This document shows, one piece after another, positions 1-64,000 of a stretch of 64,000 bases of DNA. The DNA is taken from the NCBI RefSeq assembly GCF_036231965.1, contig NZ_CP109499.1, positions 1,364,001 through 1,428,000 of the forward strand, written 5' to 3'. The position numbers and the translations under genes are program-made. The notes below the pieces were generated by a model. The model was not told the DNA's origin. It worked only from the letters and a program-made list of their open reading frames with translations, and did no database searches. This stretch comes from Streptomyces sp. NBC_01428 (GTDB lineage: Bacteria > Actinomycetota > Actinomycetes > Streptomycetales > Streptomycetaceae). Position 1 is the stretch's first letter. Each line of letters starts with the position of its first letter.

Positions 1-94
1 GTGCCGTTCCGGGGTGCCGGAACGGGTGGGCTGGGCGAGCCTGGGTACGCGGGGCGATGACACACATCGAACCATCCGGGAGGTCGCTGACGAC

Positions 95-652
95 ATGGGC
101 AGCCAGAGCGAGGACGACACCATGGGTGACGAGGTCTACCAGCCGGAGGGCCTCGACGACCGCGAGGACGAGGGCATCCTGGACGCGGAGGACACGCTGG
201 AGGACCGGGGTGCCGACCCCTACGACGAGGGGTGGTCTCCGCCCGAGCGCCCGCTCGGGGTGGAGCACCAGGGCACCACGGAGCGTGAACAGCGTGAAGG
301 GGAGACGCTCGACGAGCGGCTCGCCGAGGAGCGTCTGGACCCCGCGCTGGAGGAGCCCGACGACGACGGCGTGGGCGATCTGGAGGGCGGGGACGGCGAA
401 CCGCTGGACGACGAGGTGGGCACGGACCGCGCCGGCCGCCTCGTGTCGTACGACGGTGACGCCCTGGCGGACGCCGAGGACGACATGCTCGCCGAGGACG
501 TCGGGATCGACGGCGCCGCGGCCTCCGCGGAGGAGGCGGCCGTCCATCTGGTCCCGGACGACGTTCCCGAGGACGCGGCGGACGAGGACCTCCGTCAGGC
601 TCAGCGGGACGAGATCCGCCGACTGCGTTCCGAGACCGACGCCGCTCCCTGA
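95..652 (+). CDS. DUF5709 family acidic protein
   Basis: Predicted soluble, very acidic protein of 185 residues and unknown function. It shows the order typical of DUF5709 proteins: a VYQPEGLDD-like start, a DAEDTLEDRG stretch, SPPERPLGVE, then REGETLDERLAEE. Asp and Glu dominate, and no membrane segment or signal peptide is visible. I chose the ATG at 95 because a GGGAGG sits about ten bases upstream; a start at 122 (MGDEVYQ) is also possible, and an in-frame ATG at 14 would add 27 residues unlike the family. The gene ends just before a strong hairpin at 689-725. The family is widespread in actinobacteria and often lies near stress genes, which fits the CsbD neighbour. The family call is fairly secure; the role is unknown. 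Confidence 0.8.
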   Translation: MGSQSEDDTMGDEVYQPEGLDDREDEGILDAEDTLEDRGADPYDEGWSPPERPLGVEHQGTTEREQREGETLDERLAEERLDPALEEPDDDGVGDLEGGDGEPLDDEVGTDRAGRLVSYDGDALADAEDDMLAEDVGIDGAAASAEEAAVHLVPDDVPEDAADEDLRQAQRDEIRRLRSETDAAP

Positions 653-688
653 TCCGTCCCGCCGGCTCGTCTCGGCCCGCGCACGACA

Positions 689-725
689 CGAGGGCGCGAA
701 CCCCTGTGCGGGGTCCGCGCCCTCG
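689..725. terminator. Bidirectional hairpin terminator
   Basis: A 16-base arm (689-704) pairs with 710-725 around a five-base loop, with one A-C mismatch. It lies between the end of the DUF5709 gene and the end of a candidate minus-strand small gene, so it could serve both. There is no T-run, as is usual in Streptomyces. Confidence 0.7.
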
Positions 726-753
726 TCGTACGAAGCCCGGGTGCCGGCGGCGG

Positions 754-942
754 TCAGTCCTCGCCGCGGACTATGTTCCCCTCGGGGCCGGACCGCTCCT
801 GGCGGGCCGTCCGCTCGGTGGTCGCGGCAACGCAGGTCCGCGGACCACTCCCCCGACGGCGCGTCTCGGCCCACTCCGTCTCGGTCCGAATGATGGTCCT
901 GCTCCTGCTCGTGCTCCTGCTGTCCGCGGTCACGACGCTCAT
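754..942 (-). CDS. Candidate small basic protein, unknown
   Basis: Possible 62-residue protein, not recognised. It is rich in Arg, Ser, Thr and Glu, has a repetitive TSRSRTIIRTETEW stretch and ends RGED; no membrane segment is visible. Support: most codons end in G or C, a purine-rich GAAGGAAG precedes the ATG (though very close to it), and the stop lies 28 bases from a hairpin (689-725) that could end a minus-strand transcript. Against: no known domain, and the ribosome-binding spacing is poor. It is reported because it is the only plausible gene in the roughly 490 bases between the DUF5709 and CsbD genes. Confidence 0.4.
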   Translation of the reverse strand: MSVVTADSRSTSRSRTIIRTETEWAETRRRGSGPRTCVAATTERTARQERSGPEGNIVRGED

Positions 943-1141
943 CTTCCTTCTGTGTTGGGCCCGTTCGGGACCGGACTTCCCTGCGGCTCTGGGCTTTCCC
1001 TACCGGGTCCCCGCTGGCGGCGCGGAGAAACCCGGCCGTTGCCCGCGAGAACCGGACAGCGGCCGGTTTGCGCGGCCGTCCGCGGGCCAGACGGTGGGTA
1101 ACGCCGCAGCGCGGCACGGAGCCCCAGAGAGGACGACGACG

Positions 1142-1321
1142 ATGAGGTTCAAGGGCAACGCGAAGGTGAGACAGCTCAAGGGCAAGGTGACCGAGTCCGT
1201 CGGGAAGGCCATGGGCGACCCGTCCGTGCAACGCGCCGGGCGCCGTGAGCAACTGCGCGGCAAGGCGCAGGAGATGACGCAGACGGCGTCGGACCGCGTG
1301 CGCAAGTGGACCAAGCGCTGA
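1142..1321 (+). CDS. CsbD family stress protein
   Basis: 59-residue basic protein of the CsbD family, small helical proteins induced by general stress in many bacteria; their biochemical role is unknown. It shows the family pattern of repeated KGK-type motifs: KVRQLKGKVTESVGKAMGD, then RGKAQEM and a C-terminal RVRKWTKR. The ATG at 1142 follows an AGAGAGG about nine bases upstream. The next gene starts only two bases after the stop, so the two are probably cotranscribed and translationally coupled. In Streptomyces such genes are often under SigB-like control, but I could not define a convincing SigB promoter here. Confidence 0.85.
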   Translation: MRFKGNAKVRQLKGKVTESVGKAMGDPSVQRAGRREQLRGKAQEMTQTASDRVRKWTKR

Positions 1322-1323
1322 CC

Positions 1324-1692
1324 ATGGTTCTCCAGCATCCCGCCGACCGCGGCGGCGACGACCGCGGCAGGTTCGAGCGGCTCGCCGAGTCCGCGTCGCG
1401 CTTCACCAGCTCGCCGGTCTTCTTCGCGATCTGCGTCGTGCTGGTGTCGCTCACGATCGCCGTGCACTTCGCCGGGCTCTCCCTGGAGTGGCTGCTGCTC
1501 GCCGGTGACGCGATGACGACGGTGACGCTGCTGCTCCTCGCCCTTCTGAAGAACTCCGAGCTGCGGGGTGAGCGGGCCCTCCAGCGCAAACTGGACGCCA
1601 TCGCCGCGGCACTGCTGGAGGCGCAGGAGGGCGCACCCGGCACGGCCCACAAGAACCTCAGGAGCGTGATCCGCATGGAGGACGAGACCTGA
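1324..1692 (+). CDS. Low-affinity iron permease family membrane protein
   Basis: 122-residue protein of the small bacterial family annotated as low-affinity iron permease (Fet4-related). It has two hydrophobic segments, at about residues 31-50 and 58-80, followed by a conserved cytoplasmic helix with the pattern LLALLKNSELR...ALQRKLDAIAAALLEAQEG. An iron-transport role is only inferred from the family name; the bacterial members are far shorter than yeast Fet4 and have not been shown to transport iron as far as I know. The ATG at 1324 lies two bases after the csbD-family stop; an in-frame ATG at 1306 inside that gene is less likely. A perfect 25-bp hairpin follows. Confidence 0.75.
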   Translation: MVLQHPADRGGDDRGRFERLAESASRFTSSPVFFAICVVLVSLTIAVHFAGLSLEWLLLAGDAMTTVTLLLLALLKNSELRGERALQRKLDAIAAALLEAQEGAPGTAHKNLRSVIRMEDET

Positions 1693-1702
1693 GACACCGA
1701 AG

Positions 1703-1755
1703 ACGTCGTACGAGGGGCCCCGCACAGACGCTGTGCGGGGCCCCTCGTACGACGT
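1703..1755. terminator. Perfect 25-bp bidirectional terminator hairpin
   Basis: Bases 1703-1727 are the exact reverse complement of 1731-1755, with a three-base loop. The hairpin lies between two convergent genes (ends at 1692 and 1765) and should terminate transcription from both sides. Confidence 0.9.
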
Positions 1756-1764
1756 GCTCCTGTC

Positions 1765-2661
1765 TCAGCCCTTGTTGGCGCCGAGGGTCAGGCCGCTGAC
1801 GAACTGGCGCTGGAGCGCGAAGTACACGATCAGCGTCGGGATCGCGGTGAGCAGGGCGCCCGCCGCCACCAGGTTGGGGTCGGTGAAGTACTGCCCGGAG
1901 AGGTTGTTCAGGGCCGAGGTGATCGGCATGTTCTCCCCGGTCGAGATGAGGACGATGGCCCAGAAGAAGTCGTTGTAGATCCAGATGGACAGCAGCGTGG
2001 CCAGGGCCGCCATCGCCGGTTTGCACAGCGGCAGCACGATCTGCCAGTACATCCGCCACACCGAGGCGCCGTCGACCAGGGCGGCCTCGGTGAGTTCGTC
2101 CGGAAGCATGCGCATGTAGTTGCTCAGCACGAAGGCGCAGAACCCCGACTGGAACGCCACGTGGATGAGCACCAGGCCGAGCGCGGAGTCGTAGAGCTTG
2201 CCGCTCGCCGTGATGCCGGGCAGGTCGACGAGCAGGTACATCCGGTACAGCGGGGTGATGATGACCTGCTGGGGCAGCAGGTTGCCCGCGGTGAACACCA
2301 GCAGCAGGAACACGTTGAGCCGGAAGTCGAAGCGGCTGACGTAGAACGCGACCATCGACGACAGCAGCAGCGTCAGCAGCACGGCCGGGACCGCGATGAC
2401 GAGCGTGTTGACGAAGTAGTGCGTCATGTCGGACTGCTGGAACGCGTTCTTGAAGTTGTCGAGGCTCAGCGTGTCCGGCCAGGACACGTATCCCTTCTCG
2501 CTGGTCTCCCCGTACGGGCGCAGGGCCGCGAACATCGCCCACAGCAGCGGGGCGAGCCAGGCCAGCGACGTGACGACGAGGAACACGTGCAGCAGGACAC
2601 GGGCCGGGCGGACCGGGGGCCGGGGCCGCTGCCGGTCGAGCGCGGCGGTCGGGGTGCTCAT
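1765..2661 (-). CDS. Carbohydrate ABC transporter permease (MalG type)
   Basis: 298-residue inner-membrane permease of a CUT1-type sugar importer. Six hydrophobic segments can be read, starting at about residue 24. The cytoplasmic EAA loop that docks the ATPase is present as EAALVDGASVWRMYWQIVLP. The C-terminus (SGLTLGANKG) is typical of MalG-like subunits. Its ATG overlaps the stop of the upstream permease by four bases (ATGA), so the two are translationally coupled. No ATPase gene is present; in Streptomyces many such importers share one general ATPase (MsiK), which is the likely partner here. The substrate cannot be told from the sequence. Confidence 0.92.
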   Translation of the reverse strand: MSTPTAALDRQRPRPPVRPARVLLHVFLVVTSLAWLAPLLWAMFAALRPYGETSEKGYVSWPDTLSLDNFKNAFQQSDMTHYFVNTLVIAVPAVLLTLLLSSMVAFYVSRFDFRLNVFLLLVFTAGNLLPQQVIITPLYRMYLLVDLPGITASGKLYDSALGLVLIHVAFQSGFCAFVLSNYMRMLPDELTEAALVDGASVWRMYWQIVLPLCKPAMAALATLLSIWIYNDFFWAIVLISTGENMPITSALNNLSGQYFTDPNLVAAGALLTAIPTLIVYFALQRQFVSGLTLGANKG

Positions 2662-3638
2662 GCGCGCCGCTCCTTCCGGAAGGTCGCGATCAGGTACGGG
2701 ATGATGACCGCGAGGGAGATGACCAGCAGGACGACGGCGATCGCGGAGCCGTAGCCGATCCGGCTGGACTCACCGATGATGTTGTTGGTGATCAGGATCG
2801 ACAGCAACTCGGTGCCCTGGGCGCCCTTGTTGAAGACGAAGACCAGGTCGAAGGCGCGCAGCGCCTCGATGATCGTGACGACGAGGACGACGGTGTTGGT
2901 GGGCCGCAGCGTCGGGAAGATGACGCTCTTGAACGTCTGCCACTCGTTCGCGCCGTCGAGTGCCGAGGCCTCGCGCAGCGAGGGGTCGACGCCCTTCAGG
3001 CCGGCCAGGTAGAGGATCATCATGTAGCCGGTGTGCCGCCAGGACGCGGCGATGAGCACGGCCCACAGGTTGAGGTGCGGGTCGCCGATCCAGTCGATGT
3101 AGTGGCCGGGCTTGTTGGCCCCCACGAGGCTGTTGATCAGGCCCGTGTCGGGGTTGTAGACGAGCTGCCAGACGAAGCCGGTGACGGCCAGCGAGACGAC
3201 GACCGGGAGGAAGAACGCCGTCTGGTAGACGCGGCTGAACCGGATCCGCTTGTCGAGCTGCACCGCGAGGAACAGGCCCATCGGGGTCGGGACCAGGATG
3301 AGCACGACGAACCAGATGATGTTGTGCTGGACGGCGGGCCAGAACTGCGGGTTGTTGGTGAACAGCTCCCGGAAGTTGTCCAGGCCCACCCACTTGATGG
3401 AGTCGAAGCCGATGCCGTCCCAGGTGGTGAAGGCGAGGGCGATCGAGGCGAAGGCGGTGACCCAGACGAGGGCCACGTGCAGGACCGTGGGCACGCCCGC
3501 CATGAGGGCGAGCGTGATGCGGTCACGGCGGGTCAGCAGACGCCGGCGCCCTCGCGGGGCCGCCTTCTGCTCGTGCGCGGGCCCCGGAGGCGGCACGGCG
3601 GCGGCCTCCGGGGTCTTCGTGTCGGTCTCGGCGGTCAT
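2658..3638 (-). CDS. Carbohydrate ABC transporter permease (MalF type)
   Basis: 326-residue permease, partner of the MalG-type subunit next to it. A Pro- and Ala-rich cytoplasmic N-terminus of about 40 residues is followed by six hydrophobic segments and the EAA loop (REASALDGANEWQTFKSVIFP). The start is set by an ATGA overlap with the stop of the binding-protein gene; a four-base overlap also links it to the downstream permease. The three genes therefore form one coupled operon read from about position 5040 leftwards. A longer in-frame extension upstream is only the binding-protein gene read in another frame. Confidence 0.92.
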   Translation of the reverse strand: MTAETDTKTPEAAAVPPPGPAHEQKAAPRGRRRLLTRRDRITLALMAGVPTVLHVALVWVTAFASIALAFTTWDGIGFDSIKWVGLDNFRELFTNNPQFWPAVQHNIIWFVVLILVPTPMGLFLAVQLDKRIRFSRVYQTAFFLPVVVSLAVTGFVWQLVYNPDTGLINSLVGANKPGHYIDWIGDPHLNLWAVLIAASWRHTGYMMILYLAGLKGVDPSLREASALDGANEWQTFKSVIFPTLRPTNTVVLVVTIIEALRAFDLVFVFNKGAQGTELLSILITNNIIGESSRIGYGSAIAVVLLVISLAVIIPYLIATFRKERRA

Positions 3639-4945
3639 GCGGAGGCGAAGATCGTCTTCTTCTGGCGCTCGATCGAGGACAGCAGACCGTCGACGCCCTT
3701 GGGGTTCTGGAGGAACTTCTGCAGACCGGGCTGCATCACCGTCGAGGTGAAGTCCGGGCGGGAGTCGCGGTCCATGAACTGGGTGAGGCTCTTGGCGCCG
3801 CTGATCATCTCGTAGGCCTTCTTCTGCAGCGCGCTGTACGAGGAGGTGTCGGCCTTGGAGGAGGCGGCGACCACGCTGGAGTCGGCCTTGAGGTAGATCT
3901 GCTCGGCGGCGGGAGTCCCGAGGTACTCGAGGAGCTTGACGACTCCGCTGTGGTTCTTCGGGGCCTTGCTGACCATGAAGCCGTCGGTGGGCGCCTCCAC
4001 CGTGTCCTGCCCGTAGGCCGGGTTCATCTCGGGGAAGGCGAAGAAGTCGAGGTCGTCGAGGTCGGCCTTGTTCGTGAACTGCTGGGCCACGAAGGAGCCG
4101 AGGAGGTACATGCCCGCCTTCTTGGCCACCATGGTCTGGGCCGCGTCCTGCCAGGTGCGGCCCATGAAGCCGTCCTGGTGGTACGGGAGCAGCTCGGCCC
4201 AGTGGTCGAAGACGGCCTTGACCTTCGGGTCGGTCCAGGAGGCCTTGCCGCCCATCAGCTCGACGTGGAAGTCGTAGCCGTTGAGGCGGAAGTTGATCTG
4301 GTCGAAGGTGCCCATCGCCGGCCAGGCGTCCTTGTCGGCGAACGCGATCGGGACGAGGCCGTCCTTCTTCATCTTCTTGCAGAGGGCGACCAACTGGTCC
4401 CAGGTGGTGGGGACTTCGTAGCCGTGCTGCTGGAAGACGCTCTTGCGGTAGAAGATCGCCCAGGGATACGTGTAGAGGGGCACGAAGTAGTACTTGCCGT
4501 CCTGGCCCTTGCTGAGCTTCTTCATGGCGTCCGGGAAGTTGCCGCCGATCTTGTCCCACACGTCGTCGATGGGCGAGGCGAGCTTCTTGGACGCGAAGAA
4601 CTGCATGCGGTAGCCGGCGAACCAGTTGAACACGTCGTCCGGGGTGCCCTGGAGGTAGGAGTTGATCTGCTCCTGGAAGGTGTTGTGGTCCTTCGTGTTC
4701 ACGTCGACCGTGAGGCCGGACTGCTTCTTGAACGCCGCGTAGATCTCGGCGAAGGCCTTCTTCGGCACCGCGTCCGAGGCGTTGGAGCCGAGCGTGACCG
4801 TCTTGGGGTCGGCCGAGCTGCCGCTGTCACCGCAGGCGCTGAGCAGGGGTATGCCGGCGCCGAGCGCTGCCGCGCCGCCGATTCCTCGGAGCAGCGTGCG
4901 GCGGCTGGGAGTCGGGGCGGACGAACCCGGGAGGTGAAGGTGCAT
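3635..4945 (-). CDS. Sugar ABC transporter binding lipoprotein (Tat-type signal)
   Basis: 436-residue extracellular solute-binding protein of the family 1 (MalE-like) type. The N-terminus carries a twin-arginine motif (SRRTLLRG) followed by a hydrophobic stretch and a lipobox LLSAC, so it should be exported by Tat and lipid-anchored. The mature part has the usual pattern of the family, including a QEQINSYLQGTPDDVFNW segment and many aromatic residues for sugar stacking. ATG at 4945 is preceded by AGGAG at a spacing of six. It leads an operon with two permeases. A candidate promoter lies at 5042-5071. Substrate unknown; there is no neighbouring LacI regulator or glycosidase to suggest one. Confidence 0.92.
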   Translation of the reverse strand: MHLHLPGSSAPTPSRRTLLRGIGGAAALGAGIPLLSACGDSGSSADPKTVTLGSNASDAVPKKAFAEIYAAFKKQSGLTVDVNTKDHNTFQEQINSYLQGTPDDVFNWFAGYRMQFFASKKLASPIDDVWDKIGGNFPDAMKKLSKGQDGKYYFVPLYTYPWAIFYRKSVFQQHGYEVPTTWDQLVALCKKMKKDGLVPIAFADKDAWPAMGTFDQINFRLNGYDFHVELMGGKASWTDPKVKAVFDHWAELLPYHQDGFMGRTWQDAAQTMVAKKAGMYLLGSFVAQQFTNKADLDDLDFFAFPEMNPAYGQDTVEAPTDGFMVSKAPKNHSGVVKLLEYLGTPAAEQIYLKADSSVVAASSKADTSSYSALQKKAYEMISGAKSLTQFMDRDSRPDFTSTVMQPGLQKFLQNPKGVDGLLSSIERQKKTIFASA

Positions 4946-5498
4946 GACGGCTCCTGTGGGCAGGGTTCGGTCAGGGAGGACGACCGGCCCGGAGGCCGGA
5001 AAATCGATCAAAAACCAACTCGACCGAACAACGTGGGCGTAATGACAGCCGGATGTCACCATCGTCGTCAAGACCCCGCACCTCACGTGCCCGAAACGTG
5101 ACCGACACACCTGGACGTCAACCACTCTAACGGTCAAGGAAGTTGTCGACTTCCCCAACGAAGGTGACCATAAGTCAACAGCGGCGGACGGGAATTGGAC
5201 ACAGCCGGGCCCTGGACCCGGGCCGCCACGCCCTCCGCAGCCACCCGCCCAAAAGCCGCCCCGGCGACTCCCCACCCGTCCACCCCGAGCCGCCGACCCG
5301 CTCCCCCGGTCCGCCCGCGACCGGCCATCGGCCGCTCCGCGCCCACCGGCCCGAACGGAAAAACCTCGACGCGCCGCAAACCGCACATATTCACGCGAGG
5401 GCGGAGGTCCGTGATCCCCGAGGGGGCCACGTCCCCGGATCATGGTCCGAGGTGACCATACTGGGAAGGCACACCACACCCCACCAGCAAAGTGACTC
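4946..5498. other. Divergent intergenic region
   Basis: No gene found in these 553 bases. They hold the candidate promoter at 5042-5071, an A/T-rich block at about 4999-5024, and a 17-base inverted repeat at 5138-5154 (GGAAGT and ACTTCC around five bases) that could be an operator. Open frames here have the composition of non-coding GC-rich DNA. Confidence 0.5.
5042..5071 (-). promoter_or_regulatory. Candidate promoter of the sugar ABC operon
   Basis: On the minus strand TTGACG (5071-5066) and TGTCAT (5047-5042) are separated by 18 bases, a plausible housekeeping promoter giving a leader of about 95 bases. An unusually A/T-rich block at about 4999-5024 lies between it and the start codon and is a candidate operator. 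Confidence 0.45.
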
Positions 5499-6653
5499 AT
5501 GCCGAAGTCCTCCACAGACCGTCCCACCGCGCCGGACACCGTCTGGCTGGCCGCCGGGCGCCACACCGGCCCCGCCCCGCAGAACGCTGTCCGGGAGCAT
5601 CTGCGGTCACTGAAGAACAGCGAGCGGATCCAGGACTTCCTGGAGACGGAGAGCGCCTCGACACCGGGCGGTCACGTCTTCGAGGCCCGCTGGTTCGTCG
5701 CCGACGGCGTCACGGTCCGGGCACGGCTCGTCACCGACGGGCGCGAGGAGGTGGACGGCGACCGGCACTGGACGCTGGCGGCCGAGGCCGAGCGGCCCTG
5801 GGAGCTGGCGTGGGCCTCCCCCGCCGACGTGTTCTGGCCCGCCGGGAGCCACATCGCCTGGGACCGCGACGCCGCGGCCGGCCTTCTGCTGCAGGACATC
5901 AACCCGCTGCCGAAGGACGACGCGGCGCTGCGCCGGCTGATCAAGGACAGCGGACGGCAGAGCTGGAGCATCAACGTCGTCGTCCACGAGGCCATGACGC
6001 CCGACCGCGACGGGCTGGTCCCCCTGGTCCGGCGGCTGCCGCCGGGACTGCGGCACCGCGTCGTGGAGCACCGCGCCACGCCGGAGCAGTACCACGCGGT
6101 CAACTGGGCCCTCGGTGATCTCGCCGCGTCCGTACCGCGCGGCGGGGCCGTCATCCTCTCCGGCACACCGGCGCGGCTCGGCTACGACCAGGAGGACTTC
6201 AGCGTACGGAGCGTCTTCCTCGACGGCTCCGAACCGACGGAGCTCCTGGACAAGGTGCTGCGCTTCGCCGCGCTGCCCTGGCCGCTGCCCGACGACGCGG
6301 CCGCCGCCCTGACCGAGCTCCGTGAGGACTGGCGTCTGCTGACGCTGGAGGAGGAGCTGGCCAAGGCGCGGGCGCAGGCCGCCTCCTACGCCGAGGCCCT
6401 CGACGCCATGACGACGTCACGCGACCTGTACCGCGAGGCGACCGAGCTGGCCCACGCGGCGCTCGCCGAGATGGAGGAGTTCCGTGACGCGGCGTCCGCC
6501 GTCCGCGCCGCCGCCGAAGGGCAGGAGAGGAACCCCCTGACGAAGACCCTGCAGCGGGTCTCCGACACGCTGCGCGCCCGGCGCGCACCCCGGGTCGAGG
6601 CGCAGCTCCAGGAGGCGCGTGAGAGCGTGCACCGGGCCCGCGAGTCCGGCTGA
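5499..6653 (+). CDS. Hypothetical protein with C-terminal coiled coil
   Basis: 384-residue protein that I do not recognise. The first 250 residues look like a globular domain, with a VWLAAGRHTG start and a regular mixed pattern. Residues from about 275 to the end are strongly helical and rich in Ala, Glu, Leu and Arg, consistent with a coiled coil. No signal peptide or membrane segment is visible, so it is probably cytoplasmic. Codon use is typical of a real Streptomyces gene throughout. It ends at a small hairpin (6660-6682) shared with the convergent GPP34 gene. ATG at 5499 has only a weak ribosome-binding site. No function proposed. Confidence 0.75.
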   Translation: MPKSSTDRPTAPDTVWLAAGRHTGPAPQNAVREHLRSLKNSERIQDFLETESASTPGGHVFEARWFVADGVTVRARLVTDGREEVDGDRHWTLAAEAERPWELAWASPADVFWPAGSHIAWDRDAAAGLLLQDINPLPKDDAALRRLIKDSGRQSWSINVVVHEAMTPDRDGLVPLVRRLPPGLRHRVVEHRATPEQYHAVNWALGDLAASVPRGGAVILSGTPARLGYDQEDFSVRSVFLDGSEPTELLDKVLRFAALPWPLPDDAAAALTELREDWRLLTLEEELAKARAQAASYAEALDAMTTSRDLYREATELAHAALAEMEEFRDAASAVRAAAEGQERNPLTKTLQRVSDTLRARRAPRVEAQLQEARESVHRARESG

Positions 6654-6659
6654 GCGGGC

Positions 6660-6682
6660 GGGCCCCTGCCCGGGCGGGGCCC
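6660..6682. terminator. Short hairpin between convergent genes
   Basis: GGGCCCC (6660-6666) pairs with GGGGCCC (6676-6682) around nine bases. It lies just after the stop at 6653 and before the convergent stop at 6734. Confidence 0.5.
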
Positions 6683-6733
6683 GGCGACAGGTCCTCAGCC
6701 TCGTCGAACCCGCGCGATCTCCGCGGAGGTCCT

Positions 6734-7336
6734 TCAGCCTCGCCAGATGTTGGCGAAGGCCGCCTTCTCGATGGACCGCCGCTGACGGACGGCCTCCAGC
6801 TCCATCACCGCGTCGTGCACGGCGACGAGCACGGTCGTGACGCCCTCGTCGACCACGGCCGGCGTGTCCTCGGGCTGCTCGACGGGAATCCCGACGACCT
6901 CCGCCAGGGCGAGGAGGACGGGCTCGTCGGCCGCCCAGCGGTGCAGGGCACGGGTGCGGGCCGGCGAGTCCGCCAGTTCCATGCGCTCCCCCTTGAGCGA
7001 CAGCCGGCCCCGCTTCTGCCGGACGAGCTGCCCCGACTGTTCGAGGTCGCTCTGGTAGGCCCCCGCCAGGTCCCTGCCCCGGCGCCAGAGCCAGTCCTCG
7101 ACCCGCTCGTACGGCGCGTCGTGGCTGAGCTTCGCCGCCGCCTCGTCCAGCAGCCGGTCGTCCGTCGCGGCGCCGGACTTCGGCACCATCAGGTCGCCCT
7201 CCAGCACGAGAGCCCCGGCGCCGACGAGATCGATCACCTCGGCCCCGGCGAGGGCGAGCGACAGATCCCCCTGTCCCACCGGACGGTCCGACTCCCTGTC
7301 CATCGTGATGACGAACAAGTCCCTGGCCGTGGTCAC
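6734..7336 (-). CDS. GPP34 (GOLPH3-like) family protein
   Basis: 200-residue protein of the GPP34 family, whose eukaryotic member GOLPH3 binds phosphatidylinositol-4-phosphate on Golgi membranes. Bacterial members are common in Streptomyces, and their role is unknown. Family features visible are an N-terminal DLFVITMD start, an AGAEVIDLVGAGAL segment near residue 30, alternating helices, and a C-terminal ATTVLVAV-like helix followed by R-rich and hydrophobic stretches. GTG at 7336 is chosen because GAGGGGAG precedes it at good spacing and the length matches the family; an in-frame extension upstream is not family-like. No signal peptide is seen. Confidence 0.85.
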   Translation of the reverse strand: MTTARDLFVITMDRESDRPVGQGDLSLALAGAEVIDLVGAGALVLEGDLMVPKSGAATDDRLLDEAAAKLSHDAPYERVEDWLWRRGRDLAGAYQSDLEQSGQLVRQKRGRLSLKGERMELADSPARTRALHRWAADEPVLLALAEVVGIPVEQPEDTPAVVDEGVTTVLVAVHDAVMELEAVRQRRSIEKAAFANIWRG

Positions 7337-7681
7337 GAACGGCTCCCCTCGGAGTTCTGCGCCCGGCGCGACCCTCACGCATCGGTTCCCGTCGTCCGCG
7401 CCCCACCGTCCGCCGGCGATCCGGTCGCCGGGGAAGGGCACGTCACAGTCGTGATCGTAACGCCAGGGAGGTCCGGGAGCCGTGAGCCGCGGGCCGGACG
7501 GGCAGGTCGGCGGGGCGCCGTACGGGGACCCCTTCCCGGCCGCGGCGCCGCAGGGGGCGCCGGACCCGCAGGCCCGGGCCGCCTGCGGCGGTGTCCGCCG
7601 GGACAGCGGGGTCCCGCACACGCGCCCGGCCCGGCCCACGCGGACGCGTGAGCCGGGCCGGATGTGTTCCCCCGACGCCCG
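7337..7681. other. Intergenic region with terminator
   Basis: No gene found in these 345 bases between the GPP34 gene and rpmJ (both on the minus strand). They hold the terminator at 7626-7661; otherwise only GC-rich sequence without convincing coding character. Confidence 0.5.
7626..7661 (-). terminator. Terminator after the rpmG-rpmE2-rpmJ operon
   Basis: A ten-base perfect arm (7626-7635) pairs with 7652-7661, and the 16-base loop contains a second inner stem (CACGC and GCGTG). It lies 20 bases after the rpmJ stop on the minus strand. Confidence 0.7.
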
Positions 7682-7804
7682 TCAGCCCTGGCGGGCCTTG
7701 AGACGCGGGTTCTTCTTGTTCACGACGAAGACCACGCCCCGCCTGCGCACCACCTGGGCGCCGGGCTTGGACTTCAGGGAGCGAAGTGAATTGCGTACCT
7801 TCAT
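7682..7804 (-). CDS. rpmJ: Ribosomal protein bL36, zinc-independent paralogue
   Basis: 40-residue ribosomal protein bL36 of the large subunit, recognisable from [11 protein letters not shown] at the start and the C-terminal [10 protein letters not shown]. The zinc-binding cysteines and histidine of the housekeeping form are absent: there is no Cys at all, so this is the zinc-independent (C-minus) paralogue. In actinobacteria such paralogues are expressed under zinc starvation to free zinc from ribosomes. A strong GGAGGAG precedes the ATG. It is the last gene of an operon with bL33 and bL31. Confidence 0.93.
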
Positions 7805-7844
7805 GGTCGGACTCTCCTCCTGCCGAACGCGACGGACTCTGGAC

Positions 7845-8105
7845 TCAGGTCCGGTTCGCCGCGGCGCGGCCGTAGCGGCGCTCGAAGCGCTCCACCCGGC
7901 CGGCGGTGTCCAGGACCCGTGAGGTCCCGGTGTAGAACGGGTGGCTCGCCGACGAGGTCTCGACGTCGATGACGGGGTAGACCACGCCGTCCTCCCACTC
8001 GATCGTCTTCGCCGAGTCCGCGGTCGAGCGCGTCAGGAACGCGACGTCCGCGGCACGGTCCCGGAAGACGACCGGACGGGATACGGGATGAATGTCGGTC
8101 CTCAT
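7845..8105 (-). CDS. rpmE2: Ribosomal protein bL31 type B (zinc-independent)
   Basis: 86-residue bL31 of type B, recognised by [16 protein letters not shown], the [21 protein letters not shown] core and the longer central insertion. The CxxC pair that binds zinc in type A is missing. It is the middle gene of the minus-strand operon; ATG at 8105 has GAGGAGGGA upstream. Its grouping with equally cysteine-free bL33 and bL36 is the usual signature of a zinc-limitation ribosomal protein operon controlled by the repressor Zur. Confidence 0.93.
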
Positions 8106-8181
8106 GGGGTTCCCTCCTCGATGGCGGCAGGTCGGTCCCTACGGACGTCGGCCACCCCTGCCGGGCGTGGCCGACGTGCGG

Positions 8182-8346
8182 TCAGCGCTCCTCGCGGAAC
8201 GCGACGTGCCTGCCCGCCTGCGGGTCGTACTTGCGCAGGACGAGCCTGTCGGGGTCGTTCCCGCGGTTCTTGCGCGTCACGTACGTGGCGCCGGTGCCGG
8301 CCGTCGACCTCAGCGTGACGACGGGGCGTGCGGTGCTGCGTGCCAT
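8182..8346 (-). CDS. rpmG: Ribosomal protein bL33, zinc-independent paralogue
   Basis: 54-residue bL33, identified by [32 protein letters not shown] and a C-terminal HVAFREER. It contains no cysteine and so lacks the two CxxC zinc knuckles of the housekeeping protein. It is the first gene of the operon, with an AAGGAGGA ribosome-binding site. A degenerate Zur-box-like sequence lies about 45 bases upstream (8390-8404). The zinc-sparing role follows from what is known of such paralogues in actinobacteria; the regulation is inferred. Confidence 0.93.
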
Positions 8347-8389
8347 GAGGTCCTCCTTCGCCCACCATGCACGAGCCTTGACTCGCGCA

Positions 8390-8415
8390 TGCCAATCAGT
8401 TACGTGAGCTGTAAC
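8390..8415 (-). promoter_or_regulatory. Candidate Zur-type operator upstream of rpmG
   Basis: Read on the minus strand, 8404-8390 is CGTAACTGATTGGCA. It agrees with the idealised actinobacterial Zur box TGAAAATGATTTTCA at 10 of 15 positions. An overlapping perfect inverted repeat, GTTAC-N7-GTAAC, spans 8399-8415. The region is more A/T-rich than its surroundings. Either element could be the zinc-responsive operator; the match is too weak to be sure. Confidence 0.35.
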
Positions 8416-8480
8416 AGCGCACCCCGCGTCCGCATTCCCGACGCGCGTCGGGGCTCTCGAAACGGACGAAACCGGACGTC

Positions 8481-8521
8481 GGGCACCGGGCACCGGGCAC
8501 ACGCGATCGCCCGCGATCGCC
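8481..8521. repeat. Short tandem repeats
   Basis: GGGCACC occurs twice in tandem from 8481 to 8494, with a third, shortened copy (GGGCAC) at 8495-8500. It is followed by two tandem copies of CGCGATCGCC (8502-8521). The stretch is non-coding, between the tetR stop and the rpmG upstream region. Confidence 0.6.
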
Positions 8522-8534
8522 CGCGCGCGGAGCC

Positions 8535-9128
8535 TCAGCCTTCGCGCAGGACGCCGGCGAGGACCGAGTTCACCATCCGGCGGACGGCCTCCGCATCGGG
8601 CCTCGCGTCCTCCCTGCCCGCGAAGAGGAGGTGGCCCGTCCCGATCAGGGTGAGCGCGAGCGTGTCGGTGTCCGCTTCGGGCGCGATACGGCCCAGATCG
8701 CGCTCGGCGCGCAGATAGGAGGCGATCATGGCGCCGGCCTCCGTCAGCACGGGCAGCCCCACGGGAGTGGTGAGCCGCAGCCGGGCACGCAGCGCGTCCC
8801 GGGCGGCGACGAGACCCAGCATGCCGAGGGCGAGGGGACCGAACACGTCGGCCAGCGCGGCGGTCAGCCGGTCGGCCACGGCGGCCGTTCCGGCTGTCTC
8901 GCGCAGGACGCCCGCCTGTTCACCGATGAGAGCGATCCGGTCCCGCACCAACTCCGCGAGGAAGTCGTCGAAGTCGGCGAAATGCCGGTGCAGGACACCC
9001 TTGGCGCAACCCGCCTCGGCCGTCACCGCACGGCTGGTCAGCGCGTTCGGCCCCTCACGCAGCAGGATCCGCTCGGCCGCGGCGAAGAGCTGCTCACGGG
9101 CGTCGCGCAAGGCCACTCCGGTCGGCAT
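8535..9128 (-). CDS. TetR family transcriptional regulator
   Basis: 197-residue repressor. The N-terminal helix-turn-helix region reads [45 protein letters not shown], the standard TetR pattern, followed by a helical ligand-binding domain. The ATG at 9128 starts a protein of normal length. The gene is divergent from a methyltransferase, and the 200 bases between them hold two inverted copies of an 18-bp palindrome-like site (9310-9348), which is most simply its own operator. The ligand is unknown; the arrangement suggests that it controls the methyltransferase and itself. Confidence 0.9.
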
Positions 9129-9303
9129 GAATACGTCCACCTTCCTGTTCCGGGCGGGTGCGCCCACTCCGCCGCCATGCCCGTCCCCGTCATGGCCGCC
9201 CTGTCCGTGATGGTCGGCCGCCCCCTGCGCCGAGGTCCGGGGACGGCTCCCCGCCTCGTTCTCACCGGACGCGCCCGGCCGGTCCGGACGCCCCGTTCGA
9301 CCG

Positions 9304-9333
9304 TTGACGAGTGGGCATGCGCCCACTCATAGT
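9304..9333 (+). promoter_or_regulatory. Candidate promoter of the methyltransferase gene (leaderless)
   Basis: TTGACG (9304-9309) and CATAGT (9328-9333) are 18 bases apart. Transcription would start about seven bases after the -10, at the ATG at 9340, which also has no ribosome-binding site. A leaderless message is therefore predicted. Confidence 0.5.
9310..9327. promoter_or_regulatory. TetR operator copy 1
   Basis: AGTGGGCATGCGCCCACT, an imperfect palindrome of two GTGGGC/GCCCAC arms. It fills the spacer between the candidate -35 (9304-9309) and -10 (9328-9333) of the methyltransferase promoter. Confidence 0.7.
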
Positions 9334-9348
9334 GGGCGCATGCCCACT
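9331..9348. promoter_or_regulatory. TetR operator copy 2
   Basis: AGTGGGCGCATGCCCACT, the exact reverse complement of copy 1, starting 21 bases after it (about two helical turns). It covers the predicted transcription start and the ATG of the methyltransferase gene. Confidence 0.7.
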
Positions 9349-10227
9349 GTACCGGCGGGAGAGCCGCTCCCCTCACCGCGAGAACCGCACGAGCACAGGT
9401 CGACGGCGGAGTCCTTCGGTTCGGACGCCGAGCGCTACGACCGGGTGCGGCCCGGTTATCCCGAGGCCTTGGTGCGGCGGATCGTCAGAGGCAGTCCCGG
9501 CCGCGACGTGCTCGATGTGGGATGCGGCACCGGGATCGCCGCCCGGCAGTTCCGTGCCGCGGGATGCGCCGTCCTCGGGGTCGAGCCGGACGGGCGGATG
9601 GCCGAGGTGGCCCGGCGGCTCGGCACGGAGGTCGAGGTGTCGGCGTTCGAGGCGTGGGAGCCCGCCGGGCGGCGGTTCGACGCCGTCGTCGCCGCGCAGT
9701 CCTGGCACTGGGTCGATCCGGTCGCGGGAGCGGCGGGTGCCGCCGGGGTGCTGCGGCCCGGCGGTCGGTTCGCCGCGTTCTGGCATGTGTTCGGTCCGCC
9801 GGCCGAGGTGGCGGAGGCGACCGCGACGGCCTGTCGGGCGATGCCCGACTCGCCCTTCGACTTCGCGGCGATGGCCCGGCCGTCCACGGACCCCTACCGG
9901 CCCGTGCTCGACCGGACCCGGGACGGGCTTCACGAGGCCGGCGGCTTCGGTGAGCCGGAGGAGTGGAGCTTCGCCTGGGAACGGTCGTACACCCGGGATG
10001 CATGGCTCGACGTCCTTCCCACCCAGGGCACGCTCACCCGGCTCCCGGCACACGCCCTGACGGGTGTCCTGGCCGAGGTGGGCTCCGCGATCGACGCGAT
10101 GGGAGGCCACTTCACCCTGCGGTTCACGACCGTGGCGATCTCGGCGGTACGGACGGACGACCGGCCGGACCGGCCGGCGTCCCGGGCAGCGGCGGGGCGG
10201 GGCGGCGGACGCCCGGCCCGGCCGTAA
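9340..10227 (+). CDS. Class I SAM-dependent methyltransferase
   Basis: 295-residue cytoplasmic methyltransferase. An N-terminal FGSDAERYDRVRPGYPEAL segment and the SAM-binding motif I (VLDVGCGTGIAARQF) are clear, followed by an acidic loop (GVEPDGRMAEVA), and SWHWVDP and VLRPGGRFAAFWH as motif III-like segments. This pattern is typical of the UbiE/Coq5-like small-molecule methyltransferases of Streptomyces; the substrate is unknown. The last 30 residues are low-complexity Arg, Pro and Gly. The start overlaps an operator copy, and no ribosome-binding site precedes it, so translation is probably leaderless. Paired with a divergent TetR gene. Confidence 0.88.
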   Translation: MPTVPAGEPLPSPREPHEHRSTAESFGSDAERYDRVRPGYPEALVRRIVRGSPGRDVLDVGCGTGIAARQFRAAGCAVLGVEPDGRMAEVARRLGTEVEVSAFEAWEPAGRRFDAVVAAQSWHWVDPVAGAAGAAGVLRPGGRFAAFWHVFGPPAEVAEATATACRAMPDSPFDFAAMARPSTDPYRPVLDRTRDGLHEAGGFGEPEEWSFAWERSYTRDAWLDVLPTQGTLTRLPAHALTGVLAEVGSAIDAMGGHFTLRFTTVAISAVRTDDRPDRPASRAAAGRGGGRPARP

Positions 10228-10423
10228 AGGACTGCTGCGCGCTCCCCTTCGGGGTCCTGCCGAACGGGACGTTCGACAGTGACGGTTTCCAAGGGCTGTG
10301 GCCACCAGGGCAGTTCATGCTCGCGACGTACGGGTCCGCACTGGCCCATCCGAACGGGCTGCTGGTGCTGTTCACCGTGCGGCTGCCTGCGGCGGCCTGG
10401 ATGCTTCTGATCGCGAGGACCGC

Positions 10424-10460
10424 ACGCCGTCGCCGTCCGGACGTCCCAGGGCGACGGCGT
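10424..10460. terminator. Hairpin between convergent genes
   Basis: An 11-base perfect stem (10424-10434 with 10450-10460) and 15-base loop, between the methyltransferase gene and the convergent DUF4232 lipoprotein gene. The remaining bases 10228-10423 show no convincing gene. Confidence 0.7.
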
Positions 10461-10476
10461 GAACGGTCGCGGCCGC

Positions 10477-11163
10477 TCAGGAGGGCTTGGTGGCCGTGAC
10501 CGGAGTGGCGGTCACCGTGTCGTCGCATTCGGCCACCACGCCGTCGTCGAGGGCGACCTGGTGCGCTCCGGCACCGGGAAGGCCCACCACGAGGGTCGGA
10601 TAGGTGGCGGGGTCGGCCCCGGACGCGCAGTATCCGTCGCCCTCGCCCTGGACCTGCTTGAACGTCAGCTTGATCCAGGCCTTCCCGCCGGGGGCGAGGA
10701 CCACCCGGGCCGCTGTACCGGTCGGGGTCACCGCGAGCGGACGGCCCTTGTCCGGGGAGCCGTTGGCCGCGCCCGCCACGGTCGGATGTCCCTGGAGGGA
10801 GCACGACGCGCCGGACGTGTTGGTGAACTCGACGACCGCCGCGCCCGTTCCGGTCCCGTCCGGCCGGACATCGGCCTGACGCATGGACGTTTCCAGCGCC
10901 TCCGCGGCGCAGGGCGCGGCCGCCGGGGCCGAGGAGGCACCGCCCGAACCGGGCTTCCCGGAGGGGGTGTGCGAGGACGGCGCGCCCGAAGGTCCCGCAC
11001 CGCCCGTGGGTGCCGAGGAAGCGGCGGACGGCGCGGACGGCACCGAACCGGTCCCGTCGTCGCCCGGCTGGCAGGCCGTCATGAGAAGTGCGGCGGCCGA
11101 AACGGCCGCCGTCGCCAGAGCGGCCCTGCGGGCGGCCGACCCGTACCGCGTCCCGTTGAGCAT
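10477..11163 (-). CDS. DUF4232 domain lipoprotein
   Basis: 228-residue secreted lipoprotein. A basic N-terminus is followed by a hydrophobic stretch and lipobox LMTAC at about residues 25-29. A Ser-, Pro- and Gly-rich linker then leads to a DUF4232 domain with its usual pattern: CAAEAL near the start, EFTNTSGASCSLQGHPTV in the middle, and a late GDGYCASGADPATYPTLVV. The four cysteines of that domain probably form disulfides. ATG at 11163 has a GGGGGA upstream. DUF4232 proteins are common extracellular proteins of actinobacteria with no known activity. The neighbouring gene also encodes a lipoprotein, but the two are separated by 215 bases. Confidence 0.88.
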   Translation of the reverse strand: MLNGTRYGSAARRAALATAAVSAAALLMTACQPGDDGTGSVPSAPSAASSAPTGGAGPSGAPSSHTPSGKPGSGGASSAPAAAPCAAEALETSMRQADVRPDGTGTGAAVVEFTNTSGASCSLQGHPTVAGAANGSPDKGRPLAVTPTGTAARVVLAPGGKAWIKLTFKQVQGEGDGYCASGADPATYPTLVVGLPGAGAHQVALDDGVVAECDDTVTATPVTATKPS

Positions 11164-11378
11164 GGAGTCCCCCGATGAGTTGGTCGAGTGCCGGTCACTC
11201 ACCGGCACCCGTCGCTACAGAGTGCGCAGGGGCCGCCGGAGGTTCGCGTCCGGACGGCCCTGTGACGCGACGGTGACGCGACGGGCACGGACCCGGACGC
11301 CGTCCGGACGAGGACAGCCCCGCGACCGCGCGCCCGTACGACCCCGAACGGCACTCCTACGGCCTTCGCGCCCCCGTC

Positions 11379-12263
11379 TCACGAGGCCGTTCCGTCGAAC
11401 TGGAAGCGGAAGGCGATCAGGCCGTCGGTGCTGCCGCCCTCCGCCGTGAGCGACGCCGCGGAACGGTCGAGCCGCCCCGTGAACGTGGTGCCCGAGGCGA
11501 GTGCGTGCGGATAGCCGCCGGGCAGCTCGCCGAGGTCGGAGCGGCAGGGGACCACCGGGCTGGGCCAGTTGAGGAGGTTGAGGGCGATCGCCTGCTGGGT
11601 GTGCGGGTCGGTGAGCCGGGCGTCGAGTTCGCCGTCGGACCAGTCGATGTCCCAGTACGTGAGCAAGAGACGGGGATCGCGTGGGTTGCCGGCCAGGTCC
11701 TGGGAGGACGTCGTGCTGACGGCCGAGGACCAGAAGGACACGGCGCCGGCCCGGGAGGGATCGCCCGCCGCGAACAGCATCGAGAACGGGTTGGCCTCGG
11801 TCTCGTCCCCGCCGGTCCGCGGACCGCTCAGGTTCAATGTGCTGTTCATGGAGTAGGTCCTGCTGCCGGCGAGCCTCCGGGAGCCGTCCGCGGCGCAGTA
11901 GTCGTAGACGTCCACGGAGATGTCGGCGGTGCCGCTGTACTCCGTGCCCCACAGGGCCGACGCGTCCGACGCGTCGGCCCGCACGGTCTCTTCGTCCGAG
12001 GGCTCGGTGACCGGCTCCTCCGTCGGCGTCGGCGTGTCCGTCGGCTCCTCGACCACCGTGGGCGTCGGATCGGCCGTCGAGGCGGCCGGCGTCGGCGGGC
12101 TCGACGAGGAGCCGCTCACGGCGGCTGTCGAGGCGGCGTCCGACGGGGTGCCGTCGCTCCCGCATCCGGACAGCGTCACCCACAAGAGTGCCAGGCAGAG
12201 TGCCGGGACCAGTCGCGTCCGGGCTCTCCCGCCCGTCCTTCGTCCATGCGTCACGGCAGGCAT
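11379..12263 (-). CDS. Lipoprotein, unknown function
   Basis: 294-residue predicted lipoprotein. It has a basic N-terminus, a hydrophobic core and lipobox LSGC near residue 34. A long Ser/Thr/Pro/Glu linker (to about residue 95) follows, then a globular domain of about 195 residues rich in Ser, Thr, Trp and Tyr with no family that I recognise. A cysteine in YDYCAADGS and one in VVPCRSD may pair. ATG at 12263 is chosen as the start of the signal peptide. Probably an exported surface protein. The gene has a normal Streptomyces codon pattern. It is divergent from the two-component system. Confidence 0.75.
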   Translation of the reverse strand: MPAVTHGRRTGGRARTRLVPALCLALLWVTLSGCGSDGTPSDAASTAAVSGSSSSPPTPAASTADPTPTVVEEPTDTPTPTEEPVTEPSDEETVRADASDASALWGTEYSGTADISVDVYDYCAADGSRRLAGSRTYSMNSTLNLSGPRTGGDETEANPFSMLFAAGDPSRAGAVSFWSSAVSTTSSQDLAGNPRDPRLLLTYWDIDWSDGELDARLTDPHTQQAIALNLLNWPSPVVPCRSDLGELPGGYPHALASGTTFTGRLDRSAASLTAEGGSTDGLIAFRFQFDGTAS

Positions 12264-12583
12264 GACCTTCCCCTCCCCCACACACCGGGACGCTCCCCCA
12301 CGAACACCCCTGACCGGGGACATTACGCTGCGCGGTCTGACGCTCACGCCCCGGAAAGGCCGTTCGTTACCGATTCGTGCCGGACGTCCGTGATCGTCCC
12401 CCACCGGTCGCGCGGCCGGACGACCGCCTGACCACTCCGACCGAAAGCACCACCCAGGGCCCGTGGTGATCCCGCACGCGACGGTCACGACGGGCCCTGG
12501 CGAACCGTCCCGCGAGGCGGCTGGTGCACCATGGTCGGCGACCGGGCCGGACGGCGGCCGGTCGGCGGGCCGGGAGGGTGGCG
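12264..12583. other. Divergent intergenic region with long inverted repeat
   Basis: No gene found in these 320 bases. An 11-base perfect inverted repeat (12454-12464 with 12490-12500, 25-base loop) lies upstream of the response regulator and could be an operator or leader hairpin. Confidence 0.5.
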
Positions 12584-13288
12584 ATGGGGCGAGATCGGGG
12601 CCGGGTCCTCGTCGTCGACGACGACGCGGCGATACGGCGTTCACTGGAGCGCGGCCTGCGCCTGGGCGGGTTCACCGTGGACCTCGCCGACGGCGGCAGA
12701 TCCGCACTGGAGGTGCTCCGGCGGACGCCGCCCGACGCGATCGTGCTGGACATCTCGATGCCGGACCTCAGCGGCATCGACGTCTGCCGGACGCTGCGCG
12801 GCGAGGACAACGACGTGCCGGTCCTCATGCTCTCCGCGCTCGACGAGACCGCCGACCGGATCGCGGGGCTGCAGGCGGGCGGCGACGACTACCTCGTGAA
12901 GCCGTTCGCCCTCCAGGAACTGGTGCTGCGTCTGGAGGCTCTCCTGCGGCGCAGACCGCCGAAGGACACCGACACCGTCCGGGTCGGCGGTCTGTCACTG
13001 GATCCCGCGGCCCGGGAGGTCAGCCTCGACGGCCGCCGACTCGACCTGACCCGGCGGGAGTTCGAGCTGCTGCACGTCCTCGCGCTCAACACCGGCATCG
13101 TGTTGGGCCGGGACCAGCTCCTCGACCGGGTCTGGGGCTACGACTTCGACGTGCGCAGCGACGCGGTGGACACGTTCGTGAGCTATCTGCGGCGCAAACT
13201 GGAGACGGCGGGCCGCGCCCGGATCATCCACACCGTGCGGGGCGTGGGGTTCGTGCTGCGCGACGACGGACCGGAGGCCGGACGATGA
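12584..13288 (+). CDS. OmpR/PhoB-type response regulator
   Basis: 234-residue DNA-binding response regulator. The receiver domain has the acidic pocket (VVDDD near residue 10), phosphoacceptor Asp56 (IVLDISMPD), the conserved Ser/Thr (MLSALDE) and Lys (LVKPF). A winged-helix output domain follows, with LTRREFELLHVLALN and VDTFVSYLRRKLE. ATG at 12584 has GGGAGG at a good spacing; an upstream in-frame ATG would add 20 low-complexity residues. The stop overlaps the histidine kinase ATG (ATGA), so the pair is coupled. The probable targets are the two exported proteins downstream, by inference only. Confidence 0.93.
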   Translation: MGRDRGRVLVVDDDAAIRRSLERGLRLGGFTVDLADGGRSALEVLRRTPPDAIVLDISMPDLSGIDVCRTLRGEDNDVPVLMLSALDETADRIAGLQAGGDDYLVKPFALQELVLRLEALLRRRPPKDTDTVRVGGLSLDPAAREVSLDGRRLDLTRREFELLHVLALNTGIVLGRDQLLDRVWGYDFDVRSDAVDTFVSYLRRKLETAGRARIIHTVRGVGFVLRDDGPEAGR

Positions 13289-14772
13289 GGCTGTCCACCC
13301 GTATCGCGCTGGCCGTCGGCCTGACCGTGCCGCTCCTGGTGCTGGCGACGGGCTGGCTGCTGCTGCGGCTGGTCGCGACGGACCTGCACCACCAGCAGGA
13401 CACCCACCTGCGGGAGAGCGCGGCGGCGGTGGCGAAGGACGCCCGCGGGCTGCTGCGGGCGAGTGCCGCCGACCGGTCGGCGGCGGTCGAACGCGCCCGT
13501 GAGCGGCGGCTGTTCACCTCGGCCCTGGATGTCGGCGTCCGGCTGGTCGGCCCCGAGGAGACGTTCACCGGCGGCCCTCAGCCGGACCAGGCGGTACCGC
13601 TGCCCGCGAGCGCGCCGGCGCCGGTCACCCTGCGGGACGGCGGGGACACCTGGCGGATCCTGTCGACGCGGGTGGCCGTCGGCCGGGCCGGTGCGCGCGG
13701 AACCCTCTGGCTGTTCGCCCCCGACACCGCGAGCGACACCCAACTCCGCCTGGTGCGCAGGCGCGTGGTGACCGTGGCCCTGTTCGCCGCGCCGTTGTCC
13801 GGGCTGCTGGCCGGGGCGGTCGCGGGGCGGGCGAGCCGTCCGCTGCGGCGGCTGCGGGACGGCGCGAACGGCCTGGACCCGCGGACCAGCACGGCCCGTC
13901 TGGACCACACGCCGACGCGGATCGTGGAGGTCGACGACCTCGCCCACACGCTCCAGAGGGTCCTCAGCCGCTACGACGAGCAGGCCGCGCGCACGGCGGA
14001 GGCGCTGGCCACGGCGCGTTCGTTCGCGTCCGCCGCCGCGCACGAACTGCGCACCCCCCTGATGAGCATGCAGACCAATCTGGAGATCCTGAGCGACCAC
14101 CCGCGCCTCCCCGGGCCGGACCGCGAGGAGGTCCTGGACGACCTGCGGCGTGAACACGCCCGGCTGCTGGGCCTGTTGGTCATGCTCCGCGAGCTGGGCC
14201 GCGGGGACCTGGTCGAGGCGGACGCCTTCGGCCCGGTCGACCTCGCGGACGTCGTCGAGGCGAGCGCGCGGGAACAGCGGCACCGCCACCCGCTCGCCCA
14301 CCTCACCGGCGACCTGCCGCCGGGACTGCGCGTGTACGGCTGGGAGCCGGGGCTGCGGACGGTGGTCGACAATCTCCTCGCCAACGCGCTGGTGCACGGC
14401 AGCGTGGACGGACGGCCCGCGCGGGTCGACGTGACGCTGCGCGCGAGCGGCGGCGACGCCGTCCTCGTCGTCACCGACCGGGGCCCCGGCATCGCCCCGG
14501 AACGCCGGGCCGAGGTGTTCGAGCGGTTCAGGCGCCGCCCGGACAGCCCCGGTTCGGGCCTCGGCCTCACCCTCGTGGCCCAGCAGATCGACCTGCACCG
14601 GGGCCTGGTCCGTATCGTCGAGCCGCCCGCCGGTACCGGTGCCCGGTTCGAGGTGGTCCTCCCGCTCGTCGACGGCGCGGCGGAGACGGAGGCGACGCTC
14701 CCCCTCCAGCGGAACTGGATGATCACGACCGCCGGTGACCGGCCACAAGAATTCCACAAAGAGGACTCCTAG
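13285..14772 (+). CDS. Sensor histidine kinase
   Basis: 495-residue membrane kinase, partner of the upstream regulator. There is a membrane segment near residues 8-30, an extracellular sensor region of about 125 residues, and a second membrane segment near 158-180, followed by a HAMP-like stretch. The dimerisation domain has phosphoacceptor His253 (AAAHELRTPL). The ATPase domain carries the N box (DNLLANALVHG), G1 (VTDRGPGIAPE) and G2 (GSGLGLTL). The sensor region has no cysteines and no recognised fold. Its signal is unknown; the small secreted protein and lipoprotein that follow directly are candidates for sensing or response components. Confidence 0.93.
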   Translation: MRLSTRIALAVGLTVPLLVLATGWLLLRLVATDLHHQQDTHLRESAAAVAKDARGLLRASAADRSAAVERARERRLFTSALDVGVRLVGPEETFTGGPQPDQAVPLPASAPAPVTLRDGGDTWRILSTRVAVGRAGARGTLWLFAPDTASDTQLRLVRRRVVTVALFAAPLSGLLAGAVAGRASRPLRRLRDGANGLDPRTSTARLDHTPTRIVEVDDLAHTLQRVLSRYDEQAARTAEALATARSFASAAAHELRTPLMSMQTNLEILSDHPRLPGPDREEVLDDLRREHARLLGLLVMLRELGRGDLVEADAFGPVDLADVVEASAREQRHRHPLAHLTGDLPPGLRVYGWEPGLRTVVDNLLANALVHGSVDGRPARVDVTLRASGGDAVLVVTDRGPGIAPERRAEVFERFRRRPDSPGSGLGLTLVAQQIDLHRGLVRIVEPPAGTGARFEVVLPLVDGAAETEATLPLQRNWMITTAGDRPQEFHKEDS

Positions 14773-14819
14773 CGTGCCCGGGGAGCGGACAACCACCCCG
14801 GAAGGAAGAGGAGTTCAGC

Positions 14820-15254
14820 ATGGCGAAGACACCGATGACGCCCAGGACGCCGACGGGATCGAGGACCCGGACGACCGTCGTCTCGCTGATGGCCGTCGGA
14901 GCGCTGCTCGGCGCGGCCGGCGCCGCGACGGCCGACGACTCGGGGAAGAAGCCCTCCGGCGCGCCGACCGGTGACGGTGCCCACGCGCTGTGCAAGCGGG
15001 CACCGAAGATCGACAAGCGGATCGCCCGGATCCTCGACCGGCTGAACGGCGACGTCACCGAGCGCGGCTCGATCACGCGGCTGGAGAAGCGCGTCGCGAA
15101 CGCGAAGTCGGCGGGGCACACGGAGATCGAGAAGTACCTCGACAAGCGGCTCACGCACCGCCGCTCCCTCGTGCCGGCCCTGGAGAACCGCCAGAAGGAT
15201 CTGGCGTCCGTCGTGAAGTGGTGCAAGGCCAACAAGAACGGGGCGGACGCGTGA
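14820..15254 (+). CDS. Secreted helical protein, unknown
   Basis: 144-residue exported protein. Its signal peptide has a hydrophobic core VVSLMAVGALLGAAGAATA ending near residue 38. The mature part is charged and helical, rich in Lys, Arg and Glu, with one cysteine near its start (HALCKRAPK) and one near its end (VKWCKANK) that could form a disulfide clamping a helical bundle. It begins 48 bases after the histidine kinase stop with a strong GAAGAGGAG, so it is very likely in the same operon. Its stop overlaps the next start (TGATG). I do not recognise a family; similar proteins follow two-component genes in other Streptomyces, as far as I recall. Confidence 0.8.
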   Translation: MAKTPMTPRTPTGSRTRTTVVSLMAVGALLGAAGAATADDSGKKPSGAPTGDGAHALCKRAPKIDKRIARILDRLNGDVTERGSITRLEKRVANAKSAGHTEIEKYLDKRLTHRRSLVPALENRQKDLASVVKWCKANKNGADA

Positions 15255-15445
15255 TGCGCGCCCGGCATCTCGCCGTGGCCGTCGCCGCCGCGGCGCTGCT
15301 GCTGACCGGATGCGGCGGCCATGCGGACACCTCGGAGAAGCCCGCACCCGCCTCGTCCCCCACGGACCTCGCGCACCTGCAGAAGCTGGTGCACGGCGCG
15401 GAATCGGCGGCGCGTTCCGCGGAGTCGGTCATGGCCAAGGACTGA
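15254..15445 (+). CDS. Small lipoprotein
   Basis: 63-residue predicted lipoprotein: basic start, hydrophobic segment, lipobox LLTGC at about residues 16-20, then a short Ser/Pro linker and one amphipathic helix (LAHLQKLVHGAESAARSAESVMAKD). Too small for an enzyme. Translation is coupled to the upstream secreted protein by a TGATG overlap, so both should be made together. It probably anchors at the outer face of the membrane, perhaps contacting the sensor kinase or the secreted helical protein; that is inference. A perfect hairpin terminator follows. Confidence 0.75.
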   Translation: MRARHLAVAVAAAALLLTGCGGHADTSEKPAPASSPTDLAHLQKLVHGAESAARSAESVMAKD

Positions 15446-15499
15446 CGGCTCCGGGAGGCGCCGGGAGTCCGGCCCCGCCCGCACCGGCGTACCCGCCGG

Positions 15500-15536
15500 C
15501 GCGCCCCCTGCCCGGCGATCCCGGGCAGGGGGCGCG
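15500..15536 (+). terminator. Terminator of the two-component operon
   Basis: A 16-base perfect stem (15500-15515 with 15521-15536) with a five-base loop, 55 bases after the last stop of the four-gene operon. Confidence 0.85.
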
Positions 15537-15720
15537 TCGCGTGGTGGCCCGGCGGCTGCCGACGCGCCCCGCTCTGGACGAGGTCCTACATTGGAAGAAG
15601 CGGTGCTCGGTGGACCGATGAGCACACGGTGCGCGACATGACCTCCTCCGGTGAGAATCAGCCGCCGAAGCCCTCCCCCAAGCGGAGGTGCGCAGCCGGA
15701 CCACAGCAGAGGTGATTCCG

Positions 15721-18078
15721 GTGACTGATGAGGCTCCGCTGATCGTCGTCGACGGCGCCGGTGTCGTCGTCCGATGGAGCCCCAGGGCGCAGGAACTCTG
15801 GCGGCGACCGGCGTCCGAGGCCGTGGGAAGGACGGCCCTGGACATGGTCATGCCCGAAGGCGAGGACCCCGACGACCCGCCGGAGCCCGGTTCCGGGACG
15901 TCCGGTGTCCGGGACCACGAGGGCAACCCCGTCGACCTGCGCGTCCGGCCGGTGCCGCTGCCCGACGGAGCCGCGGCCTGGGGAGTCTTCGAAGTGGCCG
16001 GCGACACCCCGGCCACCGGGCCGCGGGACGAGACGCCCGACACCAGGAACGCCGTGTTCGACGCCCTGCGCGCCAACGTCGTGGAGGCGTTCTTCGTCCT
16101 CGACGCGGACCTGCGCGTGCTCAACCTGAACAACCCGGCCGTCGCGCTGTGCGGCGTCACGGCGGACGAGGCCCGGGGCAGGCCGGTCGCCGAGGTGTGC
16201 CGGCCCTCCCGTCCGCAGGAGTTCGACGGCATCCTGCGGGAGGTCGTCACCTCGGACACGCCCGTCACGGACTACGTCGTACGCCTCGATCCCCTGGGCG
16301 GTGCGGGACCGGAGCGGTTCGTCCGGGCCTCCGCCTTCCCGCTCAAGCACGGGCGCGGAGCGGTCGTCTCCCTGACCGAGGTCACCGAGCACATGCGCAC
16401 CGAGCGGCGCATCGAGACGCTCGCCTCGGTGCGGGAGCGGGTCGGGCGGAGTCTCGACGTCGTCGCCACCTGCGAGGAGCTGGTGGACGCCCTGGTGCCG
16501 GGGTTCGCCGACATCGCGGTGGTCGAGGTGGTCGACGCGGTGGTGCGGGGTGAGGATCCGCCGCTCAGTCCGCTGGGCCGCGAGGTGCCGCTGCGCCGGG
16601 CCGCGTTCCGCAACGGCGGCCCCGACCGGGCCGCGCAGGCCCATCCGCTCGGTGACGTCCGCGCGCTGCCGGCGCCGACTCCGTACTCGCAGGTGCTGAG
16701 CGACCTCACACCGCGGGCCGTCACCCTCGACGAGGACACTCCCTGGCTCGTCGCCGATCCGGAGCGGGCCCGTGCCATCCGCGCCTCCGGTGCCCGGATG
16801 CTGCTCACCGCGCCGCTCGCCGTGCGGGGCGCCGTCCTCGGCCTGCTGAGCCTGTACCGGGTTCGCCCGAACGACGTCTTCGACGCGAACGACGTGGCCC
16901 TCACGCACGAGCTGGCCACCCACACGGCGCTCAGTCTCGACAACGCGCGCCGCTACACCCACGAGCACACCATCGCGGCGGCCCTGCAACGCCATCTGCT
17001 CCCTCCGGACCCGCCCTCGCAGACGGCCATGGAGTTCGCGCAGCTGCATCTGCCGGCCGACGCGGGCGCGGGCACCTGGTTCGACGCGTTCAGCCTCCCG
17101 GGCGCGCGGACGGCACTGGCCGTGGGCGAGGTGGGCGGGAGCGGTATCGACGCCGCGACCGCCATGGGGCAGCTGCGCACCGTCGTCCGCTCGCTCGCGG
17201 CGCTCGACCTGGACCCCGACGAGCTGCTCGCCCGCCTCAACGACACCGTCGTACGTCTCGCGTACGAGCGTCAGGCGCTGCCGTCGGGTGATCCGCTGCA
17301 CCAGGAACCGCTCAGGGCCAGTTGTGTGTACGTGGTGCACGATCCGCTGCGCGGTGTCTGCGCCATGGCCTCCGCCGGGCACCCCGCGCCGGTCGTCGCG
17401 CATCCCAGCGGGGTGATCCATGTTCCGGACCTTCCGACGGGACCGTTGCTCGGCAGCCGGGACGGGCCGCCCTTCGCCACGGCGTCCGTGCCGATGCGGG
17501 ACGGCAGTGTTCTCGCCCTGTGGACGCCGTCCTTCCCGGCGTCCGACCGCGTGGGCGGACGCCCGTCGAAGCTGCTGCGCGAGGCGCTGACCCGGCTGGA
17601 CCGGCCGCTGTCCGAGCTGCGGGACGACATCCTCTACCGGTTGCGCGGCACTCCGGGCACGCACGACGTGCTGCTCCTGCTGGCGCGCACCCGGGCGTTC
17701 CCCCCGGACCAGGTGGCGACGTGGCCGCTGGATCCCGTACCGGAGGCCGCCGCGACGGCACGGCATCACACGCAGCACCGGCTCAGGCTGTGGCGGGTGG
17801 GCGAGGAGACCGCGTTCGCGACCGAACTGATCGTCAGCGAGCTGGTGACGAACGCCGTGCGCTACGGGGCGGCGCCCGTCCAGCTCCGGCTCATCAAGGA
17901 CTCGACCCTCACCTGCGAGGTGAGCGACGGCGGCGGCGCGGCCCCTCGGATCCGGCATGCCCGGACGGTCGACGAGGGCGGGCGCGGTCTGTTCATCTGC
18001 CAGGAGATGAGCCACAACTGGGGCATCCGCTACTCCGGGAACGGCAAGACGATCTGGACGGAACAGACGCTCCCCTAG
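15721..18078 (+). CDS. PAS-PAS-GAF-SpoIIE-ATPase protein with degenerate phosphatase site
   Basis: 785-residue protein built like the large Streptomyces PP2C regulators: a PAS-like domain (about 1-100), a PAS domain (115-235), GAF (240-410), a SpoIIE/PP2C domain (430-650) and an HATPase_c anti-sigma-kinase-like domain (660-785). The ATPase motifs are intact (ELVTNAVRYG, EVSDGGG, DEGGRGL). The phosphatase metal site is not: the usual GGDW is AGTW (Thr452), GDVxGHG is GEVGGSG (Glu470), the YTDGL Asp is replaced in WTPSF (residues 601-605), and the late ADDVAL is THDVLL. It is probably a pseudophosphatase. The GTG at 15721 is chosen because AGAGGTGA precedes it. Convergent with an RsbW-like ATPase. 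Confidence 0.88.
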   Translation: MTDEAPLIVVDGAGVVVRWSPRAQELWRRPASEAVGRTALDMVMPEGEDPDDPPEPGSGTSGVRDHEGNPVDLRVRPVPLPDGAAAWGVFEVAGDTPATGPRDETPDTRNAVFDALRANVVEAFFVLDADLRVLNLNNPAVALCGVTADEARGRPVAEVCRPSRPQEFDGILREVVTSDTPVTDYVVRLDPLGGAGPERFVRASAFPLKHGRGAVVSLTEVTEHMRTERRIETLASVRERVGRSLDVVATCEELVDALVPGFADIAVVEVVDAVVRGEDPPLSPLGREVPLRRAAFRNGGPDRAAQAHPLGDVRALPAPTPYSQVLSDLTPRAVTLDEDTPWLVADPERARAIRASGARMLLTAPLAVRGAVLGLLSLYRVRPNDVFDANDVALTHELATHTALSLDNARRYTHEHTIAAALQRHLLPPDPPSQTAMEFAQLHLPADAGAGTWFDAFSLPGARTALAVGEVGGSGIDAATAMGQLRTVVRSLAALDLDPDELLARLNDTVVRLAYERQALPSGDPLHQEPLRASCVYVVHDPLRGVCAMASAGHPAPVVAHPSGVIHVPDLPTGPLLGSRDGPPFATASVPMRDGSVLALWTPSFPASDRVGGRPSKLLREALTRLDRPLSELRDDILYRLRGTPGTHDVLLLLARTRAFPPDQVATWPLDPVPEAAATARHHTQHRLRLWRVGEETAFATELIVSELVTNAVRYGAAPVQLRLIKDSTLTCEVSDGGGAAPRIRHARTVDEGGRGLFICQEMSHNWGIRYSGNGKTIWTEQTLP

Positions 18079-18091
18079 GGCCTGTCCGGTC

Positions 18092-18115
18092 CGCGTACCC
18101 CACAGAGGGGACGCG
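18092..18115. terminator. Hairpin between convergent regulators
   Basis: Arms 18092-18101 and 18107-18115 pair with one bulged base around ACAGA, between stops at 18078 and 18120. Confidence 0.55.
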
Positions 18116-18119
18116 GGCA

Positions 18120-18569
18120 CTACCCCTGCGCGGCTCCCGCGGGCACGCCCGCGCCCGCGCACTCGACGTCGGCCCAGACGGTGTGCCCCTCGCTGGTCGG
18201 GACGTCCCCCCAGCTTCGCGCGAGGGTGTCCACGATCAGGAGTCCCCTGCCGCCGTCGGCCAGGGAGAACGAGGGATGACGCCAGGTCGCGCGCACGAGG
18301 CCGGCGTCGAGTCCGGTGCCGGAGTCGGCGACCTCGATGTGCACGAGGCGGCCCTGCGCCGTGCTGCTCAGGCTGAAGACCACCCGGACCGGCGGCACGC
18401 CGTGACCGAGGGCGTTGGCGAGCAGTTCACCGGTGACGAGGAGGATGTCATCGCCGGCGGTGCGCCCCAGCCCCCATTCGGCCAGCTTGCGCCGGAGGGC
18501 GCCGCGCTGCCCGCACAGAGCGGCCTCTCCCGCTGACGGGACCACACATTGCATATACGTAGATTCCAT
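18120..18569 (-). CDS. RsbW-like ATP-binding regulatory protein
   Basis: 149-residue protein with a single GHKL/HATPase_c domain of the anti-sigma-factor kinase (RsbW/SpoIIAB) type: N box ELLANALGHG, G1 VADSGTG, G2 DGGRGLLIV. In Streptomyces dozens of such small ATPases act as serine kinases or partner-binding switches for anti-anti-sigma proteins. No sigma factor or STAS gene is adjacent, so its partner is unknown; the convergent PAS-GAF-SpoIIE protein is a candidate. ATG at 18569 is preceded by AAGGGATG. The upstream sequence near the start is unusually A/T-rich, which suggests a regulated promoter region. Confidence 0.88.
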   Translation of the reverse strand: MESTYMQCVVPSAGEAALCGQRGALRRKLAEWGLGRTAGDDILLVTGELLANALGHGVPPVRVVFSLSSTAQGRLVHIEVADSGTGLDAGLVRATWRHPSFSLADGGRGLLIVDTLARSWGDVPTSEGHTVWADVECAGAGVPAGAAQG

Positions 18570-18684
18570 GATTTTTCATCCCTTATGTTCCCTCAAGGGA
18601 GATCCGTAGCCGCCGCGCCCGCGGATGGGGCGGAACCCGCGACGTCTCGGAACGGGACGACGGCCGGACGGCCCGGGCCGCCCG

Positions 18685-19932
18685 TCACGGCTGCCCGGCC
18701 AGGTCCCGCGCGACCTCGCGGGCGGCGCGTGCTCCGGACGCGAGGGCGCCCTGCACCGATCCCGTCGTCCGATGGTCCCCGCACACGTAGCGCCCCGCCG
18801 AGAGCCGGGCGGCACGGGTGAGCGGCTGGGGCGGGGGCATCGCGGGCAGGGCGTCGGGAATGGTCCGGACGGTCAGCGGTTCCCAGCCGGAGGTGTCCGT
18901 GCCGTACGCCTCGGCGAGCGCGTCGCGCAGCCAGACCTCCTGCCCCTCCTGCTCCGGGCCGAGGACCGAGGTGGCGATCAGCGACGTCCCGGGGGGCGCG
19001 TAGCCGGGAACCACCTCGCTGAGGACGCAGGTGTTGAGGAAGCGTCGGCGGGTGTCCGTCACCAGCGTGGGCTCGGCCAGCGGCGTGCTGGGCGCGGCGT
19101 GGTAGTACGTCGTCACGACACGGTAGGCCGGGAGGTCGAGGTCCGGCAGCAGACGGCCGGCGGGGCCCGGGCCCGTCGCCACGACCACGGCGCGCGCGGC
19201 GAGTTCGGACCCGTCGTCCAGCTCCACTCCGTCGTCGGAGAGACGTGCGACCGGCGTGTCGAGGCGCACGGTGTCCGGGGGAAGCGCGTCGGCCAGCCGA
19301 CGCGGCACCGCCCCGATGCCCGCGCCGGGCAGGCACAGCGTGCCGCGGAGCATGCTGCGCCAGACGAGGTGGAACACCTTGCCGGAGGTCTCCAGTTGGT
19401 CCTCCAGGAACACTCCGGACAGGAAGGGCCGGAAGAACCGTTCCACGAACTCCTCGGAGAAGCCCGCCGAGGCCAGCGCCGTGCGGGTGGTGCGGTCCTC
19501 ACCGCGTTTCAGGGAGCGCGCGGGGCCGAGCATGTCCCGGCCGGACAGGACCGCCAGCGCGATCAGGTCGCGGGTCCCCGCGAGTCGCCCCGGTCGCAGG
19601 TCGCCCAGGCGCCGGGGACCGCGGGTCGGGTCGCTGAAGCGCAGCGGACCGTCCGGGGTGTGGACCAGGACGCCGGGGGTGAAGGGACGCAGGCGCAGGT
19701 CGCGCAGCGGGAGCCGGCGCCGGACCTGCGGATAGGACGTGTTGAAGACCTGGAAGCCCCGGTCGATGACGAATCCGTCGTGCCGGTCGGATCGCATCCG
19801 GCCGCCCACCCCGTCCGACGCCTCCAGCACCCGGACGTCGTAGCCGTTCCCGGCGAGATCGTGGGCGCACGCCAGACCGGCGAGTCCACCTCCGACGACC
19901 AGGACATCGGGCACACCGCGCTTCGCGGTCAT
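18685..19932 (-). CDS. FAD-dependent amine-oxidase-type oxidoreductase
   Basis: 415-residue flavoprotein. The N-terminal dinucleotide fold reads VLVVGGGLAGLACAHDLAGNG, followed by the FAD-binding VLEASDGVGGRMRS, and the C-terminal FAD contact is RYVCGDHRTTGSVQGALASG. This is the NAD(P)/FAD-dependent protoporphyrinogen-oxidase/amine-oxidase-like group, which contains carotenoid desaturase relatives; the substrate is unknown. Start: three ATGs lie within ten bases; the one at 19932 sits nine bases after GGAGG and gives MTAKRGVPDVLVVGGG. No partner gene is adjacent; the downstream neighbour is the RsbW-like gene on the same strand. Confidence 0.85.
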   Translation of the reverse strand: MTAKRGVPDVLVVGGGLAGLACAHDLAGNGYDVRVLEASDGVGGRMRSDRHDGFVIDRGFQVFNTSYPQVRRRLPLRDLRLRPFTPGVLVHTPDGPLRFSDPTRGPRRLGDLRPGRLAGTRDLIALAVLSGRDMLGPARSLKRGEDRTTRTALASAGFSEEFVERFFRPFLSGVFLEDQLETSGKVFHLVWRSMLRGTLCLPGAGIGAVPRRLADALPPDTVRLDTPVARLSDDGVELDDGSELAARAVVVATGPGPAGRLLPDLDLPAYRVVTTYYHAAPSTPLAEPTLVTDTRRRFLNTCVLSEVVPGYAPPGTSLIATSVLGPEQEGQEVWLRDALAEAYGTDTSGWEPLTVRTIPDALPAMPPPQPLTRAARLSAGRYVCGDHRTTGSVQGALASGARAAREVARDLAGQP

Positions 19933-20157
19933 GGGCATCATCCTCCGAGCAGCCGGTCCGTCCGCGCGCCGGTGGGCGCGCTCTGGTCCGGGCGCACTCC
20001 GGCGTCCGTACGGCGACGGCCGCGCCCTCCTCGACCGATCTTCCCGTCGGGTCCGCCGGGCGGATGCGGGGCCACGCCGGGGCGGCCGTATCGGGTCCGG
20101 ACACGGACGACGCCGGTGCCGCCCCTCTCGGGGGCGGCACCGGCACTCGCGTTCGGG

Positions 20158-20505
20158 TCAGTGGCCGGATCCGTAGTGACCGCCGAGCTGGTCGCGGTAG
20201 TGCGGATCACCGAGATGCTTCTCCTTGTCGAACTCCGGTGCCGACTTGATCTCGTCCTTGGTCCGCGCGACCTGGATGGTCCTGTCCTCGTGGCTGATCG
20301 ACGTGATCGTCCCGGCGGGCAGCAGGACCTCCTTGCCGAAGATCCAGACGCCGGTGTCGACGACGATGTACTGAGAACCGACCTCGTCGGAGTGCTTGTC
20401 GACCTTGCCGATGTGGCCGTCCGTGGCCTCCACCTTGTAGCCGGTGAGGTCCGCGTCGGGCGTGTGACCGGCGGTCGGGCCGTAACCCCAAAGGTTCTCG
20501 TTCAC
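20158..20505 (-). CDS. PRC-barrel domain protein
   Basis: 115-residue cytoplasmic protein with a PRC-barrel-like core (YKVEATDGHIGKVDKHSDE, then IVVDTGVWIFGKEVLLPAGTITSI). The domain occurs in RimM and photosynthetic reaction centre H subunits; the stand-alone Streptomyces proteins are probably stress-related and of unknown function. The start is the GTG at 20505 because GGAGGA lies eight bases upstream and the protein then begins NENLWGYG; the in-frame region further upstream is not family-like. The C-terminus is charged (DEIKSAPEFDKEKHLGDPHYRDQLGGHYGSGH is family-typical in composition). Confidence 0.85.
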   Translation of the reverse strand: MNENLWGYGPTAGHTPDADLTGYKVEATDGHIGKVDKHSDEVGSQYIVVDTGVWIFGKEVLLPAGTITSISHEDRTIQVARTKDEIKSAPEFDKEKHLGDPHYRDQLGGHYGSGH

Positions 20506-20770
20506 GAAGAATTCCTCCAACTCCTGTGCGGGTGTGCGCTTCGGCTTCGTGCGGCGCACCCCCGGTGACCGGAGTCCGGTCACCCCTTCGCAGCGTGTCG
20601 TCCCGCTGGAGAGGACCGGGTGTCCCGTTCCCGGAGGCCGACACCCCTTGTCCGGCGATTTCTCCATTGCGCCACACGGAAGGCGGGCGGCTCCTCGCGG
20701 ACACGCGTGTTCGCGGGTTTCGCGGGCATCCGGATGCCCTTGGCGATGGGCCTCCCGGAGGAGAGCTGTC

Positions 20771-21142
20771 ATGTATCTGGCACGTATGCACGGTGGTGGG
20801 ACGGCCGACGGGCAGGCCTGGCTGTGGGCACTGGGGGCTCTCGCGCTCTACTGCCTGATCAGCTACGGCCTTCAGTACCGGACGCGGGCCCGGCGCGGCT
20901 CCAGCCGTCCCGCCCGGGACGCACTGCACGACCTCAAGGACCGCGAGGAGCCGCAGTCCCCCGGTCAGCACTTCGCCAGCCGCATGATCATGCTGGGGGG
21001 CGGCGCCCTGGTCGGACTGGTCGCCTTCCTCACGTCCGGGGGTCTGCGCGTCGCCGCGGTGGCGTTGACCGCGGTGGTGGCCGTGACGGCCTGGGCCTTC
21101 TACGACCACCGTGCGGAGTCCCGCTCGCTGGAGCACGGCTGA
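20771..21142 (+). CDS. Small membrane protein, unknown
   Basis: 123-residue protein with three hydrophobic segments: about residues 15-33 (WLWALGALALYCLISYGL), 72-88 and 92-110. A basic and acidic loop between the first and second probably faces the cytoplasm. ATG at 20771 has GGAGGAG upstream at good spacing, which decides the start; an upstream in-frame extension lacks coding character. Not recognised. It is divergent from the PRC-barrel gene, and both might belong to a stress-type regulon, but I see no clear promoter motif. Confidence 0.7.
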   Translation: MYLARMHGGGTADGQAWLWALGALALYCLISYGLQYRTRARRGSSRPARDALHDLKDREEPQSPGQHFASRMIMLGGGALVGLVAFLTSGGLRVAAVALTAVVAVTAWAFYDHRAESRSLEHG

Positions 21143-21689
21143 AGCGACCGGCCCGCTCCGCGCCCGCCACGCTCGGGGGCGTGAGCGGCGGCACACCCAG
21201 GGGGACGAACGATTGCGGCCCCGCCTCGCGGTCCAGGGGGGCGGGACGGCGGGCGGGGCCGAGTGCTCGGGGGTGCCGGGGGGGGAGGCAACCACGAGCT
21301 GACCTTCTTGTGCCCTCTCCCTCCCGCTTCATGCACGGGAATGTCCGGTCGCGTTCGAGGCCCCCGCCGACACGGGGCCTGACCGGCCGGAACACCGCTC
21401 CCTGGCCGGATTCGCCGCGGGATCGGACCCTTCGGCGAAGCCCGCACGACCGGGCCGGCGCACGGTATCCGCCAATAGCGGAGGCTCGCCCGGACCGGCA
21501 TGCCCCGCCTGACGCCGTCAGGCACCGGTTCCGCGTCACCCGGTCATCGCAGGGCGGTCCACGAAAACGGCAGCCGCGCACGGCACCTCCACACCGGGCA
21601 CACCGGTCGTCCACTTCCGGCCGCCAGTGACACTCCGTGGCCGTACGGGGGCAGACGGTGCGTGCGCCGCCTGCCTAGCCTCCCGGGCC
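21143..21689. other. Gene-free region
   Basis: 547 bases with no convincing gene. A minus-strand frame covers much of it but is low-complexity (Pro, Arg, Gly) and lacks a ribosome-binding site. G-rich runs occur near 21240-21290. Nothing else noted. Confidence 0.45.
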
Positions 21690-22229
21690 ATGCGATCAAC
21701 ACAGCCGAGACGCCTCGGTCTCACCTCCGCCCTCGCCCTCGCCTTCGCCCTCGTCATGGCCCTCTTCGGATCGGCTCCCACCGCGAGCGCGGCCGACCCC
21801 GCCCCGGCCGACCTGACGTTCACCAGCGACAGCGCCACGACCACCCCCGGCGGCACGGTGAACCTCTCGATGACGATCACCAACCACCGGACGTACGACG
21901 TGTGGTTCGTCTACCAGACGATCGAACCAACCTGGCTGACCACCCAGCGTCCCGATCTGAAGTACACCTTCAGCGGCTGCACCCTGGCCACGGCCACCGG
22001 CAGCGTTCCGTGTTCGGGCACCGGGCCCACCAACCTCGGCCCGAACTACGGGTCCACCATCCCGCCCGGCCAGAGCCGTACCGTCACGCTGACCCTCCAG
22101 GTCGCCGCCGACTCCGGCTGCAACGGGAACATCGGCTTCTACTCGTACTACTACGCCGAGTTCAGCGACAGCACGAGCACCAGCGGCGGGCCGGCGTACA
22201 CGCCCGAGACCCGCGTGCTCTGCGCCTGA
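21690..22229 (+). CDS. Secreted protein with four cysteines
   Basis: 179-residue exported protein. The signal peptide has a hydrophobic core from about residue 12 to 30 and a likely cleavage after TASA. The mature region of about 145 residues looks like an immunoglobulin-type beta domain: it begins DLTFTSDSATTTPGGTVNLSMTITN, has repeated Thr- and Gly-rich strands, and ends in GQSRTVTLTLQV followed by a C-terminal segment with Tyr-rich YYY. Four cysteines (in SGC, VPC, SGC and the final LCA) could form two disulfides. Not assigned to a family. Start chosen at the signal peptide ATG; an ATG at 21627 would place 21 residues before it. Confidence 0.75.
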   Translation: MRSTQPRRLGLTSALALAFALVMALFGSAPTASAADPAPADLTFTSDSATTTPGGTVNLSMTITNHRTYDVWFVYQTIEPTWLTTQRPDLKYTFSGCTLATATGSVPCSGTGPTNLGPNYGSTIPPGQSRTVTLTLQVAADSGCNGNIGFYSYYYAEFSDSTSTSGGPAYTPETRVLCA

Positions 22230-22708
22230 TCCCTCACCTTCAGGGGCGGCCGGCCCGCGCGACGCGCGCGGACCGGCCGCCCCTCGGCATCGGTTCGCCG
22301 TCAGGAGCGATGCGCCCCGGGAGAGGATGAGGGTGACCTAAAACCGATCACTCACCCTGATGACCCCCGTGGTCTGGACCACTGGCACCACGTTCGGGCG
22401 GACTCCGGTGTTCCAGATCCGCCACTCCTCAAGGCGGGGCCAGCACAGGCGCCCCCGCCGGCCTTCACGCCGCGTGCGCCCCGGCGGTCAATGCATCCTC
22501 AACTGGCCTTCTCGTGGCGTCTGTTGGATACCTGCTCTTTTCCGTCATGTTTCGCAGCAGGCGCACGAAAGCTACACAGAGACATCACTATGTGACGCGA
22601 CGAGAGCGTTGACGACCGACGTCTGAGGGGGGCGGTGGCGTCACGCCAGGGGGTGGTCCGCTCCATGGGAGCAGCACTCACCCCTGCCCGGGGAGGGGAC
22701 TTCACCGC
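22230..22708. other. Region upstream of the exopolysaccharide cluster
   Basis: 479 bases, no gene found. Besides the terminator at 22243-22283 it holds two inverted repeats: AGGGTGA-N15-TCACCCT (22330-22358) and TCAC-TAT-GTGA (22585-22595). The second is followed by a relatively A/T-rich stretch. Both are candidate operators or promoter-proximal elements for the polysaccharide deacetylase gene. I could not define a -35/-10 pair with confidence. Confidence 0.45.
22243..22283 (+). terminator. Strong hairpin terminator
   Basis: A 19-base stem (22243-22261 with 22265-22283) with one mismatch and a three-base loop, 14 bases after the stop of the secreted protein gene. Confidence 0.85.
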
Positions 22709-24841
22709 ATGAAGCGGACCATTCGCACGACCGCGCTCACGGTCGGCGCGCTCATTGCCTCGCTCGGCTTACCCGCCGGCACGGCACACGCCGATCCGGT
22801 CGCACCCCGCATCGATCTGCGGGTGCTGATCGTGAGCGACGGCGGACCCGCGACCGACGCCATCGCCGCCGAACTGGACACCGCCGGAACGCCGTACACC
22901 GAGGTCGACCTGGCGCAGTCGGGCCGCCCGGTCATCGACGCCGGATTCCTCGCGGACACCGTCGCCGGCGTCCCGCGGGCCAGGTTCCAGGCGGTCGTCC
23001 TGCCCAACGACAACCCGTTCGCGGCGAACTCCGCCGAGATGGCGGCCCTCGCGGCGTACGAGCAGACGTTCGCGATCCCGCAGGTCGACGCCTACACCTA
23101 CGCCCGTCCCGAGGCCGGGCTCCAGTACCCGGTCACCGGCGGCTACTCGGGCAGCCTCGACGGAGTGCGCGCACAGGTCACGGCCGCCGGCAAGGCCGGG
23201 CCCTTCGGCTATCTGGACGGCGCCGTCCCGTTCGAGGACAACTCGCCCGACGTGGGCGAGAGTTACGCGTACCTGTCGGCGCCCGCGGCGGGGGCCGACT
23301 TCACGCCCTACGTCGACGCGCCGATCCCCGGAGGCTCCTCGCGCGGCTCCCTCGTGGGCGAGTACCGGCACGACGGCCGCCGCGAACTGGTCGTCACGTT
23401 CGTGTACAACCAGTACCAGCAGCAGTTCCGGCTGCTGGCGCGCGGCATCGTGGAGTGGATGACGCAGGGCGTGCACCTCGGCGCCTCGCGCAACTACTTC
23501 GCCGTCCACGTCGACGATGTCTTCGCCGGTGACGACCGCTGGGACACGACGCTCAACTGCACCCCGGGCGACATCGACTGCCCGCAGGGCGCAGGCGTGG
23601 CCAACCCGATCCGGATGACCCCGGCGGACGTCGACCACGCGGTCGCCTGGCAGACCGGACAGAACTTCACCCTCGACCTCGCGTACAACGGCGCGGGCAG
23701 TGTCGACCAGCGCGAGGACAACAACGGCGCCGACCCGCTGGCGGACAGGCTCATCGCCGACCGCGACCGGTTCCGCTGGATCAACCACACCTTCACGCAC
23801 GCGTTCCTCGGCTGCGAGCAGGACGTCAGCGTGCTGCCCTGGAGATGCGCCACCACCGCGGACGGCAGCACCTCATGGGTGTCGCGCACCGCCGTCTCCG
23901 ACGAGATCGCCGCCAACCGCTCCTGGGGACAGACCGCCGGACTGCCGCTGGACAACCAGGAGTTGATCACCGGTGAGCACTCCGGTCTGAAGCTCTCGCC
24001 GCAGCAGCCCGTCGACAACCCCAACCTGGCGCCGGCGCTCGCCGACAACGGCGTCACCTGGCTCGGCTCCGACAACTCCCGTGAGACCGGCCAGCGTCAG
24101 GTCGGCCCCGCCACCACCGTCCCGCGCTACCCGATGAACGTCTTCTACAACGCGGGCCGGGCGGCCGAGCAGGTCGACGAGTACAACTGGATCTACACCA
24201 GCCGCGCCCAGGGCGGCAGCGGCATCTGCGAGGACCACCCGGACACCTCGACGTGCCTGCCGGCGCCGCTGAGCACCAGCACGGGCTACGCCGACCACAT
24301 CGTGCCGCTGGAGACCCGGATCGACCTCGGCCACGTGCTCTCCAACGATCCGAAGCCGCACTTCATCCACCAGTCCAACCTCGCCGAGGAGCGCATCGCG
24401 TACCCGGTGCTCGACGGGGTCCTCGACGGCTACAAGGACCTGTTCGCGGACGACACCCCGGTGGTGAACCTGCGGATGAAGGACATCGGCGTCGAGCTGC
24501 GGCGCCGCGCCGTGTGGAAGGCGGCCGTGGCCTCCGGTCAGGTGAGCGCCTACCGCGTCGGCGACACCGTCACCGTGCAGGCGCCGAACGGCGTCGCGAT
24601 CACCGCCACCGCGCCCGCCGGCACCAGGTCGGGCGCCGCGGACTTCGGCACGGCGTACGCGGGCGCGGTCTCGGGATGGACGGCCTCGGCCGGCTCACCC
24701 GTCACGCTCGGCCTGCCGTCGGGCACGCCCGCGCTGTCCGCGGCCGTCCGCGCGAAGCGGCAGCCCGCGACCAGCGGCACCCCGCGCACCCGCGTACCGG
24801 CGGGCGTCAGCGAACAGGTCCCCTTCGCCCCGGACAACTGA
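22709..24841 (+). CDS. Agd3-like secreted polysaccharide deacetylase (CE18 type)
   Basis: 710-residue exported enzyme resembling Agd3, the deacetylase of fungal galactosaminogalactan. A signal peptide (cleavage near THA-DP, residue 29) is followed by an N-terminal module of about 230 residues and a catalytic deacetylase domain. Candidate metal ligands are the Asp pair 269-270 in HVDDVF and His360/His364 in HTFTH; TWLGSDNS and RYPMNVFYN follow, as in related proteins. It should remove N-acetyl groups from an amino-sugar polymer outside the cell. Leu21 is encoded by TTA (22769-22771), so translation should depend on the bldA tRNA. It heads the exopolysaccharide genes, but a hairpin (24860-24888) separates it from the rest. 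Confidence 0.82.
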   Translation: MKRTIRTTALTVGALIASLGLPAGTAHADPVAPRIDLRVLIVSDGGPATDAIAAELDTAGTPYTEVDLAQSGRPVIDAGFLADTVAGVPRARFQAVVLPNDNPFAANSAEMAALAAYEQTFAIPQVDAYTYARPEAGLQYPVTGGYSGSLDGVRAQVTAAGKAGPFGYLDGAVPFEDNSPDVGESYAYLSAPAAGADFTPYVDAPIPGGSSRGSLVGEYRHDGRRELVVTFVYNQYQQQFRLLARGIVEWMTQGVHLGASRNYFAVHVDDVFAGDDRWDTTLNCTPGDIDCPQGAGVANPIRMTPADVDHAVAWQTGQNFTLDLAYNGAGSVDQREDNNGADPLADRLIADRDRFRWINHTFTHAFLGCEQDVSVLPWRCATTADGSTSWVSRTAVSDEIAANRSWGQTAGLPLDNQELITGEHSGLKLSPQQPVDNPNLAPALADNGVTWLGSDNSRETGQRQVGPATTVPRYPMNVFYNAGRAAEQVDEYNWIYTSRAQGGSGICEDHPDTSTCLPAPLSTSTGYADHIVPLETRIDLGHVLSNDPKPHFIHQSNLAEERIAYPVLDGVLDGYKDLFADDTPVVNLRMKDIGVELRRRAVWKAAVASGQVSAYRVGDTVTVQAPNGVAITATAPAGTRSGAADFGTAYAGAVSGWTASAGSPVTLGLPSGTPALSAAVRAKRQPATSGTPRTRVPAGVSEQVPFAPDN

Positions 24842-24859
24842 GCGGCGCACCGACCGAAG

Positions 24860-24888
24860 GTCCCGGCCGCACCCTGGGCGGCCGGGAC
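24860..24888 (+). terminator. Intra-cluster hairpin after the deacetylase gene
   Basis: An 11-base perfect stem (24860-24870 with 24878-24888) with a seven-base loop in the 86-base gap before the glycosyltransferase gene. It may end or attenuate the deacetylase transcript. Confidence 0.65.
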
Positions 24889-24927
24889 GGGCACGACCAC
24901 CCCACACCTCGGCCGTGGAGCACACCG

Positions 24928-26466
24928 ATGCACGTTCCCCGCGGCGCGCGCGATCCCAACGCGACGCGCGTCACCCTGCTCACCGAAGGCACCTACCCGC
25001 ACAGTCACGGCGGCGTCAGCGTCTGGTGCGACCAACTCGTCGGCGGTATGCCCGACATCACGTTCGAGGTCGTCGCCGTGACCGGCACCGGCCGCGAGCC
25101 CGTCGTCTGGGACATCCCCGCACACGTGGCGGACGTCGTGGCGGTCCCCATGTGGGGGCCCGCACCCGACGGCCGTCCGCCCCGCGGCCGCCGCCGCAAT
25201 CAACTCGCCGCTGCCTACGAACAGTTCCTGACCTCCCTGCTCGACCCGTGTGCGGAGGAACGGTTCCCCGCGGCGTTGTACGCGATGGCGCGCGCCGCGG
25301 CGGACGGCATGCTGAGCCCCTTCCTGCGCGGCGACCACGCGATCCGCGTGCTGACCGGTGTGTGGAACCGTCCGGGCCTCGCCGTGCGGGAGGCCCGGCC
25401 GACCCTGCACGACGCCCTGACCGCGACCGCCCTGCTCGAACACGCGCTGCGCCCGCTGGCCGCGCCGCTGCCCGAGCACGGAGTGGCCCACGCGGTCAGC
25501 GGCGGCGTGGCCGCGCTGCCGGGCCTCGCCGCCCTCGAACAGCACGGCGTACCACTGCTGCTGACCGAGCACGGCGTCTACCTGCGCGAGCGCTATCTCG
25601 GCTACCGCACCGGGCCGTACCGCTGGCCGGTGAAGGCCGTCGTCCTCGGCTTCTTCCGGCTGCTCGCGGAGGAGACGTACCGGCGGGCCGCGCTGATCAC
25701 CCCCGGCAACCGGTACAACCGGCTGTGGGAGGAGCAGGGCGGTGCCGCGCCCGAGGCGATCCGGACGGTGTACAACGGCGTGGACCCCGCGGCCTTCCCG
25801 CCGGCGGGTCCGGAGCCGGAGCCACCGACCCTCAGCTGGGCCGGCCGGGTCGACCCGATCAAGGACCTGGAGACGCTGATCCGCGCGTTCGCCCTGGTCC
25901 GCGAGCAACTCCCGGACGCCCGGCTGCGGTTGTTCGGCGGCACACCGCGTGGGGGTGAGGCCTACCGGGAACGGTGCGAGGCGCTGGCCGCCCGACTCGG
26001 TCACGCGGACGCCGTCACCTTCGAGGGACGGGTCGAGGACATCAGGGACGCGTACGCCGCGGGCAACGTGGTGATGCTCTCCAGCATCAGCGAGGGCTTC
26101 CCGTTCACCCTGATCGAGGCCATGTCGTGCGGGCGGGCGACGGTGTCCACGGACGTGGGCGGGGTGCGCGAGGCCGTCGGCGACAGCGGTCTCGTCGTAC
26201 CGCCGCGGGATCCGGATGCCATGGCGGCCGCCGCCCTGGAACTGCTCGGCGACCCCGCCCGCCGGCGCGCCATGGGTGAGGCCGCCCGGCTGCGGGTCAT
26301 CGAGCAGTTCACGCTGCGTCAGACCGTCGACACCTTCCGGTCCATCTACCTGGAGCTGTCGGCCCTCGGCCGGTACGTCCCCGGTGTTCCCGGGACGGCC
26401 GGAGCCCCGCTCACCTCGGTGGGCGCCGAGGTGGTCCCGTCGAGACCGAGGAGCCTGGCCGGATGA
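24928..26466 (+). CDS. pelF: PelF-type glycosyltransferase (GT4)
   Basis: 512-residue cytosolic glycosyltransferase. The N-terminus (VTLLTEGTYPHSHGGVSVWCDQLV) is the hallmark of the PelF group, and the C-terminal GT-B half has the UDP-sugar site pattern SEGFPFTLIEAMSCGRATVSTDVGG with the EX7E pair, preceded by YNGVDP and a WAGRVDPIKDLETLI segment. PelF uses UDP-N-acetyl sugars to build the Pel polymer in Pseudomonas, and related GT4 enzymes do so in Bacillus. Here it is the likely polymerase. ATG at 24928 follows GTGGAG. Its stop overlaps the start of the next gene (ATGA), so it is coupled with the membrane protein. Confidence 0.88.
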   Translation: MHVPRGARDPNATRVTLLTEGTYPHSHGGVSVWCDQLVGGMPDITFEVVAVTGTGREPVVWDIPAHVADVVAVPMWGPAPDGRPPRGRRRNQLAAAYEQFLTSLLDPCAEERFPAALYAMARAAADGMLSPFLRGDHAIRVLTGVWNRPGLAVREARPTLHDALTATALLEHALRPLAAPLPEHGVAHAVSGGVAALPGLAALEQHGVPLLLTEHGVYLRERYLGYRTGPYRWPVKAVVLGFFRLLAEETYRRAALITPGNRYNRLWEEQGGAAPEAIRTVYNGVDPAAFPPAGPEPEPPTLSWAGRVDPIKDLETLIRAFALVREQLPDARLRLFGGTPRGGEAYRERCEALAARLGHADAVTFEGRVEDIRDAYAAGNVVMLSSISEGFPFTLIEAMSCGRATVSTDVGGVREAVGDSGLVVPPRDPDAMAAAALELLGDPARRRAMGEAARLRVIEQFTLRQTVDTFRSIYLELSALGRYVPGVPGTAGAPLTSVGAEVVPSRPRSLAG

Positions 26467-27833
26467 GCGGACCGATGGCCCTCGAACCCGGCGGCGCGCA
26501 GGACACCCTGTCCCTGCGGACCGCCGGTGACCGCCCCGCCCCGCGCGCGCCGGAGGGCGGCACCCGCCAGGACGCGGTCGACCTGCTCGCGGCCGAACTG
26601 GCCGACGGCATCGGGCCGGCCGTCCACCCGTACGAGGTGGCCGCTCTGCTGGAGTCGGAGGGACTGACCGCCGAGGTCATCCAGGAACGGTACGGACACC
26701 CGAACCTCTTCTCCCTCGCGTCCGCCCTGTACGAGCGCGTGCCGCGTACGTTCCCCGAGCCGGCCAGGCCCGCGAACCCCTGGCGACCCGATCATGTGCG
26801 CTGCGCGCTGCGCGGGGCGCTGTTCGCCCTGCCGGGCCTGGCCTATCCGCTCACCGGCCCGCTGTGGCACGCGGGCCGCGACCTCCGCGTCCTGGTGGTG
26901 GCCGGCCTGGTCTCCTGGGCCTGGGGCCAGGCACTCGGGCACCGCGCCTACCTGCGGATGACCACGGGCCGCCGCGAGGCCGGCCGCACCCTCCTCAAGG
27001 GGGCGCCGCTCGGCGCGCTCACCGCGACCGCGGCCGGATCACTGATCGCCGGATCCGGCACGGCGGTCGCGGTGGCGGCGGCGCAGTCCGTGTATCTCGC
27101 GGCGGCCGGGGTGCTGCTGGTACTGGGCGGGGAGCGGCTGCTGCTGGCCGCGCTGGGCCCGCTCGTCGGCGGCGCCCTCGCCCTGCCCTGGTGGGAACCG
27201 GGAGACACCCTGCGGCTCACGCTCCCGTTGCTGTCGGTGCTCGGCGCCGTCGCTGCGGCGGGCTGGGTGCTGCGCGCCGTCCTGGCCACCGCCCCGGCCC
27301 CCGGCGGCGCCCGCCCGGCGCTCCTGCGCTCCCTGCCGTACGGCCTGTTCGGACTCTCGGCCGGGATCCTGGTCCTGCTGGAGGGGCGGCAGCATCCGTA
27401 CGCCGTGATCGTGCTGACGGTCAGCATGGGTCCGGCGGAGTGGCTGCTGTACCGGTACCGCGGGATGTCGGTGGCGGCGTTGCGGGCGACCGCGACCCCG
27501 GCCGCCTTCCTGCTGCGCTCGGCGGGCGTCCTCGGGCTCTGTCTGCTCCTCTACGTCCTGCCGCTGCTGCCCGCCGCCCTGCTCACCGGAGCGGAACCGG
27601 CTCCGCTGCTGCTGCTCGCGGCCACGCTCTGGATCGCGCTGCTGCTCCAGGCCTTCGGGGTGGCCTGGCCGCCGGCCGCGGTCTGTCTCGCGGCGGCCGG
27701 CGGGGCCGCCGCGGCCGCGGTGCTCCGCTCCCCGCCGACCGCACTCGCGCTCTCCGTGTTCTGCGGCATGGCCGCCCTGTGTCTGACGGCCTGTGCCGTG
27801 CGGCTGCTGGGGCGGCCCGCCCCGCACGCCTGA
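26463..27833 (+). CDS. Polytopic membrane protein of the exopolysaccharide cluster
   Basis: 456-residue integral membrane protein, probably the membrane partner of the PelF-type enzyme. The first 110 residues are cytosolic and include a compact helical motif (YEVAALLESEGLTAEVIQERYG, then NLFSLASALYERVP). About ten to twelve hydrophobic segments follow from residue 115 to the end. Length and position match PelG, the twelve-segment Wzx-like transporter that pairs with PelF, but I do not see PelG sequence motifs, so the assignment rests on context. It could export the polymer or help its synthesis. The start overlaps the pelF stop by four bases. Confidence 0.75.
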   Translation: MSGPMALEPGGAQDTLSLRTAGDRPAPRAPEGGTRQDAVDLLAAELADGIGPAVHPYEVAALLESEGLTAEVIQERYGHPNLFSLASALYERVPRTFPEPARPANPWRPDHVRCALRGALFALPGLAYPLTGPLWHAGRDLRVLVVAGLVSWAWGQALGHRAYLRMTTGRREAGRTLLKGAPLGALTATAAGSLIAGSGTAVAVAAAQSVYLAAAGVLLVLGGERLLLAALGPLVGGALALPWWEPGDTLRLTLPLLSVLGAVAAAGWVLRAVLATAPAPGGARPALLRSLPYGLFGLSAGILVLLEGRQHPYAVIVLTVSMGPAEWLLYRYRGMSVAALRATATPAAFLLRSAGVLGLCLLLYVLPLLPAALLTGAEPAPLLLLAATLWIALLLQAFGVAWPPAAVCLAAAGGAAAAAVLRSPPTALALSVFCGMAALCLTACAVRLLGRPAPHA

Positions 27834-27839
27834 CCACCG

Positions 27840-27872
27840 CCCGCGGAACGCCCGGACCACCGCGTCCGCGGG
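27840..27872 (+). terminator. Weak hairpin in the gap before the legB-like gene
   Basis: CCCGCGGA (27840-27847) pairs with TCCGCGGG (27865-27872) around 17 bases, in the 102-base gap after the membrane protein gene. It could attenuate transcription. Confidence 0.35.
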
Positions 27873-27935
27873 ACCGCCGCACGCACCGGAAACACCTCCG
27901 CACCGCCCGAGCAACCGACCGGAAGGAACCACGAG

Positions 27936-28937
27936 TTGACCTCCGCACCGCTCGCCGCCGTCACCGGAGCCGAGGGTTTCATCGGCTCCCACCTCACCGA
28001 GGCGCTGGTCGCCTCCGGGCACCGGGTGAGGGCGATGGCCCAGTACAACTCCTTCTCCTCGTACGGCTGGCTGGAGACCCTGAGCGCCGACGTCCTGGAG
28101 CACGTCGAGATCGTCCTCGGCGACGTCCGCGACCCCGGCTCGGTCCGGGGGCTTGCCGAAGGCGCGGACTGCGTCTACCACCTGGCCGCGCTCATCGCGA
28201 TCCCGTACTCCTACCAGGCGCCGCACAGTTACGTGGACACCAACGTGACCGGCACCCTCAACGTGCTGGAGGCGGTGCGCGCCCTCGGCACGCCCCGGCT
28301 GGTGCACACCTCCACCAGCGAGACCTACGGCACCGCGCAGACCGTTCCGATCACCGAGGACCACCCCATCAACACGCAGTCCCCGTACGCCGCTTCGAAG
28401 GCGGGCGGGGACAGGCTCGCGGACAGCTACCACGCGAGTTTCGGCACACCGGTGGTCACCCTGCGGCCGTTCAACACCTTCGGCCCTCGTCAGTCCATGC
28501 GCGCGGTCATCCCGACCGTCATCGGCCAGGTGGCCGCGGGCGAACGCACCATCACCCTCGGCGACCTGCGTCCGACGCGCGACTTCACGTTCGTGCGGGA
28601 CACCGCGCAGGCGTTCCTCGCGGTGGGCACGGCGCCCGCCGAGCAGGTCGTCGGCCGCACCTTCAACGCCGGTACGGGCGGGGAGATCTCGGTCGGCGAC
28701 CTGGTCGCCCTGATCGGCAAGGTGATGGACACCGCCCTCGACGTGCGCGAGGACGCACAGCGCGTCCGGCCGCCGAACTCCGAGGTGATGCGTCTGGTCG
28801 CCGACGCGACCCGGCTCACCGCGGCGACCGGCTGGAGCCCGGCCCACCAGCTCGAACAGGGGCTCGCGCACACCGTGGAGTTCTTCCGCGACCCGGCGAA
28901 CCTCGCCCGCTACAAGACCGGCATCTACAACATCTGA
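27936..28937 (+). CDS. NAD-dependent sugar-nucleotide 4,6-dehydratase, LegB-like
   Basis: 333-residue extended short-chain dehydrogenase. The Rossmann motif is VTGAEGFIGSHL; the catalytic Tyr151-Lys155 pair lies in SPYAASKAGG, with TSTSETYG before it. Overall it follows LegB-type enzymes closely: YNSFSSYGWLE after the first strand, AALIAIPYSYQAP, and a C-terminal ENSEV-like NSEVMRL, ending in LARYKTGIYNI. LegB converts GDP- or UDP-N-acetylglucosamine to a 4-keto-6-deoxy sugar. The start is TTG at 27936, supported by GGAAGGA eight bases upstream and by the family N-terminus. It probably supplies a deoxy amino sugar for the polymer. Confidence 0.87.
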   Translation: MTSAPLAAVTGAEGFIGSHLTEALVASGHRVRAMAQYNSFSSYGWLETLSADVLEHVEIVLGDVRDPGSVRGLAEGADCVYHLAALIAIPYSYQAPHSYVDTNVTGTLNVLEAVRALGTPRLVHTSTSETYGTAQTVPITEDHPINTQSPYAASKAGGDRLADSYHASFGTPVVTLRPFNTFGPRQSMRAVIPTVIGQVAAGERTITLGDLRPTRDFTFVRDTAQAFLAVGTAPAEQVVGRTFNAGTGGEISVGDLVALIGKVMDTALDVREDAQRVRPPNSEVMRLVADATRLTAATGWSPAHQLEQGLAHTVEFFRDPANLARYKTGIYNI

Positions 28938-28969
28938 CCCGTCCGGCACGACCACGAAGGAGGAGCCCC

Positions 28970-29683
28970 ATGCACGCTGTGATTCTCGCAGGAGGCAAGG
29001 GCGTCCGGCTGCGGCCCTACACGACCGCGCTGCCCAAGCCGCTCGTGCCCATCGGCGACCAGCACGCGATCCTGGAGATCGTGCTCCGCCAGCTCGCCTC
29101 GGCCGGGTTCACCGGCTGCACCATCGCGATAGGCCATCTCGGGGAGATCATCCGCGCCTACGTCGGCGACGGCTCCCAGTGGGGTCTGGCCGTCGACTAC
29201 GCCACGGAGGAGAGCCCCCTCGGCACCATGGGGCCGCTGCTCACCATGCGGGAACGGCTCCCGGAGTCGTTCCTCGTGATGAACGGCGACGTGCTCACCG
29301 ATCTGGACTTCGCCGATGTCCTGGTCCAGCACCGGAGTTCGGGCGCGCCGCTGACCATCGCGACGTACGCGCGCAAGGTGCACATCGACTTCGGTGTGCT
29401 GACCACCGCCGACAGCAAGGTGGTGGCCTTCACGGAGAAGCCGAGCATGGACTACCGCGTCTCGATGGGTGTGTACGGTCTGTCCCGGTCCACGCTCGAC
29501 GGCTACACCCCGGGACTGCCGCTGGGCTTCGACGAGTTGGTCCTCGACCTGCTGCGGAGCCGGAACGAGCCGCACGCCTACGACTTCGAGGGGTACTGGC
29601 TCGACATCGGCCGCCCGGACGACTACGACCGGGCGAACGCCGAGTTCACCACCCGCAAGTCTCTGTTGCTCAAGGGAGCCTGA
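28970..29683 (+). CDS. Sugar-phosphate nucleotidyltransferase
   Basis: 237-residue NTP-transferase. The signature LAGGKGVRLRPYTTALPKPLVPIG is present at the N-terminus, followed by MNGDVLTDLDF with the metal-binding Asp and FTEKPSMDYRVSMGVYGLS for sugar binding; the C-terminus ends at YWLDIGRPDDYDRAN. It lacks the extra beta-helix of larger GlmU-like enzymes. The protein is similar to PtmE/LegF-type nucleotidyltransferases that make GDP-amino sugars, and it follows a LegB-like dehydratase as in those pathways. ATG at 28970 has GAAGGAGGAG upstream. Gap to next gene is seven bases, so they are cotranscribed. Confidence 0.87.
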   Translation: MHAVILAGGKGVRLRPYTTALPKPLVPIGDQHAILEIVLRQLASAGFTGCTIAIGHLGEIIRAYVGDGSQWGLAVDYATEESPLGTMGPLLTMRERLPESFLVMNGDVLTDLDFADVLVQHRSSGAPLTIATYARKVHIDFGVLTTADSKVVAFTEKPSMDYRVSMGVYGLSRSTLDGYTPGLPLGFDELVLDLLRSRNEPHAYDFEGYWLDIGRPDDYDRANAEFTTRKSLLLKGA

Positions 29684-29690
29684 CCGCCGT

Positions 29691-30620
29691 ATGCGCATTC
29701 TCGTCCTGGGCCACACCGGCTATCTGGGCGGCCATGTCGTCGAGCACCTGCGCGCCCTGCCGGGCGTGCGGGTGTTCGGCGGCGGCCGCTCGCCCGGCGC
29801 GGAGTTCGGCGTCGACCTCGCCACCGACGGCCGGGAGCGGCTGGCGGCGACGCTGGCCGAGGCCGCGCCCGACGCCGTGATCAACTGCGCCGGGGCCACC
29901 GGCGGTGACGCCGTAACCCTCGCCGAGGTCAACTCCCGTGGCCCGGCGGTACTTTGTGCGGCGCTGCGCGAAGCGGCGCCGGCCGCGCGGCTCGTCCACC
30001 TGGGCTCGGCGGCCGAGTACGGACCCGGCGTCCGCGGCAGCGCCGTCACCGAGTCGGCGGCGACCCACCCGCTCACCCCCTACGGGGCCACCAAGCTGGC
30101 CGGGACGGTCACCGTCAGCGTGTCCGGGCTGGACGCGGTCGTGCTGCGGGTGGGCAACCCGGTGGGACCCGGCGCACCCTCGGCCGGCCTTCCGGGCCGG
30201 ATCGCGGGGCTGTTGCGCGCGGCCGGGGCGGACCCGGACGCGGTGATCCGGCTGGGCGACCTGTCGGCGTACCGCGATTTCGTGGACGTACGCGACGTGG
30301 CGCGGGCGGCGGTGGCCGCGGCGAAGGCCCCGGGGCCGCTGCCCCGGATCCTCAACATCGGCGCGGGCAGGGCCGTTCCGGTGCGGGACCTGGTGGGCGG
30401 GCTGGCCCGCGCGTCCGGGTTCCGGGGACGGATCGAGGAGAAGGGCGCCGGCTCCGACCGCTCCGGCGCGGTGTCGTGGCAGTGCTCCGACATCACGGCC
30501 GCGGCTGAATCCCTGGGCTGGCGCCCCGCGTCGACCCTCGACGACTCGTTGACCGCGCTCTGGGCATCCGTGTCGGAGGCCGCCCGGGTCGGGCGGCCGG
30601 AAGGCGACCAGGTGCGATGA
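29691..30620 (+). CDS. NAD(P)-dependent sugar epimerase/reductase
   Basis: 309-residue extended short-chain dehydrogenase with GHTGYLGGHV as nucleotide-binding motif, HLGSAAEYGPG, and the catalytic Tyr-x3-Lys in LTPYGATKLAG. A YRDFVDVRDVARA motif, common in sugar-nucleotide reductases and epimerases, precedes the C-terminal substrate domain. The likely job is reduction or epimerisation of the 4-keto sugar made by the LegB-like dehydratase. ATG at 29691 sits seven bases after the nucleotidyltransferase stop with GGGAG nearby, and its own stop overlaps the next start (ATGA). The exact substrate is inferred from context only. Confidence 0.82.
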   Translation: MRILVLGHTGYLGGHVVEHLRALPGVRVFGGGRSPGAEFGVDLATDGRERLAATLAEAAPDAVINCAGATGGDAVTLAEVNSRGPAVLCAALREAAPAARLVHLGSAAEYGPGVRGSAVTESAATHPLTPYGATKLAGTVTVSVSGLDAVVLRVGNPVGPGAPSAGLPGRIAGLLRAAGADPDAVIRLGDLSAYRDFVDVRDVARAAVAAAKAPGPLPRILNIGAGRAVPVRDLVGGLARASGFRGRIEEKGAGSDRSGAVSWQCSDITAAAESLGWRPASTLDDSLTALWASVSEAARVGRPEGDQVR

Positions 30621-31279
30621 GCCTGCTGATCCCGCTGTATGTGCACCCGAGTGAGGACCCCGGCGCCTGGCACCGTCTCATCACGTCGGCCGACCGTACC
30701 TACGGTGTGGTCATCAACCCGGCGGACGGGCCGGGCGCGGGCCCCGATCCGGCGTTCACCGCGGCGACCGGCGCGCTCCGGGCGGCGGGCGCCCGGCTGC
30801 TCGGCTATGTCGACACGGACTACGGCGCGCGCGATCCGGACGAGATCGCGGACGAGGTGCTGCGCCACCGCGACTGGTACGGCACCCAGGGCTGCTTCCT
30901 CGACCGGGTGGCCTCGACCCCCGAAGCGTTGCCGGTCTTCAAGCGGCTGGTGCAGAGCGTCCGCCGGCTGGGCGCGGCGCCCCTGGTCCTGAACCCGGGC
31001 GTCCACCCCGCTCCGGGGTACGCCCGTCTCGCGGACCTGCTCGTCACGTTCGAGGGCCACTGGTCCACGTACGTCGCGGCGTTCAGCAGACCGGAGTGGA
31101 CCGCCCGGCACCCGTCCGAGCGGTTCTGCCATCTCGTCTACGGCGTCCCGGAGGCACTGGTCCCCCTCGCGGTACGCACCGCCCGCGACCGCGGAGCGGC
31201 GGTGACGGGCCCGGTGACAGGCGAACTCCCCAACCCGTGGTCCCGACTGACGCCGGCCTTGAGTACACCGGAGTCCTGA
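30617..31279 (+). CDS. Spherulin-4/Sph3-type protein (GH135-like)
   Basis: 220-residue TIM-barrel protein of the spherulation-specific family 4. This family includes Sph3, a glycosidase in the fungal galactosaminogalactan cluster. Family features: LLIPLYVHP at the start, GVVINPADGPG, LGYVDTDYG, CFLDRV with Asp96, LNPGVHP and a late LVTFEG with Glu146. Asp96 and Glu146 are candidate catalytic residues by position. No signal peptide or membrane anchor is visible, unlike fungal Sph3, so it may act in the cytosol or be exported by another route. Coupled to the upstream gene by ATGA overlap; last gene of the cluster. Confidence 0.83.
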   Translation: MSLLIPLYVHPSEDPGAWHRLITSADRTYGVVINPADGPGAGPDPAFTAATGALRAAGARLLGYVDTDYGARDPDEIADEVLRHRDWYGTQGCFLDRVASTPEALPVFKRLVQSVRRLGAAPLVLNPGVHPAPGYARLADLLVTFEGHWSTYVAAFSRPEWTARHPSERFCHLVYGVPEALVPLAVRTARDRGAAVTGPVTGELPNPWSRLTPALSTPES

Positions 31280-31570
31280 GGGGCGAGGAGCGGCCGGATC
31301 CGGTACGGGGCGCTCCGCTGGAGGGGCCCCGGTCCGGGCATTCGCATGATTCACCGAAGCGCCTCCTTTCCCGCGCTTTGATGGCATGTCTCGGTCAAAT
31401 CTGCCACGCTTCCGGGAGCCGTCGTCCTGACCCCAGGGCGGCGGGACGGACATCTCACCAAGCGATCGCGCGCACCCGCGCGCGGCCCGCGGCCGTCCAC
31501 CCGGCGCACCCCAGTCGTCGCGGGCGGCCACCGAGCAGGCCGGAATCCGGCCGCCTCAAAGGAGTTTCGT

Positions 31571-33433
31571 GTGAGACCAACCCCCCGCAAGGCCATCGTG
31601 GCACGCCTCCTCAGCGTCGCCGCCCTGGCCGCCGTCTGCCTCCCCAGCGCCCCCGCCGCGGCCGCGTCGCACGCGACCCCGGCGGCGGCAGCCGCCTGCA
31701 CCCCGGCCCAGGTCGTCACCAACGGCGGCTTCGAGAGCGGAACGTCGCCCTGGACGCAGTCGTCGACGAGCGTGATCACCAACCGCTCGGGACAGTCCGC
31801 CCACGGCGGCAGCAGCTTCGCCTGGCTGGACGGTGTCGGCAGCACCCACACGGACACGCTCTCGCAGAGCGTGACGATCCCCTCCGGGTGCAGCAGCGCC
31901 AGTCTGACCTTCTGGCTGCACATCGACACGGCCGAGACGACCTCGTCGACGGCGTACGACAAGCTCACCGCCAAGATCGGCAGCACCACGCTGGCGACAT
32001 ACTCGAACCTCAACAAGGCCTCCGGGTACACCCAGAAGTCGTTCGACGTGTCGGCGTTCGCCGGTCAGACCGTGACCGTCGCGTTCACGGGCACCGAGGA
32101 CTCCAGTCTGCAGACCAGCTTCGTCCTCGACGACATCGCCCTCAGCACCTCGGGTGACACGACCCCACCGGCCGACTCCGTCCGCACCCCCGCGGCCCCG
32201 GCGTACACGGTCAGCCTGAGCAGCAACACCAGCGGCACCGTCTGGACCGGTCACGAGAGCGCGACCTTCACCAACGCCTCGTCCACCGCGCTCAGCGAGG
32301 TGTACCTGAGGCTGTGGGACAACTACCACGGCACGTGCACCGCGCCGCCGATCACCGTCAGCAACGTCACCGGGGGCACCGCGGGCGCCCTCTCCGTCGC
32401 CTGCACGGCCCTGAAGATCACGCTGGCGTCGCCGCTGGCCCAGGGTCAGAGCACGTCGATCGGCTTCGACCTGGGCATCGCCGTGCCGAGCGGCGCCGAC
32501 CGCTTCGGCTACGACGGCGCGTTCAGCTTCATCGGCAACGCCCTGCCGGTGCTCGCGGTGAAGGACGGCGCGGGCTGGCACCTGGACCCGTACACGAACA
32601 ACGGCGAGTCCTTCTACTCGCTGGCGGCCGACTTCAAGGTCACCCTGGACCACCCGACGAGCCTGCTCGTCCCGGCGACCGGCACCTCGGTCGACACCCC
32701 CGGCTCCAGCGGACGCACCGTCACCACGGCCACCGCGTCCAAGGTGCGTGACTTCGCCTGGGCGGCGGGCCCGTTCACCAAGATCTCGGGCACCTCCCCC
32801 GCCGGCACGGCCGTCAACGTCTACTCCGTCTCGGGCATCAGCTCCGCCAACGCCCAGTCGATGCTCACCACCGCCAAGTCCGCGGTGGACGCGCACGCGG
32901 CACGTTTCGGGGCCTACCCGTACGGCGAGCTGGACGCGGTGATCGACAACAACTTCTGGTTCGGCGGCATGGAGTACCCCGGGTTCGTCCTCGACCTGGT
33001 GAGCACCACCGCGCTGACGCACGAGATCGGTCACCAGTGGTTCTACGGCATCGTCGGCGACGACGAGTACAACAGCCCCTGGCTGGACGAGGCGTTCACC
33101 GACTACGCCACCGACCTCGCACAGAACAAGACCGGCGCCAGTTGCTGGAACAGCGTCTCCTGGGCCTCGTCCGCCGAGAAGATCACCAACTCGATGGCGT
33201 ACTGGGACGCGCACTCGTCCCGCTACTCCACCGTCATCTACGGCTACGGCAAGTGCGCCCTGCACGACCTGCGGCGTCTCCTCGGTGACACCGCCATGGC
33301 CAAACTCCTGAAGGACTACGCCACTTCGCACTGGTACGGGGTGTCGACCACGGCCGAGTTCAAGGCGGCGGCGCAGGCCGCCACGGCCACGGACCTGACG
33401 TCCTTCTGGACGACCCACCGCATCGAGGGCTGA
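31571..33433 (+). CDS. Secreted M1-family metallopeptidase
   Basis: 620-residue exported peptidase. The signal peptide ends near residue 30. An N-terminal beta domain (about 45-195, NGGFESGTSPW start) of carbohydrate-binding type precedes the aminopeptidase core. Zinc site: HEIGHQW (His484, Glu485, His488) with Glu507 exactly 18 residues later (WLDEAF). The exopeptidase motif reads FGGMEYPG in place of the classic GAMEN. The start is GTG at 31571 with AAAGGAG six bases upstream. A strong hairpin follows. Probably digests peptides outside the cell. The 291-base region upstream holds no gene; it is less GC-rich around 31340-31400, consistent with a promoter. Confidence 0.9.
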   Translation: MRPTPRKAIVARLLSVAALAAVCLPSAPAAAASHATPAAAAACTPAQVVTNGGFESGTSPWTQSSTSVITNRSGQSAHGGSSFAWLDGVGSTHTDTLSQSVTIPSGCSSASLTFWLHIDTAETTSSTAYDKLTAKIGSTTLATYSNLNKASGYTQKSFDVSAFAGQTVTVAFTGTEDSSLQTSFVLDDIALSTSGDTTPPADSVRTPAAPAYTVSLSSNTSGTVWTGHESATFTNASSTALSEVYLRLWDNYHGTCTAPPITVSNVTGGTAGALSVACTALKITLASPLAQGQSTSIGFDLGIAVPSGADRFGYDGAFSFIGNALPVLAVKDGAGWHLDPYTNNGESFYSLAADFKVTLDHPTSLLVPATGTSVDTPGSSGRTVTTATASKVRDFAWAAGPFTKISGTSPAGTAVNVYSVSGISSANAQSMLTTAKSAVDAHAARFGAYPYGELDAVIDNNFWFGGMEYPGFVLDLVSTTALTHEIGHQWFYGIVGDDEYNSPWLDEAFTDYATDLAQNKTGASCWNSVSWASSAEKITNSMAYWDAHSSRYSTVIYGYGKCALHDLRRLLGDTAMAKLLKDYATSHWYGVSTTAEFKAAAQAATATDLTSFWTTHRIEG

Positions 33434-33443
33434 GCCTCGCGCC

Positions 33444-33485
33444 GATCCGCCGCGGTGTCACCCCCGGGTGTCGCCGCGGCGGATC
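33444..33485. terminator. Bidirectional terminator
   Basis: A 12-base perfect stem (33444-33455 with 33474-33485) with an inner CACCC/GGGTG stem, between the convergent peptidase and marR genes. Confidence 0.8.
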
Positions 33486-33495
33486 CGCTCGCGCG

Positions 33496-33987
33496 TCATC
33501 CCGCCCCGTTCTCCTGGGCGTTGCCGAGGATCTTTCCGGCCAGGGCGGTGACCTGGGCGCGCTCACCGGTGGTCAGTGACGCCGTCAGACCCGCGATCTC
33601 GCGTCCCATCTCAGCGGTGCAGCGGCCCGTGAGTTCCCGGCCCGCGTCCGTCAGTTCGACCAGAACGGCCCGGCCGTCGTCGGGCGACGGGATGCGCCGG
33701 ACCAGACCGCGTTTCTCCGCGCGGGAGACCAGGCCGGTCATCGAGGACTTGTCCAGGCCCAGCAGCCGGGCGAGTTCGAGCATGCCGGGCCTGCGGTCGC
33801 GCAGGATGCCGAGCAGGCGGACCTGGATCAGGGAGAGCTCGTGCTCGGACGCCATGCGCGCCAGCACGCCCTGCACCAGGAACGACAGCTGGACCAGGGC
33901 GTCGACGGTGTCTCCCTGTTCGGCGGCGCCCCCCTGTTCGACAGCCTCCGGCTCGCGGGCCGGTTCCCTGGTGTGCCCGACGGGCAT
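33496..33987 (-). CDS. MarR family transcriptional regulator
   Basis: 163-residue winged-helix repressor: LSLIQVRLLGILRDRRPGMLELARLLGLDKSSMTGLVSRAEKRGLVRR is the recognition region, and the wing is PDDGRAVLVELTDAGREL. ATG at 33987 is chosen for its length and for GGAGGGGG upstream. The gene is divergent from a quinone-oxidoreductase gene. The 263-base interval contains three direct repeats (34111, 34138, 34166) that overlap promoters in both directions and are the probable operator. No cysteine near the dimer interface is obvious, so the signal is more likely a small phenolic or quinone ligand than direct thiol oxidation; this is inference. Confidence 0.9.
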   Translation of the reverse strand: MPVGHTREPAREPEAVEQGGAAEQGDTVDALVQLSFLVQGVLARMASEHELSLIQVRLLGILRDRRPGMLELARLLGLDKSSMTGLVSRAEKRGLVRRIPSPDDGRAVLVELTDAGRELTGRCTAEMGREIAGLTASLTTGERAQVTALAGKILGNAQENGAG

Positions 33988-34110
33988 GGCGGTTCCCCCT
34001 CCTGGTTCGGGCGCGGTCCGGTTCGGGTGCGACACGCGGGCGCGGTGTGCAGGACGCCCTCCGGGCCGGACGCCGGGGCGACCCCCACGGAGCCGACCGA
34101 CCCCACTCGG

Positions 34111-34181
34111 TACGTGACCCAAACTACCTTGACTTAGTACGTGCCGCAAACTACCGTCCAAGTAGTACGTGACACAAACCA
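34111..34181. promoter_or_regulatory. Three direct-repeat operators for the MarR regulator
   Basis: TACGTGACCCAAACTA (34111), TACGTGCCGCAAACTA (34138) and TACGTGACACAAACCA (34166) are spaced by 27 and 28 bases. Extended, the middle copy is a near palindrome bounded by TAGT and ACTA. The middle copy lies inside the candidate promoter spacer of the oxidoreductase gene. Confidence 0.7.
34129..34157 (+). promoter_or_regulatory. Candidate promoter of the quinone oxidoreductase gene
   Basis: TTGACT (34129-34134) and TACCGT (34152-34157) are separated by exactly 17 bases, and the middle repeat covers the spacer. On the other strand TTGGAC with TACTAA or CTAAGT in the same area may serve marR. Confidence 0.55.
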
Positions 34182-34250
34182 AATAGCCGGGTCCTCTCGC
34201 GACGGTTCGCCCGCGTCCACAAGGGTCCGGCCCGGCCCAGGAGGCACCCC

Positions 34251-35213
34251 ATGCACGCCGCTGTCGTCCACTCCTTCGACGCTCCGCCCCGTTTCGACGT
34301 CTTCGACACCCCCGCGCCCCGGAGTGAGCACGAGGTGCTCGTCGACGTCCTCGCGGCCGGTCTCCACCCCCGTGTCCGCTCCGCCGCCGACGGCTCCCAC
34401 TACACCTCGGACGGCGTGCTGCCCCTGGTCCCGGGCGTGGACGGCGTCGGCCGCACCGACCGGGGCGAGCTGCTCTACTTCGTCGCCGCGGACGACGTGC
34501 CGGGCACCATGGCCGAGCGGGCCGTCGTCGACCGCCGCCGCGCCGTCGCCCTGCCGGACGGTACCGACCCGGTCGCGGTGGCCGCCGCGATGAACCCGGC
34601 CATGTCCTCCTGGATCGCCCTGCGCCGCCGCGTCTCCCTCCGGCCGGGCGCCGGTGTCCTGGTGCTGGGGGCGACCGGCAACGCGGGGCAGCTCGCCGTC
34701 CAGATCGCCCGTCGGCTCGGCGCGGGCCACGTCGTCGCCGCCGGACGCGACGGCGAGCGGCTCGACCTGGTGTCCCGGCTCGGAGCGGACGACACCGTCT
34801 CGCTGCTGGGCGAGCCCGAGGAGGTCGCCGAGCGGCTCGCCGCGAGCGCCGCCGACGTGGACGTCGTCATCGACTACCTGTGGGGGCCGGCCGCCGAACA
34901 GGCCATGCCCGCGCTGCTCACCGCGCGCACGGAGCGCGCCAGGGCGCTGGCCTGGATCCAGATCGGGTCCATGGCCGGCGCGGAGATCACCCTCCCGTCC
35001 TTCCTGCTGCGTGCCGCCAACCTCCAGATCATGGGGAGCGGCCAGGGCTCGGTCACCACCGCCGGGATCGTCGCCGAACTCCCCTCTCTCGCGGCGGAGA
35101 TCGCCTCGGGCACCCTCGCCGTCGACCCGCTCGTCCTCCCGCTCTCGGAGGTGGAGCGCGCCTGGAGCACACCGACCGCCCCCGGACAGCGCCTCGTGCT
35201 GGCTCCGCACTGA
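34251..35213 (+). CDS. Quinone-oxidoreductase-type MDR family protein
   Basis: 320-residue zinc-free medium-chain dehydrogenase/reductase. The NADPH-binding motif reads VLVLGATGNAGQLAVQIARRLGAGHVVAAGR; the N-terminal catalytic domain has PGVDGVG, and no zinc-ligand cysteines are present, matching quinone-reductase-like members. It probably reduces quinones or other electrophiles, consistent with control by the divergent MarR. ATG at 34251 follows CAGGAGG at a spacing of about six. A 94-base leader is predicted from the promoter at 34129-34157. Substrate unknown. Confidence 0.88.
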   Translation: MHAAVVHSFDAPPRFDVFDTPAPRSEHEVLVDVLAAGLHPRVRSAADGSHYTSDGVLPLVPGVDGVGRTDRGELLYFVAADDVPGTMAERAVVDRRRAVALPDGTDPVAVAAAMNPAMSSWIALRRRVSLRPGAGVLVLGATGNAGQLAVQIARRLGAGHVVAAGRDGERLDLVSRLGADDTVSLLGEPEEVAERLAASAADVDVVIDYLWGPAAEQAMPALLTARTERARALAWIQIGSMAGAEITLPSFLLRAANLQIMGSGQGSVTTAGIVAELPSLAAEIASGTLAVDPLVLPLSEVERAWSTPTAPGQRLVLAPH

Positions 35214-35367
35214 CCGCACCCGGTATGCCCTCGGCCTTCCCGGAGTGCGCCGGGCGGGCATGGGCCGCCCGGTCGGGGGCAGGTTCCGCCACACGGCGGC
35301 TCCCGGTCCGGGGGCGCGGCGCCGATCATGGTCGAACGAGCCGCCGGGCTCAGCGCGAGGAGACGTC

Positions 35368-36342
35368 ATGCTGCTGGTACCGCCCCCGTTCGACCCCGAC
35401 CTCGCGGCCGCCCTCGCCGCGGTCGGCCCGTCGGCACCGTCCGGGCTGAGCCTGGAGGAGATCACCGCCCTGCACGCCGGACCGGACATCGCGGTGCCCG
35501 CGTTCGACCTCACGCAGGACGGCGCCTTCGTGACCACCGACCGGACGGCGCCGGGACCCGAAGGCGCCCCCGACGTCTCCCTGTTCGTGGCGACGCCCGC
35601 GGCGCCTCCCCAGGACGGTCAGCCACGTCCCGTGATCTACCACGCCCACGGCGGCGGCATGATCCTCGGCAACAACCGGGCCGGGGTGGAGGTCGTCCTG
35701 GAGTGGGCGACGGAACTGGACGCGATCGTGGTGTCCGTCGAGTACCGGCTGGCGCCCGAACACCCCTATCCGGCGGGGGTGGAGGACGTCTACGCCGGGC
35801 TCCTGTGGACGGCGCGGCATGTGGCGGAGTTCGGCGGCGATCCCGAGCGGATCGTCGTCGCGGGCGCCAGCGCGGGCGGCGGTCTGACCGCGGCGCTCGC
35901 CCTGCTCAGCCGGGACCGCGGGGGCCCACGGGCGATCGGCCAGGTCCTCATGTACCCGATGCTCGACGACCGCAACGACACCCCGTCCGCGTACCAGATG
36001 GCGGGCGTCGGCGCGTGGGACCGTACGGCCAACGAGACCGCCTGGACCGCCGTGCTGGGCGACGCCCGAGGCGGCCCGGACGTCCCCTCCTACGCGGCTC
36101 CCGCCCGGGCCACCGACCTCGCCGGGCTGCCGCCGGCCTTCCTCGACGTCGGCTCCGCGGAGACCTTCCGGGACGAGGTCGTCGACTACGCGTCTCGGAT
36201 CTGGCAGGCTGGCGGCGTCGCCGAACTGCACGTGTGGCCGGGCGGCTTCCACGGCTTCGACTCCTTCGCCCCGGACACCCCGCTCTCCCGCACCGCCCGC
36301 GCCGCGCGGATCACCTGGCTGCGCAGACTCCTCGCACCCTGA
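35368..36342 (+). CDS. Alpha/beta hydrolase of the HSL (GDXG) family
   Basis: 324-residue esterase-like enzyme. The oxyanion-hole motif HAHGGGMILG and nucleophile motif GASAGG (a GDSAGG variant with Ala in place of Asp) are present; YRLAPEHPYPAGVEDVYAGL is typical of the hormone-sensitive lipase family. The late FLDVGSAETFRDE and GGFHGFD provide the acidic residue and His of the triad. ATG at 35368 has GCGAGGAG upstream. A cytosolic carboxylesterase is likely; the substrate is not known. The downstream VWA gene converges on it with only 31 bases between stops. Confidence 0.9.
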   Translation: MLLVPPPFDPDLAAALAAVGPSAPSGLSLEEITALHAGPDIAVPAFDLTQDGAFVTTDRTAPGPEGAPDVSLFVATPAAPPQDGQPRPVIYHAHGGGMILGNNRAGVEVVLEWATELDAIVVSVEYRLAPEHPYPAGVEDVYAGLLWTARHVAEFGGDPERIVVAGASAGGGLTAALALLSRDRGGPRAIGQVLMYPMLDDRNDTPSAYQMAGVGAWDRTANETAWTAVLGDARGGPDVPSYAAPARATDLAGLPPAFLDVGSAETFRDEVVDYASRIWQAGGVAELHVWPGGFHGFDSFAPDTPLSRTARAARITWLRRLLAP

Positions 36343-36373
36343 CCGGCGGGCCGGGTCCCCGCGGGCCCACGGG

Positions 36374-37744
36374 TCAGACGGGCAGGAGGCGGCCGATCAG
36401 TGCGCTGAGCTGCTGGGCGTTGCGGCACTCGTGCATCTCCACGAGTTCCGCGTAGGCGGGAGCCACGGAGTCACCCGTGCCCCACTGCGAACGCGCCTCG
36501 GGATTCAGCCAGTAGACGCGGCGGGCCTGCCGGGTGAGCCGGCGGACCGCGGGCAGGTTCGGGTCGCTGTTGTTCGTGCGGGCGTCGCCGAGCACGAACA
36601 CGGTCGTCCGGGGGCCGACCGCGCCGGAGTACCGCTCGGTGAACTCACCGAACGGCACCCCGTAGTCGCTGCTGTCGTGCCAGCCGGTGAGCGTGGCCTC
36701 CGTATTGATCCGAGCGCCCAGCCCGTCCGGGTCGGCGGCGCCGTGCACGAGCAGCCCGGTCACCTCGTCGACCCGGTTGACGAAGGCGAAGACCCGCACC
36801 TTGCTGAACTGGTCGTGCAGCGCCTGCACCAGCAGCATCGTGAAGTCGGAGAAGCCCGAGACCGAGCCCGACACATCGCACAGCAGCACCAGTTCGGGGC
36901 GTACCGGGCGCCGTCGGCGCAGCACCGGACGCATCGGCACCCCGCCGGTGGACAGCGATCCGCGCAGGGTCCGCCGCAGGTCGATGGTGCCGCGCCGGGC
37001 CCTGCGGCGGCGCGCGGCGAGCCGGGTGGCGAGCTTGCGCGCGAGCGGCTGGACGACCCGGCGCAGCTCGGCGAGGCGGTCGCGGCCCGCGAACAGGAAG
37101 TCGACGCGGTCGGCGGTCGTGGCCACCGCGCGCCGGGCGATCTCGTCACGGTCGCGCCGCTCGGCGACCCGGCGGCGCGCCTCCGAGGCCACCAGCCGGC
37201 GGAACGCCTCGATGCGCCCCCTGATCTCGTCCTCCAGCAGCCGGTCGGTGAATCCCGGCGCCCCGCCCTCCGAGCGCACCGTGTCCCGTACCCGGGCCAT
37301 CAGCGTCTGCGGACGGAGCCGGTCGAGCGTCTGGTACGACGACCAGCCGTCCGTGGCGGTCGTGCCGCCGTATCCGCCGAAGCCGTCGACCGCCTCCATC
37401 GCCAGCCGTGCCATGAGCGCGCGGTCGTCGGCGGCCAGCGCGGCGGCGAGCCGGTTCCGCAGGTCCTCCCGGTCCGCGGGCGCCGGGGCGTCGGGGGCTC
37501 CGACGCCCCGGGGGAAGTAGACGTCGAAGACGGGGTCGAACACCCGCCGCTGTCCCGGGTTGTGCAGGAGCGTGGCCGCGAGTCCCTCCCGGAGCAGGTC
37601 GCGGTCCGCGAGGCCGAGCGCCTCGACGGCCTGCGCGGCGTCCACGGTCTCCCCGGTGCCGATCCGCACGCCGTGCGAGCGCAGCGCGCCGACCAGTCCG
37701 GTCAGCCGGTCCGCGACACCGGCCGCCGGGCCGGCGCCGGTCAC
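36374..37744 (-). CDS. VWA domain protein (CoxE-like), partner of MoxR ATPase
   Basis: 456-residue protein with an N-terminal helical region, a very basic middle (ARRRRARRGTIDLRR) and a C-terminal von Willebrand A domain. The MIDAS site is visible as LLCDVSGSVSGFS (DxSxS), with a Thr region in NTEATLTGW and Asp in VLGDART. This matches CoxE-like VWA proteins that act with MoxR ATPases to mature metal enzymes or membrane complexes; in Streptomyces the client is usually unknown. Start is GTG at 37744, overlapping the MoxR stop (GTGA), so the two are translationally coupled. Confidence 0.9.
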   Translation of the reverse strand: MTGAGPAAGVADRLTGLVGALRSHGVRIGTGETVDAAQAVEALGLADRDLLREGLAATLLHNPGQRRVFDPVFDVYFPRGVGAPDAPAPADREDLRNRLAAALAADDRALMARLAMEAVDGFGGYGGTTATDGWSSYQTLDRLRPQTLMARVRDTVRSEGGAPGFTDRLLEDEIRGRIEAFRRLVASEARRRVAERRDRDEIARRAVATTADRVDFLFAGRDRLAELRRVVQPLARKLATRLAARRRRARRGTIDLRRTLRGSLSTGGVPMRPVLRRRRPVRPELVLLCDVSGSVSGFSDFTMLLVQALHDQFSKVRVFAFVNRVDEVTGLLVHGAADPDGLGARINTEATLTGWHDSSDYGVPFGEFTERYSGAVGPRTTVFVLGDARTNNSDPNLPAVRRLTRQARRVYWLNPEARSQWGTGDSVAPAYAELVEMHECRNAQQLSALIGRLLPV

Positions 37745-38601
37745 ACGGCACCCAGGTCGAGCTTGGCCGCCGCCTTCAGGATGTCGTCCTGGTGCTTGAG
37801 GAGCACGCCGAGGCTGTCGCGCACGACGTCCTCGTCGAGGGTGTCGGCGCCCAGGGCGAGCAACGTGCGGGCCCAGTCGATGGTTTCGGCGACGGACGGG
37901 ACCTTGCGCAGGTCCATCTCGCGCAGCGCGCCCACGACCCGCACCACCGACTCCGTGAGCGCCCGGTCGAGGCCGGGCACCTTCAACCGGACGATGCGGC
38001 GCTCCAGCTCCTCGTCGGGGAAGCCGATGTGAAGGAACAGACAGCGGCGGCGCAGCGCCTCGGACAGTTCACGGCTCGCGTTCGAGGTGAGCACCACGAA
38101 GGGCCGGCTGGTCGCGGCGATGGTGCCCAACTCCGGGACGGTGACCTGGAAGTCGCTGAGCACTTCGAGGAGCAGTCCCTCGACCTCGACATCGGCCTTG
38201 TCCGTCTCGTCGATCAGCAGGACCTTCGGATCGTCCCCGCGGATGGCGGTCAGCAGGGGACGCGGCAGGAGGAACTCCTCGCTGAAGATGTCCGTCCGCG
38301 TCTCGTCCCAGCTCTCGTCGCGCCCGGCACTGATGCGCAGCAGCTGCTTGGCGTGGTTCCACTCGTACAGCGCCCGGGACTCGTCGACGCCCTCGTAGCA
38401 CTGGAGGCGCACCAGCCGGGCCCCGGCCACCTGGGCGACGGCCTTGGCCAGCTCCGTCTTGCCGACTCCGGCGGGGCCCTCCACGAGGAGGGGCTTGCCG
38501 AGCCGGTCGGCCAGGAAGACCGTCGTCGCGACGGCGGGCGAGGCGAGATAGCCCGTCCCGGCGAGGCGTGCGGAGACGTCGTCGACGGATGTGAACAGCA
38601 A
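37741..38601 (-). CDS. MoxR family AAA ATPase
   Basis: 286-residue AAA+ ATPase: Walker A GPAGVGKTE, Walker B VLLIDETDKAD, sensor LTSNASRELSEALRRRCLF. MoxR ATPases act as chaperones with VWA partners. I chose the TTG at 38601 because GGAGG lies five bases upstream and the protein then begins LFTSVDDVSARLAGTGYLA, the usual family N-terminus. A longer frame from a GTG at 38667 would add 22 residues with A/T-ending codons (including TTA and GAT), which look non-coding; that stretch holds promoter-like GTGACA and TAGATAGT. Coupled with the VWA gene downstream. Confidence 0.85.
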   Translation of the reverse strand: MLFTSVDDVSARLAGTGYLASPAVATTVFLADRLGKPLLVEGPAGVGKTELAKAVAQVAGARLVRLQCYEGVDESRALYEWNHAKQLLRISAGRDESWDETRTDIFSEEFLLPRPLLTAIRGDDPKVLLIDETDKADVEVEGLLLEVLSDFQVTVPELGTIAATSRPFVVLTSNASRELSEALRRRCLFLHIGFPDEELERRIVRLKVPGLDRALTESVVRVVGALREMDLRKVPSVAETIDWARTLLALGADTLDEDVVRDSLGVLLKHQDDILKAAAKLDLGAV

Positions 38602-38855
38602 CGGTGCCTCCAGCGCGCGGACGAGCTCGGACTCACTATCTAAGCGCTTGTTCAGGTCACCTGTCACGTGTGACGACGCCCACGGCCGCGCGGGCCCGGC
38701 CCCTCATGGAGGAGAGCGCGGTGCGGACGATTCGAGCACCGTCGAATCATGTGGCGTCGGGGCGGACCCGTATGGCATCAAGGAGGCAGGGCCGCGGCGG
38801 CCCACCCGAGGCGAACCGCGCCGAGGGACGCCCGGCTCGTCTCGGGGAGTTCGTC

Positions 38856-39059
38856 ATGCGTCTGCGCAAGCGTGGTGTCGCCGCGGTGTTCGTCGCCGCG
38901 GCCGCCTTCACCGCCGTCGGCCCGCAGGCCGTCGCGGTCCCGATGCCCTGGGAGACGAGCCGGGTTCCGGCCGTCGCGCCGCAGGGGGACCGGCCGGCGG
39001 CCGGGGCCGACGGGGCCGGCAGGGTCACACCGCTGTGCGGCAACCCCTGCTACCAGTAG
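38856..39059 (+). CDS. Tiny secreted peptide with C-terminal CGNPCYQ
   Basis: 67-residue exported peptide. The signal peptide (basic MRLRKRG, hydrophobic core to about residue 28, cleavage near AVA) leaves a mature peptide of about 40 residues rich in Pro, Ala and Gly, ending CGNPCYQ. The two cysteines four apart could form a small disulfide loop at the C-terminus. ATG at 38856 has GGGGAG six bases upstream, and codon use is typical. No maturation enzyme is adjacent. It is divergent from the MoxR-VWA operon. I do not recognise a family; a secreted signalling or surface peptide is possible. Confidence 0.6.
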   Translation: MRLRKRGVAAVFVAAAAFTAVGPQAVAVPMPWETSRVPAVAPQGDRPAAGADGAGRVTPLCGNPCYQ

Positions 39060-39367
39060 CGGCGGGCGCACACCGCCCGCCGCCCGGAACCGGCTCACCT
39101 CGCCCCTCGGCGGGGTGACGCGGGCCGGCGCAGAGGTCTGGCCCGTCACCACGGGGGGAGTGACGGGCCAGACCCTGCGTCCACGGTCCCACGCGCGACG
39201 GGTCTCGCGCAGTCCCTTCGCCAAGTCCCGTGCCGGACGACCGCTCCTCGTCCGTGCGGGAGCGCCGTGAGCTGCCCGGCCCTCCGGACGGTCCACGGTG
39301 ATCGCCTGCGACAATCGACGGTAGCGCTGGTGTTCGGCAGACCGTGCCGCGACCGTTGGAGGAGCCT
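39060..39367. other. Intergenic region with terminator
   Basis: 308 bases without a gene. The only marked element is the hairpin at 39135-39174. Confidence 0.5.
39135..39174 (+). terminator. Perfect 15-bp hairpin
   Basis: GGTCTGGCCCGTCAC (39135-39149) pairs with 39160-39174 around a ten-base loop, 75 bases after the small secreted peptide gene. Confidence 0.75.
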
Positions 39368-40387
39368 GTGCCCCTGCCCTCACGTCCCTTGCGGAAGCTG
39401 GGCTTCCTGACCATCGGGCTGTTCGACGGGAACGACCCCGGGCGGGGCCACGAGTCGACGCTGGAGATCATCGAACTGGGCGAACGGCTCGGCTTCGACA
39501 GCGCCTGGCTGCGGCACCGCCACCTCCAGTACGGCATCTCCTCGCCCGTCGCCGTCCTGGCCGCCGCCTCGCAGCGCACCCGCCGTATCGAGCTGGGGAC
39601 GGCCGTCACCCCGGTGGGCTGGGAGAACCCGCTGCGGCTGGCCGAGGACCTGGCCACCGTGGACGTGCTGTCCGGGGGCCGCCTCAACCCGGGGGTCAGC
39701 GTCGGCCCGCCCCTGCACTACGAGCAGGTGAAGCACGCGCTCCACCCGGACACCGCCGCGTCGGAGGACTTCGGCTACGCCCGGGTGGAGCGGCTGCTGG
39801 ACTTCGTGCGGGGCAAGCCGGCCACCGACTTCAGCGGGGTGGAGGGCTTCGAGGTGTACTCCGACCGCGTGCAGCCGCACTCCCCCGGCCTGGGCAGCCG
39901 GATGTGGTACGGCGGAGGCAGCCTGCGGTCCGCGCGGTGGGCGGGCGAACACGGCATGAACTTCCTGACCAGCAGCGTCGTGAAGGCCGAGGAGTCCGAG
40001 GACTTCGCCGAGATCCAGCTCAGTCACGTCCGGGCGTTCCGCTCCGCCCACCCGGACGGCGACCGGGCCCGGGTGTCGCAGGGCCTCGTCGTGATTCCGA
40101 CGGACGGCGCCACACCGGCGCAGCGGGAGAGGTACGAGGAGTACGCCCGCAAGCGGCTGCCGCGCACGACGACGCCGCAGGGCCCGGCCCGCATGATGTT
40201 CGCGCCGGACCTCGTCGGGACGTCCGAGGAGATCGCCGAACAGCTCTACGCCCAGGCCGCGTTCCAGGAGATCGACGAGGTCGCGTTCGCGCTGCCGTTC
40301 ACCTTCGCCCACGAGGACTACGTGCAGATCCTCACCGACATCGCCACGAAGCTCGGCCCCGCGCTCGGCTGGCGTCCGGCGGCCTGA
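39368..40387 (+). CDS. LLM class flavin-dependent oxidoreductase
   Basis: 339-residue luciferase-like monooxygenase, probably F420 or FMN dependent. The N-terminal FLTIGLFDGND with EIIELGERLGFDSAWLRHRHLQYGISSP and the RTRRIELGTAVTPVGWENPLRLAEDLATVDVLSGGRL block are the standard LLM signature. Start is GTG at 39368 because TTGGAGGAG is five bases upstream; a GTG at 39344 is less likely. The late RYEEYARKRLPR segment is typical of this subgroup. Substrate unknown; no partner reductase adjacent. Confidence 0.9.
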   Translation: MPLPSRPLRKLGFLTIGLFDGNDPGRGHESTLEIIELGERLGFDSAWLRHRHLQYGISSPVAVLAAASQRTRRIELGTAVTPVGWENPLRLAEDLATVDVLSGGRLNPGVSVGPPLHYEQVKHALHPDTAASEDFGYARVERLLDFVRGKPATDFSGVEGFEVYSDRVQPHSPGLGSRMWYGGGSLRSARWAGEHGMNFLTSSVVKAEESEDFAEIQLSHVRAFRSAHPDGDRARVSQGLVVIPTDGATPAQRERYEEYARKRLPRTTTPQGPARMMFAPDLVGTSEEIAEQLYAQAAFQEIDEVAFALPFTFAHEDYVQILTDIATKLGPALGWRPAA

Positions 40388-40438
40388 GCCCGGCGCGGAG
40401 CGGCGACCCCTGGTCCGGGTGCGCGGAAGATCGGTTGT

Positions 40439-40444
40439 TACCGT
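40439..40444 (+). promoter_or_regulatory. Candidate -10 element for a leaderless start
   Basis: TACCGT lies six bases before the GTG start at 40451, so transcription would begin at the start codon. No convincing -35 is visible. Confidence 0.35.
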
Positions 40445-40450
40445 GCACCC

Positions 40451-41953
40451 GTGGCTCACTCTTCACGCGACACGGCAGAAGGCGCAGGCTGGGGAAACGC
40501 TCAACTCGGGACGTACAAAGGGCTGATGCCCGCCCGGGTGGAGAAGCTCTCCTGGCTCGATCCGAGGACGCTGTGGCCGGCTCGCAACGGCGTGCTGGCC
40601 TCGTGGTTCGGGGATCCGACGGGCCGGACCCGGGGTCGCTGGGTGGAGCAGCGGGTGGCCGCGGGCGCACCCGCCGACGCGGTCGTCCGCCGCACGGACT
40701 CCGACCACTTCTCGTTCATGGTCATCGGCGACACCGGTGAAGGCGACGATCCCCAGTACGCCGTCGTGCCGGGCTTCCTGAAGGCCAGTCAGGGGACGGA
40801 CTTCGCCGTTCTGGCCAGTGACGTGATCTATCCGGTGGGCAGCACCGAGGACTATGGCACGAAGTTCTTCCGCCCGTACCGGGACTACCCGGCGCCCATC
40901 TACGCGATACCGGGCAACCACGACTGGTACGAGGACCTGCAGGGCTTCATGCGGGTCTTCTGCGAGGCGCCGCCGCTGACGCCTCAGGCGCGTCCCCGCC
41001 CGTTGACCCGGGCGTGGTTCAGGTCGCTGCTCTGGCACTCGCCGGGCGCGGCCGACGAACAACGCCTGGCCGAGGCAAGGGCGTTGCGCTCCGAACCGTC
41101 CCAACAGGCCGTCCAGCCGGGCCCGTACTGGGCGATCGACGCCGGACCCGTGCGGATCATCGGGATCGACACGGGCCTGCTGGGGACCATCGACGCCGAG
41201 CAGGGGCGCTGGCTGCGCGAGGTGTCGCGGGGCGAGCGGCCCAAGATCCTGGTGACCGGGTCCCCGCTGTACGTGGACGGCGAGCACCACCCCTGCGCCA
41301 TCGAGGGCGGCGGCACGGTCGACGCCATCGTGCGCGACCCGGAGCACCACTATGTCGCCGCGATCGGCGGCGACATCCACAACTACCAGCGCTATCCGGT
41401 ACGGGTGGACGGCGGCCGCACCATCCAGTACGTCGTCGCCGGTGGCGGCGGGGCGTTCATGCACGCCACGCACACGGTCCCCCGGGTCTCCGTCGCCGAC
41501 GTCACCGAGGAGGAGTTCCGCTGCTACCCGCTGCGCGGCGACTCCCTGGCCTTCTACAGCAGGCTGTACGGGCGCCGGCTGCGGATGCCCCGCTTCTTCA
41601 CGCTCACCGAGGCCGAGGCCACGGCGGTGATCGCCGAGCGGCTCGGCATCCCTCCGACCCGCACGCAGGGGGAGCCCGTCCGCCTCACCCGCCGTATCCG
41701 CGTCGTCGCCAGTCTGCTCGGGGCCGGCCGGCGCCCCGGCCGGAACACGCACTTCCGGCTCCCGGTCCGCAAGACGTACACGCAGTTGTTCTCGCCGGGC
41801 TCGGCGACGTACAGCCCGCCGTTCTTCAAGTGCTTCCTGCGGCTGGACGTGACGCCGTCCGCGGTGCATCTGCGCTGCCACTCCGCGACCGGCACCCTCG
41901 ACCACGAGATCGATCCGCCCGTCGAGGACGAGGTGACCATCCCGCTGTCCTGA
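40451..41953 (+). CDS. Metallophosphoesterase
   Basis: 500-residue calcineurin-like phosphoesterase. Metal-binding motifs: MVIGDTGEGDD, ASDVIYPVGS (GD variant), IPGNHDWYED and late AIGGDIHNYQRYP with the histidines. About 90 residues precede the first motif, and about 170 after the last motif form an extra C-terminal domain of unknown fold. No signal peptide, so probably cytosolic. GTG at 40451 has no ribosome-binding site, but a TACCGT hexamer ends six bases before it, consistent with a leaderless message. A hairpin (41967-41995) follows, convergent with sthA. Confidence 0.85.
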   Translation: MAHSSRDTAEGAGWGNAQLGTYKGLMPARVEKLSWLDPRTLWPARNGVLASWFGDPTGRTRGRWVEQRVAAGAPADAVVRRTDSDHFSFMVIGDTGEGDDPQYAVVPGFLKASQGTDFAVLASDVIYPVGSTEDYGTKFFRPYRDYPAPIYAIPGNHDWYEDLQGFMRVFCEAPPLTPQARPRPLTRAWFRSLLWHSPGAADEQRLAEARALRSEPSQQAVQPGPYWAIDAGPVRIIGIDTGLLGTIDAEQGRWLREVSRGERPKILVTGSPLYVDGEHHPCAIEGGGTVDAIVRDPEHHYVAAIGGDIHNYQRYPVRVDGGRTIQYVVAGGGGAFMHATHTVPRVSVADVTEEEFRCYPLRGDSLAFYSRLYGRRLRMPRFFTLTEAEATAVIAERLGIPPTRTQGEPVRLTRRIRVVASLLGAGRRPGRNTHFRLPVRKTYTQLFSPGSATYSPPFFKCFLRLDVTPSAVHLRCHSATGTLDHEIDPPVEDEVTIPLS

Positions 41954-41966
41954 CACCGCTCGCGGA

Positions 41967-41995
41967 CGGGTCCGGCCCTCACGGGGCCGGACCCG
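41967..41995. terminator. Bidirectional hairpin
   Basis: A 12-base perfect stem (41967-41978 with 41984-41995) with a five-base loop between convergent stops at 41953 and 42013. Confidence 0.8.
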
Positions 41996-42012
41996 GTCCG
42001 TCGCGGGTGCGG

Positions 42013-43416
42013 TCAGTCCCGGAGGCGGTCGATCTGGCGGATCTTGTTGGTCGCGTCCAGTGCGGCCACCTTGTAGGACTCGGCGAGGGTCGGGTAGTTG
42101 AAGACCGCGTCGACCAGGTAGTCGACCGTGCCGCCGCAGCCCATCACGGACTGGCCGATGTGGATCAGTTCGGTCGCCCCGGTGCCGAAGCAGTGGACGC
42201 CGAGGAGCTTGCGGTCGTCGGGCGAGACCAGCAGTTTCAGCATGCCGTGCGAGTCGCCGATGATCTGTCCGCGGGCCAGCTCCCGGTACCGGGACACGCC
42301 CACCTCGAAGGGCACGCAGTCCTCGGTGAGCTGGTCCTCCGTCTTCCCGATGAAGCTGATCTCGGGAATGGTGTAGATGCCGATCGGCTGGAGGTCGTGC
42401 ATCCGGTTCACCGGCTCACCGCAGGCGTGGTAGGCCGCCGTACGCCCCTGCTCCATCGAGGTCGCGGCGAGGGCCGGGAAGCCGATGACGTCGCCGACGG
42501 CGTAGATGTGCGGGACCTCGGTGCGGTAGTGCTCGTCGACGGTGATCCTGCCGCGCCGGTCCGCTGACAACCCCGCCTTGTCCAGGTCGAGTTCGTCGGT
42601 GAGACCCTGCCGGCCCGCCGAGTACATCACGGCGTCGGCGGGTATCTTCTTGCCGCTCTCCAGGACCGTGAGCGTGCCCCGGGCGTGCCGTTCGACGGCG
42701 GCGACGGTCTCGCCGAACCGGAAGGTGACGGCGAGATCCCGCAGGTGGTACTTGAGCGACTCGATCACCTCGACGTCGCAGAAGTCGAGCATCCCGGAGC
42801 GCTTCTCGACGACCGTGACCTTGGATCCGAGGGCCGCGAACATGGAGGCGTACTCCATGCCGATCACGCCCGCTCCGACGATGACCATGGAGCGCGGCAC
42901 CTGCTCCAGGTTCAGCACGTTGTCCGAGTCCATGATCGTCCGCCCGTCGAACTCGACGGTGTCGGGACGTGCCGGACGCGTGCCGGTGGCGATGACGATG
43001 TGGTCGGCGCTCAACAGCCTCTCGTTGCCGTTCACTTCGACCAGCGCGACGGTGTGGTCGTCCACGAAGCGGCCGGTGCCGGCGAAGAGGGCGACGTGGT
43101 TGCGGGACAGCTGGCTGCGGATGACGTCGACCTCGCGGCTGACCACGTGTTCGGTGCGCGCGGTCAGGTCGGCGACGGTGATGTCCTCCTTGAGCCGGTA
43201 GCTCTGGCCGTACAGGTCCCGCTGGCTGAGGCCGCTGAGGTAGAGGACCGCCTCACGCAGCGTCTTGGAGGGGATGGTCCCGGTGTGGATGGAGACCCCG
43301 CCGACCATGTCGGGGCGGTCGATGACAGCGACCCGACGGCCGAGCTTGGCTGCGGCGATGGCAGCCTTCTGGCCGCCCGGGCCGGATCCGATGACGAGCA
43401 TGTCGAAGTCTGGCAC
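42013..43416 (-). CDS. sthA: Soluble pyridine nucleotide transhydrogenase
   Basis: 467-residue flavoprotein of the SthA/UdhA type, which converts NADPH plus NAD+ to NADP+ plus NADH in the cytosol. The FAD motif [17 protein letters not shown] is followed by [14 protein letters not shown], where the redox-active CxxxxC of related disulfide reductases is replaced, as in SthA. The NAD motif is [20 protein letters not shown], and AVGDVIGFP and a dimer interface region follow. The start is set at GTG 43416 by convention in the family (PDFDMLVIG), though GGAGG overlaps it; the ATG five codons later is an alternative. Confidence 0.93.
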
Positions 43417-43647
43417 CTCCGGAGTCTGTCAGTCGGAGGCCTCTCCTCGAAAGGGCGAACGGAGGATAGTTCAACGGAACACGGACACCGGGACGGGTGT
43501 GCGGGGCTTTCCGGGGGACGCCGACGACCGGCCGACGACCCCTCGGGTCACTCCCGGCTCCGTCCCGCCCCGACGCCGCACCGGGCACAGCCGCCCGGAG
43601 CGCGCCATCATGGCCCGTGGGGCCGGGACCCGCTCGTGGAGGCTTGG

Positions 43648-44121
43648 ATGCCGAGGAACGCGTTGCCGCACGTCGACGACCACACCACCGCCGTCGAGGC
43701 GGCGCCCGACGTCCTCTGGCGCGCGCTGTGCGAGGTCCTCGACCGGTCCGGCGCCCGTCCCGGCGCCACCGGTTACGCGCGGCTGGTCGGCTGTACCGAC
43801 CGCGCGGCAACGGGCCCGCGTCCCCTGGCGGCGGGCTCCGCGCTCCCCGGCTTCCACGTGACCTCGGCGCTCCCCGACCGCGAACTCGTGCTGGAGGGCG
43901 GCCACCGGTTCTCCTCCTACGCCCTGGTCTTCCGCATCGAGCGGACCGGCCGGGGCCGCTCGGCGCTGACGGCCGAGACCCGCGCCGTGTTCCCCGGTGC
44001 CACGGGCGGCCTCTACCGCCGGCTCGTCGTGGGAACGGGCGGTCACACATGGGCGACACGACGCCTGCTGGCGTCCGTGCGCCGACGGGCGGAACGCGGC
44101 CCGCGACCGACGACGGCGTGA
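43648..44121 (+). CDS. SRPBCC-fold protein, unknown
   Basis: 157-residue protein with the START/Bet v 1 (SRPBCC)-like pattern: an N-terminal helix, then a series of beta strands (TTAVEAAPDVLWRALCEVLDR; SALTAETRAVFPG) and a C-terminal helix starting near GTGGHTWATRRLLASVRRRAE. Such proteins bind small lipophilic ligands; Streptomyces members are often of unknown role. ATG at 43648 follows GGAGG at a spacing of six. It is divergent from sthA with 231 bases between. No function proposed beyond the fold. Confidence 0.65.
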   Translation: MPRNALPHVDDHTTAVEAAPDVLWRALCEVLDRSGARPGATGYARLVGCTDRAATGPRPLAAGSALPGFHVTSALPDRELVLEGGHRFSSYALVFRIERTGRGRSALTAETRAVFPGATGGLYRRLVVGTGGHTWATRRLLASVRRRAERGPRPTTA

Positions 44122-44328
44122 ACTCCGTCCGCCCGATCCCGCCGGGCGCAAGGCCCTCTCCGGCCGCCCCGCGCCGAAAAGAGGCCGCGCGGAGAACGAA
44201 TTCGGGGTGACCGCGGTACGGCTGCCGGAACGGGGCCCGGCCGTCGCCCGGGTGGGCTACATTCGGGAACCCTCGACATCGGCGCCTCCGGGGGTGAGGT
44301 CCTGTCGAGGAGAATCCCGGAGCGGCGA

Positions 44329-46230
44329 ATGCACCAGTCCCACCTCTCTCCCTCGCCGGCCGCACACCTGCAGGGGGGACTCGCCGACAGCCTCTACGCC
44401 GCGGCGCGGGACACCCCTGACCTTCCTCAGCTGGCCCGCCGCCCCGAAGGCCGATCGACTTTCTGGACGCAGGTGACGGCCGCCGAGCTGTGGGACGAAG
44501 TCGTCGACGTGGCACGGGGGTTCGTGCGCTCCGGCATCCGGCCCGGGGACCGGGTGGCCATCATGTCGCGCACCCGGTACGAGTGGACGGTCTTCGGCTA
44601 CGCCCTGTGGTCGGTGGGCGCCGAGATCGTTCCGGTCTACCCGACGTCCTCGCACGATCAGGTCGCGTGGATCCTGCGGGACGCGCACTGCGTCGGTGTG
44701 GTGGTCGAGGACGAGCAGGGGGTCATGACCGTCGGCTCCGCGTGCGCGGCACTGCCGTTCCTGCGCCACGTCTGGCAGTTCGACGCCGGGGCACTCGACC
44801 GGCTCGTGGAGCGCGGACGCGCGATCCCGGTGACGGCCGTCGACTCGCTGCGCAGAATCGTGCTGCCCGACTCCACCGCGGTCATCGCCTACACCTCCGG
44901 CACGACCGGACCGCCCAAGGGCTGCGCCCTCACCCACCGCAGCCTGGCCAGTCCCTGCGACACCGTCCTCGAAGGCTGGGGACACACCGCGGCGCCCCCG
45001 GGAGAACAGCCGGCCGTCCTCGCCTTCCTGCCCTTCTCGCACGCGTACGGCCTGATGGTCCAGGGCGTCTGCCTGCGCGGCGGCATCCTGATGGGACACG
45101 AGCCCGACCTGCGGGAGGAGGCGCTGTCCGAGGCCATGCTCTCCTTCCGGCCGACCTATCTGTACGCCGTCCCGTTCGTCTTCGAGAAGATCTACAAGAA
45201 CTTCCTCCGCGCCTCCCAACGAGCGGGCCGCGGGGCCCTGTTCGAGCGGGCCGCACGCACGGCGCAGGACTTCGCGCTGGCCGAGGAACGCCTGCGGCTG
45301 GGCACCGGCCCCGGCCCCGGCATCGATCTGAAGCTCCAGCACTCGCTCTACGAGAGGACGGTCTACCGGCGACTGCGCGGCACGCTCGGCGGCCGGGTCT
45401 GCGGCGCGGTGTCGGGCGGCTCGCCCCTCAATCGTGAACTCGCCCTCTTCTTCGCCGGAATCGGCATCCTCGTGCACGACGGGTACGGACTCACCGAGAC
45501 CAGCGGCGGGATCACCGCCCAGCCGGTCGGGCGGGAGAAGTTCGGCACGGTCGGGCGCGCGCATCCGGGCACCCAGATCCGGGTGGACGACGACGGCGAG
45601 ATCCTCGTGTGGGGGCCCTCCGTGTTCCAGGGCTACGTCAACGACGAAGAGGCGACACAGGCGGCGTTCCGGAGCGGCTGGCTGGCGACCGGGGACGTCG
45701 GCCGGATCGACACCGAGGGCTATCTCACCATCACCGGCCGCAAGAAGGACATCATCATCACCAGCGGAGGCAAGAGCGTGGCACCCGCCGCCCTGGAGGA
45801 GCGACTGCGCGCCCACCCGCTGATCCACCAGGCCGCCGTCGTGGGCGACAACCGGCCCTGTGTGGGCGCCCTCATCACGCTGGACCCGGAGTTCGTGACG
45901 CACTGGCGCGCGTCCCGGGCCAACAGGGACACGGCGGCCCGGGACGCGCGGGAGGAGAACGAACTGCGCGAGGAGGTCAGACGTGCGGTCGCCGGGGCCA
46001 ACAGCACGGTGTCCCGCGCCGAGACCATCCGGGTCTTCCGCGTCCTGGCCGAGCCGTTCGACCTGGCCAACGGACTGCTGACGCCCTCGCTGAAACTCCG
46101 TCGGGACGCGATCGCCCAGCGGTACGCGGCCGAGATCGAGGCGATGTATCAGACGTCGTCGCGGATCCCGCGGGAGTCCGCGCTCACCGAGCCGTCGATC
46201 TGGGAGGAGTCGGACGACGTCTTCCGGTGA
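44329..46230 (+). CDS. Long-chain fatty acid CoA ligase / AMP-dependent synthetase
   Basis: 633-residue acyl-adenylating enzyme. The P-loop is IAYTSGTTGPPKGCALTH; the A5 motif is DGYGLTETSG; the A7-A8 region is WLATGDVGRIDTEGYLTITGRKKDIIITSGGKSVAP, with the conserved hinge Asp and Lys of the family. Length and pattern match FadD15-like long-chain acyl-CoA synthetases. It should activate fatty acids with ATP and CoA at the membrane or in the cytosol. ATG at 44329 has GGAGCGG upstream. No fatty acid gene is adjacent. Confidence 0.92.
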   Translation: MHQSHLSPSPAAHLQGGLADSLYAAARDTPDLPQLARRPEGRSTFWTQVTAAELWDEVVDVARGFVRSGIRPGDRVAIMSRTRYEWTVFGYALWSVGAEIVPVYPTSSHDQVAWILRDAHCVGVVVEDEQGVMTVGSACAALPFLRHVWQFDAGALDRLVERGRAIPVTAVDSLRRIVLPDSTAVIAYTSGTTGPPKGCALTHRSLASPCDTVLEGWGHTAAPPGEQPAVLAFLPFSHAYGLMVQGVCLRGGILMGHEPDLREEALSEAMLSFRPTYLYAVPFVFEKIYKNFLRASQRAGRGALFERAARTAQDFALAEERLRLGTGPGPGIDLKLQHSLYERTVYRRLRGTLGGRVCGAVSGGSPLNRELALFFAGIGILVHDGYGLTETSGGITAQPVGREKFGTVGRAHPGTQIRVDDDGEILVWGPSVFQGYVNDEEATQAAFRSGWLATGDVGRIDTEGYLTITGRKKDIIITSGGKSVAPAALEERLRAHPLIHQAAVVGDNRPCVGALITLDPEFVTHWRASRANRDTAARDAREENELREEVRRAVAGANSTVSRAETIRVFRVLAEPFDLANGLLTPSLKLRRDAIAQRYAAEIEAMYQTSSRIPRESALTEPSIWEESDDVFR

Positions 46231-46513
46231 AAGGGGCGGGCCGCGGTACGGCCCGGGGTGTACGTGCCTCCCAGGAGGGACTTCAGGGGCGTGACACGGC
46301 TCCTGGTCGTCGGCCGGTGCGTGCTGTTCATGCGTCCACTGTGCGCCGGGGCCGGCGGCGCGACCAGATCCCTCCTGTGCGGGGGACCACCGGTCCTGGT
46401 ACCGACTCCACCACCATGACCGGGAATAGACCGGGCGTCGCTCCGGCAGGACCCACGCACGGGCGGAGCCGGGCGTGCGCCATCCTGCCGTACGGTGCCC
46501 GCGCCCGTCGGCG
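46231..46513. other. Intergenic region between convergent genes
   Basis: 283 bases with no gene found. A small GGGCCG/CGGCCC hairpin (46238-46254) just after the acyl-CoA ligase stop may terminate it. Confidence 0.4.
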
Positions 46514-47164
46514 TCAACCGCCGGTGCCGGAACGCACCGCGGCGGGCCGGTCGGCGCCCGGCCGGGAGGCGACCCAGGCGAGCAGGGCCACCGAGCCGAC
46601 CGCGGCGAACGCGCACCAGGTGGAGACGAACTCCAGCTCCCAGAGGGCCCAGCAGATCACCGCGCCGCCTCCCATGAGCGCGCCGATCAGCAGCAGGCCC
46701 CGGTCACCGGAGAGCAGCAGCGCGCCCACCGTGGCGAACAGGTAGCCCGCGATGACGAGTTCGGGCCGGCCCAGCCGGACGGCGTACCCCATGGTGTGGC
46801 CGCGGATCTCGGCCGTCACGGGGTGGGCGACGAGGGCGTACGCGAGGGCTGCGGCGGTCGCGACGCCGGACGCGAGCGGCAGCAGGAGACGGCGCCGGGC
46901 CCGGGTGGGTGCCGCGCACAGCACGCCCACCGGCACCCACAGCGCCAGCAGGGGCAGGGCGATCACGGCCCAGACGACGGTGGCGGGACCCGTGCCGCCG
47001 CCCGCGTCCCACACCCGGGACTCGACGATCTGATGCGCTCCGAGCAGCAAGGGCAGCGCGGCGAGCGGAAGGTCCGCCCTCCTGCGCACACGGGCCACAC
47101 TGGCCGCCCCCACCGCGGCGATCCCGGCACCGGCCACCAGATCGGCCGTCGCACTCCAGCACAT
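46514..47164 (-). CDS. DUF6629-type membrane protein
   Basis: 216-residue integral membrane protein. It begins MCWSATADLVAGAGIAAVG, which is typical of this family (CWSA motif at the N-terminus), and has seven hydrophobic segments, with Arg-rich loops (ARVRRRADLP; TRARRRLLLP) on the cytoplasmic side. LLGAHQIVESRVWDAGG near residue 40 is another family mark. Function unknown. Start chosen at ATG 47164; the in-frame region further upstream belongs to the antisense of the ABC transporter gene. It is divergent from the transporter with 79 bases between. Confidence 0.75.
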   Translation of the reverse strand: MCWSATADLVAGAGIAAVGAASVARVRRRADLPLAALPLLLGAHQIVESRVWDAGGGTGPATVVWAVIALPLLALWVPVGVLCAAPTRARRRLLLPLASGVATAAALAYALVAHPVTAEIRGHTMGYAVRLGRPELVIAGYLFATVGALLLSGDRGLLLIGALMGGGAVICWALWELEFVSTWCAFAAVGSVALLAWVASRPGADRPAAVRSGTGG

Positions 47165-47243
47165 CGCCGCCCTCCGAGTCCGCCGTCGCATGATCCCGTC
47201 CGGGGCCCACGCTAACCCGGCTCCCTCCTGGCATGCTGCCTCC

Positions 47244-48953
47244 ATGCCGACACCCACGCAGCCGAGTCCGCCCGTCGCCGAGGACGGACCGGCCCCGCCG
47301 GTCGACGGTCTGCGCTTACGGGCGCGCCGGATTTCCCAGGAGGTGCGCGGCGCCGGGCGCGTCCTGCACGACCTGTCGTTCGACGTGGCGCCGGGGCGGC
47401 TGACCGTGATCGCCGGAAGCAGCGGCGCGGGCAAGACGGTGCTGCTCCAGACGCTCGCGGGGCTGCGTCGGCCCACCGCGGGCGAGGTGCTGCACGACGG
47501 TGCCCCGCCCGGGGCGCCGGGTCCGGAGTTCGGCTTCGTGCCGCAGGAGGACATCATCCACCGCGAGCTGCCGCTGGGCCGGACGCTCCGGTACGCGGCC
47601 GGTCTGCGGATGCCGCCGGGCACGCCGGCGGAGACCGTGGCCGCGGACGTGGACCGGGTCCTGGAGACGCTGGGGCTGATCCACCGGGCCTCGACGCCGG
47701 TCCGCGCGTTGAGCGGCGGTGAACGCAAACGGGCCTCCATCGCCGTCGAGTTGCTCACCCGGCCGCGGGTGATCTTCCTCGACGAACCGACCTCGGGACT
47801 CGACCCGGTCACCGGGGCGGCGCTGCTGCGGACCCTGCGCGCGCTGGCCGAGGACGGCACCACCGTGGTGCTGACCACGCACGTCCTCGCCGACCTGCTC
47901 CGCTGCGACCAGGTCGTGTTCCTCGCCCCGGGCGGACAGCTCGCGTACGCGGGTGAACCGGCCGCTCTCCGCGAGGCGTTCGGTGTCGGCACGGTCGAGG
48001 AGGTGTACGAGGCGGTGGCCGACGGCGTGCGCGTCGAGGGCACCACTCCGGAGGAGACTCCACGAGCCGGGACGAACTCCGCTCCCCCGCGCGGCAGTCG
48101 TGTCGGCGCCCTGCGGCAGTGGGCGCTGCTTTCCCGCAGGGGAACGGCGCTGCTGCTGCACAGCAGGCTGTCGGTCGCCGTCCTGGCCGGTTCGCCGGTG
48201 ATGATCGTCGCGATGTTCGCTGTGCTGTTCCGGGCCGGTGCCTTCGATCCGGCGTCGCCGGATCCGGGTTCGACCGCGATGATCATGTTCTGGATCGCGT
48301 TCGGCGCCTTCTTCTTCGGGCTGACCTACGGGCTGCTCCAGATCTGCACCGAACTGCCGGTGCTGCGCAGGGAATGGCTGGCCGGGCTGCGGATCGGCCC
48401 GTACATCGCCTCGAAACTGACCACCATGCTGCCCGTGCTCGCGGTCGCGGACGCGCTGCTGCTGCTTGTCCTGCGCGCCGTGGACCGGCTGCCTCCGGCG
48501 GGCTGGGACACGTACGGCTCGCTGTTCGTGACGAGTGTGCTGGCCTCGGCCGCCGCTCTGGCGCTCGGGCTTCTCGCCTCCGCGGTGGTGTCGGAGCCCG
48601 GTCAGGCGACCCTGATGCTGCCCCTGCTGTGTTTTCCCCAGGTGCTGTTCTCGGGGGCGTTCGTGCCGGTCCCCCGGATGACCGGTGCCGGGCAGGCCGT
48701 CAGCTGGGCCATGACGAACCGTTGGGCGTTCGAGGCGCTGGGCAGCGGCGTGGGGCTGGAGCGGCTCTGGCGCACCGGCGACTCCCCGCTCGGACCTCCG
48801 CTGCTGGCGTCCTACGGCGACTCGTTCGGCCATCCGGCGGCCCGCGGCTGGCTGATCCTTGCCGGCTTCGCGCTGCTGTTCACGACCCTGACGTGGGTCG
48901 TCCTGGTCCGCCGGTGCCGCGAGGGAGCCGTCCGCAGCCGGGACGGCCGGTGA
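47244..48953 (+). CDS. ABCG-type half transporter (ATPase-permease fusion)
   Basis: 569-residue protein joining an ABC ATPase domain (Walker A GSSGAGKT, signature LSGGERKR, Walker B VIFLDEPTSGLDP) to a C-terminal ABC-2 type membrane domain with about six segments from residue 305. The ATPase-first order and the length match ABCG/White-like exporters, which work as dimers; substrates of the bacterial members are largely unknown. Leu25 is encoded by TTA (47316-47318), so translation should depend on bldA. The ATG at 47244 is preceded by no strong ribosome-binding site. Confidence 0.88.
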   Translation: MPTPTQPSPPVAEDGPAPPVDGLRLRARRISQEVRGAGRVLHDLSFDVAPGRLTVIAGSSGAGKTVLLQTLAGLRRPTAGEVLHDGAPPGAPGPEFGFVPQEDIIHRELPLGRTLRYAAGLRMPPGTPAETVAADVDRVLETLGLIHRASTPVRALSGGERKRASIAVELLTRPRVIFLDEPTSGLDPVTGAALLRTLRALAEDGTTVVLTTHVLADLLRCDQVVFLAPGGQLAYAGEPAALREAFGVGTVEEVYEAVADGVRVEGTTPEETPRAGTNSAPPRGSRVGALRQWALLSRRGTALLLHSRLSVAVLAGSPVMIVAMFAVLFRAGAFDPASPDPGSTAMIMFWIAFGAFFFGLTYGLLQICTELPVLRREWLAGLRIGPYIASKLTTMLPVLAVADALLLLVLRAVDRLPPAGWDTYGSLFVTSVLASAAALALGLLASAVVSEPGQATLMLPLLCFPQVLFSGAFVPVPRMTGAGQAVSWAMTNRWAFEALGSGVGLERLWRTGDSPLGPPLLASYGDSFGHPAARGWLILAGFALLFTTLTWVVLVRRCREGAVRSRDGR

Positions 48954-49022
48954 AGGCGTCCCGGGCCGCGGCTCGGCGCGGACACCCGGCCGGCCGCGAC
49001 ACCTGAGGCACCACCAACGGGG

Positions 49023-49063
49023 CGGGTCCGGGGCGGAGTTGCGCCTCGCCCACCCCGAACCCG
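49023..49063. terminator. Hairpin between convergent genes
   Basis: Arms 49023-49033 and 49053-49063 pair with one mismatch around 19 bases, between stops at 48953 and 49083. Confidence 0.5.
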
Positions 49064-49082
49064 ACCGGCGCACCCTCCGGAA

Positions 49083-50591
49083 TCAGCACCCCATCCGCGC
49101 CGCCAGGCCCGTGCTGCCCGGCACGCGGTCACGGTAGGTCTCCACGACGAAGGCCAGGAAGGTCGCGATGTCGGCGGGCTGGGAGGACACCCCGACCGAC
49201 ACGCGGACGGCTCCGGCGGAGGGGAGCTGGAGGAGATCCAGGTACTCCTCCAGGGAGCGGGGCAGTCCGCGTGCCGCCGAGTGGAGCCGGCGCAGCGGCA
49301 GGGCGAACGCCGCCTCGCCGGCGCCCGGGTTGCAGAAGCAGCCGGTGCGCAGGGAGATGCCCCGTGCGGCGCTGTCCCGGGTGACGACCCGCTCGTCGAC
49401 GACGGTGCCGTCCGCTCCGAGCAGGTTCAGGGCGACCGTGCCGCCGCGGCCGGTGGCGGCGGTGTCGTCGGGACCGTACACCCGGACCATCGGGGAGCCG
49501 TCGCTGTGCCGCAACGCGCGGAGTCCGGTGAGGAGTTGGCCGGTCAGGGCGGTGACGTGGGTGTGTACCCGGTCCATCCCGACGTCCGCGATCCAGCGCA
49601 GGCCCGCCGTCACGTCGGGCACGGAGAGGAAGTTGACCGTGCCGTCCTCGAAGGCCGCCTCGTCGTCGGCGAGGACGTGCCACTGCGCCTGGGCGCTGAC
49701 CGCGTAGATGGTGCCGCCCGAGAACCAGGGCCGACGGAGCCGGGAGAGCGCCTCGCGGCGCGCTATCAGGCTGCCGATCCCCGTCGGGTGCCCGAACACC
49801 TTGTACCAGCTGACCACCGTGAAGTCCGGGTGGTGGGTGGAGAGATCGAGGCGGTTGGCCGGTATGAAGGCGGCCACGTCGAGCAGGACGTCGTACCCCT
49901 GCTGCTGCGCGCGCTCGATCCAGTCCAGGGAGTGCTGGACGCCGGTGAAGTTGCTCTGGGCCGGGTAGGCCAGCAGTCCCCGGCGGCCGGTGTCGCCGCT
50001 CGTCTTGCGGCGGAGGCCGAGGCGCCCGCGTAACAGGCCGCTTCCGGCGCGCGCCAGGATGCCGCGGCCCGGTGCGGACAGGGCGGCGCGCAGCCGCTCC
50101 TGATCCATCTGGAGGCCGCTTCCGCTCACCGGCACATAGGCCGTGGTGGCGCCGCGCGCCCGCGCGTACTCGCGCAGTCCGTTGACGGAGTTGTGGTTGT
50201 CGAGCGACATGACGAGTCGGCTGCCGCGGGTGAACGGGTACGCCTCGCCGACCAGGCGCAGGGCGCCCGTCGCGTTGGGGGTGAAGACGACCGCGTACTC
50301 GGCGGGGTCGGCGTCGAAGTGACGCAGGACGGCCCGGCGCGCCTCCGAGAGCAGGAGGCCCGAGGCGCGGGAGGCCGGGCTCTCGGAGTGCGGATTGCCG
50401 AACAGGCCGCCGGTGATCCGCTCCGCGCTGCCGGTGACGAGGGAGCGCGGCGGCAGTCCGGCGCCCGTGTGGTCGAGGTAGGTGTGGCCGCCCTCGTCGA
50501 GGTAGCCGAACTCACGCGCGCGCAGGTCCGCGAAGCTCGCGGGCCTGTCCGCCGTTCCGGATATGGAGCCTTCCGCGGGTGCCTTCTCCAT
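49083..50591 (-). CDS. Aminotransferase class V, MOCOS-like sulfurase domain
   Basis: 502-residue PLP enzyme resembling the N-terminal domain of molybdenum cofactor sulfurase. The YLDEGGHTYLDHTGAGLPP start, SLDNHNSVNGLREYARARGA, PLP-binding Lys in SWYKVFGHPTGIGSLI, and RTGCFCNPGAGE near the end, with the catalytic cysteine, are all MOCOS features. The C-terminal MOSC domain is absent, so it is a stand-alone sulfurase or desulfurase; no molybdenum enzyme is adjacent. Leu187 is a TTA codon (50033-50031), so expression should depend on bldA. ATG at 50591; its ribosome-binding site is weak. Confidence 0.85.
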   Translation of the reverse strand: MEKAPAEGSISGTADRPASFADLRAREFGYLDEGGHTYLDHTGAGLPPRSLVTGSAERITGGLFGNPHSESPASRASGLLLSEARRAVLRHFDADPAEYAVVFTPNATGALRLVGEAYPFTRGSRLVMSLDNHNSVNGLREYARARGATTAYVPVSGSGLQMDQERLRAALSAPGRGILARAGSGLLRGRLGLRRKTSGDTGRRGLLAYPAQSNFTGVQHSLDWIERAQQQGYDVLLDVAAFIPANRLDLSTHHPDFTVVSWYKVFGHPTGIGSLIARREALSRLRRPWFSGGTIYAVSAQAQWHVLADDEAAFEDGTVNFLSVPDVTAGLRWIADVGMDRVHTHVTALTGQLLTGLRALRHSDGSPMVRVYGPDDTAATGRGGTVALNLLGADGTVVDERVVTRDSAARGISLRTGCFCNPGAGEAAFALPLRRLHSAARGLPRSLEEYLDLLQLPSAGAVRVSVGVSSQPADIATFLAFVVETYRDRVPGSTGLAARMGC

Positions 50592-50759
50592 CGCTGTCCC
50601 CTCCGCCCGGCCGGACGGGGACGCGGGCCACCGACCGGCACTTCATGAAGTTTCAACAAAGCTCTGTGTACGGTCCGGTTCGTCCCTGTGCCGGGCCCGC
50701 GATCGGTGGTTGGGTGGTCCCCGGCCATGCCATCCAACACGCAGGAGAGCCCCGCAGCC

Positions 50760-50975
50760 ATGAGCAACCCCTATACCTACGAGTACAAGGTCGTCACCTT
50801 CCGTGAGTCGCTGATCGGCGACGCGCTGGACAGCGGCAAGCTGGAGAAGGTCCTGAACAAGCACGCCGAGGACGGCTGGGCGCTCAAGGCGATCACCTCC
50901 GCCGACGTCAAGGGGCGCATAGGCCCCGGCGCCGTCGAGGGTCTGCTGCTCACCCTGGAGCGGCCGCGCGGCTGA
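50760..50975 (+). CDS. DUF4177 domain protein
   Basis: 71-residue protein with the DUF4177 pattern: YEYKVVTFRESL at the start, LEKVLNKHAEDGWALKAI in the middle, then a short strand and LLLTLERP at the end. These small alpha/beta proteins of unknown function are common in bacteria. I chose ATG 50760 because it directly precedes the conserved YEYKVV strand; ATG 50727 would add 11 residues. AGGAGAG lies about 11 bases upstream. Divergent from the MOCOS-like gene. Confidence 0.85.
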   Translation: MSNPYTYEYKVVTFRESLIGDALDSGKLEKVLNKHAEDGWALKAITSADVKGRIGPGAVEGLLLTLERPRG

Positions 50976-51049
50976 CTCCGCGCCGTGCGGGGAGCGCCGA
51001 GCCGGGAGATGCTGGAGCCGATGGGACAGCGGATCCGCAGGTGCTTTTG

Positions 51050-51090
51050 AGCCGTCGGAGGCCTTCCGGCACGGAGGGCCTCCGACGGCT
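51050..51090 (+). terminator. Strong hairpin terminator
   Basis: A 19-base stem (51050-51068 with 51072-51090) with one G-U pair and a three-base loop, 75 bases after the DUF4177 gene. Confidence 0.85.
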
Positions 51091-51166
51091 GGGCGACGTC
51101 CGGTGCCGGGCGAGTGCCCTGCACCCCCCGCGACCGCTGCCGGCCAGACGTCAGGACGGTCACTCG

Positions 51167-51976
51167 ATGCAGAGCGATGGAACACTCACCCCCGATGTCG
51201 TCACCAGCAGTTCGGTGTCCGGAGCACCGTGCTGGGTCAGCCTGACCACACGCGACCTGAAGGAAGCCCAGGGCTTCTACACCGCGGTCCTCGGCTGGCA
51301 CTGGTCCTCGGCCACCAGGATGGGTGACGGGTACCGGGTCGCCCGGGCGAACGGCATCCCGGTCGCCGGTGTCTCGGAGGTCGACTTCGTGGCGCGGACG
51401 GCGGTCGCCTGGATCCCGTACTTCGCCGTGTCCTCGGCGGACGAGACGGTGGCCCGCAGCCAGGAGCGCGGCGGCACCACCGCCGTGGGACCGATCTCGC
51501 TCCCGCCGGGGCGGGCCGCGCTGCTGGCGGACCGCGACGGCGCGGTCTTCGGCATCTGGGAGGGCCAGCTCGTGACCGGCTGGGAGCGCTGGCGGCAGGC
51601 GGCCCCGTCGTACGTACGGCTGCACACCCGGGACGCCTTCGACGCGGCCATCTTCTACGGGGAGGTCCTGCGGTGGGCGTCCGCGGCCCCCGGCGGCTGC
51701 GAGGTGCACTACGAGGGCAACGAGGTCGTGCTGCGCAGCGGCGACGACGTGGTGGCCCGGATCTACTCCGGAGCGGTCGAGTCGGGCCCCGACCCGACGG
51801 TGCGGCCGCACTGGCAGGTCCACTTCGCGGTGGACGACGTCGAGGCCTGCGTCCGCGCGGCCCGCGACCACGGCGGCACAGCCCACCAGCAGGGGTTCGG
51901 CTCGATGGAGGCGATCCTCACCGATCCGGACGGGGCGCGCTTCACCGTGACCTCCCGGGACCGGGTCGCCGGATGA
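51167..51976 (+). CDS. VOC family protein (two glyoxalase-like modules)
   Basis: 269-residue protein with two vicinal-oxygen-chelate modules of about 125 residues each (GAPCWVSLTTRDLKEAQGFYTAVLGW near residue 20; SYVRLHTRDAFDAAIFYGEVLRW near residue 145), each with the beta-alpha-beta-beta-beta layout. Such tandem VOC proteins are often antibiotic-resistance or dioxygenase-like, but in Streptomyces most are of unknown role; the metal ligands cannot be assigned by eye. ATG at 51167 has AGGACGG upstream. No cofactor or substrate is implied by neighbours. Confidence 0.88.
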   Translation: MQSDGTLTPDVVTSSSVSGAPCWVSLTTRDLKEAQGFYTAVLGWHWSSATRMGDGYRVARANGIPVAGVSEVDFVARTAVAWIPYFAVSSADETVARSQERGGTTAVGPISLPPGRAALLADRDGAVFGIWEGQLVTGWERWRQAAPSYVRLHTRDAFDAAIFYGEVLRWASAAPGGCEVHYEGNEVVLRSGDDVVARIYSGAVESGPDPTVRPHWQVHFAVDDVEACVRAARDHGGTAHQQGFGSMEAILTDPDGARFTVTSRDRVAG

Positions 51977-52171
51977 CCCGGCCGGACGCCGACGCCGCCT
52001 GACGTGACAGGCCGCCTCCCTGCCGGGCGCCGGCCGCCTCCCGAGAATCCACACCCCCTACGACGCGACGGATTACTCCGTTCGGGCTCCAATGGAAGGT
52101 GACGGGATACCACCGGAACGACAGGTGCCGCCGACCCCCGCGGTTTCGCGGCGGCCCGATGGAGGTCCGCG

Positions 52172-52624
52172 ATGCCCACTGCTCTCCGGCTCCTGCCCGC
52201 CCTCTCCCCCGAGCACCGCGAACGGCTCATGGGGGTGGCGCGCGAGGTCTCCTTCCCCGCCGACGGTCCGATCTTCGAGGCGGGCGGCACCGCCGACCGC
52301 TTCTGGGTGGTCCGCTCCGGGACGGTGTCCCTGTACCAGCGGGTCATCGCCGAACGCCGCATCACCGTCGCGCAGCTAGGCCCCGGAGACCTGCTGGGCT
52401 GGTCCTGGCTGTTCCGCCCGCACACCTGGGACTTCGGAGCGGAGGCGTTCAGCCCCGTCCGCGCCTACGAGTTCGACGCCACCGAGGTACGGGCCCTGTG
52501 CGACCAGGACCCGACCCTGGAGCTGTCGCTGACCCGGACCATCGGCGCCATCCTGGCGAACCGCCTGGAGACCACCCGGGCGGCCCTCATCGAGCACTAC
52601 GCGCGCCACGGCGGCAGCGGCTAG
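52172..52624 (+). CDS. Cyclic-nucleotide-binding-domain protein without HTH
   Basis: 150-residue protein consisting almost only of a Crp/Fnr-type cyclic-nucleotide-binding fold. The start LRLLPALSPEHRERLMGVAREVSFPADGPIFEAGGTADRFWVVRSG and the beta-roll part with LGPGDLLGWSWLFRPHTWDFG are clear. The DNA-binding helix-turn-helix of Crp is absent: after the fold the protein ends with about 25 residues of a helix. The RxA cAMP-binding signature is not intact (the loop reads AEAFSPVRAYEF). It may bind another protein or ligand. A similar domain occurs in the kinase at 56830. ATG 52172 is typical. Confidence 0.8.
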   Translation: MPTALRLLPALSPEHRERLMGVAREVSFPADGPIFEAGGTADRFWVVRSGTVSLYQRVIAERRITVAQLGPGDLLGWSWLFRPHTWDFGAEAFSPVRAYEFDATEVRALCDQDPTLELSLTRTIGAILANRLETTRAALIEHYARHGGSG

Positions 52625-52630
52625 GAGACC

Positions 52631-52681
52631 CGCGGGCCGGCCGGCCGAGGCTCCCCCCGGGGTGTCTGCCGGCCGCCCGCG
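52631..52681 (+). terminator. Imperfect hairpin terminator
   Basis: Arms 52631-52645 and 52668-52681 pair with one bulge, just after the cyclic-nucleotide-domain gene stop. Confidence 0.6.
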
Positions 52682-52741
52682 ACGGGAGCACCTGCCCCGC
52701 CTCCACGCGACGGAGCGGCCGGGCTGGGATAGGAAGTCCGT

Positions 52742-53557
52742 ATGGACGACACTCTCGACTCCGCGGCCTCCCCCGACTCCTTCGAGCTGCTGCCCGGCGC
52801 GGTCCACTCGCCCGTGATCCTGCACGTGCCGCACTCCGCCCGGGAGATCCCGACGCCGGTCCGCGCCGGGATCGTTCTCGGCGACGCGGCGCTGGAGGGC
52901 GAGCTGGACCACATCACGGACGCGCACACCGACGAGCTGGCGGCGGCCGTGGCCGAGGGGGCCGGGCTCACCCCCTGGCGTTTCGTGAACCGGCTCTCCC
53001 GGCTCGTGGTCGACCCGGAGCGGTTCCCGGACGACCGGGAGGAGATGCTGGCGGCCGGGATGGGGGCCGTCTACACCCGGACCACGCACCGGGCGCCGCT
53101 GCGACCGGCCGACACCGATCCGGGGCCACTGGTCGACCGCTACTTCCACCCGTACGCGCAGGCGATGACCGACGCGGTCGCCGGCCGGCTCGCCGCCACC
53201 GGGCGGGCCGTGGTCGTCGACATCCACTCCTACCCGACGGCCCGGCTGCCCTACGAGCTGCACGGCGACGGGCCGCGGCCGGCGGTCTGCCTGGGGACCG
53301 ACTCCTTCCACACCCCGCCCGAGCTGGTCGCGCTCGCGGAGAAGGCGTTCGCGGGCCTGGGCGGGGTCGGGATCGACAGCCCCTTCTCGGGCGCCTACGT
53401 GCCCCTGCGGTACTACGAACGGGAACCGGCGGTCACGGCCCTGATGGTGGAGATCCGCAGGGACACGTACATGACCGAGCCGGGCGGCCGGCTGCGCCCC
53501 GGATTCGCGCGGCTGGTCGCGGCACTGACCATGCTCGTCGACACCGCGGGCGGGTAG
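52742..53557 (+). CDS. N-formylglutamate amidohydrolase family protein
   Basis: 271-residue zinc-type amidohydrolase of the HutG/N-formylglutamate deformylase family. Visible motifs: ILHVPHSAREIP (metal His), TDAHTDELA, RFVNRLSRLVVDPERF, VVDIHSYPTARLPYE and, near the end, VEIRRDTYMTEPGG. These enzymes hydrolyse N-formyl-amino acids in histidine degradation; no hut genes are adjacent, so the substrate in vivo is open. ATG 52742 has AGGAAG at a spacing of six. Confidence 0.88.
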   Translation: MDDTLDSAASPDSFELLPGAVHSPVILHVPHSAREIPTPVRAGIVLGDAALEGELDHITDAHTDELAAAVAEGAGLTPWRFVNRLSRLVVDPERFPDDREEMLAAGMGAVYTRTTHRAPLRPADTDPGPLVDRYFHPYAQAMTDAVAGRLAATGRAVVVDIHSYPTARLPYELHGDGPRPAVCLGTDSFHTPPELVALAEKAFAGLGGVGIDSPFSGAYVPLRYYEREPAVTALMVEIRRDTYMTEPGGRLRPGFARLVAALTMLVDTAGG

Positions 53558-53564
53558 CTGCCGG

Positions 53565-53711
53565 AGGGTCCTCTTCAGGTCCAACCACCCGATTTTCAGG
53601 CCGAGTCGGGCGCTGGAGCACCTCGCCGGGCTGGACCTGGACGAGGAGACCGCCGCGCCGTTCCTGTCGGGCGACGCCCGGCGCGTCTTCCGCCCCGGCG
53701 ATCATTCGTAG
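53565..53711 (+). pseudogene. Remnant of an amidohydrolase gene (C-terminal fragment)
   Basis: 48 codons in one frame, ending TAG at 53709-53711, that read like the C-terminal end of an amidohydrolase-2 (ACMSD-like) protein: RVLFRSNHPIF, then RALEHLAGLDLDEETAAPFLSG and DARRVF. The usual pattern is RVLFGSD(H/Y)P...RALE...FLGGNARRVF. There is no start codon or upstream domain; the fragment begins eight bases after the stop of the previous gene. This suggests a deletion that removed the rest of the gene. It is not expected to be translated. Confidence 0.6.
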
Positions 53712-53760
53712 ATGCTGGAGCCGCAACAGCGTTCGATCATGAGGTGAGGGCGGCCCAGTC

Positions 53761-55062
53761 ATGGCTCTGCAGATCAGCGCCACCAACCCGGAGCACCCCG
53801 CGCTCCTGCTCGAACTGCCGTGGCAGCTGCCCCTGGAGGAGTGGCCCGAACACCATCTGGTGCCGCTGCCGCGCGGCATCTCCCGGCACGTGGTGCGCTA
53901 CGCGCGGGCCGGTGACGAGGTGGTGGCCGTCAAGGAACTCGCCGAGCGGCCCGCGGTGCGCGAGTACGAACTGCTCCTCGGTCTGGACCGGTTGAGGATC
54001 CCCGCCGTCGACCCGCTCGCCGTGGTCACCGGGCGTACCGACGCCGCCGGTGAGCCGCTGGAGTCCGTGCTGATCACCCGGCACCTGGGCGGCTCGCTGC
54101 CGTACCGGTCGATGTTCGAGACGACCATGCGGCCCGCCACCATGCACCGGCTGATGGACGCGCTGGCCGTCCTGCTGGTGCGGCTGCACCTGGCCGGCTT
54201 CGCCTGGGGCGACTGCTCGCTGTCGAACACCCTGTTCCGGCGCGATGCCGGCGCCTACGCCGCGTATCTCGTGGACGCCGAGACCGGCGATCTGCATCCC
54301 CAGCTCAGCAGCGGGCAGCGGGAGTACGACCTCGATCTCGCCCGGGTCAACATCAGCGGCGAACTGCTCGACCTGGAGGCGGCCGGCGCGCTGCACCCCT
54401 CGGTGGACCCGATCGAGTTCGGCACGGAGATCTGCGCGCGCTACCGGGGCCTGTGGGAGGAACTGACCCGCACCTCCGTCTATCCGGCGGGCAAGTACCA
54501 CTACATCGACCGCCGTATCCGCCGGCTGAACGATCTCGGGTTCGACGTCGCCGAGATGCAGATCGCGCACTCCTCGGGCGGCGACACGGTCACGTTCGTT
54601 CCCAAGGTCGTCGACGCCGGACATCACCAGCGCCAGCTGCTGCGGCTGACCGGTCTCGACACCGAGGAGAACCAGGCCCGGCGGCTCCTGAACGACCTGG
54701 AGAGCTGGATGGCCACCCAGGACGACTACGCGCCCGCGGGCTCCGGTCACCGCACGGGCGGCGCGCCCGCGGGGTCCGCCCGGCCGGAGGTCCTCGCCCA
54801 CCGCTGGGTCCGGGACGTCTTCCGGCCGACGGTCCGGGCCGTGCCGGCCGAACTGCGGGGATCCATGGACCCGGCCGAGCTGTACCACGAGATCCTCGAG
54901 CACCGCTGGTTCCTGTCCGAGCGCGCCCAGCACGACATCGGCCTGGACACGGCGGTCGAGGACTACGTCGGCACCATCCTCCCGAAGGTCCGGGAGCCCC
55001 TGTCGCCCCAGGTGGACGAGCCCGAGCCGCCCGGTGCCCACCCGGTTCCTGAGCAAAGGTGA
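53761..55062 (+). CDS. DUF4032 domain protein (kinase-like fold)
   Basis: 433-residue protein with an atypical protein-kinase-like N-terminal half: VVAVKELAERPAVREYELL (Lys region), LHLAGFAWGDCSLSNTLFRRDAG (a loop like the catalytic HxDxxxxN, here WGDCSLSN) and AYLVDAETGD (DFG-like). The C-terminal half is the DUF4032 region (KYHYIDRRIRRLNDLGFDVAEMQI). This arrangement is conserved in actinobacteria; activity is unknown but resembles lipopolysaccharide kinase-type folds. ATG at 53761. Followed directly by the redox-signalling operon; the 95-base gap contains a perfect palindrome. Confidence 0.88.
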   Translation: MALQISATNPEHPALLLELPWQLPLEEWPEHHLVPLPRGISRHVVRYARAGDEVVAVKELAERPAVREYELLLGLDRLRIPAVDPLAVVTGRTDAAGEPLESVLITRHLGGSLPYRSMFETTMRPATMHRLMDALAVLLVRLHLAGFAWGDCSLSNTLFRRDAGAYAAYLVDAETGDLHPQLSSGQREYDLDLARVNISGELLDLEAAGALHPSVDPIEFGTEICARYRGLWEELTRTSVYPAGKYHYIDRRIRRLNDLGFDVAEMQIAHSSGGDTVTFVPKVVDAGHHQRQLLRLTGLDTEENQARRLLNDLESWMATQDDYAPAGSGHRTGGAPAGSARPEVLAHRWVRDVFRPTVRAVPAELRGSMDPAELYHEILEHRWFLSERAQHDIGLDTAVEDYVGTILPKVREPLSPQVDEPEPPGAHPVPEQR

Positions 55063-55065
55063 CCG

Positions 55066-55079
55066 ATCGTACATACGAT
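55066..55079. promoter_or_regulatory. Palindromic operator upstream of the REC-flavoprotein operon
   Basis: ATCGTA-CA-TACGAT is a perfect 14-base palindrome, 78 bases before the next start codon. Its right arm, TACGAT, also resembles a -10 element, so a bound regulator would block transcription. Confidence 0.5.
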
Positions 55080-55156
55080 TGGGGCTGTGTCCGCCCGGCG
55101 TGCCTCGCGGCGTCCGTCGGGCGGCGACGCAACTGACCTCTCGGGGTGGGAGACCA

Positions 55157-56833
55157 ATGACCCAGGCCGCCAGTCCAGCGCGGACCGTCATTCTGACCGT
55201 CGATGACGATCCCGGGGTGTCGCGCGCCGTCGCCCGTGACCTCAGGCGGCGGTACGGCGAGGAGCACCGCATCGTGCGCGCCGAGTCCGGGGACGCTGCC
55301 CTCGACGCCTTGCGCGAGCTGAAGCTGCGCGGGGACCAGGTGGCCGTGATCCTCGCCGACTACCGGATGCCGCAGATGGACGGCATCGAGTTCCTCGAAC
55401 AGGCGATCGATGTCTTTCCGGGAGCCCGTCGTGTGCTGCTGACCGCGTACGCGGACACGAACGCGGCGATCGACGCGATCAACGTCATCGACCTCGACCA
55501 CTACCTGCTCAAGCCCTGGGACCCGCCGGAGGAGAAGCTCTACCCGGTGGTCGACGACCTCCTGGACGCCTGGCGGGTCAGCGACTACAAGCCCGTGGGG
55601 GCCTGCAAGGTCGTCGGGCACCGCTGGTCGGCCCGCTCCTCGGGCGTCCGTGAGTTCCTGGCCCGGAACCAGGTGCCGTACCGCTGGTACTCCTCCGACA
55701 CACCGGAGGGCGAGCGCCTGCTCAGGGCCGCCGGACAGGACGGGCAGCGGCTGCCCCTGGTGATCACCCCGGAGGGCACGCCCCTCGTCGAGCCGGACGA
55801 CCATGACATCGCGGCGCACGTCGGGCTGGCCACGACACCCACCTCGGAGTTCTACGACCTCGTCGTGATCGGCGGCGGTCCGGCGGGACTCGGCGCCGCC
55901 GTGTACGGGGCGTCGGAGGGCCTGCGGACCGTGCTCGTGGAGCGGTCCGCGACCGGCGGGCAGGCGGGCCAGAGCTCCCGGATCGAGAACTATCTCGGCT
56001 TCCCCGACGGCGTCTCCGGGGCCCAGCTCACCGACCGGGCGCGGCGGCAGGCGGCCAAGTTCGGCGCCGAGATCCTCACCGCGCGCGAGGTGACCGGACT
56101 GGAGGTGACCGGCGCGTCGCGGACCATCCGCTTCTCCGACGGCTCCTCGATCTCGGCGCACGCGGTGATCCTCGCGACCGGCGTGTCGTACCGGCAGCTG
56201 GACGCGCCCGGCCTGGACGACCTCACGGGCTGCGGAGTGTTCTACGGCTCGGCGCTCACCGAGGCGGCCGCCTGCCAGGGCCACGACGTGTACATCGTGG
56301 GCGGCGCGAACTCCGCCGGCCAGGCCGCGATGTACCTGGCGCGCGGCGCGAAGTCCGTGACCATCCTGGTGCGCGGTGCGTCGCTGGCCGCGTCGATGTC
56401 GCACTACCTGATCGAGCAGATCGAGAACGCGCCCAACATCACGGTCCGTCCCGGCACGGTCGTCGAGTCGGCGCACGGCGGCGACCACCTGGAACAGCTG
56501 ACGCTGCGCGACGTGGAGAGCGGCCACACCGAACTCGTCGACGCGCAATGGCTGTTCGTGTTCATCGGCGCGGCGCCGCTCACCGGCTGGCTGGACGGAA
56601 CGGTGCTGCGGGACGGCCGCGGATTCATCATGGCGGGACCGGACATGACGCCCGACGGCCAGCCACCGCGCGGCTGGGAACTGGACCGGCCGCCGTACCA
56701 CCTGGAGACCAACGTGCCCGGCGTGTTCGTGGCCGGCGACGCCCGCGCGGAGTCGGCGAAGCGGGTCGCGTCCGCGGTCGGAGAGGGAGCCATGGCCGTC
56801 ATGCTCGTCCACCGTTATCTGGAGCAGTCGTGA
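55157..56833 (+). CDS. Response-regulator-flavoprotein fusion (thioredoxin-reductase-like)
   Basis: 558-residue fusion. Residues 1-130 are a receiver domain with TVDDDPG, phosphoacceptor Asp68 (ILADYRMPQMDG) and the Lys in LLKPWD. A linker region of about 100 residues includes a thioredoxin-like pattern (EFLARNQVPYRWYSSDTPEGERLL). Residues from about 235 are a thioredoxin-reductase-like flavoprotein: GGGPAGLGAAVYGASEG, then GGANSAGQAAMYLARGAKSV and VFVAGDAR. The CxxC catalytic pair of thioredoxin reductase is missing (GCGVFYGSAL is in that position). Its stop overlaps the kinase start (GTGA), so the fusion and the kinase are translationally coupled. ATG at 55157 follows GGGAG. Confidence 0.88.
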   Translation: MTQAASPARTVILTVDDDPGVSRAVARDLRRRYGEEHRIVRAESGDAALDALRELKLRGDQVAVILADYRMPQMDGIEFLEQAIDVFPGARRVLLTAYADTNAAIDAINVIDLDHYLLKPWDPPEEKLYPVVDDLLDAWRVSDYKPVGACKVVGHRWSARSSGVREFLARNQVPYRWYSSDTPEGERLLRAAGQDGQRLPLVITPEGTPLVEPDDHDIAAHVGLATTPTSEFYDLVVIGGGPAGLGAAVYGASEGLRTVLVERSATGGQAGQSSRIENYLGFPDGVSGAQLTDRARRQAAKFGAEILTAREVTGLEVTGASRTIRFSDGSSISAHAVILATGVSYRQLDAPGLDDLTGCGVFYGSALTEAAACQGHDVYIVGGANSAGQAAMYLARGAKSVTILVRGASLAASMSHYLIEQIENAPNITVRPGTVVESAHGGDHLEQLTLRDVESGHTELVDAQWLFVFIGAAPLTGWLDGTVLRDGRGFIMAGPDMTPDGQPPRGWELDRPPYHLETNVPGVFVAGDARAESAKRVASAVGEGAMAVMLVHRYLEQS

Positions 56834-58299
56834 GCGGGCAACAGACGCCGTGCGACGTCGCGGAACTCGGCACGCTCTTCCTGTTCGAGAAGCTCGACGA
56901 CGACCAGCTCGACCGGCTGTGCCGGGAAGGCCGCGTCGAGCTGTTCGAACCCGGACCGGTCTACACCGAGGGCGACCCGGCCACCTGCTTCTACGTGCTG
57001 CTCGAAGGCACCGTGGTGATGTCCCGGCGGGTCGGCGGCGACGACGTGGAGATCAGCCGGACCTCGCAGCGCGGGGTGTACGCCGGGGCGATGCAGGCCT
57101 ATCTGAACGGCCGGAACGAGGAGGTCTACAAGGGGTCCGTACGGGTCACCGAGCCCTCCCGCTTCTTCGTGCTGCCGGCGGAGAAGTTCGCCGCCATCCT
57201 GCGGGACTGGTTCCCGATGGCCGTGCACCTGCTGGAGGGCATGTTCTTCGGCAGCCAGAACACCCAGCGCACCATCGGGCAGCGCGAGCGGCTCCTCGCG
57301 CTCGGCTCGCTGTCCGCGGGTCTCACGCACGAGCTGAACAACCCGGCCGCCGCGGCGGTGCGGGCCACCTCGGCGCTGCGTGACCGGGTGGCGCACATGC
57401 GGCAGAAGCTCGGCGTCATCGCGTCCGGCCCCTACGCGCGCGACACGCTGGAGACGCTCGTCGAGATCCAGGAACGGACCGCGGAACAGGTCGCCAAGGC
57501 CACGCCGCTGACCCCCATGGAGGCGTCCGACCGGGAGGACGCGCTCGGCGACTGGCTCGACGACCACGACATCGCCGGCGGCTGGCAGCTGGCGCCGACG
57601 TTCGTGCAGGCGGGGCTCGACACCGACTGGCTGGACCAGGTCGCGGCGGCGGTGGACGGGCCGACTCTCGAAGGCGCGGTCCGCTGGCTGAACTACACGG
57701 TCGAGACCGAACTGCTCATGAACGAGATCGAGGACTCGACCACCCGTATCTCGCACCTGGTGGACGCGGCCAAGCAGTACTCGCAGATGGACCGCGCGCC
57801 CTACCAGGTCGCCGACGTGCACGAACTGCTCGACAGCACCCTGATGATGCTCGCCGGCAAGATGGGTTCCGGCATCAAGGTCGCCAAGGAGTACGACCGG
57901 TCGCTGCCCCGGATCCCCGCCTATCCCGGCGAGTTGAACCAGGTGTGGACGAACCTCATCGACAACGCCGTCTCGGCGATGGACGGAGAGGGGAAGCTGA
58001 CGGTGCGCACCGCGCGCGACGGCGACCATGTGCTCGTCGAGTTCCACGACACCGGCTCCGGGGTGCCCGACGAGATCCGTGACCGCATCTTCGACCCGTT
58101 CTTCACGACCAAACCGGTGGGTGAGGGCACCGGCCTCGGCCTGGACATCTCCTGGCGGATCGTCGCCAACAAGCACCACGGCAGCCTGGCGGTCCAGTCC
58201 ACGCCCGGGGACACCCGCTTCCAGGTCCGCCTCCCCCTGACCGGTTCGGACACCCCTGCCGCCCCTGGCACCCCTGACACCTCTGAGGAGTCGACATGA
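56830..58299 (+). CDS. Sensor histidine kinase with cyclic-nucleotide-type domain
   Basis: 489-residue cytosolic kinase. The N-terminal cyclic-nucleotide-binding-like domain (about 10-140: [32 protein letters not shown]) is followed by a helical dimerisation region with phosphoacceptor His167 (GLTHELNNP), a linker with [15 protein letters not shown], and the ATPase domain ([36 protein letters not shown]). The GTG start overlaps the fusion gene stop. It probably phosphorylates Asp68 of the fusion protein. Its stop overlaps the zinc-finger gene by four bases (ATGA). No membrane segment, so the signal is intracellular. Confidence 0.9.
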
Positions 58300-58646
58300 C
58301 CACGCCGAACGGAATCGATCCCTCCGTCCCGCCGAGCGGCACCGGCTGCACCGAGTGCGACGCCTCCGGCGGCTGGTGGTTCCACCTCCGGCGCTGCGCC
58401 CAGTGCGGCCATGTCGGCTGCTGCGACGACTCCCCCTCCAAGCACGCCACCTCGCACGCGCAGAGCACCGGACACCCGGTCATCCAGAGCTTCGAGCCCG
58501 GCGAGAACTGGTTCTGGGACTACGACACCTCGGAGCTGTACGACTCGGGGCCCGAGCTCGCTCCGCCGGGAAGCCACCCGCTGGACCAGCCCACTCCGGG
58601 GCCGGCGGGACGTGTGCCGGCGAACTGGGCCGAGACCCTGCGCTGA
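58296..58646 (+). CDS. UBP-type zinc finger protein
   Basis: 116-residue protein with a UBP-type (ZnF-UBP) zinc finger: [46 protein letters not shown] carries the spaced Cys/His ligands. In eukaryotes such fingers bind the ubiquitin C-terminus; bacteria lack ubiquitin, so the finger probably binds a protein C-terminus or serves as a redox- or zinc-responsive module here. The gene is coupled to the kinase by an ATGA overlap and completes a three-gene redox-signalling operon. Length and pattern are typical for actinobacteria. Confidence 0.88.
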
Positions 58647-58708
58647 GTCCCGCGGCCCGGTTCGCCCGTCCGGATGCGCGACGCGCCGGAGAGGACGATC
58701 CTGGAGAC

Positions 58709-58924
58709 ATGTCCGGACGGGCTCCATTGGTAGTGCATCCGGCCCTGAACACCAGCGGCCGTCAGGTCACCGCGCGTGGCGAGAGCCTCGGCGTGGCGTT
58801 CTCGGACGAGGATCTGATGGAGTTCCTCAGCCGGGCCGGACTGCCGGACGCCGAGGATCTGCTGGACGATCCGGCCTGGGTCAAGTGGCGTGGCGGTCAG
58901 GCGCACTTCTACGGAGCCGGGTAG
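58709..58924 (+). CDS. Small hypothetical protein
   Basis: 71-residue protein, not recognised. It begins [24 protein letters not shown] and has an acidic helical segment [25 protein letters not shown] near the middle, then a short [14 protein letters not shown] end. No signal peptide or membrane segment. ATG at 58709 has GGAGAC close upstream, and codon use is typical. Its last 16 bases overlap the 3' end of the convergent gene at 58909. Similar small proteins occur in other Streptomyces, as far as I recall. Confidence 0.6.
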
Positions 58925-59391
58925 CGGGAACCGGGCCGGGGCGGCAGCACGGCGAGAGTGCCGTTGGCCTGGCGCAGCGCCAGTTCCAGCGGCAGGGCGG
59001 GATGCAGGGCGCCGGTTCCGTCCGGCGGAATGACCCACTCCAGCGACCCGGCGGACCGGTAGGGCGGCGGTACGGCCACCCAGGACCCCCTGCCGAGGTG
59101 ACGCAGCCCCGCGCCCACCCATCTGCTGGCCGGGTCCGGCGGCAGGAAGAAGCCGACACGGTGGGCCGCGGCGTCGAGCAGGGTGGGGCCCGGGGGCATG
59201 GCCGGATCGCACCAGAGGATGTCGAGGGCGATCAGGCCCAGCGGCTCGGGGACGCTGAGCACGTCCCAGTAGCGCCCGGCCTCCAGGAGCACGCCGCCGC
59301 TCCCCCGGTCCCACTCCCGTTTGCACACCTTCGGGTCCGTCGCGGCGGCGGCGAGCCACTCCACACTCTGGGTCCACGTCGCGTTCGTCAT
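58909..59391 (-). CDS. Hypothetical protein (prim-pol-like N-terminal pattern)
   Basis: 160-residue protein of unknown function. It begins TNATWTQSVEWLAAAATDPKVCKREWDRG, followed by LLEAGRYWDVLSVPEPLGLIALDILW, which recalls the N-terminal part of actinobacterial primase-polymerase-like proteins, though the catalytic domain is not visible in this short gene. A Pro- and Gly-rich end follows. The ATG at 59391 is weakly supported. Its 3' end overlaps the convergent small gene by 16 bases. Confidence 0.55.
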   Translation of the reverse strand: MTNATWTQSVEWLAAAATDPKVCKREWDRGSGGVLLEAGRYWDVLSVPEPLGLIALDILWCDPAMPPGPTLLDAAAHRVGFFLPPDPASRWVGAGLRHLGRGSWVAVPPPYRSAGSLEWVIPPDGTGALHPALPLELALRQANGTLAVLPPRPGSRYPAP

Positions 59392-59548
59392 GGCTCACCC
59401 CGGGGTCGTCCGCTCCGTCCTGCGGACGCGGAGTCGGGCACGGACCGGGGGCCCGCGGTCGTGCCTCAGTCCCTCGGCATATGCATGGTGGTGGACTTCG
59501 CCCTGGGGCGGAAGGGGTGGCGCGGCATGGCGTTCCGCTATGGCCGGT

Positions 59549-60997
59549 TCACGCCGGGTACGAGGGTGCTCGCAGAGAGTGCAGGGAACGCGCGTGCAGC
59601 GGGGTGGTGTGCCAGCGCGCGGTGAACGTCCCGTCGGGGAGCGAGCAGGTCACGGTGAGGCGGTGCGGGGTCTCCACGAACAGCACGTCGACGCTCAGGG
59701 TGTCCGGGTCGGTCCAGCCGCCGCTGACCGCCGTGGGCGCCGGCCCCTCGTCGAGGGTCCAGCCGGTTCCCAGCCGCAGGTCGAGCCGCGTGTCGCCCTC
59801 CACCAGCGTGACGCGCCGGCCCTGGTCGCCGTCGGCCACGAGCACCCGCGTGAGGGTCGGAACCGCGTCGCAGTGTCCGCCCGCCGGGGTGAAGGCCGTG
59901 TCCGACCACACGTGGGTCCGTCCGGCCGGTTCGGGGGTCGCGGCGACCGGCGGGAGGGCGAGCCGGGCGAGGCGCCGCCCCAGGGCCTCGTCGGCTCCGC
60001 CGTGGTCCTGGGCCGGCAGCGGCGCGGTTCCGAAGGCGGGCAGCAGATGCCGCCACATCAGGTTCAGCAGCTCCTGCAGCTGCTCGGTCGCCGCGGTCGT
60101 GGCGATCACCGCGTCGTGCTCGGGCAGGACGACGCAGAACTGTCCGTACGCGCCGTCGCCCCGGTAGCCGTGCCGCGACCGCCAGAACTGGAGCCCGTAC
60201 CCCTGCTGCCAGTCCGAGCGGGCGCCCTCGGGGCTGCCGTCCGCGGTGGAGACGTGTGCGCGGGTGGCCTCGCTGATCCACGAGGCGGGCAGGATCCGCC
60301 GCCCCTCCCAGACGCCTTGGCCGAGATAGAGCTGTCCGAGCCGGGCGACCGCGTCGGTCGCCGCGTGCATCCCGCTGAAGCCGATCTCCCGGCCGGCCCT
60401 GTTCCGTGTCCAGGCCGTCTCGCCGATGCCCAGCGGGTCGAACAGCCGCGTCCGCAGCCAGCCGGTCAGCGACTGGCCGGTCACCTTCTGGACGATGCTC
60501 GCGAGCGCGTAGGTGGCGGACTGGTTGTAGGCGAACACCGTCCCCGGTTCGCGGTCCGGCGGGATCAGCAGGAAGCCCCGGACGGTCTCCTTCGGGTCGA
60601 GCAGGACCGCGTCGCCCCAGGTGTCGACGAGATGCCCGGAGGCCATGGCGGCGACGTGCCGGACGAGCAGGGCCCGGCTGCGGGGGTCGGTGATGTCCGC
60701 GTCGAACTCGGGGAAGTAGGAGAGCACCGGCTCGTCGAGGTCCAACAGGCCCTCGGCGGCGGCGAGTCCGGCCGCCGTGGACGTGAAGCTCTTGCTGAGC
60801 GAGTAGAGGAGTTGCAGGCGCTCGGGCGTGTACGGGGCCCACCAGCCGGAGGCGACGAGGTGCCCGTGGCGCAGGATCATCAGGCTGTGCGGCTCGATGT
60901 CCGGGGCGGACTCGACGGCGTCGAGGAACGCGGTGATCCCGGAGGCGTCGACTCCCTGCTCGGCGGGCGTGCTGACGGGCAGCGGACGGGCACTCAT
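59549..60997 (-). CDS. Serine hydrolase / beta-lactamase-type protein
   Basis: 482-residue protein of the class C beta-lactamase/DD-peptidase fold family. The catalytic SxxK is LLYSLSKSFTS, the YxN motif is FAYNQSATYA, and GYRGDGAYGQF near residue 315 takes the place of the KTG-like third motif. The C-terminal extension of about 120 residues (THVWSDTAFTPAGG onwards) is a beta domain common in Streptomyces members. No signal peptide is visible, so it is probably cytosolic; many such proteins are esterases rather than true beta-lactamases. ATG at 60997. Divergent from the pseudokinase gene. Confidence 0.87.
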   Translation of the reverse strand: MSARPLPVSTPAEQGVDASGITAFLDAVESAPDIEPHSLMILRHGHLVASGWWAPYTPERLQLLYSLSKSFTSTAAGLAAAEGLLDLDEPVLSYFPEFDADITDPRSRALLVRHVAAMASGHLVDTWGDAVLLDPKETVRGFLLIPPDREPGTVFAYNQSATYALASIVQKVTGQSLTGWLRTRLFDPLGIGETAWTRNRAGREIGFSGMHAATDAVARLGQLYLGQGVWEGRRILPASWISEATRAHVSTADGSPEGARSDWQQGYGLQFWRSRHGYRGDGAYGQFCVVLPEHDAVIATTAATEQLQELLNLMWRHLLPAFGTAPLPAQDHGGADEALGRRLARLALPPVAATPEPAGRTHVWSDTAFTPAGGHCDAVPTLTRVLVADGDQGRRVTLVEGDTRLDLRLGTGWTLDEGPAPTAVSGGWTDPDTLSVDVLFVETPHRLTVTCSLPDGTFTARWHTTPLHARSLHSLRAPSYPA

Positions 60998-61319
60998 ACG
61001 GACGGCCTCCGGACGGCTCGGGCGGTGGACGGCTGCGCGGCACGGTGCTCCAGAGGAGACACTGTGTGCAGACGGCATCTTTCCGGGGCGCCCCTCGCGT
61101 GTCCATGGCCGGCCGGCGCGAAGGCCTTCGCGTCCTCCCGTACGAACCCGCGGATCGCGCGGCGGGCGGTCCGGGAACCGCGGCCTGAACTGTTCGTACG
61201 TGTACGCGACTTCGGAGATGCCACGAAAAAACAGGCATCTCGGCGCGCTCCGCGTTGAACACTCCCCGTCACCTCTCGCGTACTTCCGGGAAAGGTGGGG
61301 GCCGGGTGAGCAACGAGGG
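60998..61319. other. Divergent intergenic region with A-rich loop hairpin
   Basis: 322 bases without a gene. An eight-base perfect stem GAGATGCC/GGCATCTC (61215-61222 with 61234-61241) encloses an 11-base loop containing AAAAAA, which is unusual in this GC-rich sequence. It could be an operator or a 5' leader structure for the pseudokinase gene. Confidence 0.45.
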
Positions 61320-63029
61320 ATGGCGATGGTCACGGTGCACGACTCAGCGGGCGAGCTGGTCGCCGGGAGATACCTGCTGCTCGACGTCGTCCTGCGCGAG
61401 GAGGGCCGGACCTGCTGGCTCGGCCAGGACTCCGCCCTGCGCCGGCCGGTCGTCCTGACCTGGTCGCGCGTGGCGGCCCCGGCGGGCGAGGAGTCCGCCG
61501 CGGGAAGCGAGGCGTCGGCGTCCGGGGACGCTCTACGCGGGGAGACCGAAGGGCGGGCCGCCGACCGCATCCTGCGGGCGGCCCGGGTTCTCGGGGCCGC
61601 CTGTCCCGGCCGGGTGGCCGCGGTCCTCGACGTGATCGAGGAGCCCGGTTCCGTGTGGACGGTCACCGAACGGCCCCCCGGCACCCCACTGACCGACCTT
61701 CTCTCGGGCGGTCCCGTCGGGCACGTCCGGGCGGCCCGCGTCGGACTCGGCGTCCTCGACGTCCTCGCCGCCGCCCACGCCGAGGGGCTGCCGCACGGGG
61801 AGCTCGGTCCGGGACAGGTCTGGACGGACGAGTTCGGCACGGTCACGGTGACCGGCTTCGGCCAGGCGGATTCCGGGGACGCGCCGCGTCTCACGGCTCC
61901 CGCGTACGCCTCTCCCGAACAGGCCCGCGGTGAGGGCGGCGCAGCGGCGGCCGACCTGTGGGCACTGGGCGCCATGATGTACGCGATGACCGAGGGACGG
62001 CCCGCCGTCCGGGACCGGGGCCGGCTGGACGCGACGCTCCGGGCGGTCGACCGGCTGCCGATCAGGGCGCCGCTGCGCGCCGGACCGCTCGCGCCGGCCG
62101 TCCAGGGCCTGCTGCGCTGGGACCCCGTGGAACGGATTCCGGACACCGTCGTGCGCGAGTCCCTGACCCGCATTCTCCGGCAGGACCTCGAAGAGGCCGA
62201 AGCGCCCGGGCCGCCGAACGTGTTCTGCGGTCCCGGCACCGACGTCGCGGACCGGCGGGCGGGTGCGCGCCGCGTGGGACACGCGCCGGGAGGGCGGCTC
62301 ACCGGCCGGCCCGTGCTGCTGGGCGGCGCGCTCGTCGCCACGGTCGCGGTCCTCACGGTGCTCGCGGTGACGGGCGGCCTGCCGGGCGGGGACACGTCCG
62401 GCGCGTCCGCCGCCACGTCCGCGCCGTCGCGGTCCGCCGGCGCACTGCCGCCGGGTCCGGTCCCCACGGCCCCCGTCGCACCCTCCGGCCGCACTCCTTC
62501 GGGCTCGCCGTCGGGCTCTCCGTCGAGCTCTCCGTCGCCGTCCGGCGGCGCCGGCGGGAGGCTGCCGGACGGTTTCGTCACCTATCGGGCGGCCCAGGGC
62601 TTCTCCGTCGCCCTTCCGCGGGGGTGGAAGCCCGTGGAAACGCAGTCGTCGGGCGATCTCTCGTACCGGGTCACCTTCGGCGCGAGCGGCGACCCGCGCA
62701 CCCTGGCCGTCACGTACAGCACACAGCTCGGGCCGGATCCGGTCGCCGTGTGGACCGACCTGGAGCCCGCGCTGCGCGCCGACACCGCCGGATACCGACG
62801 GGTGGGCGCCATCCGGGCCGTGACCTACCGCGGGATGAAGGGCGCCGACATGGAGTGGTACTCGGGTTCCGGGGACGAGCGGCTGCGTACGTTCGGACGG
62901 GGATTCCTCGTCGGCGGTCACCGGGGCTTCTCGCTGCGCTGGACGACCCCCGCGGTGGACCGGGGCACGACGGCGGACCGGCGGGCCCTGGACGCCGTGC
63001 TCACGTCCTTCCGGCCCCCGGTGGGCTGA
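61320..63029 (+). CDS. Membrane pseudokinase with extracellular domain
   Basis: 569-residue protein with an N-terminal serine/threonine kinase fold, a membrane segment near residues 330-352, an extracellular Ser/Pro/Gly-rich stretch and a C-terminal domain of about 150 residues (FVTYRAAQGFSVALPRGWKPVE onwards). The kinase key residues are lost: the ATP-binding Lys is Trp48 (VVLTW), HRD is HGE (residues 159-161), DFG is GFG (179-181), and the glycine loop is absent. So it is most likely a pseudokinase that binds and signals rather than phosphorylates. The activation-loop end is APAYASPEQARG, still kinase-like. ATG at 61320 follows GAGG. Function unknown. Confidence 0.83.
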   Translation: MAMVTVHDSAGELVAGRYLLLDVVLREEGRTCWLGQDSALRRPVVLTWSRVAAPAGEESAAGSEASASGDALRGETEGRAADRILRAARVLGAACPGRVAAVLDVIEEPGSVWTVTERPPGTPLTDLLSGGPVGHVRAARVGLGVLDVLAAAHAEGLPHGELGPGQVWTDEFGTVTVTGFGQADSGDAPRLTAPAYASPEQARGEGGAAAADLWALGAMMYAMTEGRPAVRDRGRLDATLRAVDRLPIRAPLRAGPLAPAVQGLLRWDPVERIPDTVVRESLTRILRQDLEEAEAPGPPNVFCGPGTDVADRRAGARRVGHAPGGRLTGRPVLLGGALVATVAVLTVLAVTGGLPGGDTSGASAATSAPSRSAGALPPGPVPTAPVAPSGRTPSGSPSGSPSSSPSPSGGAGGRLPDGFVTYRAAQGFSVALPRGWKPVETQSSGDLSYRVTFGASGDPRTLAVTYSTQLGPDPVAVWTDLEPALRADTAGYRRVGAIRAVTYRGMKGADMEWYSGSGDERLRTFGRGFLVGGHRGFSLRWTTPAVDRGTTADRRALDAVLTSFRPPVG

Positions 63030-63051
63030 GTCATGTCATCAGGGGTTCACG

Positions 63052-64000
63052 TCAATGTCCTTCCGGAATCCGGAAGTCGGGTCTTCGCAGCGCCAGCCAC
63101 AGGGCGACCTCGTCCGCGATGGGCTGACCGGTCTCCAGTTCGACGAACCCGAACTGGCCGCCCTGGTTGCACTCCAGGAACCACCACACGCCGTCCGCGT
63201 CCTCGGCGAAGTCGAAGGCCGCGTAGGCGAGTCCGGTGAAGACGAGGTAGTCGTGGACCGCGCGCCCGATGCGCTCGGGCACGGCCGCCAGCGGCTCCCA
63301 GCCGTTCTCCGTCTCACCGAACCGGCCGTCCACCTGACCGGGCTCGGCGGTCTTGCGGGCCGCGAACATCCGGTTGCCGATCGCGGTGAGCCGGATGTCG
63401 GCCCGCTTGGGGATGTACCGCTGGAGCAGCGCGGGACCGGCCGCGACGCCGGAGAAGTCCGTGTCCGGTCCGACGAGTGTGGTCGGCAGGGCCACCCGGG
63501 GTTCGCCGGGCGGCGGTCCCGAGGCGGACTTCACCACGACGTCCCGGTACTCCTGGACGAACTGCTGCGCCACCCGGGGAGCGGTCGTGATGACCGTGGG
63601 CGGCACCGCGAATCCGCTGCTGTGCGCCACCCGCAGCTGCCACGGCTTGTGCCGCGCCTGTTCGGCGCGGCGCGGGTGGTTCATCCAGCGGGTCGAAGCG
63701 GAGTAGAGCATGCCGAACAGGGCCTGCCGCGTCTCGGCGGTGAGCCACGCGGAGGGCTCGGCGGCGTGCGCCGCCGGCTCGCCCGGCCTGCGCACCCATA
63801 CGGAGCGCAGGCCTCCCATGCTGAGCACATGGCCGTTGACCGACAGGTAGCCGTCGAAGTCACCGTGGGCGTAGTCGGCGGAGAGCACCGCCTTGCCGGG
63901 CAGGTCGGCTGGGTCGAGGCGCACCATGGGCACGCCCCGCTCATGCAGTTTGGCCACCACCATGTCGGCGGTGACGTCCTGCTCGGCCGTGAGAATGAGA
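63052..64000 (-). CDS. tgmB: ATP-grasp RiPP maturase (partial, cut at window edge)
   Basis: At least 316 residues; the gene continues past position 64000, where its start must lie. It matches the ATP-grasp ribosomal peptide maturase group of Streptomyces (SAV_5884-type, TgmB-like): HERGVPMVRLDPADLPG, SVWVRRPGEP, HKPWQLRVAHSSGFAVPPTVIT, a YRDVVVKSASG ATP-binding segment, and the C-terminal DADGVWWFLECNQGGQFGFVE with metal-binding Glu and Asn. Such enzymes form ester or amide links between side chains of a short precursor peptide (graspetide). The precursor gene usually lies directly upstream of the maturase, which here is beyond the window. A short palindrome (63059-63075) lies inside its 3' end. 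Confidence 0.85.
   Translation of the reverse strand, partial: LILTAEQDVTADMVVAKLHERGVPMVRLDPADLPGKAVLSADYAHGDFDGYLSVNGHVLSMGGLRSVWVRRPGEPAAHAAEPSAWLTAETRQALFGMLYSASTRWMNHPRRAEQARHKPWQLRVAHSSGFAVPPTVITTAPRVAQQFVQEYRDVVVKSASGPPPGEPRVALPTTLVGPDTDFSGVAAGPALLQRYIPKRADIRLTAIGNRMFAARKTAEPGQVDGRFGETENGWEPLAAVPERIGRAVHDYLVFTGLAYAAFDFAEDADGVWWFLECNQGGQFGFVELETGQPIADEVALWLALRRPDFRIPEGH

Follow-up and report, generated by a model that had tools for sequence, protein, structure and literature searches.

A probable Pel/GAG-type polymer cluster in Streptomyces and its putative 6-deoxy amino-sugar supply

The window analysed here is a DNA stretch of 64,000 nucleotides, and all positions are numbered within it. 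Seven consecutive genes, from an agd3-like gene to a spherulin-4 gene, occupy its plus strand at 22709-31279. Gene calls and profiles agree on the adjacent genes that the earlier note had described, and the overlaps it had claimed, between pelF and the membrane gene and between the reductase and glycosidase genes, are both real and 4 bases long. The features are:

22709..24841, + strand: Agd3-like (CE18-type) predicted polysaccharide N-deacetylase, 710 aa, likely signal peptide (profile and BLASTP chain)
22769..22771, + strand: TTA codon 21 of agd3, candidate bldA control point, in the signal-peptide part
24928..26466, + strand: PelF, GT4-family glycosyltransferase, 512 aa, predicted polymerase (PelF equivalog, DUF3492)
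26463..27833, + strand: polytopic membrane protein, 456 aa, predicted PelF export partner (AlphaFold2 fold, overlap with pelF)
27936..28937, + strand: LegB-like NDP-HexNAc 4,6-dehydratase (putative), 333 aa, TTG start (TIGR04180, motifs, agd3 linkage)
28970..29683, + strand: putative sugar-1-phosphate nucleotidyltransferase (NTase), 237 aa (NTP_transferase profile, SDR fusion in locus L180)
29691..30620, + strand: extended SDR, predicted 4-keto reductase (RmlD/RMD-like), 309 aa (Epimerase and RmlD_sub_bind profiles)
30617..31279, + strand: spherulin-4/GH135-related protein, 220 aa (PF12138, Sph3 5c5g match)

PelF is the only glycosyltransferase of the cluster, and no lipid-carrier transferase or ligase gene was called in 22709-31279.

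The first protein exceeded the Agd3_CE cut-off marginally (27.9 bits against 27.6, E = 1.5e-6), and direct searches of solved structures with this protein or with alignment A2 did not find Agd3. The call was made firm by a chain of matches: BLASTP linked the window protein to a relative in locus L182 (E = 1e-30), which is above the cut-off for both Agd3 models and matches solved Agd3 6nwz (E = 8.7e-13), its DD and HxxxH motifs lining up with those of the structure. Aligned to 6nwz via L182, the window protein has both Asp-Asp (CM1) and HxxxH (CM2); residues D269, D270, H360, H364 (HxxxH) and H551/H554 are identical in 39 of 39 aligned close homologues. It is likely a CE18-type deacetylase, as had been proposed. 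The window protein had no CBM87 match at E 0.01; among relatives, L182 (2.3e-14) and, below cut-off, L179 had one. The AlphaFold2 model (pLDDT 50) is too poor for judging the N-terminal domain. Visual inspection points to the signal peptide, as does a crude rule satisfied by 75 of 75 agd3 proteins in the named loci. The named loci number 80, the best of 438 matches found with an Agd3 alignment that has the window protein at its head; a sample drawn in this way leans toward close relatives.

PelF scored well over the NCBIfam equivalog cut-off (178.8 bits against 100) and matched DUF3492 at 1.6e-62, bearing out its assignment as a PelF-type GT4. The adjacent membrane protein gave no Pfam or NCBIfam match, Pfam yielding none even at E 10. 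Identity with PelG is ruled out by sequence, as PF16933 did not match, and for this reason the cluster was not filed as a Pel locus. The sole PelG-profile match in the genome lies elsewhere (25 bits, below the cut-off of 29); the PelD profile had no match in the genome and none in control genomes either. An AlphaFold2 model of the membrane protein (pLDDT 83.6) has a conserved N-terminal helical motif followed by a MOP-type transmembrane domain. It aligned with the MOP fold of 9r10_A (Z 20.5, 331 residues, rmsd 4.2), with WzxE (Z 15.8) and with MurJ (Z 14.6); the best Foldseek E was 3.8e-3. The model thus predicts a MOP-like (MATE/WzxE/MurJ) export partner of PelF. A polytopic protein does stand beside PelF, as the earlier note had it, with a MOP-like predicted fold in place of a PelG sequence.

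The LegB-like protein carries TSTSETYG and YAASK motifs and strongly matched TIGR04180 (448.8 bits, E = 7.1e-135), just under the curated cut-off of 475, so that its earlier naming holds up to that shortfall; the LegB of a legionaminic-type locus, L197, scored 433 bits on the same model. The NTase matched NTP_transferase (1.1e-37) and has no CBS domain. Its best NCBIfam model, mannose-1-phosphate guanylyltransferase, gave 134.9 bits, far below the cut-off of 440, and by sequence it appears nearest to guanylyltransferases. The SDR matched Epimerase (1.1e-37) and RmlD_sub_bind (2.7e-13). Its beta-2 strand ends in Gly-Arg in 9 of 9 aligned homologues and in Thr-Arg in the fused SDR of L180, whereas the GalE of L179 has Asp. 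The GalE cut-off of 262.3 was reached by neither cluster SDR (140.6 and 61.4 bits). The best solved-structure match was 6wjb, an epimerase/dehydratase-family protein that we take to be the UDP-GlcNAc C4-epimerase PelX. The SDR is a predicted 4-keto reductase, with C4-epimerase as the alternative. Neither a LegC aminotransferase nor a NeuB-type synthase is among the genes called at 22709-31279. This linked NTase-LegB-SDR module is the new part here, and it would supply NDP-6-deoxy-HexNAc.

The last protein matched Spherulin4 PF12138 (1.8e-33) and Sph3 (5c5g, E = 1.3e-12), and the Asp/Glu pair of 5c5g corresponds in the alignment to its D96 and E146 (D in 11 and E in 10 of 11 aligned proteins). 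Its start codon overlaps the SDR stop and the domain begins at residue 3, which leaves no space for a signal peptide; the protein is therefore probably cytosolic. The crude rule fitted 0 of 66 spherulin-4 proteins against 75 of 75 agd3 controls in the named loci, but it also misses the L179 spherulin-4 protein, which looks secreted by eye. The Sph3-like glycosidase claimed earlier is thus upheld in profile and catalytic pair, and qualified by a cytosolic-looking sequence. A GH114 gene comes after spherulin-4 in 48 of the 66 complete loci of the named sample, itself the best 80 of 438 matches. GH114 matches also turned up in 21 of the 28 A-type and 10 of the 18 type B loci that were fetched. 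The window cluster has none; the genome's one GH114 lies about 137 kb downstream and is only 34% identical to a cluster-type GH114.

Gene order was retained in all 66 uncut Streptomyces loci of the sample (best 80 of 438 matches), so the association is not due to chance. Across 150 genomes of the family, 61 legB orthologues were spread over 60 genomes, all of which contain agd3; agd3 lay within 8 kb of 57 of the 61, compared with 0 of 19 paralogues. Three legB clusters have lost agd3, each still adjoining pelF. Outside the family, the five genomes with Agd3 (296 sampled in all) were the same five as those with the membrane protein (394 sampled in all). This survey confirms the conserved linkage, and together with recurrence of the set in another actinobacterial family it supports the single pathway that had been proposed.

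Sugar genes vary among sister loci. Loci with agd3, pelF, the membrane gene and spherulin-4 and without the NTase-LegB-SDR trio exist, one of them in the same genome; that genome holds two further PelF loci, both lacking LegB and NTase. In L179 the trio is absent and a GalE is present (337 bits, cut-off 262), and no place in the 28 A-type and 18 type B loci had GalE as best match. Locus L180, from another actinobacterial family, repeats the gene set, agd3 lying at the opposite end and NTase and SDR being fused in one 581-residue frame; two GH114 genes flank it. An NDP-sugar dehydrogenase and another SDR accompany NTase and SDR in L182, in place of LegB. At L197, LegB is flanked by a CBS-nucleotidyltransferase and a LegC-type aminotransferase, at whose place the window has the SDR; the LegB, LegC and NeuB matches of L197 are all below curated cut-offs. 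Five pelF-membrane gene-SDR loci without LegB and NTase (L032, L190-L193; spherulin-4 called in four) carry an SDR homologue (41-45%), including in genomes G009 and G095, which had no legB match at 1e-90. The SDR may consequently have a role other than the reduction of what LegB makes. An unusual 6-deoxy amino sugar, as suggested earlier, is a plausible product of the dedicated module, tempered by these SDR homologues apart from LegB.

The kind of cluster is already known: passages of Bamford et al. 2020 (PMC7229062) describe bacterial agd3 operons with a glycosyltransferase, a membrane protein, spherulin-4 and GH114, spherulin-4 occurring in some actinobacterial operons and GH114 being highly consistent in them. 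The gene combination is thus already on record, and the "fungal GAG-type" label may be reversed, as that paper favours transfer from bacteria to fungi. The window cluster differs from these operons in lacking GH114, which 48 of the 66 complete named loci do have, and the text passages of PMC7229062 make no mention of a LegB, nucleotidyltransferase and reductase module. Like the fungal GAG cluster, the locus combines an Agd3-type deacetylase, a spherulin-4/GH135 protein and one glycosyltransferase, with GH114 in most relatives; the likeness noted earlier goes this far. Unlike it, the window cluster has neither an Ega3-type GH114 nor a UDP-sugar 4-epimerase (none over the GalE cut-off), its spherulin-4 lacks a signal peptide, and it has its own putative 6-deoxy sugar module. 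It resembles the Gram-positive Pel locus (pelDEADAFG, passages of PMC7112168) in its PelF and adjacent multi-spanning partner, but that partner has no PelG match and the Agd3-like protein is the sole deacetylase of the seven genes. As in the CMP-legionaminic acid pathway (LegB, PtmE-like transferase, LegC), a LegB-like dehydratase adjoins a sugar nucleotidyltransferase; here, however, LegC, NeuB and a CMP transferase are missing from the cluster, an SDR is present instead and the transferase lacks the CBS domain.

On balance, the cluster is probably an exopolysaccharide locus of the synthase type, akin to Pel and GAG and equipped with its own 6-deoxy-HexNAc supply, a reading in which we place modest confidence; the sugar and its nucleotide, the linkage, the deacetylation and every activity are inferred from the genes. 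The NTase would activate the phosphate of an amino sugar, with GDP as the probable nucleotide. The LegB-like enzyme would dehydrate NDP-GlcNAc to a 4-keto-6-deoxy sugar, and the SDR would reduce C4 to give NDP-6-deoxy-HexNAc. The galacto form (FucNAc) is favoured over QuiNAc because a GH114 galactosaminidase is linked to most relatives. In the cytosol PelF may polymerise this precursor, joining the units by alpha linkages like those of Pel, and pass the chain to the MOP-fold partner, which would carry it across the membrane. Outside, the Agd3-like enzyme would strip part of the N-acetyl groups to leave a cationic polymer; the partly deacetylated polymer proposed earlier is still the best reading. 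The spherulin-4 protein probably acts at the synthase, trimming or clearing chains. Support comes from synteny, the legB-agd3 linkage, the L180 gene set and fusion, GalE replacing the trio in L179 and nowhere in the A-type and type B loci, the co-occurrence in five outside genomes, the L197 arrangement, the MOP fold, the invariant Agd3 residues and SDR Gly-Arg, and the use of GDP-GlcNAc by C. jejuni LegB (in passages of PMC7439481). The reading is weakened by SDR homologues without LegB and NTase, the 6wjb match, GH114 in relatives, the absence of LegB from L182, the sub-threshold L197 matches and the Foldseek E-value.

GH114 enzymes are known for galactosamine polymers, so their presence in relatives fits ordinary GalN as well as FucN. 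A less likely competitor is an ordinary Pel/GAG-like poly-GalNAc/GalN locus. UDP-GalNAc would then feed PelF, the SDR would serve as a C4-epimerase like PelX, and LegB and the transferase would provide a side sugar or an end cap, or would contribute nothing to the polymer. The SDR structure match and its homologues without LegB agree with it, as does the provision of UDP-GalNAc for Pel by PelX in P. protegens (passages of PMC9135694). Against it, LegB, NTase and SDR all occur in 66 of 66 uncut named loci, legB clusters lacking agd3 keep pelF, NTase and SDR are fused in L180, the SDR has Gly-Arg where GalE has Asp, and a single glycosyltransferase argues for one main sugar. That single enzyme, with no lipid-carrier transferase or ligase called, also speaks against a heteropolymer or a glycan linked to the cell wall in place of a free exopolysaccharide. 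Such a product would alternate 6-deoxy-HexNAc with a common sugar, a promiscuous PelF would assemble it, and Agd3 would edit just one of these sugars. The genome's further PelF loci, whose related PelFs probably accept common sugars, lend this improbable option some weight. That the genes are neighbours by history only, serving different glycans, is very improbable: set members do occur apart (lone agd3 in L035, L038, L039 and L082; pelF-membrane gene-SDR-spherulin-4 in L032), but order, linkage, overlaps and recurrence oppose it, and the lone copies in L035 and L038, unlike that in L039, no longer have the catalytic Asp-Asp, and their HxxxH is broken.

In bacteria and moulds alike, biofilms are held together by cationic Pel/GAG-type polymers, of which the characterised ones are, to our knowledge, galactosamine-based. 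If the 6-deoxy reading is true, a widespread Streptomyces cluster swaps UDP-GalNAc supply for a 6-deoxy amino-sugar module, and polymer chemistry can change with the assembly line retained; the product, most likely a sticky surface polymer related to the biofilm sugars GAG of Aspergillus and Pel of Pseudomonas, would be a new chemical version of a known polymer kind, with a 6-deoxy amino sugar of its own as the possible building block. As a candidate for a part in hyphal adhesion and pellet formation of industrial streptomycetes, the cluster can be tested directly. It is also a source of enzymes (deacetylase, glycosidases) for a polymer that may resist the dispersal enzymes now available.

More tentatively, and with less than even confidence, the product may be a polymer not known to have been described, a poly-6-deoxy-HexNAc with alpha linkages and partial N-deacetylation (poly-FucNAc/FucN, a "6-deoxy Pel/GAG"). 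PelF and a non-PelG MOP-fold partner would make it from a GDP-linked precursor, agd3 translation would be timed to development through signal-peptide TTA codons, and two Agd3-PelF systems in one Streptomyces cell would give two chemically different cationic polymers. Among the agd3 genes of the named loci, 26 of 75 have a TTA within their first 40 codons, compared with 2 of 90 signal-peptide-like background genes.

All seven genes listed in the earlier note were found on the plus strand at 22709-31279, in the order it gave and at coordinates close to its own: an agd3-like gene, pelF, a membrane protein gene, a legB-like gene, and genes for a nucleotidyltransferase, an SDR and a spherulin-4 protein. 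The intergenic gaps are 86, −4, 102, 32, 7 and −4 bases, so the arrangement fits one or two transcription units. A Pfam scan of ten flanking open frames gave a SpoIIE-type phosphatase, amine oxidase, MarR regulator, zinc dehydrogenase, VWA/CoxE protein, AAA protein and luciferase-like protein, and an M1 peptidase domain protein encoded immediately downstream of the cluster. Two of the ten frames had no Pfam match, and none indicated a function in polysaccharide synthesis.

The cluster was compared with sister loci, classed as A-type when they carry the trio of nucleotidyltransferase, LegB and SDR genes, and as type B when agd3, pelF and the membrane protein gene occur without it. Loci that differ in gene content include the following.

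L031, this genome: type B, with agd3, pelF, membrane protein and spherulin-4 genes, without the trio
L032:4202-9632, this genome (C1:3476201-3481631): pelF, membrane protein, SDR and spherulin-4 genes, without agd3, LegB and nucleotidyltransferase genes
L179:224-10156: Agd3, two spherulin-4 proteins (one secreted-looking by eye), GalE over its cut-off, PelF, membrane protein and GH114 (the Ega3 family)
L180, small-genome actinobacterium of another family: LegB (65%), agd3 last, GH114 on each side; at 11805-13550 (minus strand) nucleotidyltransferase and SDR are fused in one 581-residue open frame
L181, a 5-kb contig: GH114
L182:9068-19264, another actinobacterium: nucleotidyltransferase, SDR, NDP-sugar dehydrogenase and a further SDR

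The conserved linkage on which the earlier note's reading depended was borne out by a gene-order survey. According to protein searches, agd3 occurs in 77 of 150 genomes of the family, taken to be Streptomycetaceae because the named relatives are Streptomyces. The 40 loci chosen for mapping comprised 28 A-type, seven type B, three lone agd3 copies, one divergent agd3 and L032, the pelF locus without agd3. All seven genes were present in 26 of the 28 A-type loci (L056 and L065 gave no spherulin-4 match), and spherulin-4 was matched in six of the seven type B loci. A scan of named genomes gave 438 matches, of which the best 80, every one in a record titled Streptomyces, were compared: 66 show the full order, 13 are truncated with a contig end no more than 300 bases away, and in L098 the contig stops 331 bases past the SDR gene. 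Orthologues of legB (at least 69% identity) numbered 61 copies in 60/150 family genomes, 57 of them within 8 kb of agd3, and the 19 paralogues, none above 54% identity, all lay away from agd3; these conservation counts are raw and uncorrected for kinship. The remaining four orthologues correspond to one contig split (L074 in genome G063) and three agd3-less trio clusters (L071-L073, with a 55-residue agd3 remnant in L073), and all of these genomes retain another agd3. Sharing of that second copy in trans by L071-L073 suggested itself, but was set aside with only three cases. In the wider sample of 394 class genomes, 19 have a legB orthologue of at least 65% identity, and below these the best match drops to 58%. 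The cluster was mapped in 17 of the 19; G133 is truncated by a contig end, and in G504 the membrane protein gene adjoins legB. Outside the family, Agd3 was matched in five sampled class genomes (18/296 overall; two of the five matches partial) and the membrane protein in the same five (42/394 overall). The loci of these five genomes, L178-L182, carry different sugar genes.

Profile matches for Agd3 and spherulin-4, which the earlier note had named as checks, were both obtained. Taken alone, the Agd3 match was marginal (27.9 bits against a cut-off of 27.6), and direct sequence searches of solved structures did not recover the solved Agd3, their best weak match being heparan sulfate N-deacetylase (E 0.5). 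The assignment is backed by a chain through L182: the window protein matches an L182 protein at 1e-30, which in turn matches solved Agd3 at 8.7e-13 and shares its DD and HTF(T/S)H motifs. The DD and HxxxH residues are identical in 39/39 close homologues of the window protein; a structure model built from these homologues was poor (pLDDT 50). Three lone agd3 copies were also aligned: L039 retains both motifs, and the solitary proteins L035 and L038 have other residues in place of Asp-Asp and a disrupted HxxxH. The latter two are possibly binding proteins or decaying copies.

The spherulin-4 protein is securely identified. It aligned to the Sph3 structure from Aspergillus (1.3e-12), and both catalytic residues, Asp and Glu, are retained. 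We take the catalytic Asp of Sph3 to be Asp166, with which the hand-counted Asp-Glu spacing of 56 residues in the 5c5g alignment agrees. The catalytic pair is given as Asp196/Glu222 in PMC12054363. Directly after the catalytic Asp, Sph3 carries Glu. In the named loci (from the best 80 of 438 matches), 65 of the 66 proteins could be read at this place, with Arg in 49 and Gln in 16. The idea of a dead enzyme was dropped, since the second spherulin-4 protein of L179 has Gly at this place and since the catalytic Asp/Glu pair is retained. The window protein is probably cytosolic, judging from its domain start at residue 3 and from the overlap of its start codon with the SDR stop codon. These features are a stronger argument than a crude signal-peptide rule (a hydrophobic stretch plus Lys/Arg close to the start), which among the named loci (best 80 of 438) was satisfied by 75/75 agd3, 0/66 spherulin-4 and 0/73 PelF proteins; the rule is a rough guide and fails on L179:6707-7528, the secreted-looking spherulin-4 protein.

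PelF was securely identified (178.8 bits, cut-off 100). For the membrane protein, Pfam gave no match with the threshold relaxed to E 10, nor did NCBIfam at 0.001, and identification of the protein as PelG was rejected for want of a sequence match. Structural comparison of its AlphaFold2 model (51 homologues, pLDDT 83.6) gave Z 20.5 across 331 aligned residues for MATE transporters, 15.8 for WzxE, the lipid III flippase, and 14.6 for MurJ. Among 50 listed structural matches, 49 were named MATE, MOP, WzxE or MurJ; 5c6n was named only "protein A". Foldseek gave no match with E < 0.001 (best 3.8e-3), and its first 36 rows were all of the MOP superfamily. A helical motif in the first 100 residues is traceable in 8/8 aligned rows from six kinds of locus. 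Judged by the model, it resembles a MOP exporter occupying the place of PelG in Pel, with no identity to PelG implied.

Within the trio, the dehydratase is LegB-like, scoring 448.8 bits, slightly below the cut-off of 475; the LegB of the legionaminic-type reference locus L197 scored only 433. The nucleotidyltransferase is nearest to guanylyltransferases, yet far below every curated cut-off. The SDR is RmlD-like in its first half and GalE-like in its second. Its second strand ends in Gly-Arg in 9/9 aligned homologues, compared with Asp in the GalE of L179 and Thr-Arg in the fused L180 homologue. By the usual cofactor rule, Gly-Arg at this position favours NADPH, and thus argues for the window SDR being a reductase; its best solved-structure match, an epimerase/dehydratase-family protein, counts against this. 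The L197 order is CBS-nucleotidyltransferase, LegB and LegC-type aminotransferase, whereas the window lacks the aminotransferase and has the SDR in its position. Because of this exchange, the 4-keto group of the LegB product would more likely be reduced by the SDR than aminated, yielding NDP-6-deoxy-HexNAc. The C. jejuni LegB dehydrates GDP-GlcNAc, according to PMC7439481.

The sugar genes vary between loci. At the same place in L179, GalE replaces the nucleotidyltransferase-LegB-SDR module while the assembly genes stay constant, in the one GalE locus seen, and L179 is nearly a whole bacterial counterpart of the fungal galactosaminogalactan set. With its nucleotidyltransferase, SDR and NDP-sugar dehydrogenase, L182 may make a variant of the polymer that contains uronic acid. 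In L178, GH114 was present and the sugar genes tested gave no match.

A GH114 gene lies within 333 bases 3' of spherulin-4 in 48 of the 66 complete named loci (best 80 of 438), a count that led us to drop GH114 absence as a mark of trio-bearing clusters. The 18 loci without it include L087, L088 and L090, which are those most closely related to the window, as well as L093 and L146, where about 1 kb of contig remains. GH114 was also matched in 21/28 A-type and 10/18 type B loci fetched. In the window, the M1 peptidase-domain gene occupies that place, and the sole GH114 of this genome, about 137 kb away, shares only 34% identity with the GH114 typical of the clusters. The usual A-type cluster is therefore one of eight genes, and the window carries a minority form.

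In the window agd3, codon 21 (22769-22771, plus strand) is TTA. The UUA codon of Streptomyces is decoded solely by the bldA tRNA. Among named loci (best 80 of 438), TTA lies within the first 40 codons in 26/75 agd3 genes versus 2/90 signal-peptide-like background genes; it occurs anywhere in 14/675 background genes, and 30/66 complete clusters have at least one gene with TTA (raw counts, uncorrected for kinship). Its position in agd3 varies among species (13 at codon 5, 6 at codon 21), so that TTA looks to have been gained several times. The over-representation in the signal-peptide part, with varying positions, suggests repeated gain of bldA control.

According to PMC9135694, Pel consists of a single sugar, alpha-1,4-linked GalNAc that is partly deacetylated, and its locus has a single glycosyltransferase. 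By analogy, a one-transferase locus with the trio would make an alpha-linked 6-deoxy-HexNAc polymer, cationic after Agd3 action. We consider it slightly better than even that the polymer is built from a 6-deoxy amino sugar supplied by the trio. The rival is a plain galactosamine polymer. GH114 favours a galacto-configured amino sugar, GalN or FucN alike, and so fits the rival equally well; the SDR homologue of L032-type loci also speaks against a 6-deoxy sugar, occurring without LegB even where no legB match was obtained at 1e-90. The presence of GH114 in most relatives reduced our confidence in the 6-deoxy sugar, which had stood more clearly above even. It also reduced, from a level already short of even, our confidence in a fuller case that we now rate as less likely than not: an undescribed, alpha-linked, partly N-deacetylated poly-6-deoxy-HexNAc with a GDP precursor, a non-PelG MOP partner and a TTA-timed agd3, beside a second Agd3-PelF system for a different polymer. 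The earlier note's observation of a linked gene set was confirmed, and its interpretation, an unusual 6-deoxy amino sugar polymer, was supported in part, the sugar being predicted from sequence.

In 2020, PMC7229062 described homologues of Agd3 from 45 bacterial species. The operons reported there combine agd3 with genes for a glycosyltransferase and a membrane protein; spherulin-4 is present in some of the actinobacterial ones, and GH114 is highly consistent. The linkage of the agd3, glycosyltransferase, membrane protein and spherulin-4 genes is therefore already known. The nucleotidyltransferase-LegB-SDR module, its GalE exchange, the fused enzyme and the MOP fold of the partner were found neither in the passages of that paper covered here nor among the literature matches listed. 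Nor did those matches include a paper on such a sugar module in a Streptomyces cluster, most subscription papers being outside the search's coverage.

This genome has three pelF genes, in the window cluster, L031 and L032. The L032 PelF, used as query, matched in 133/150 family genomes at 1e-60, other PelF types being included in the count. In a PelF tree built by a quick method with SH-aLRT only and with four long branches flagged, the A-type loci except L040 formed one group with the three agd3-less clusters (support 96), and type B split into two groups adjoining it. D-type loci formed another group (99), which L040 joins (96).

Genes resembling parts of the trio also occur in other surroundings. 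At L198:6612-8651, a nucleotidyltransferase and a LegB-like dehydratase lie within a cell-division/murein cluster, between MurG-like and MurC-like genes (named by eye). In L183-L188, a LegB paralogue adjoins a MurG-like gene, named by eye from protein starts.
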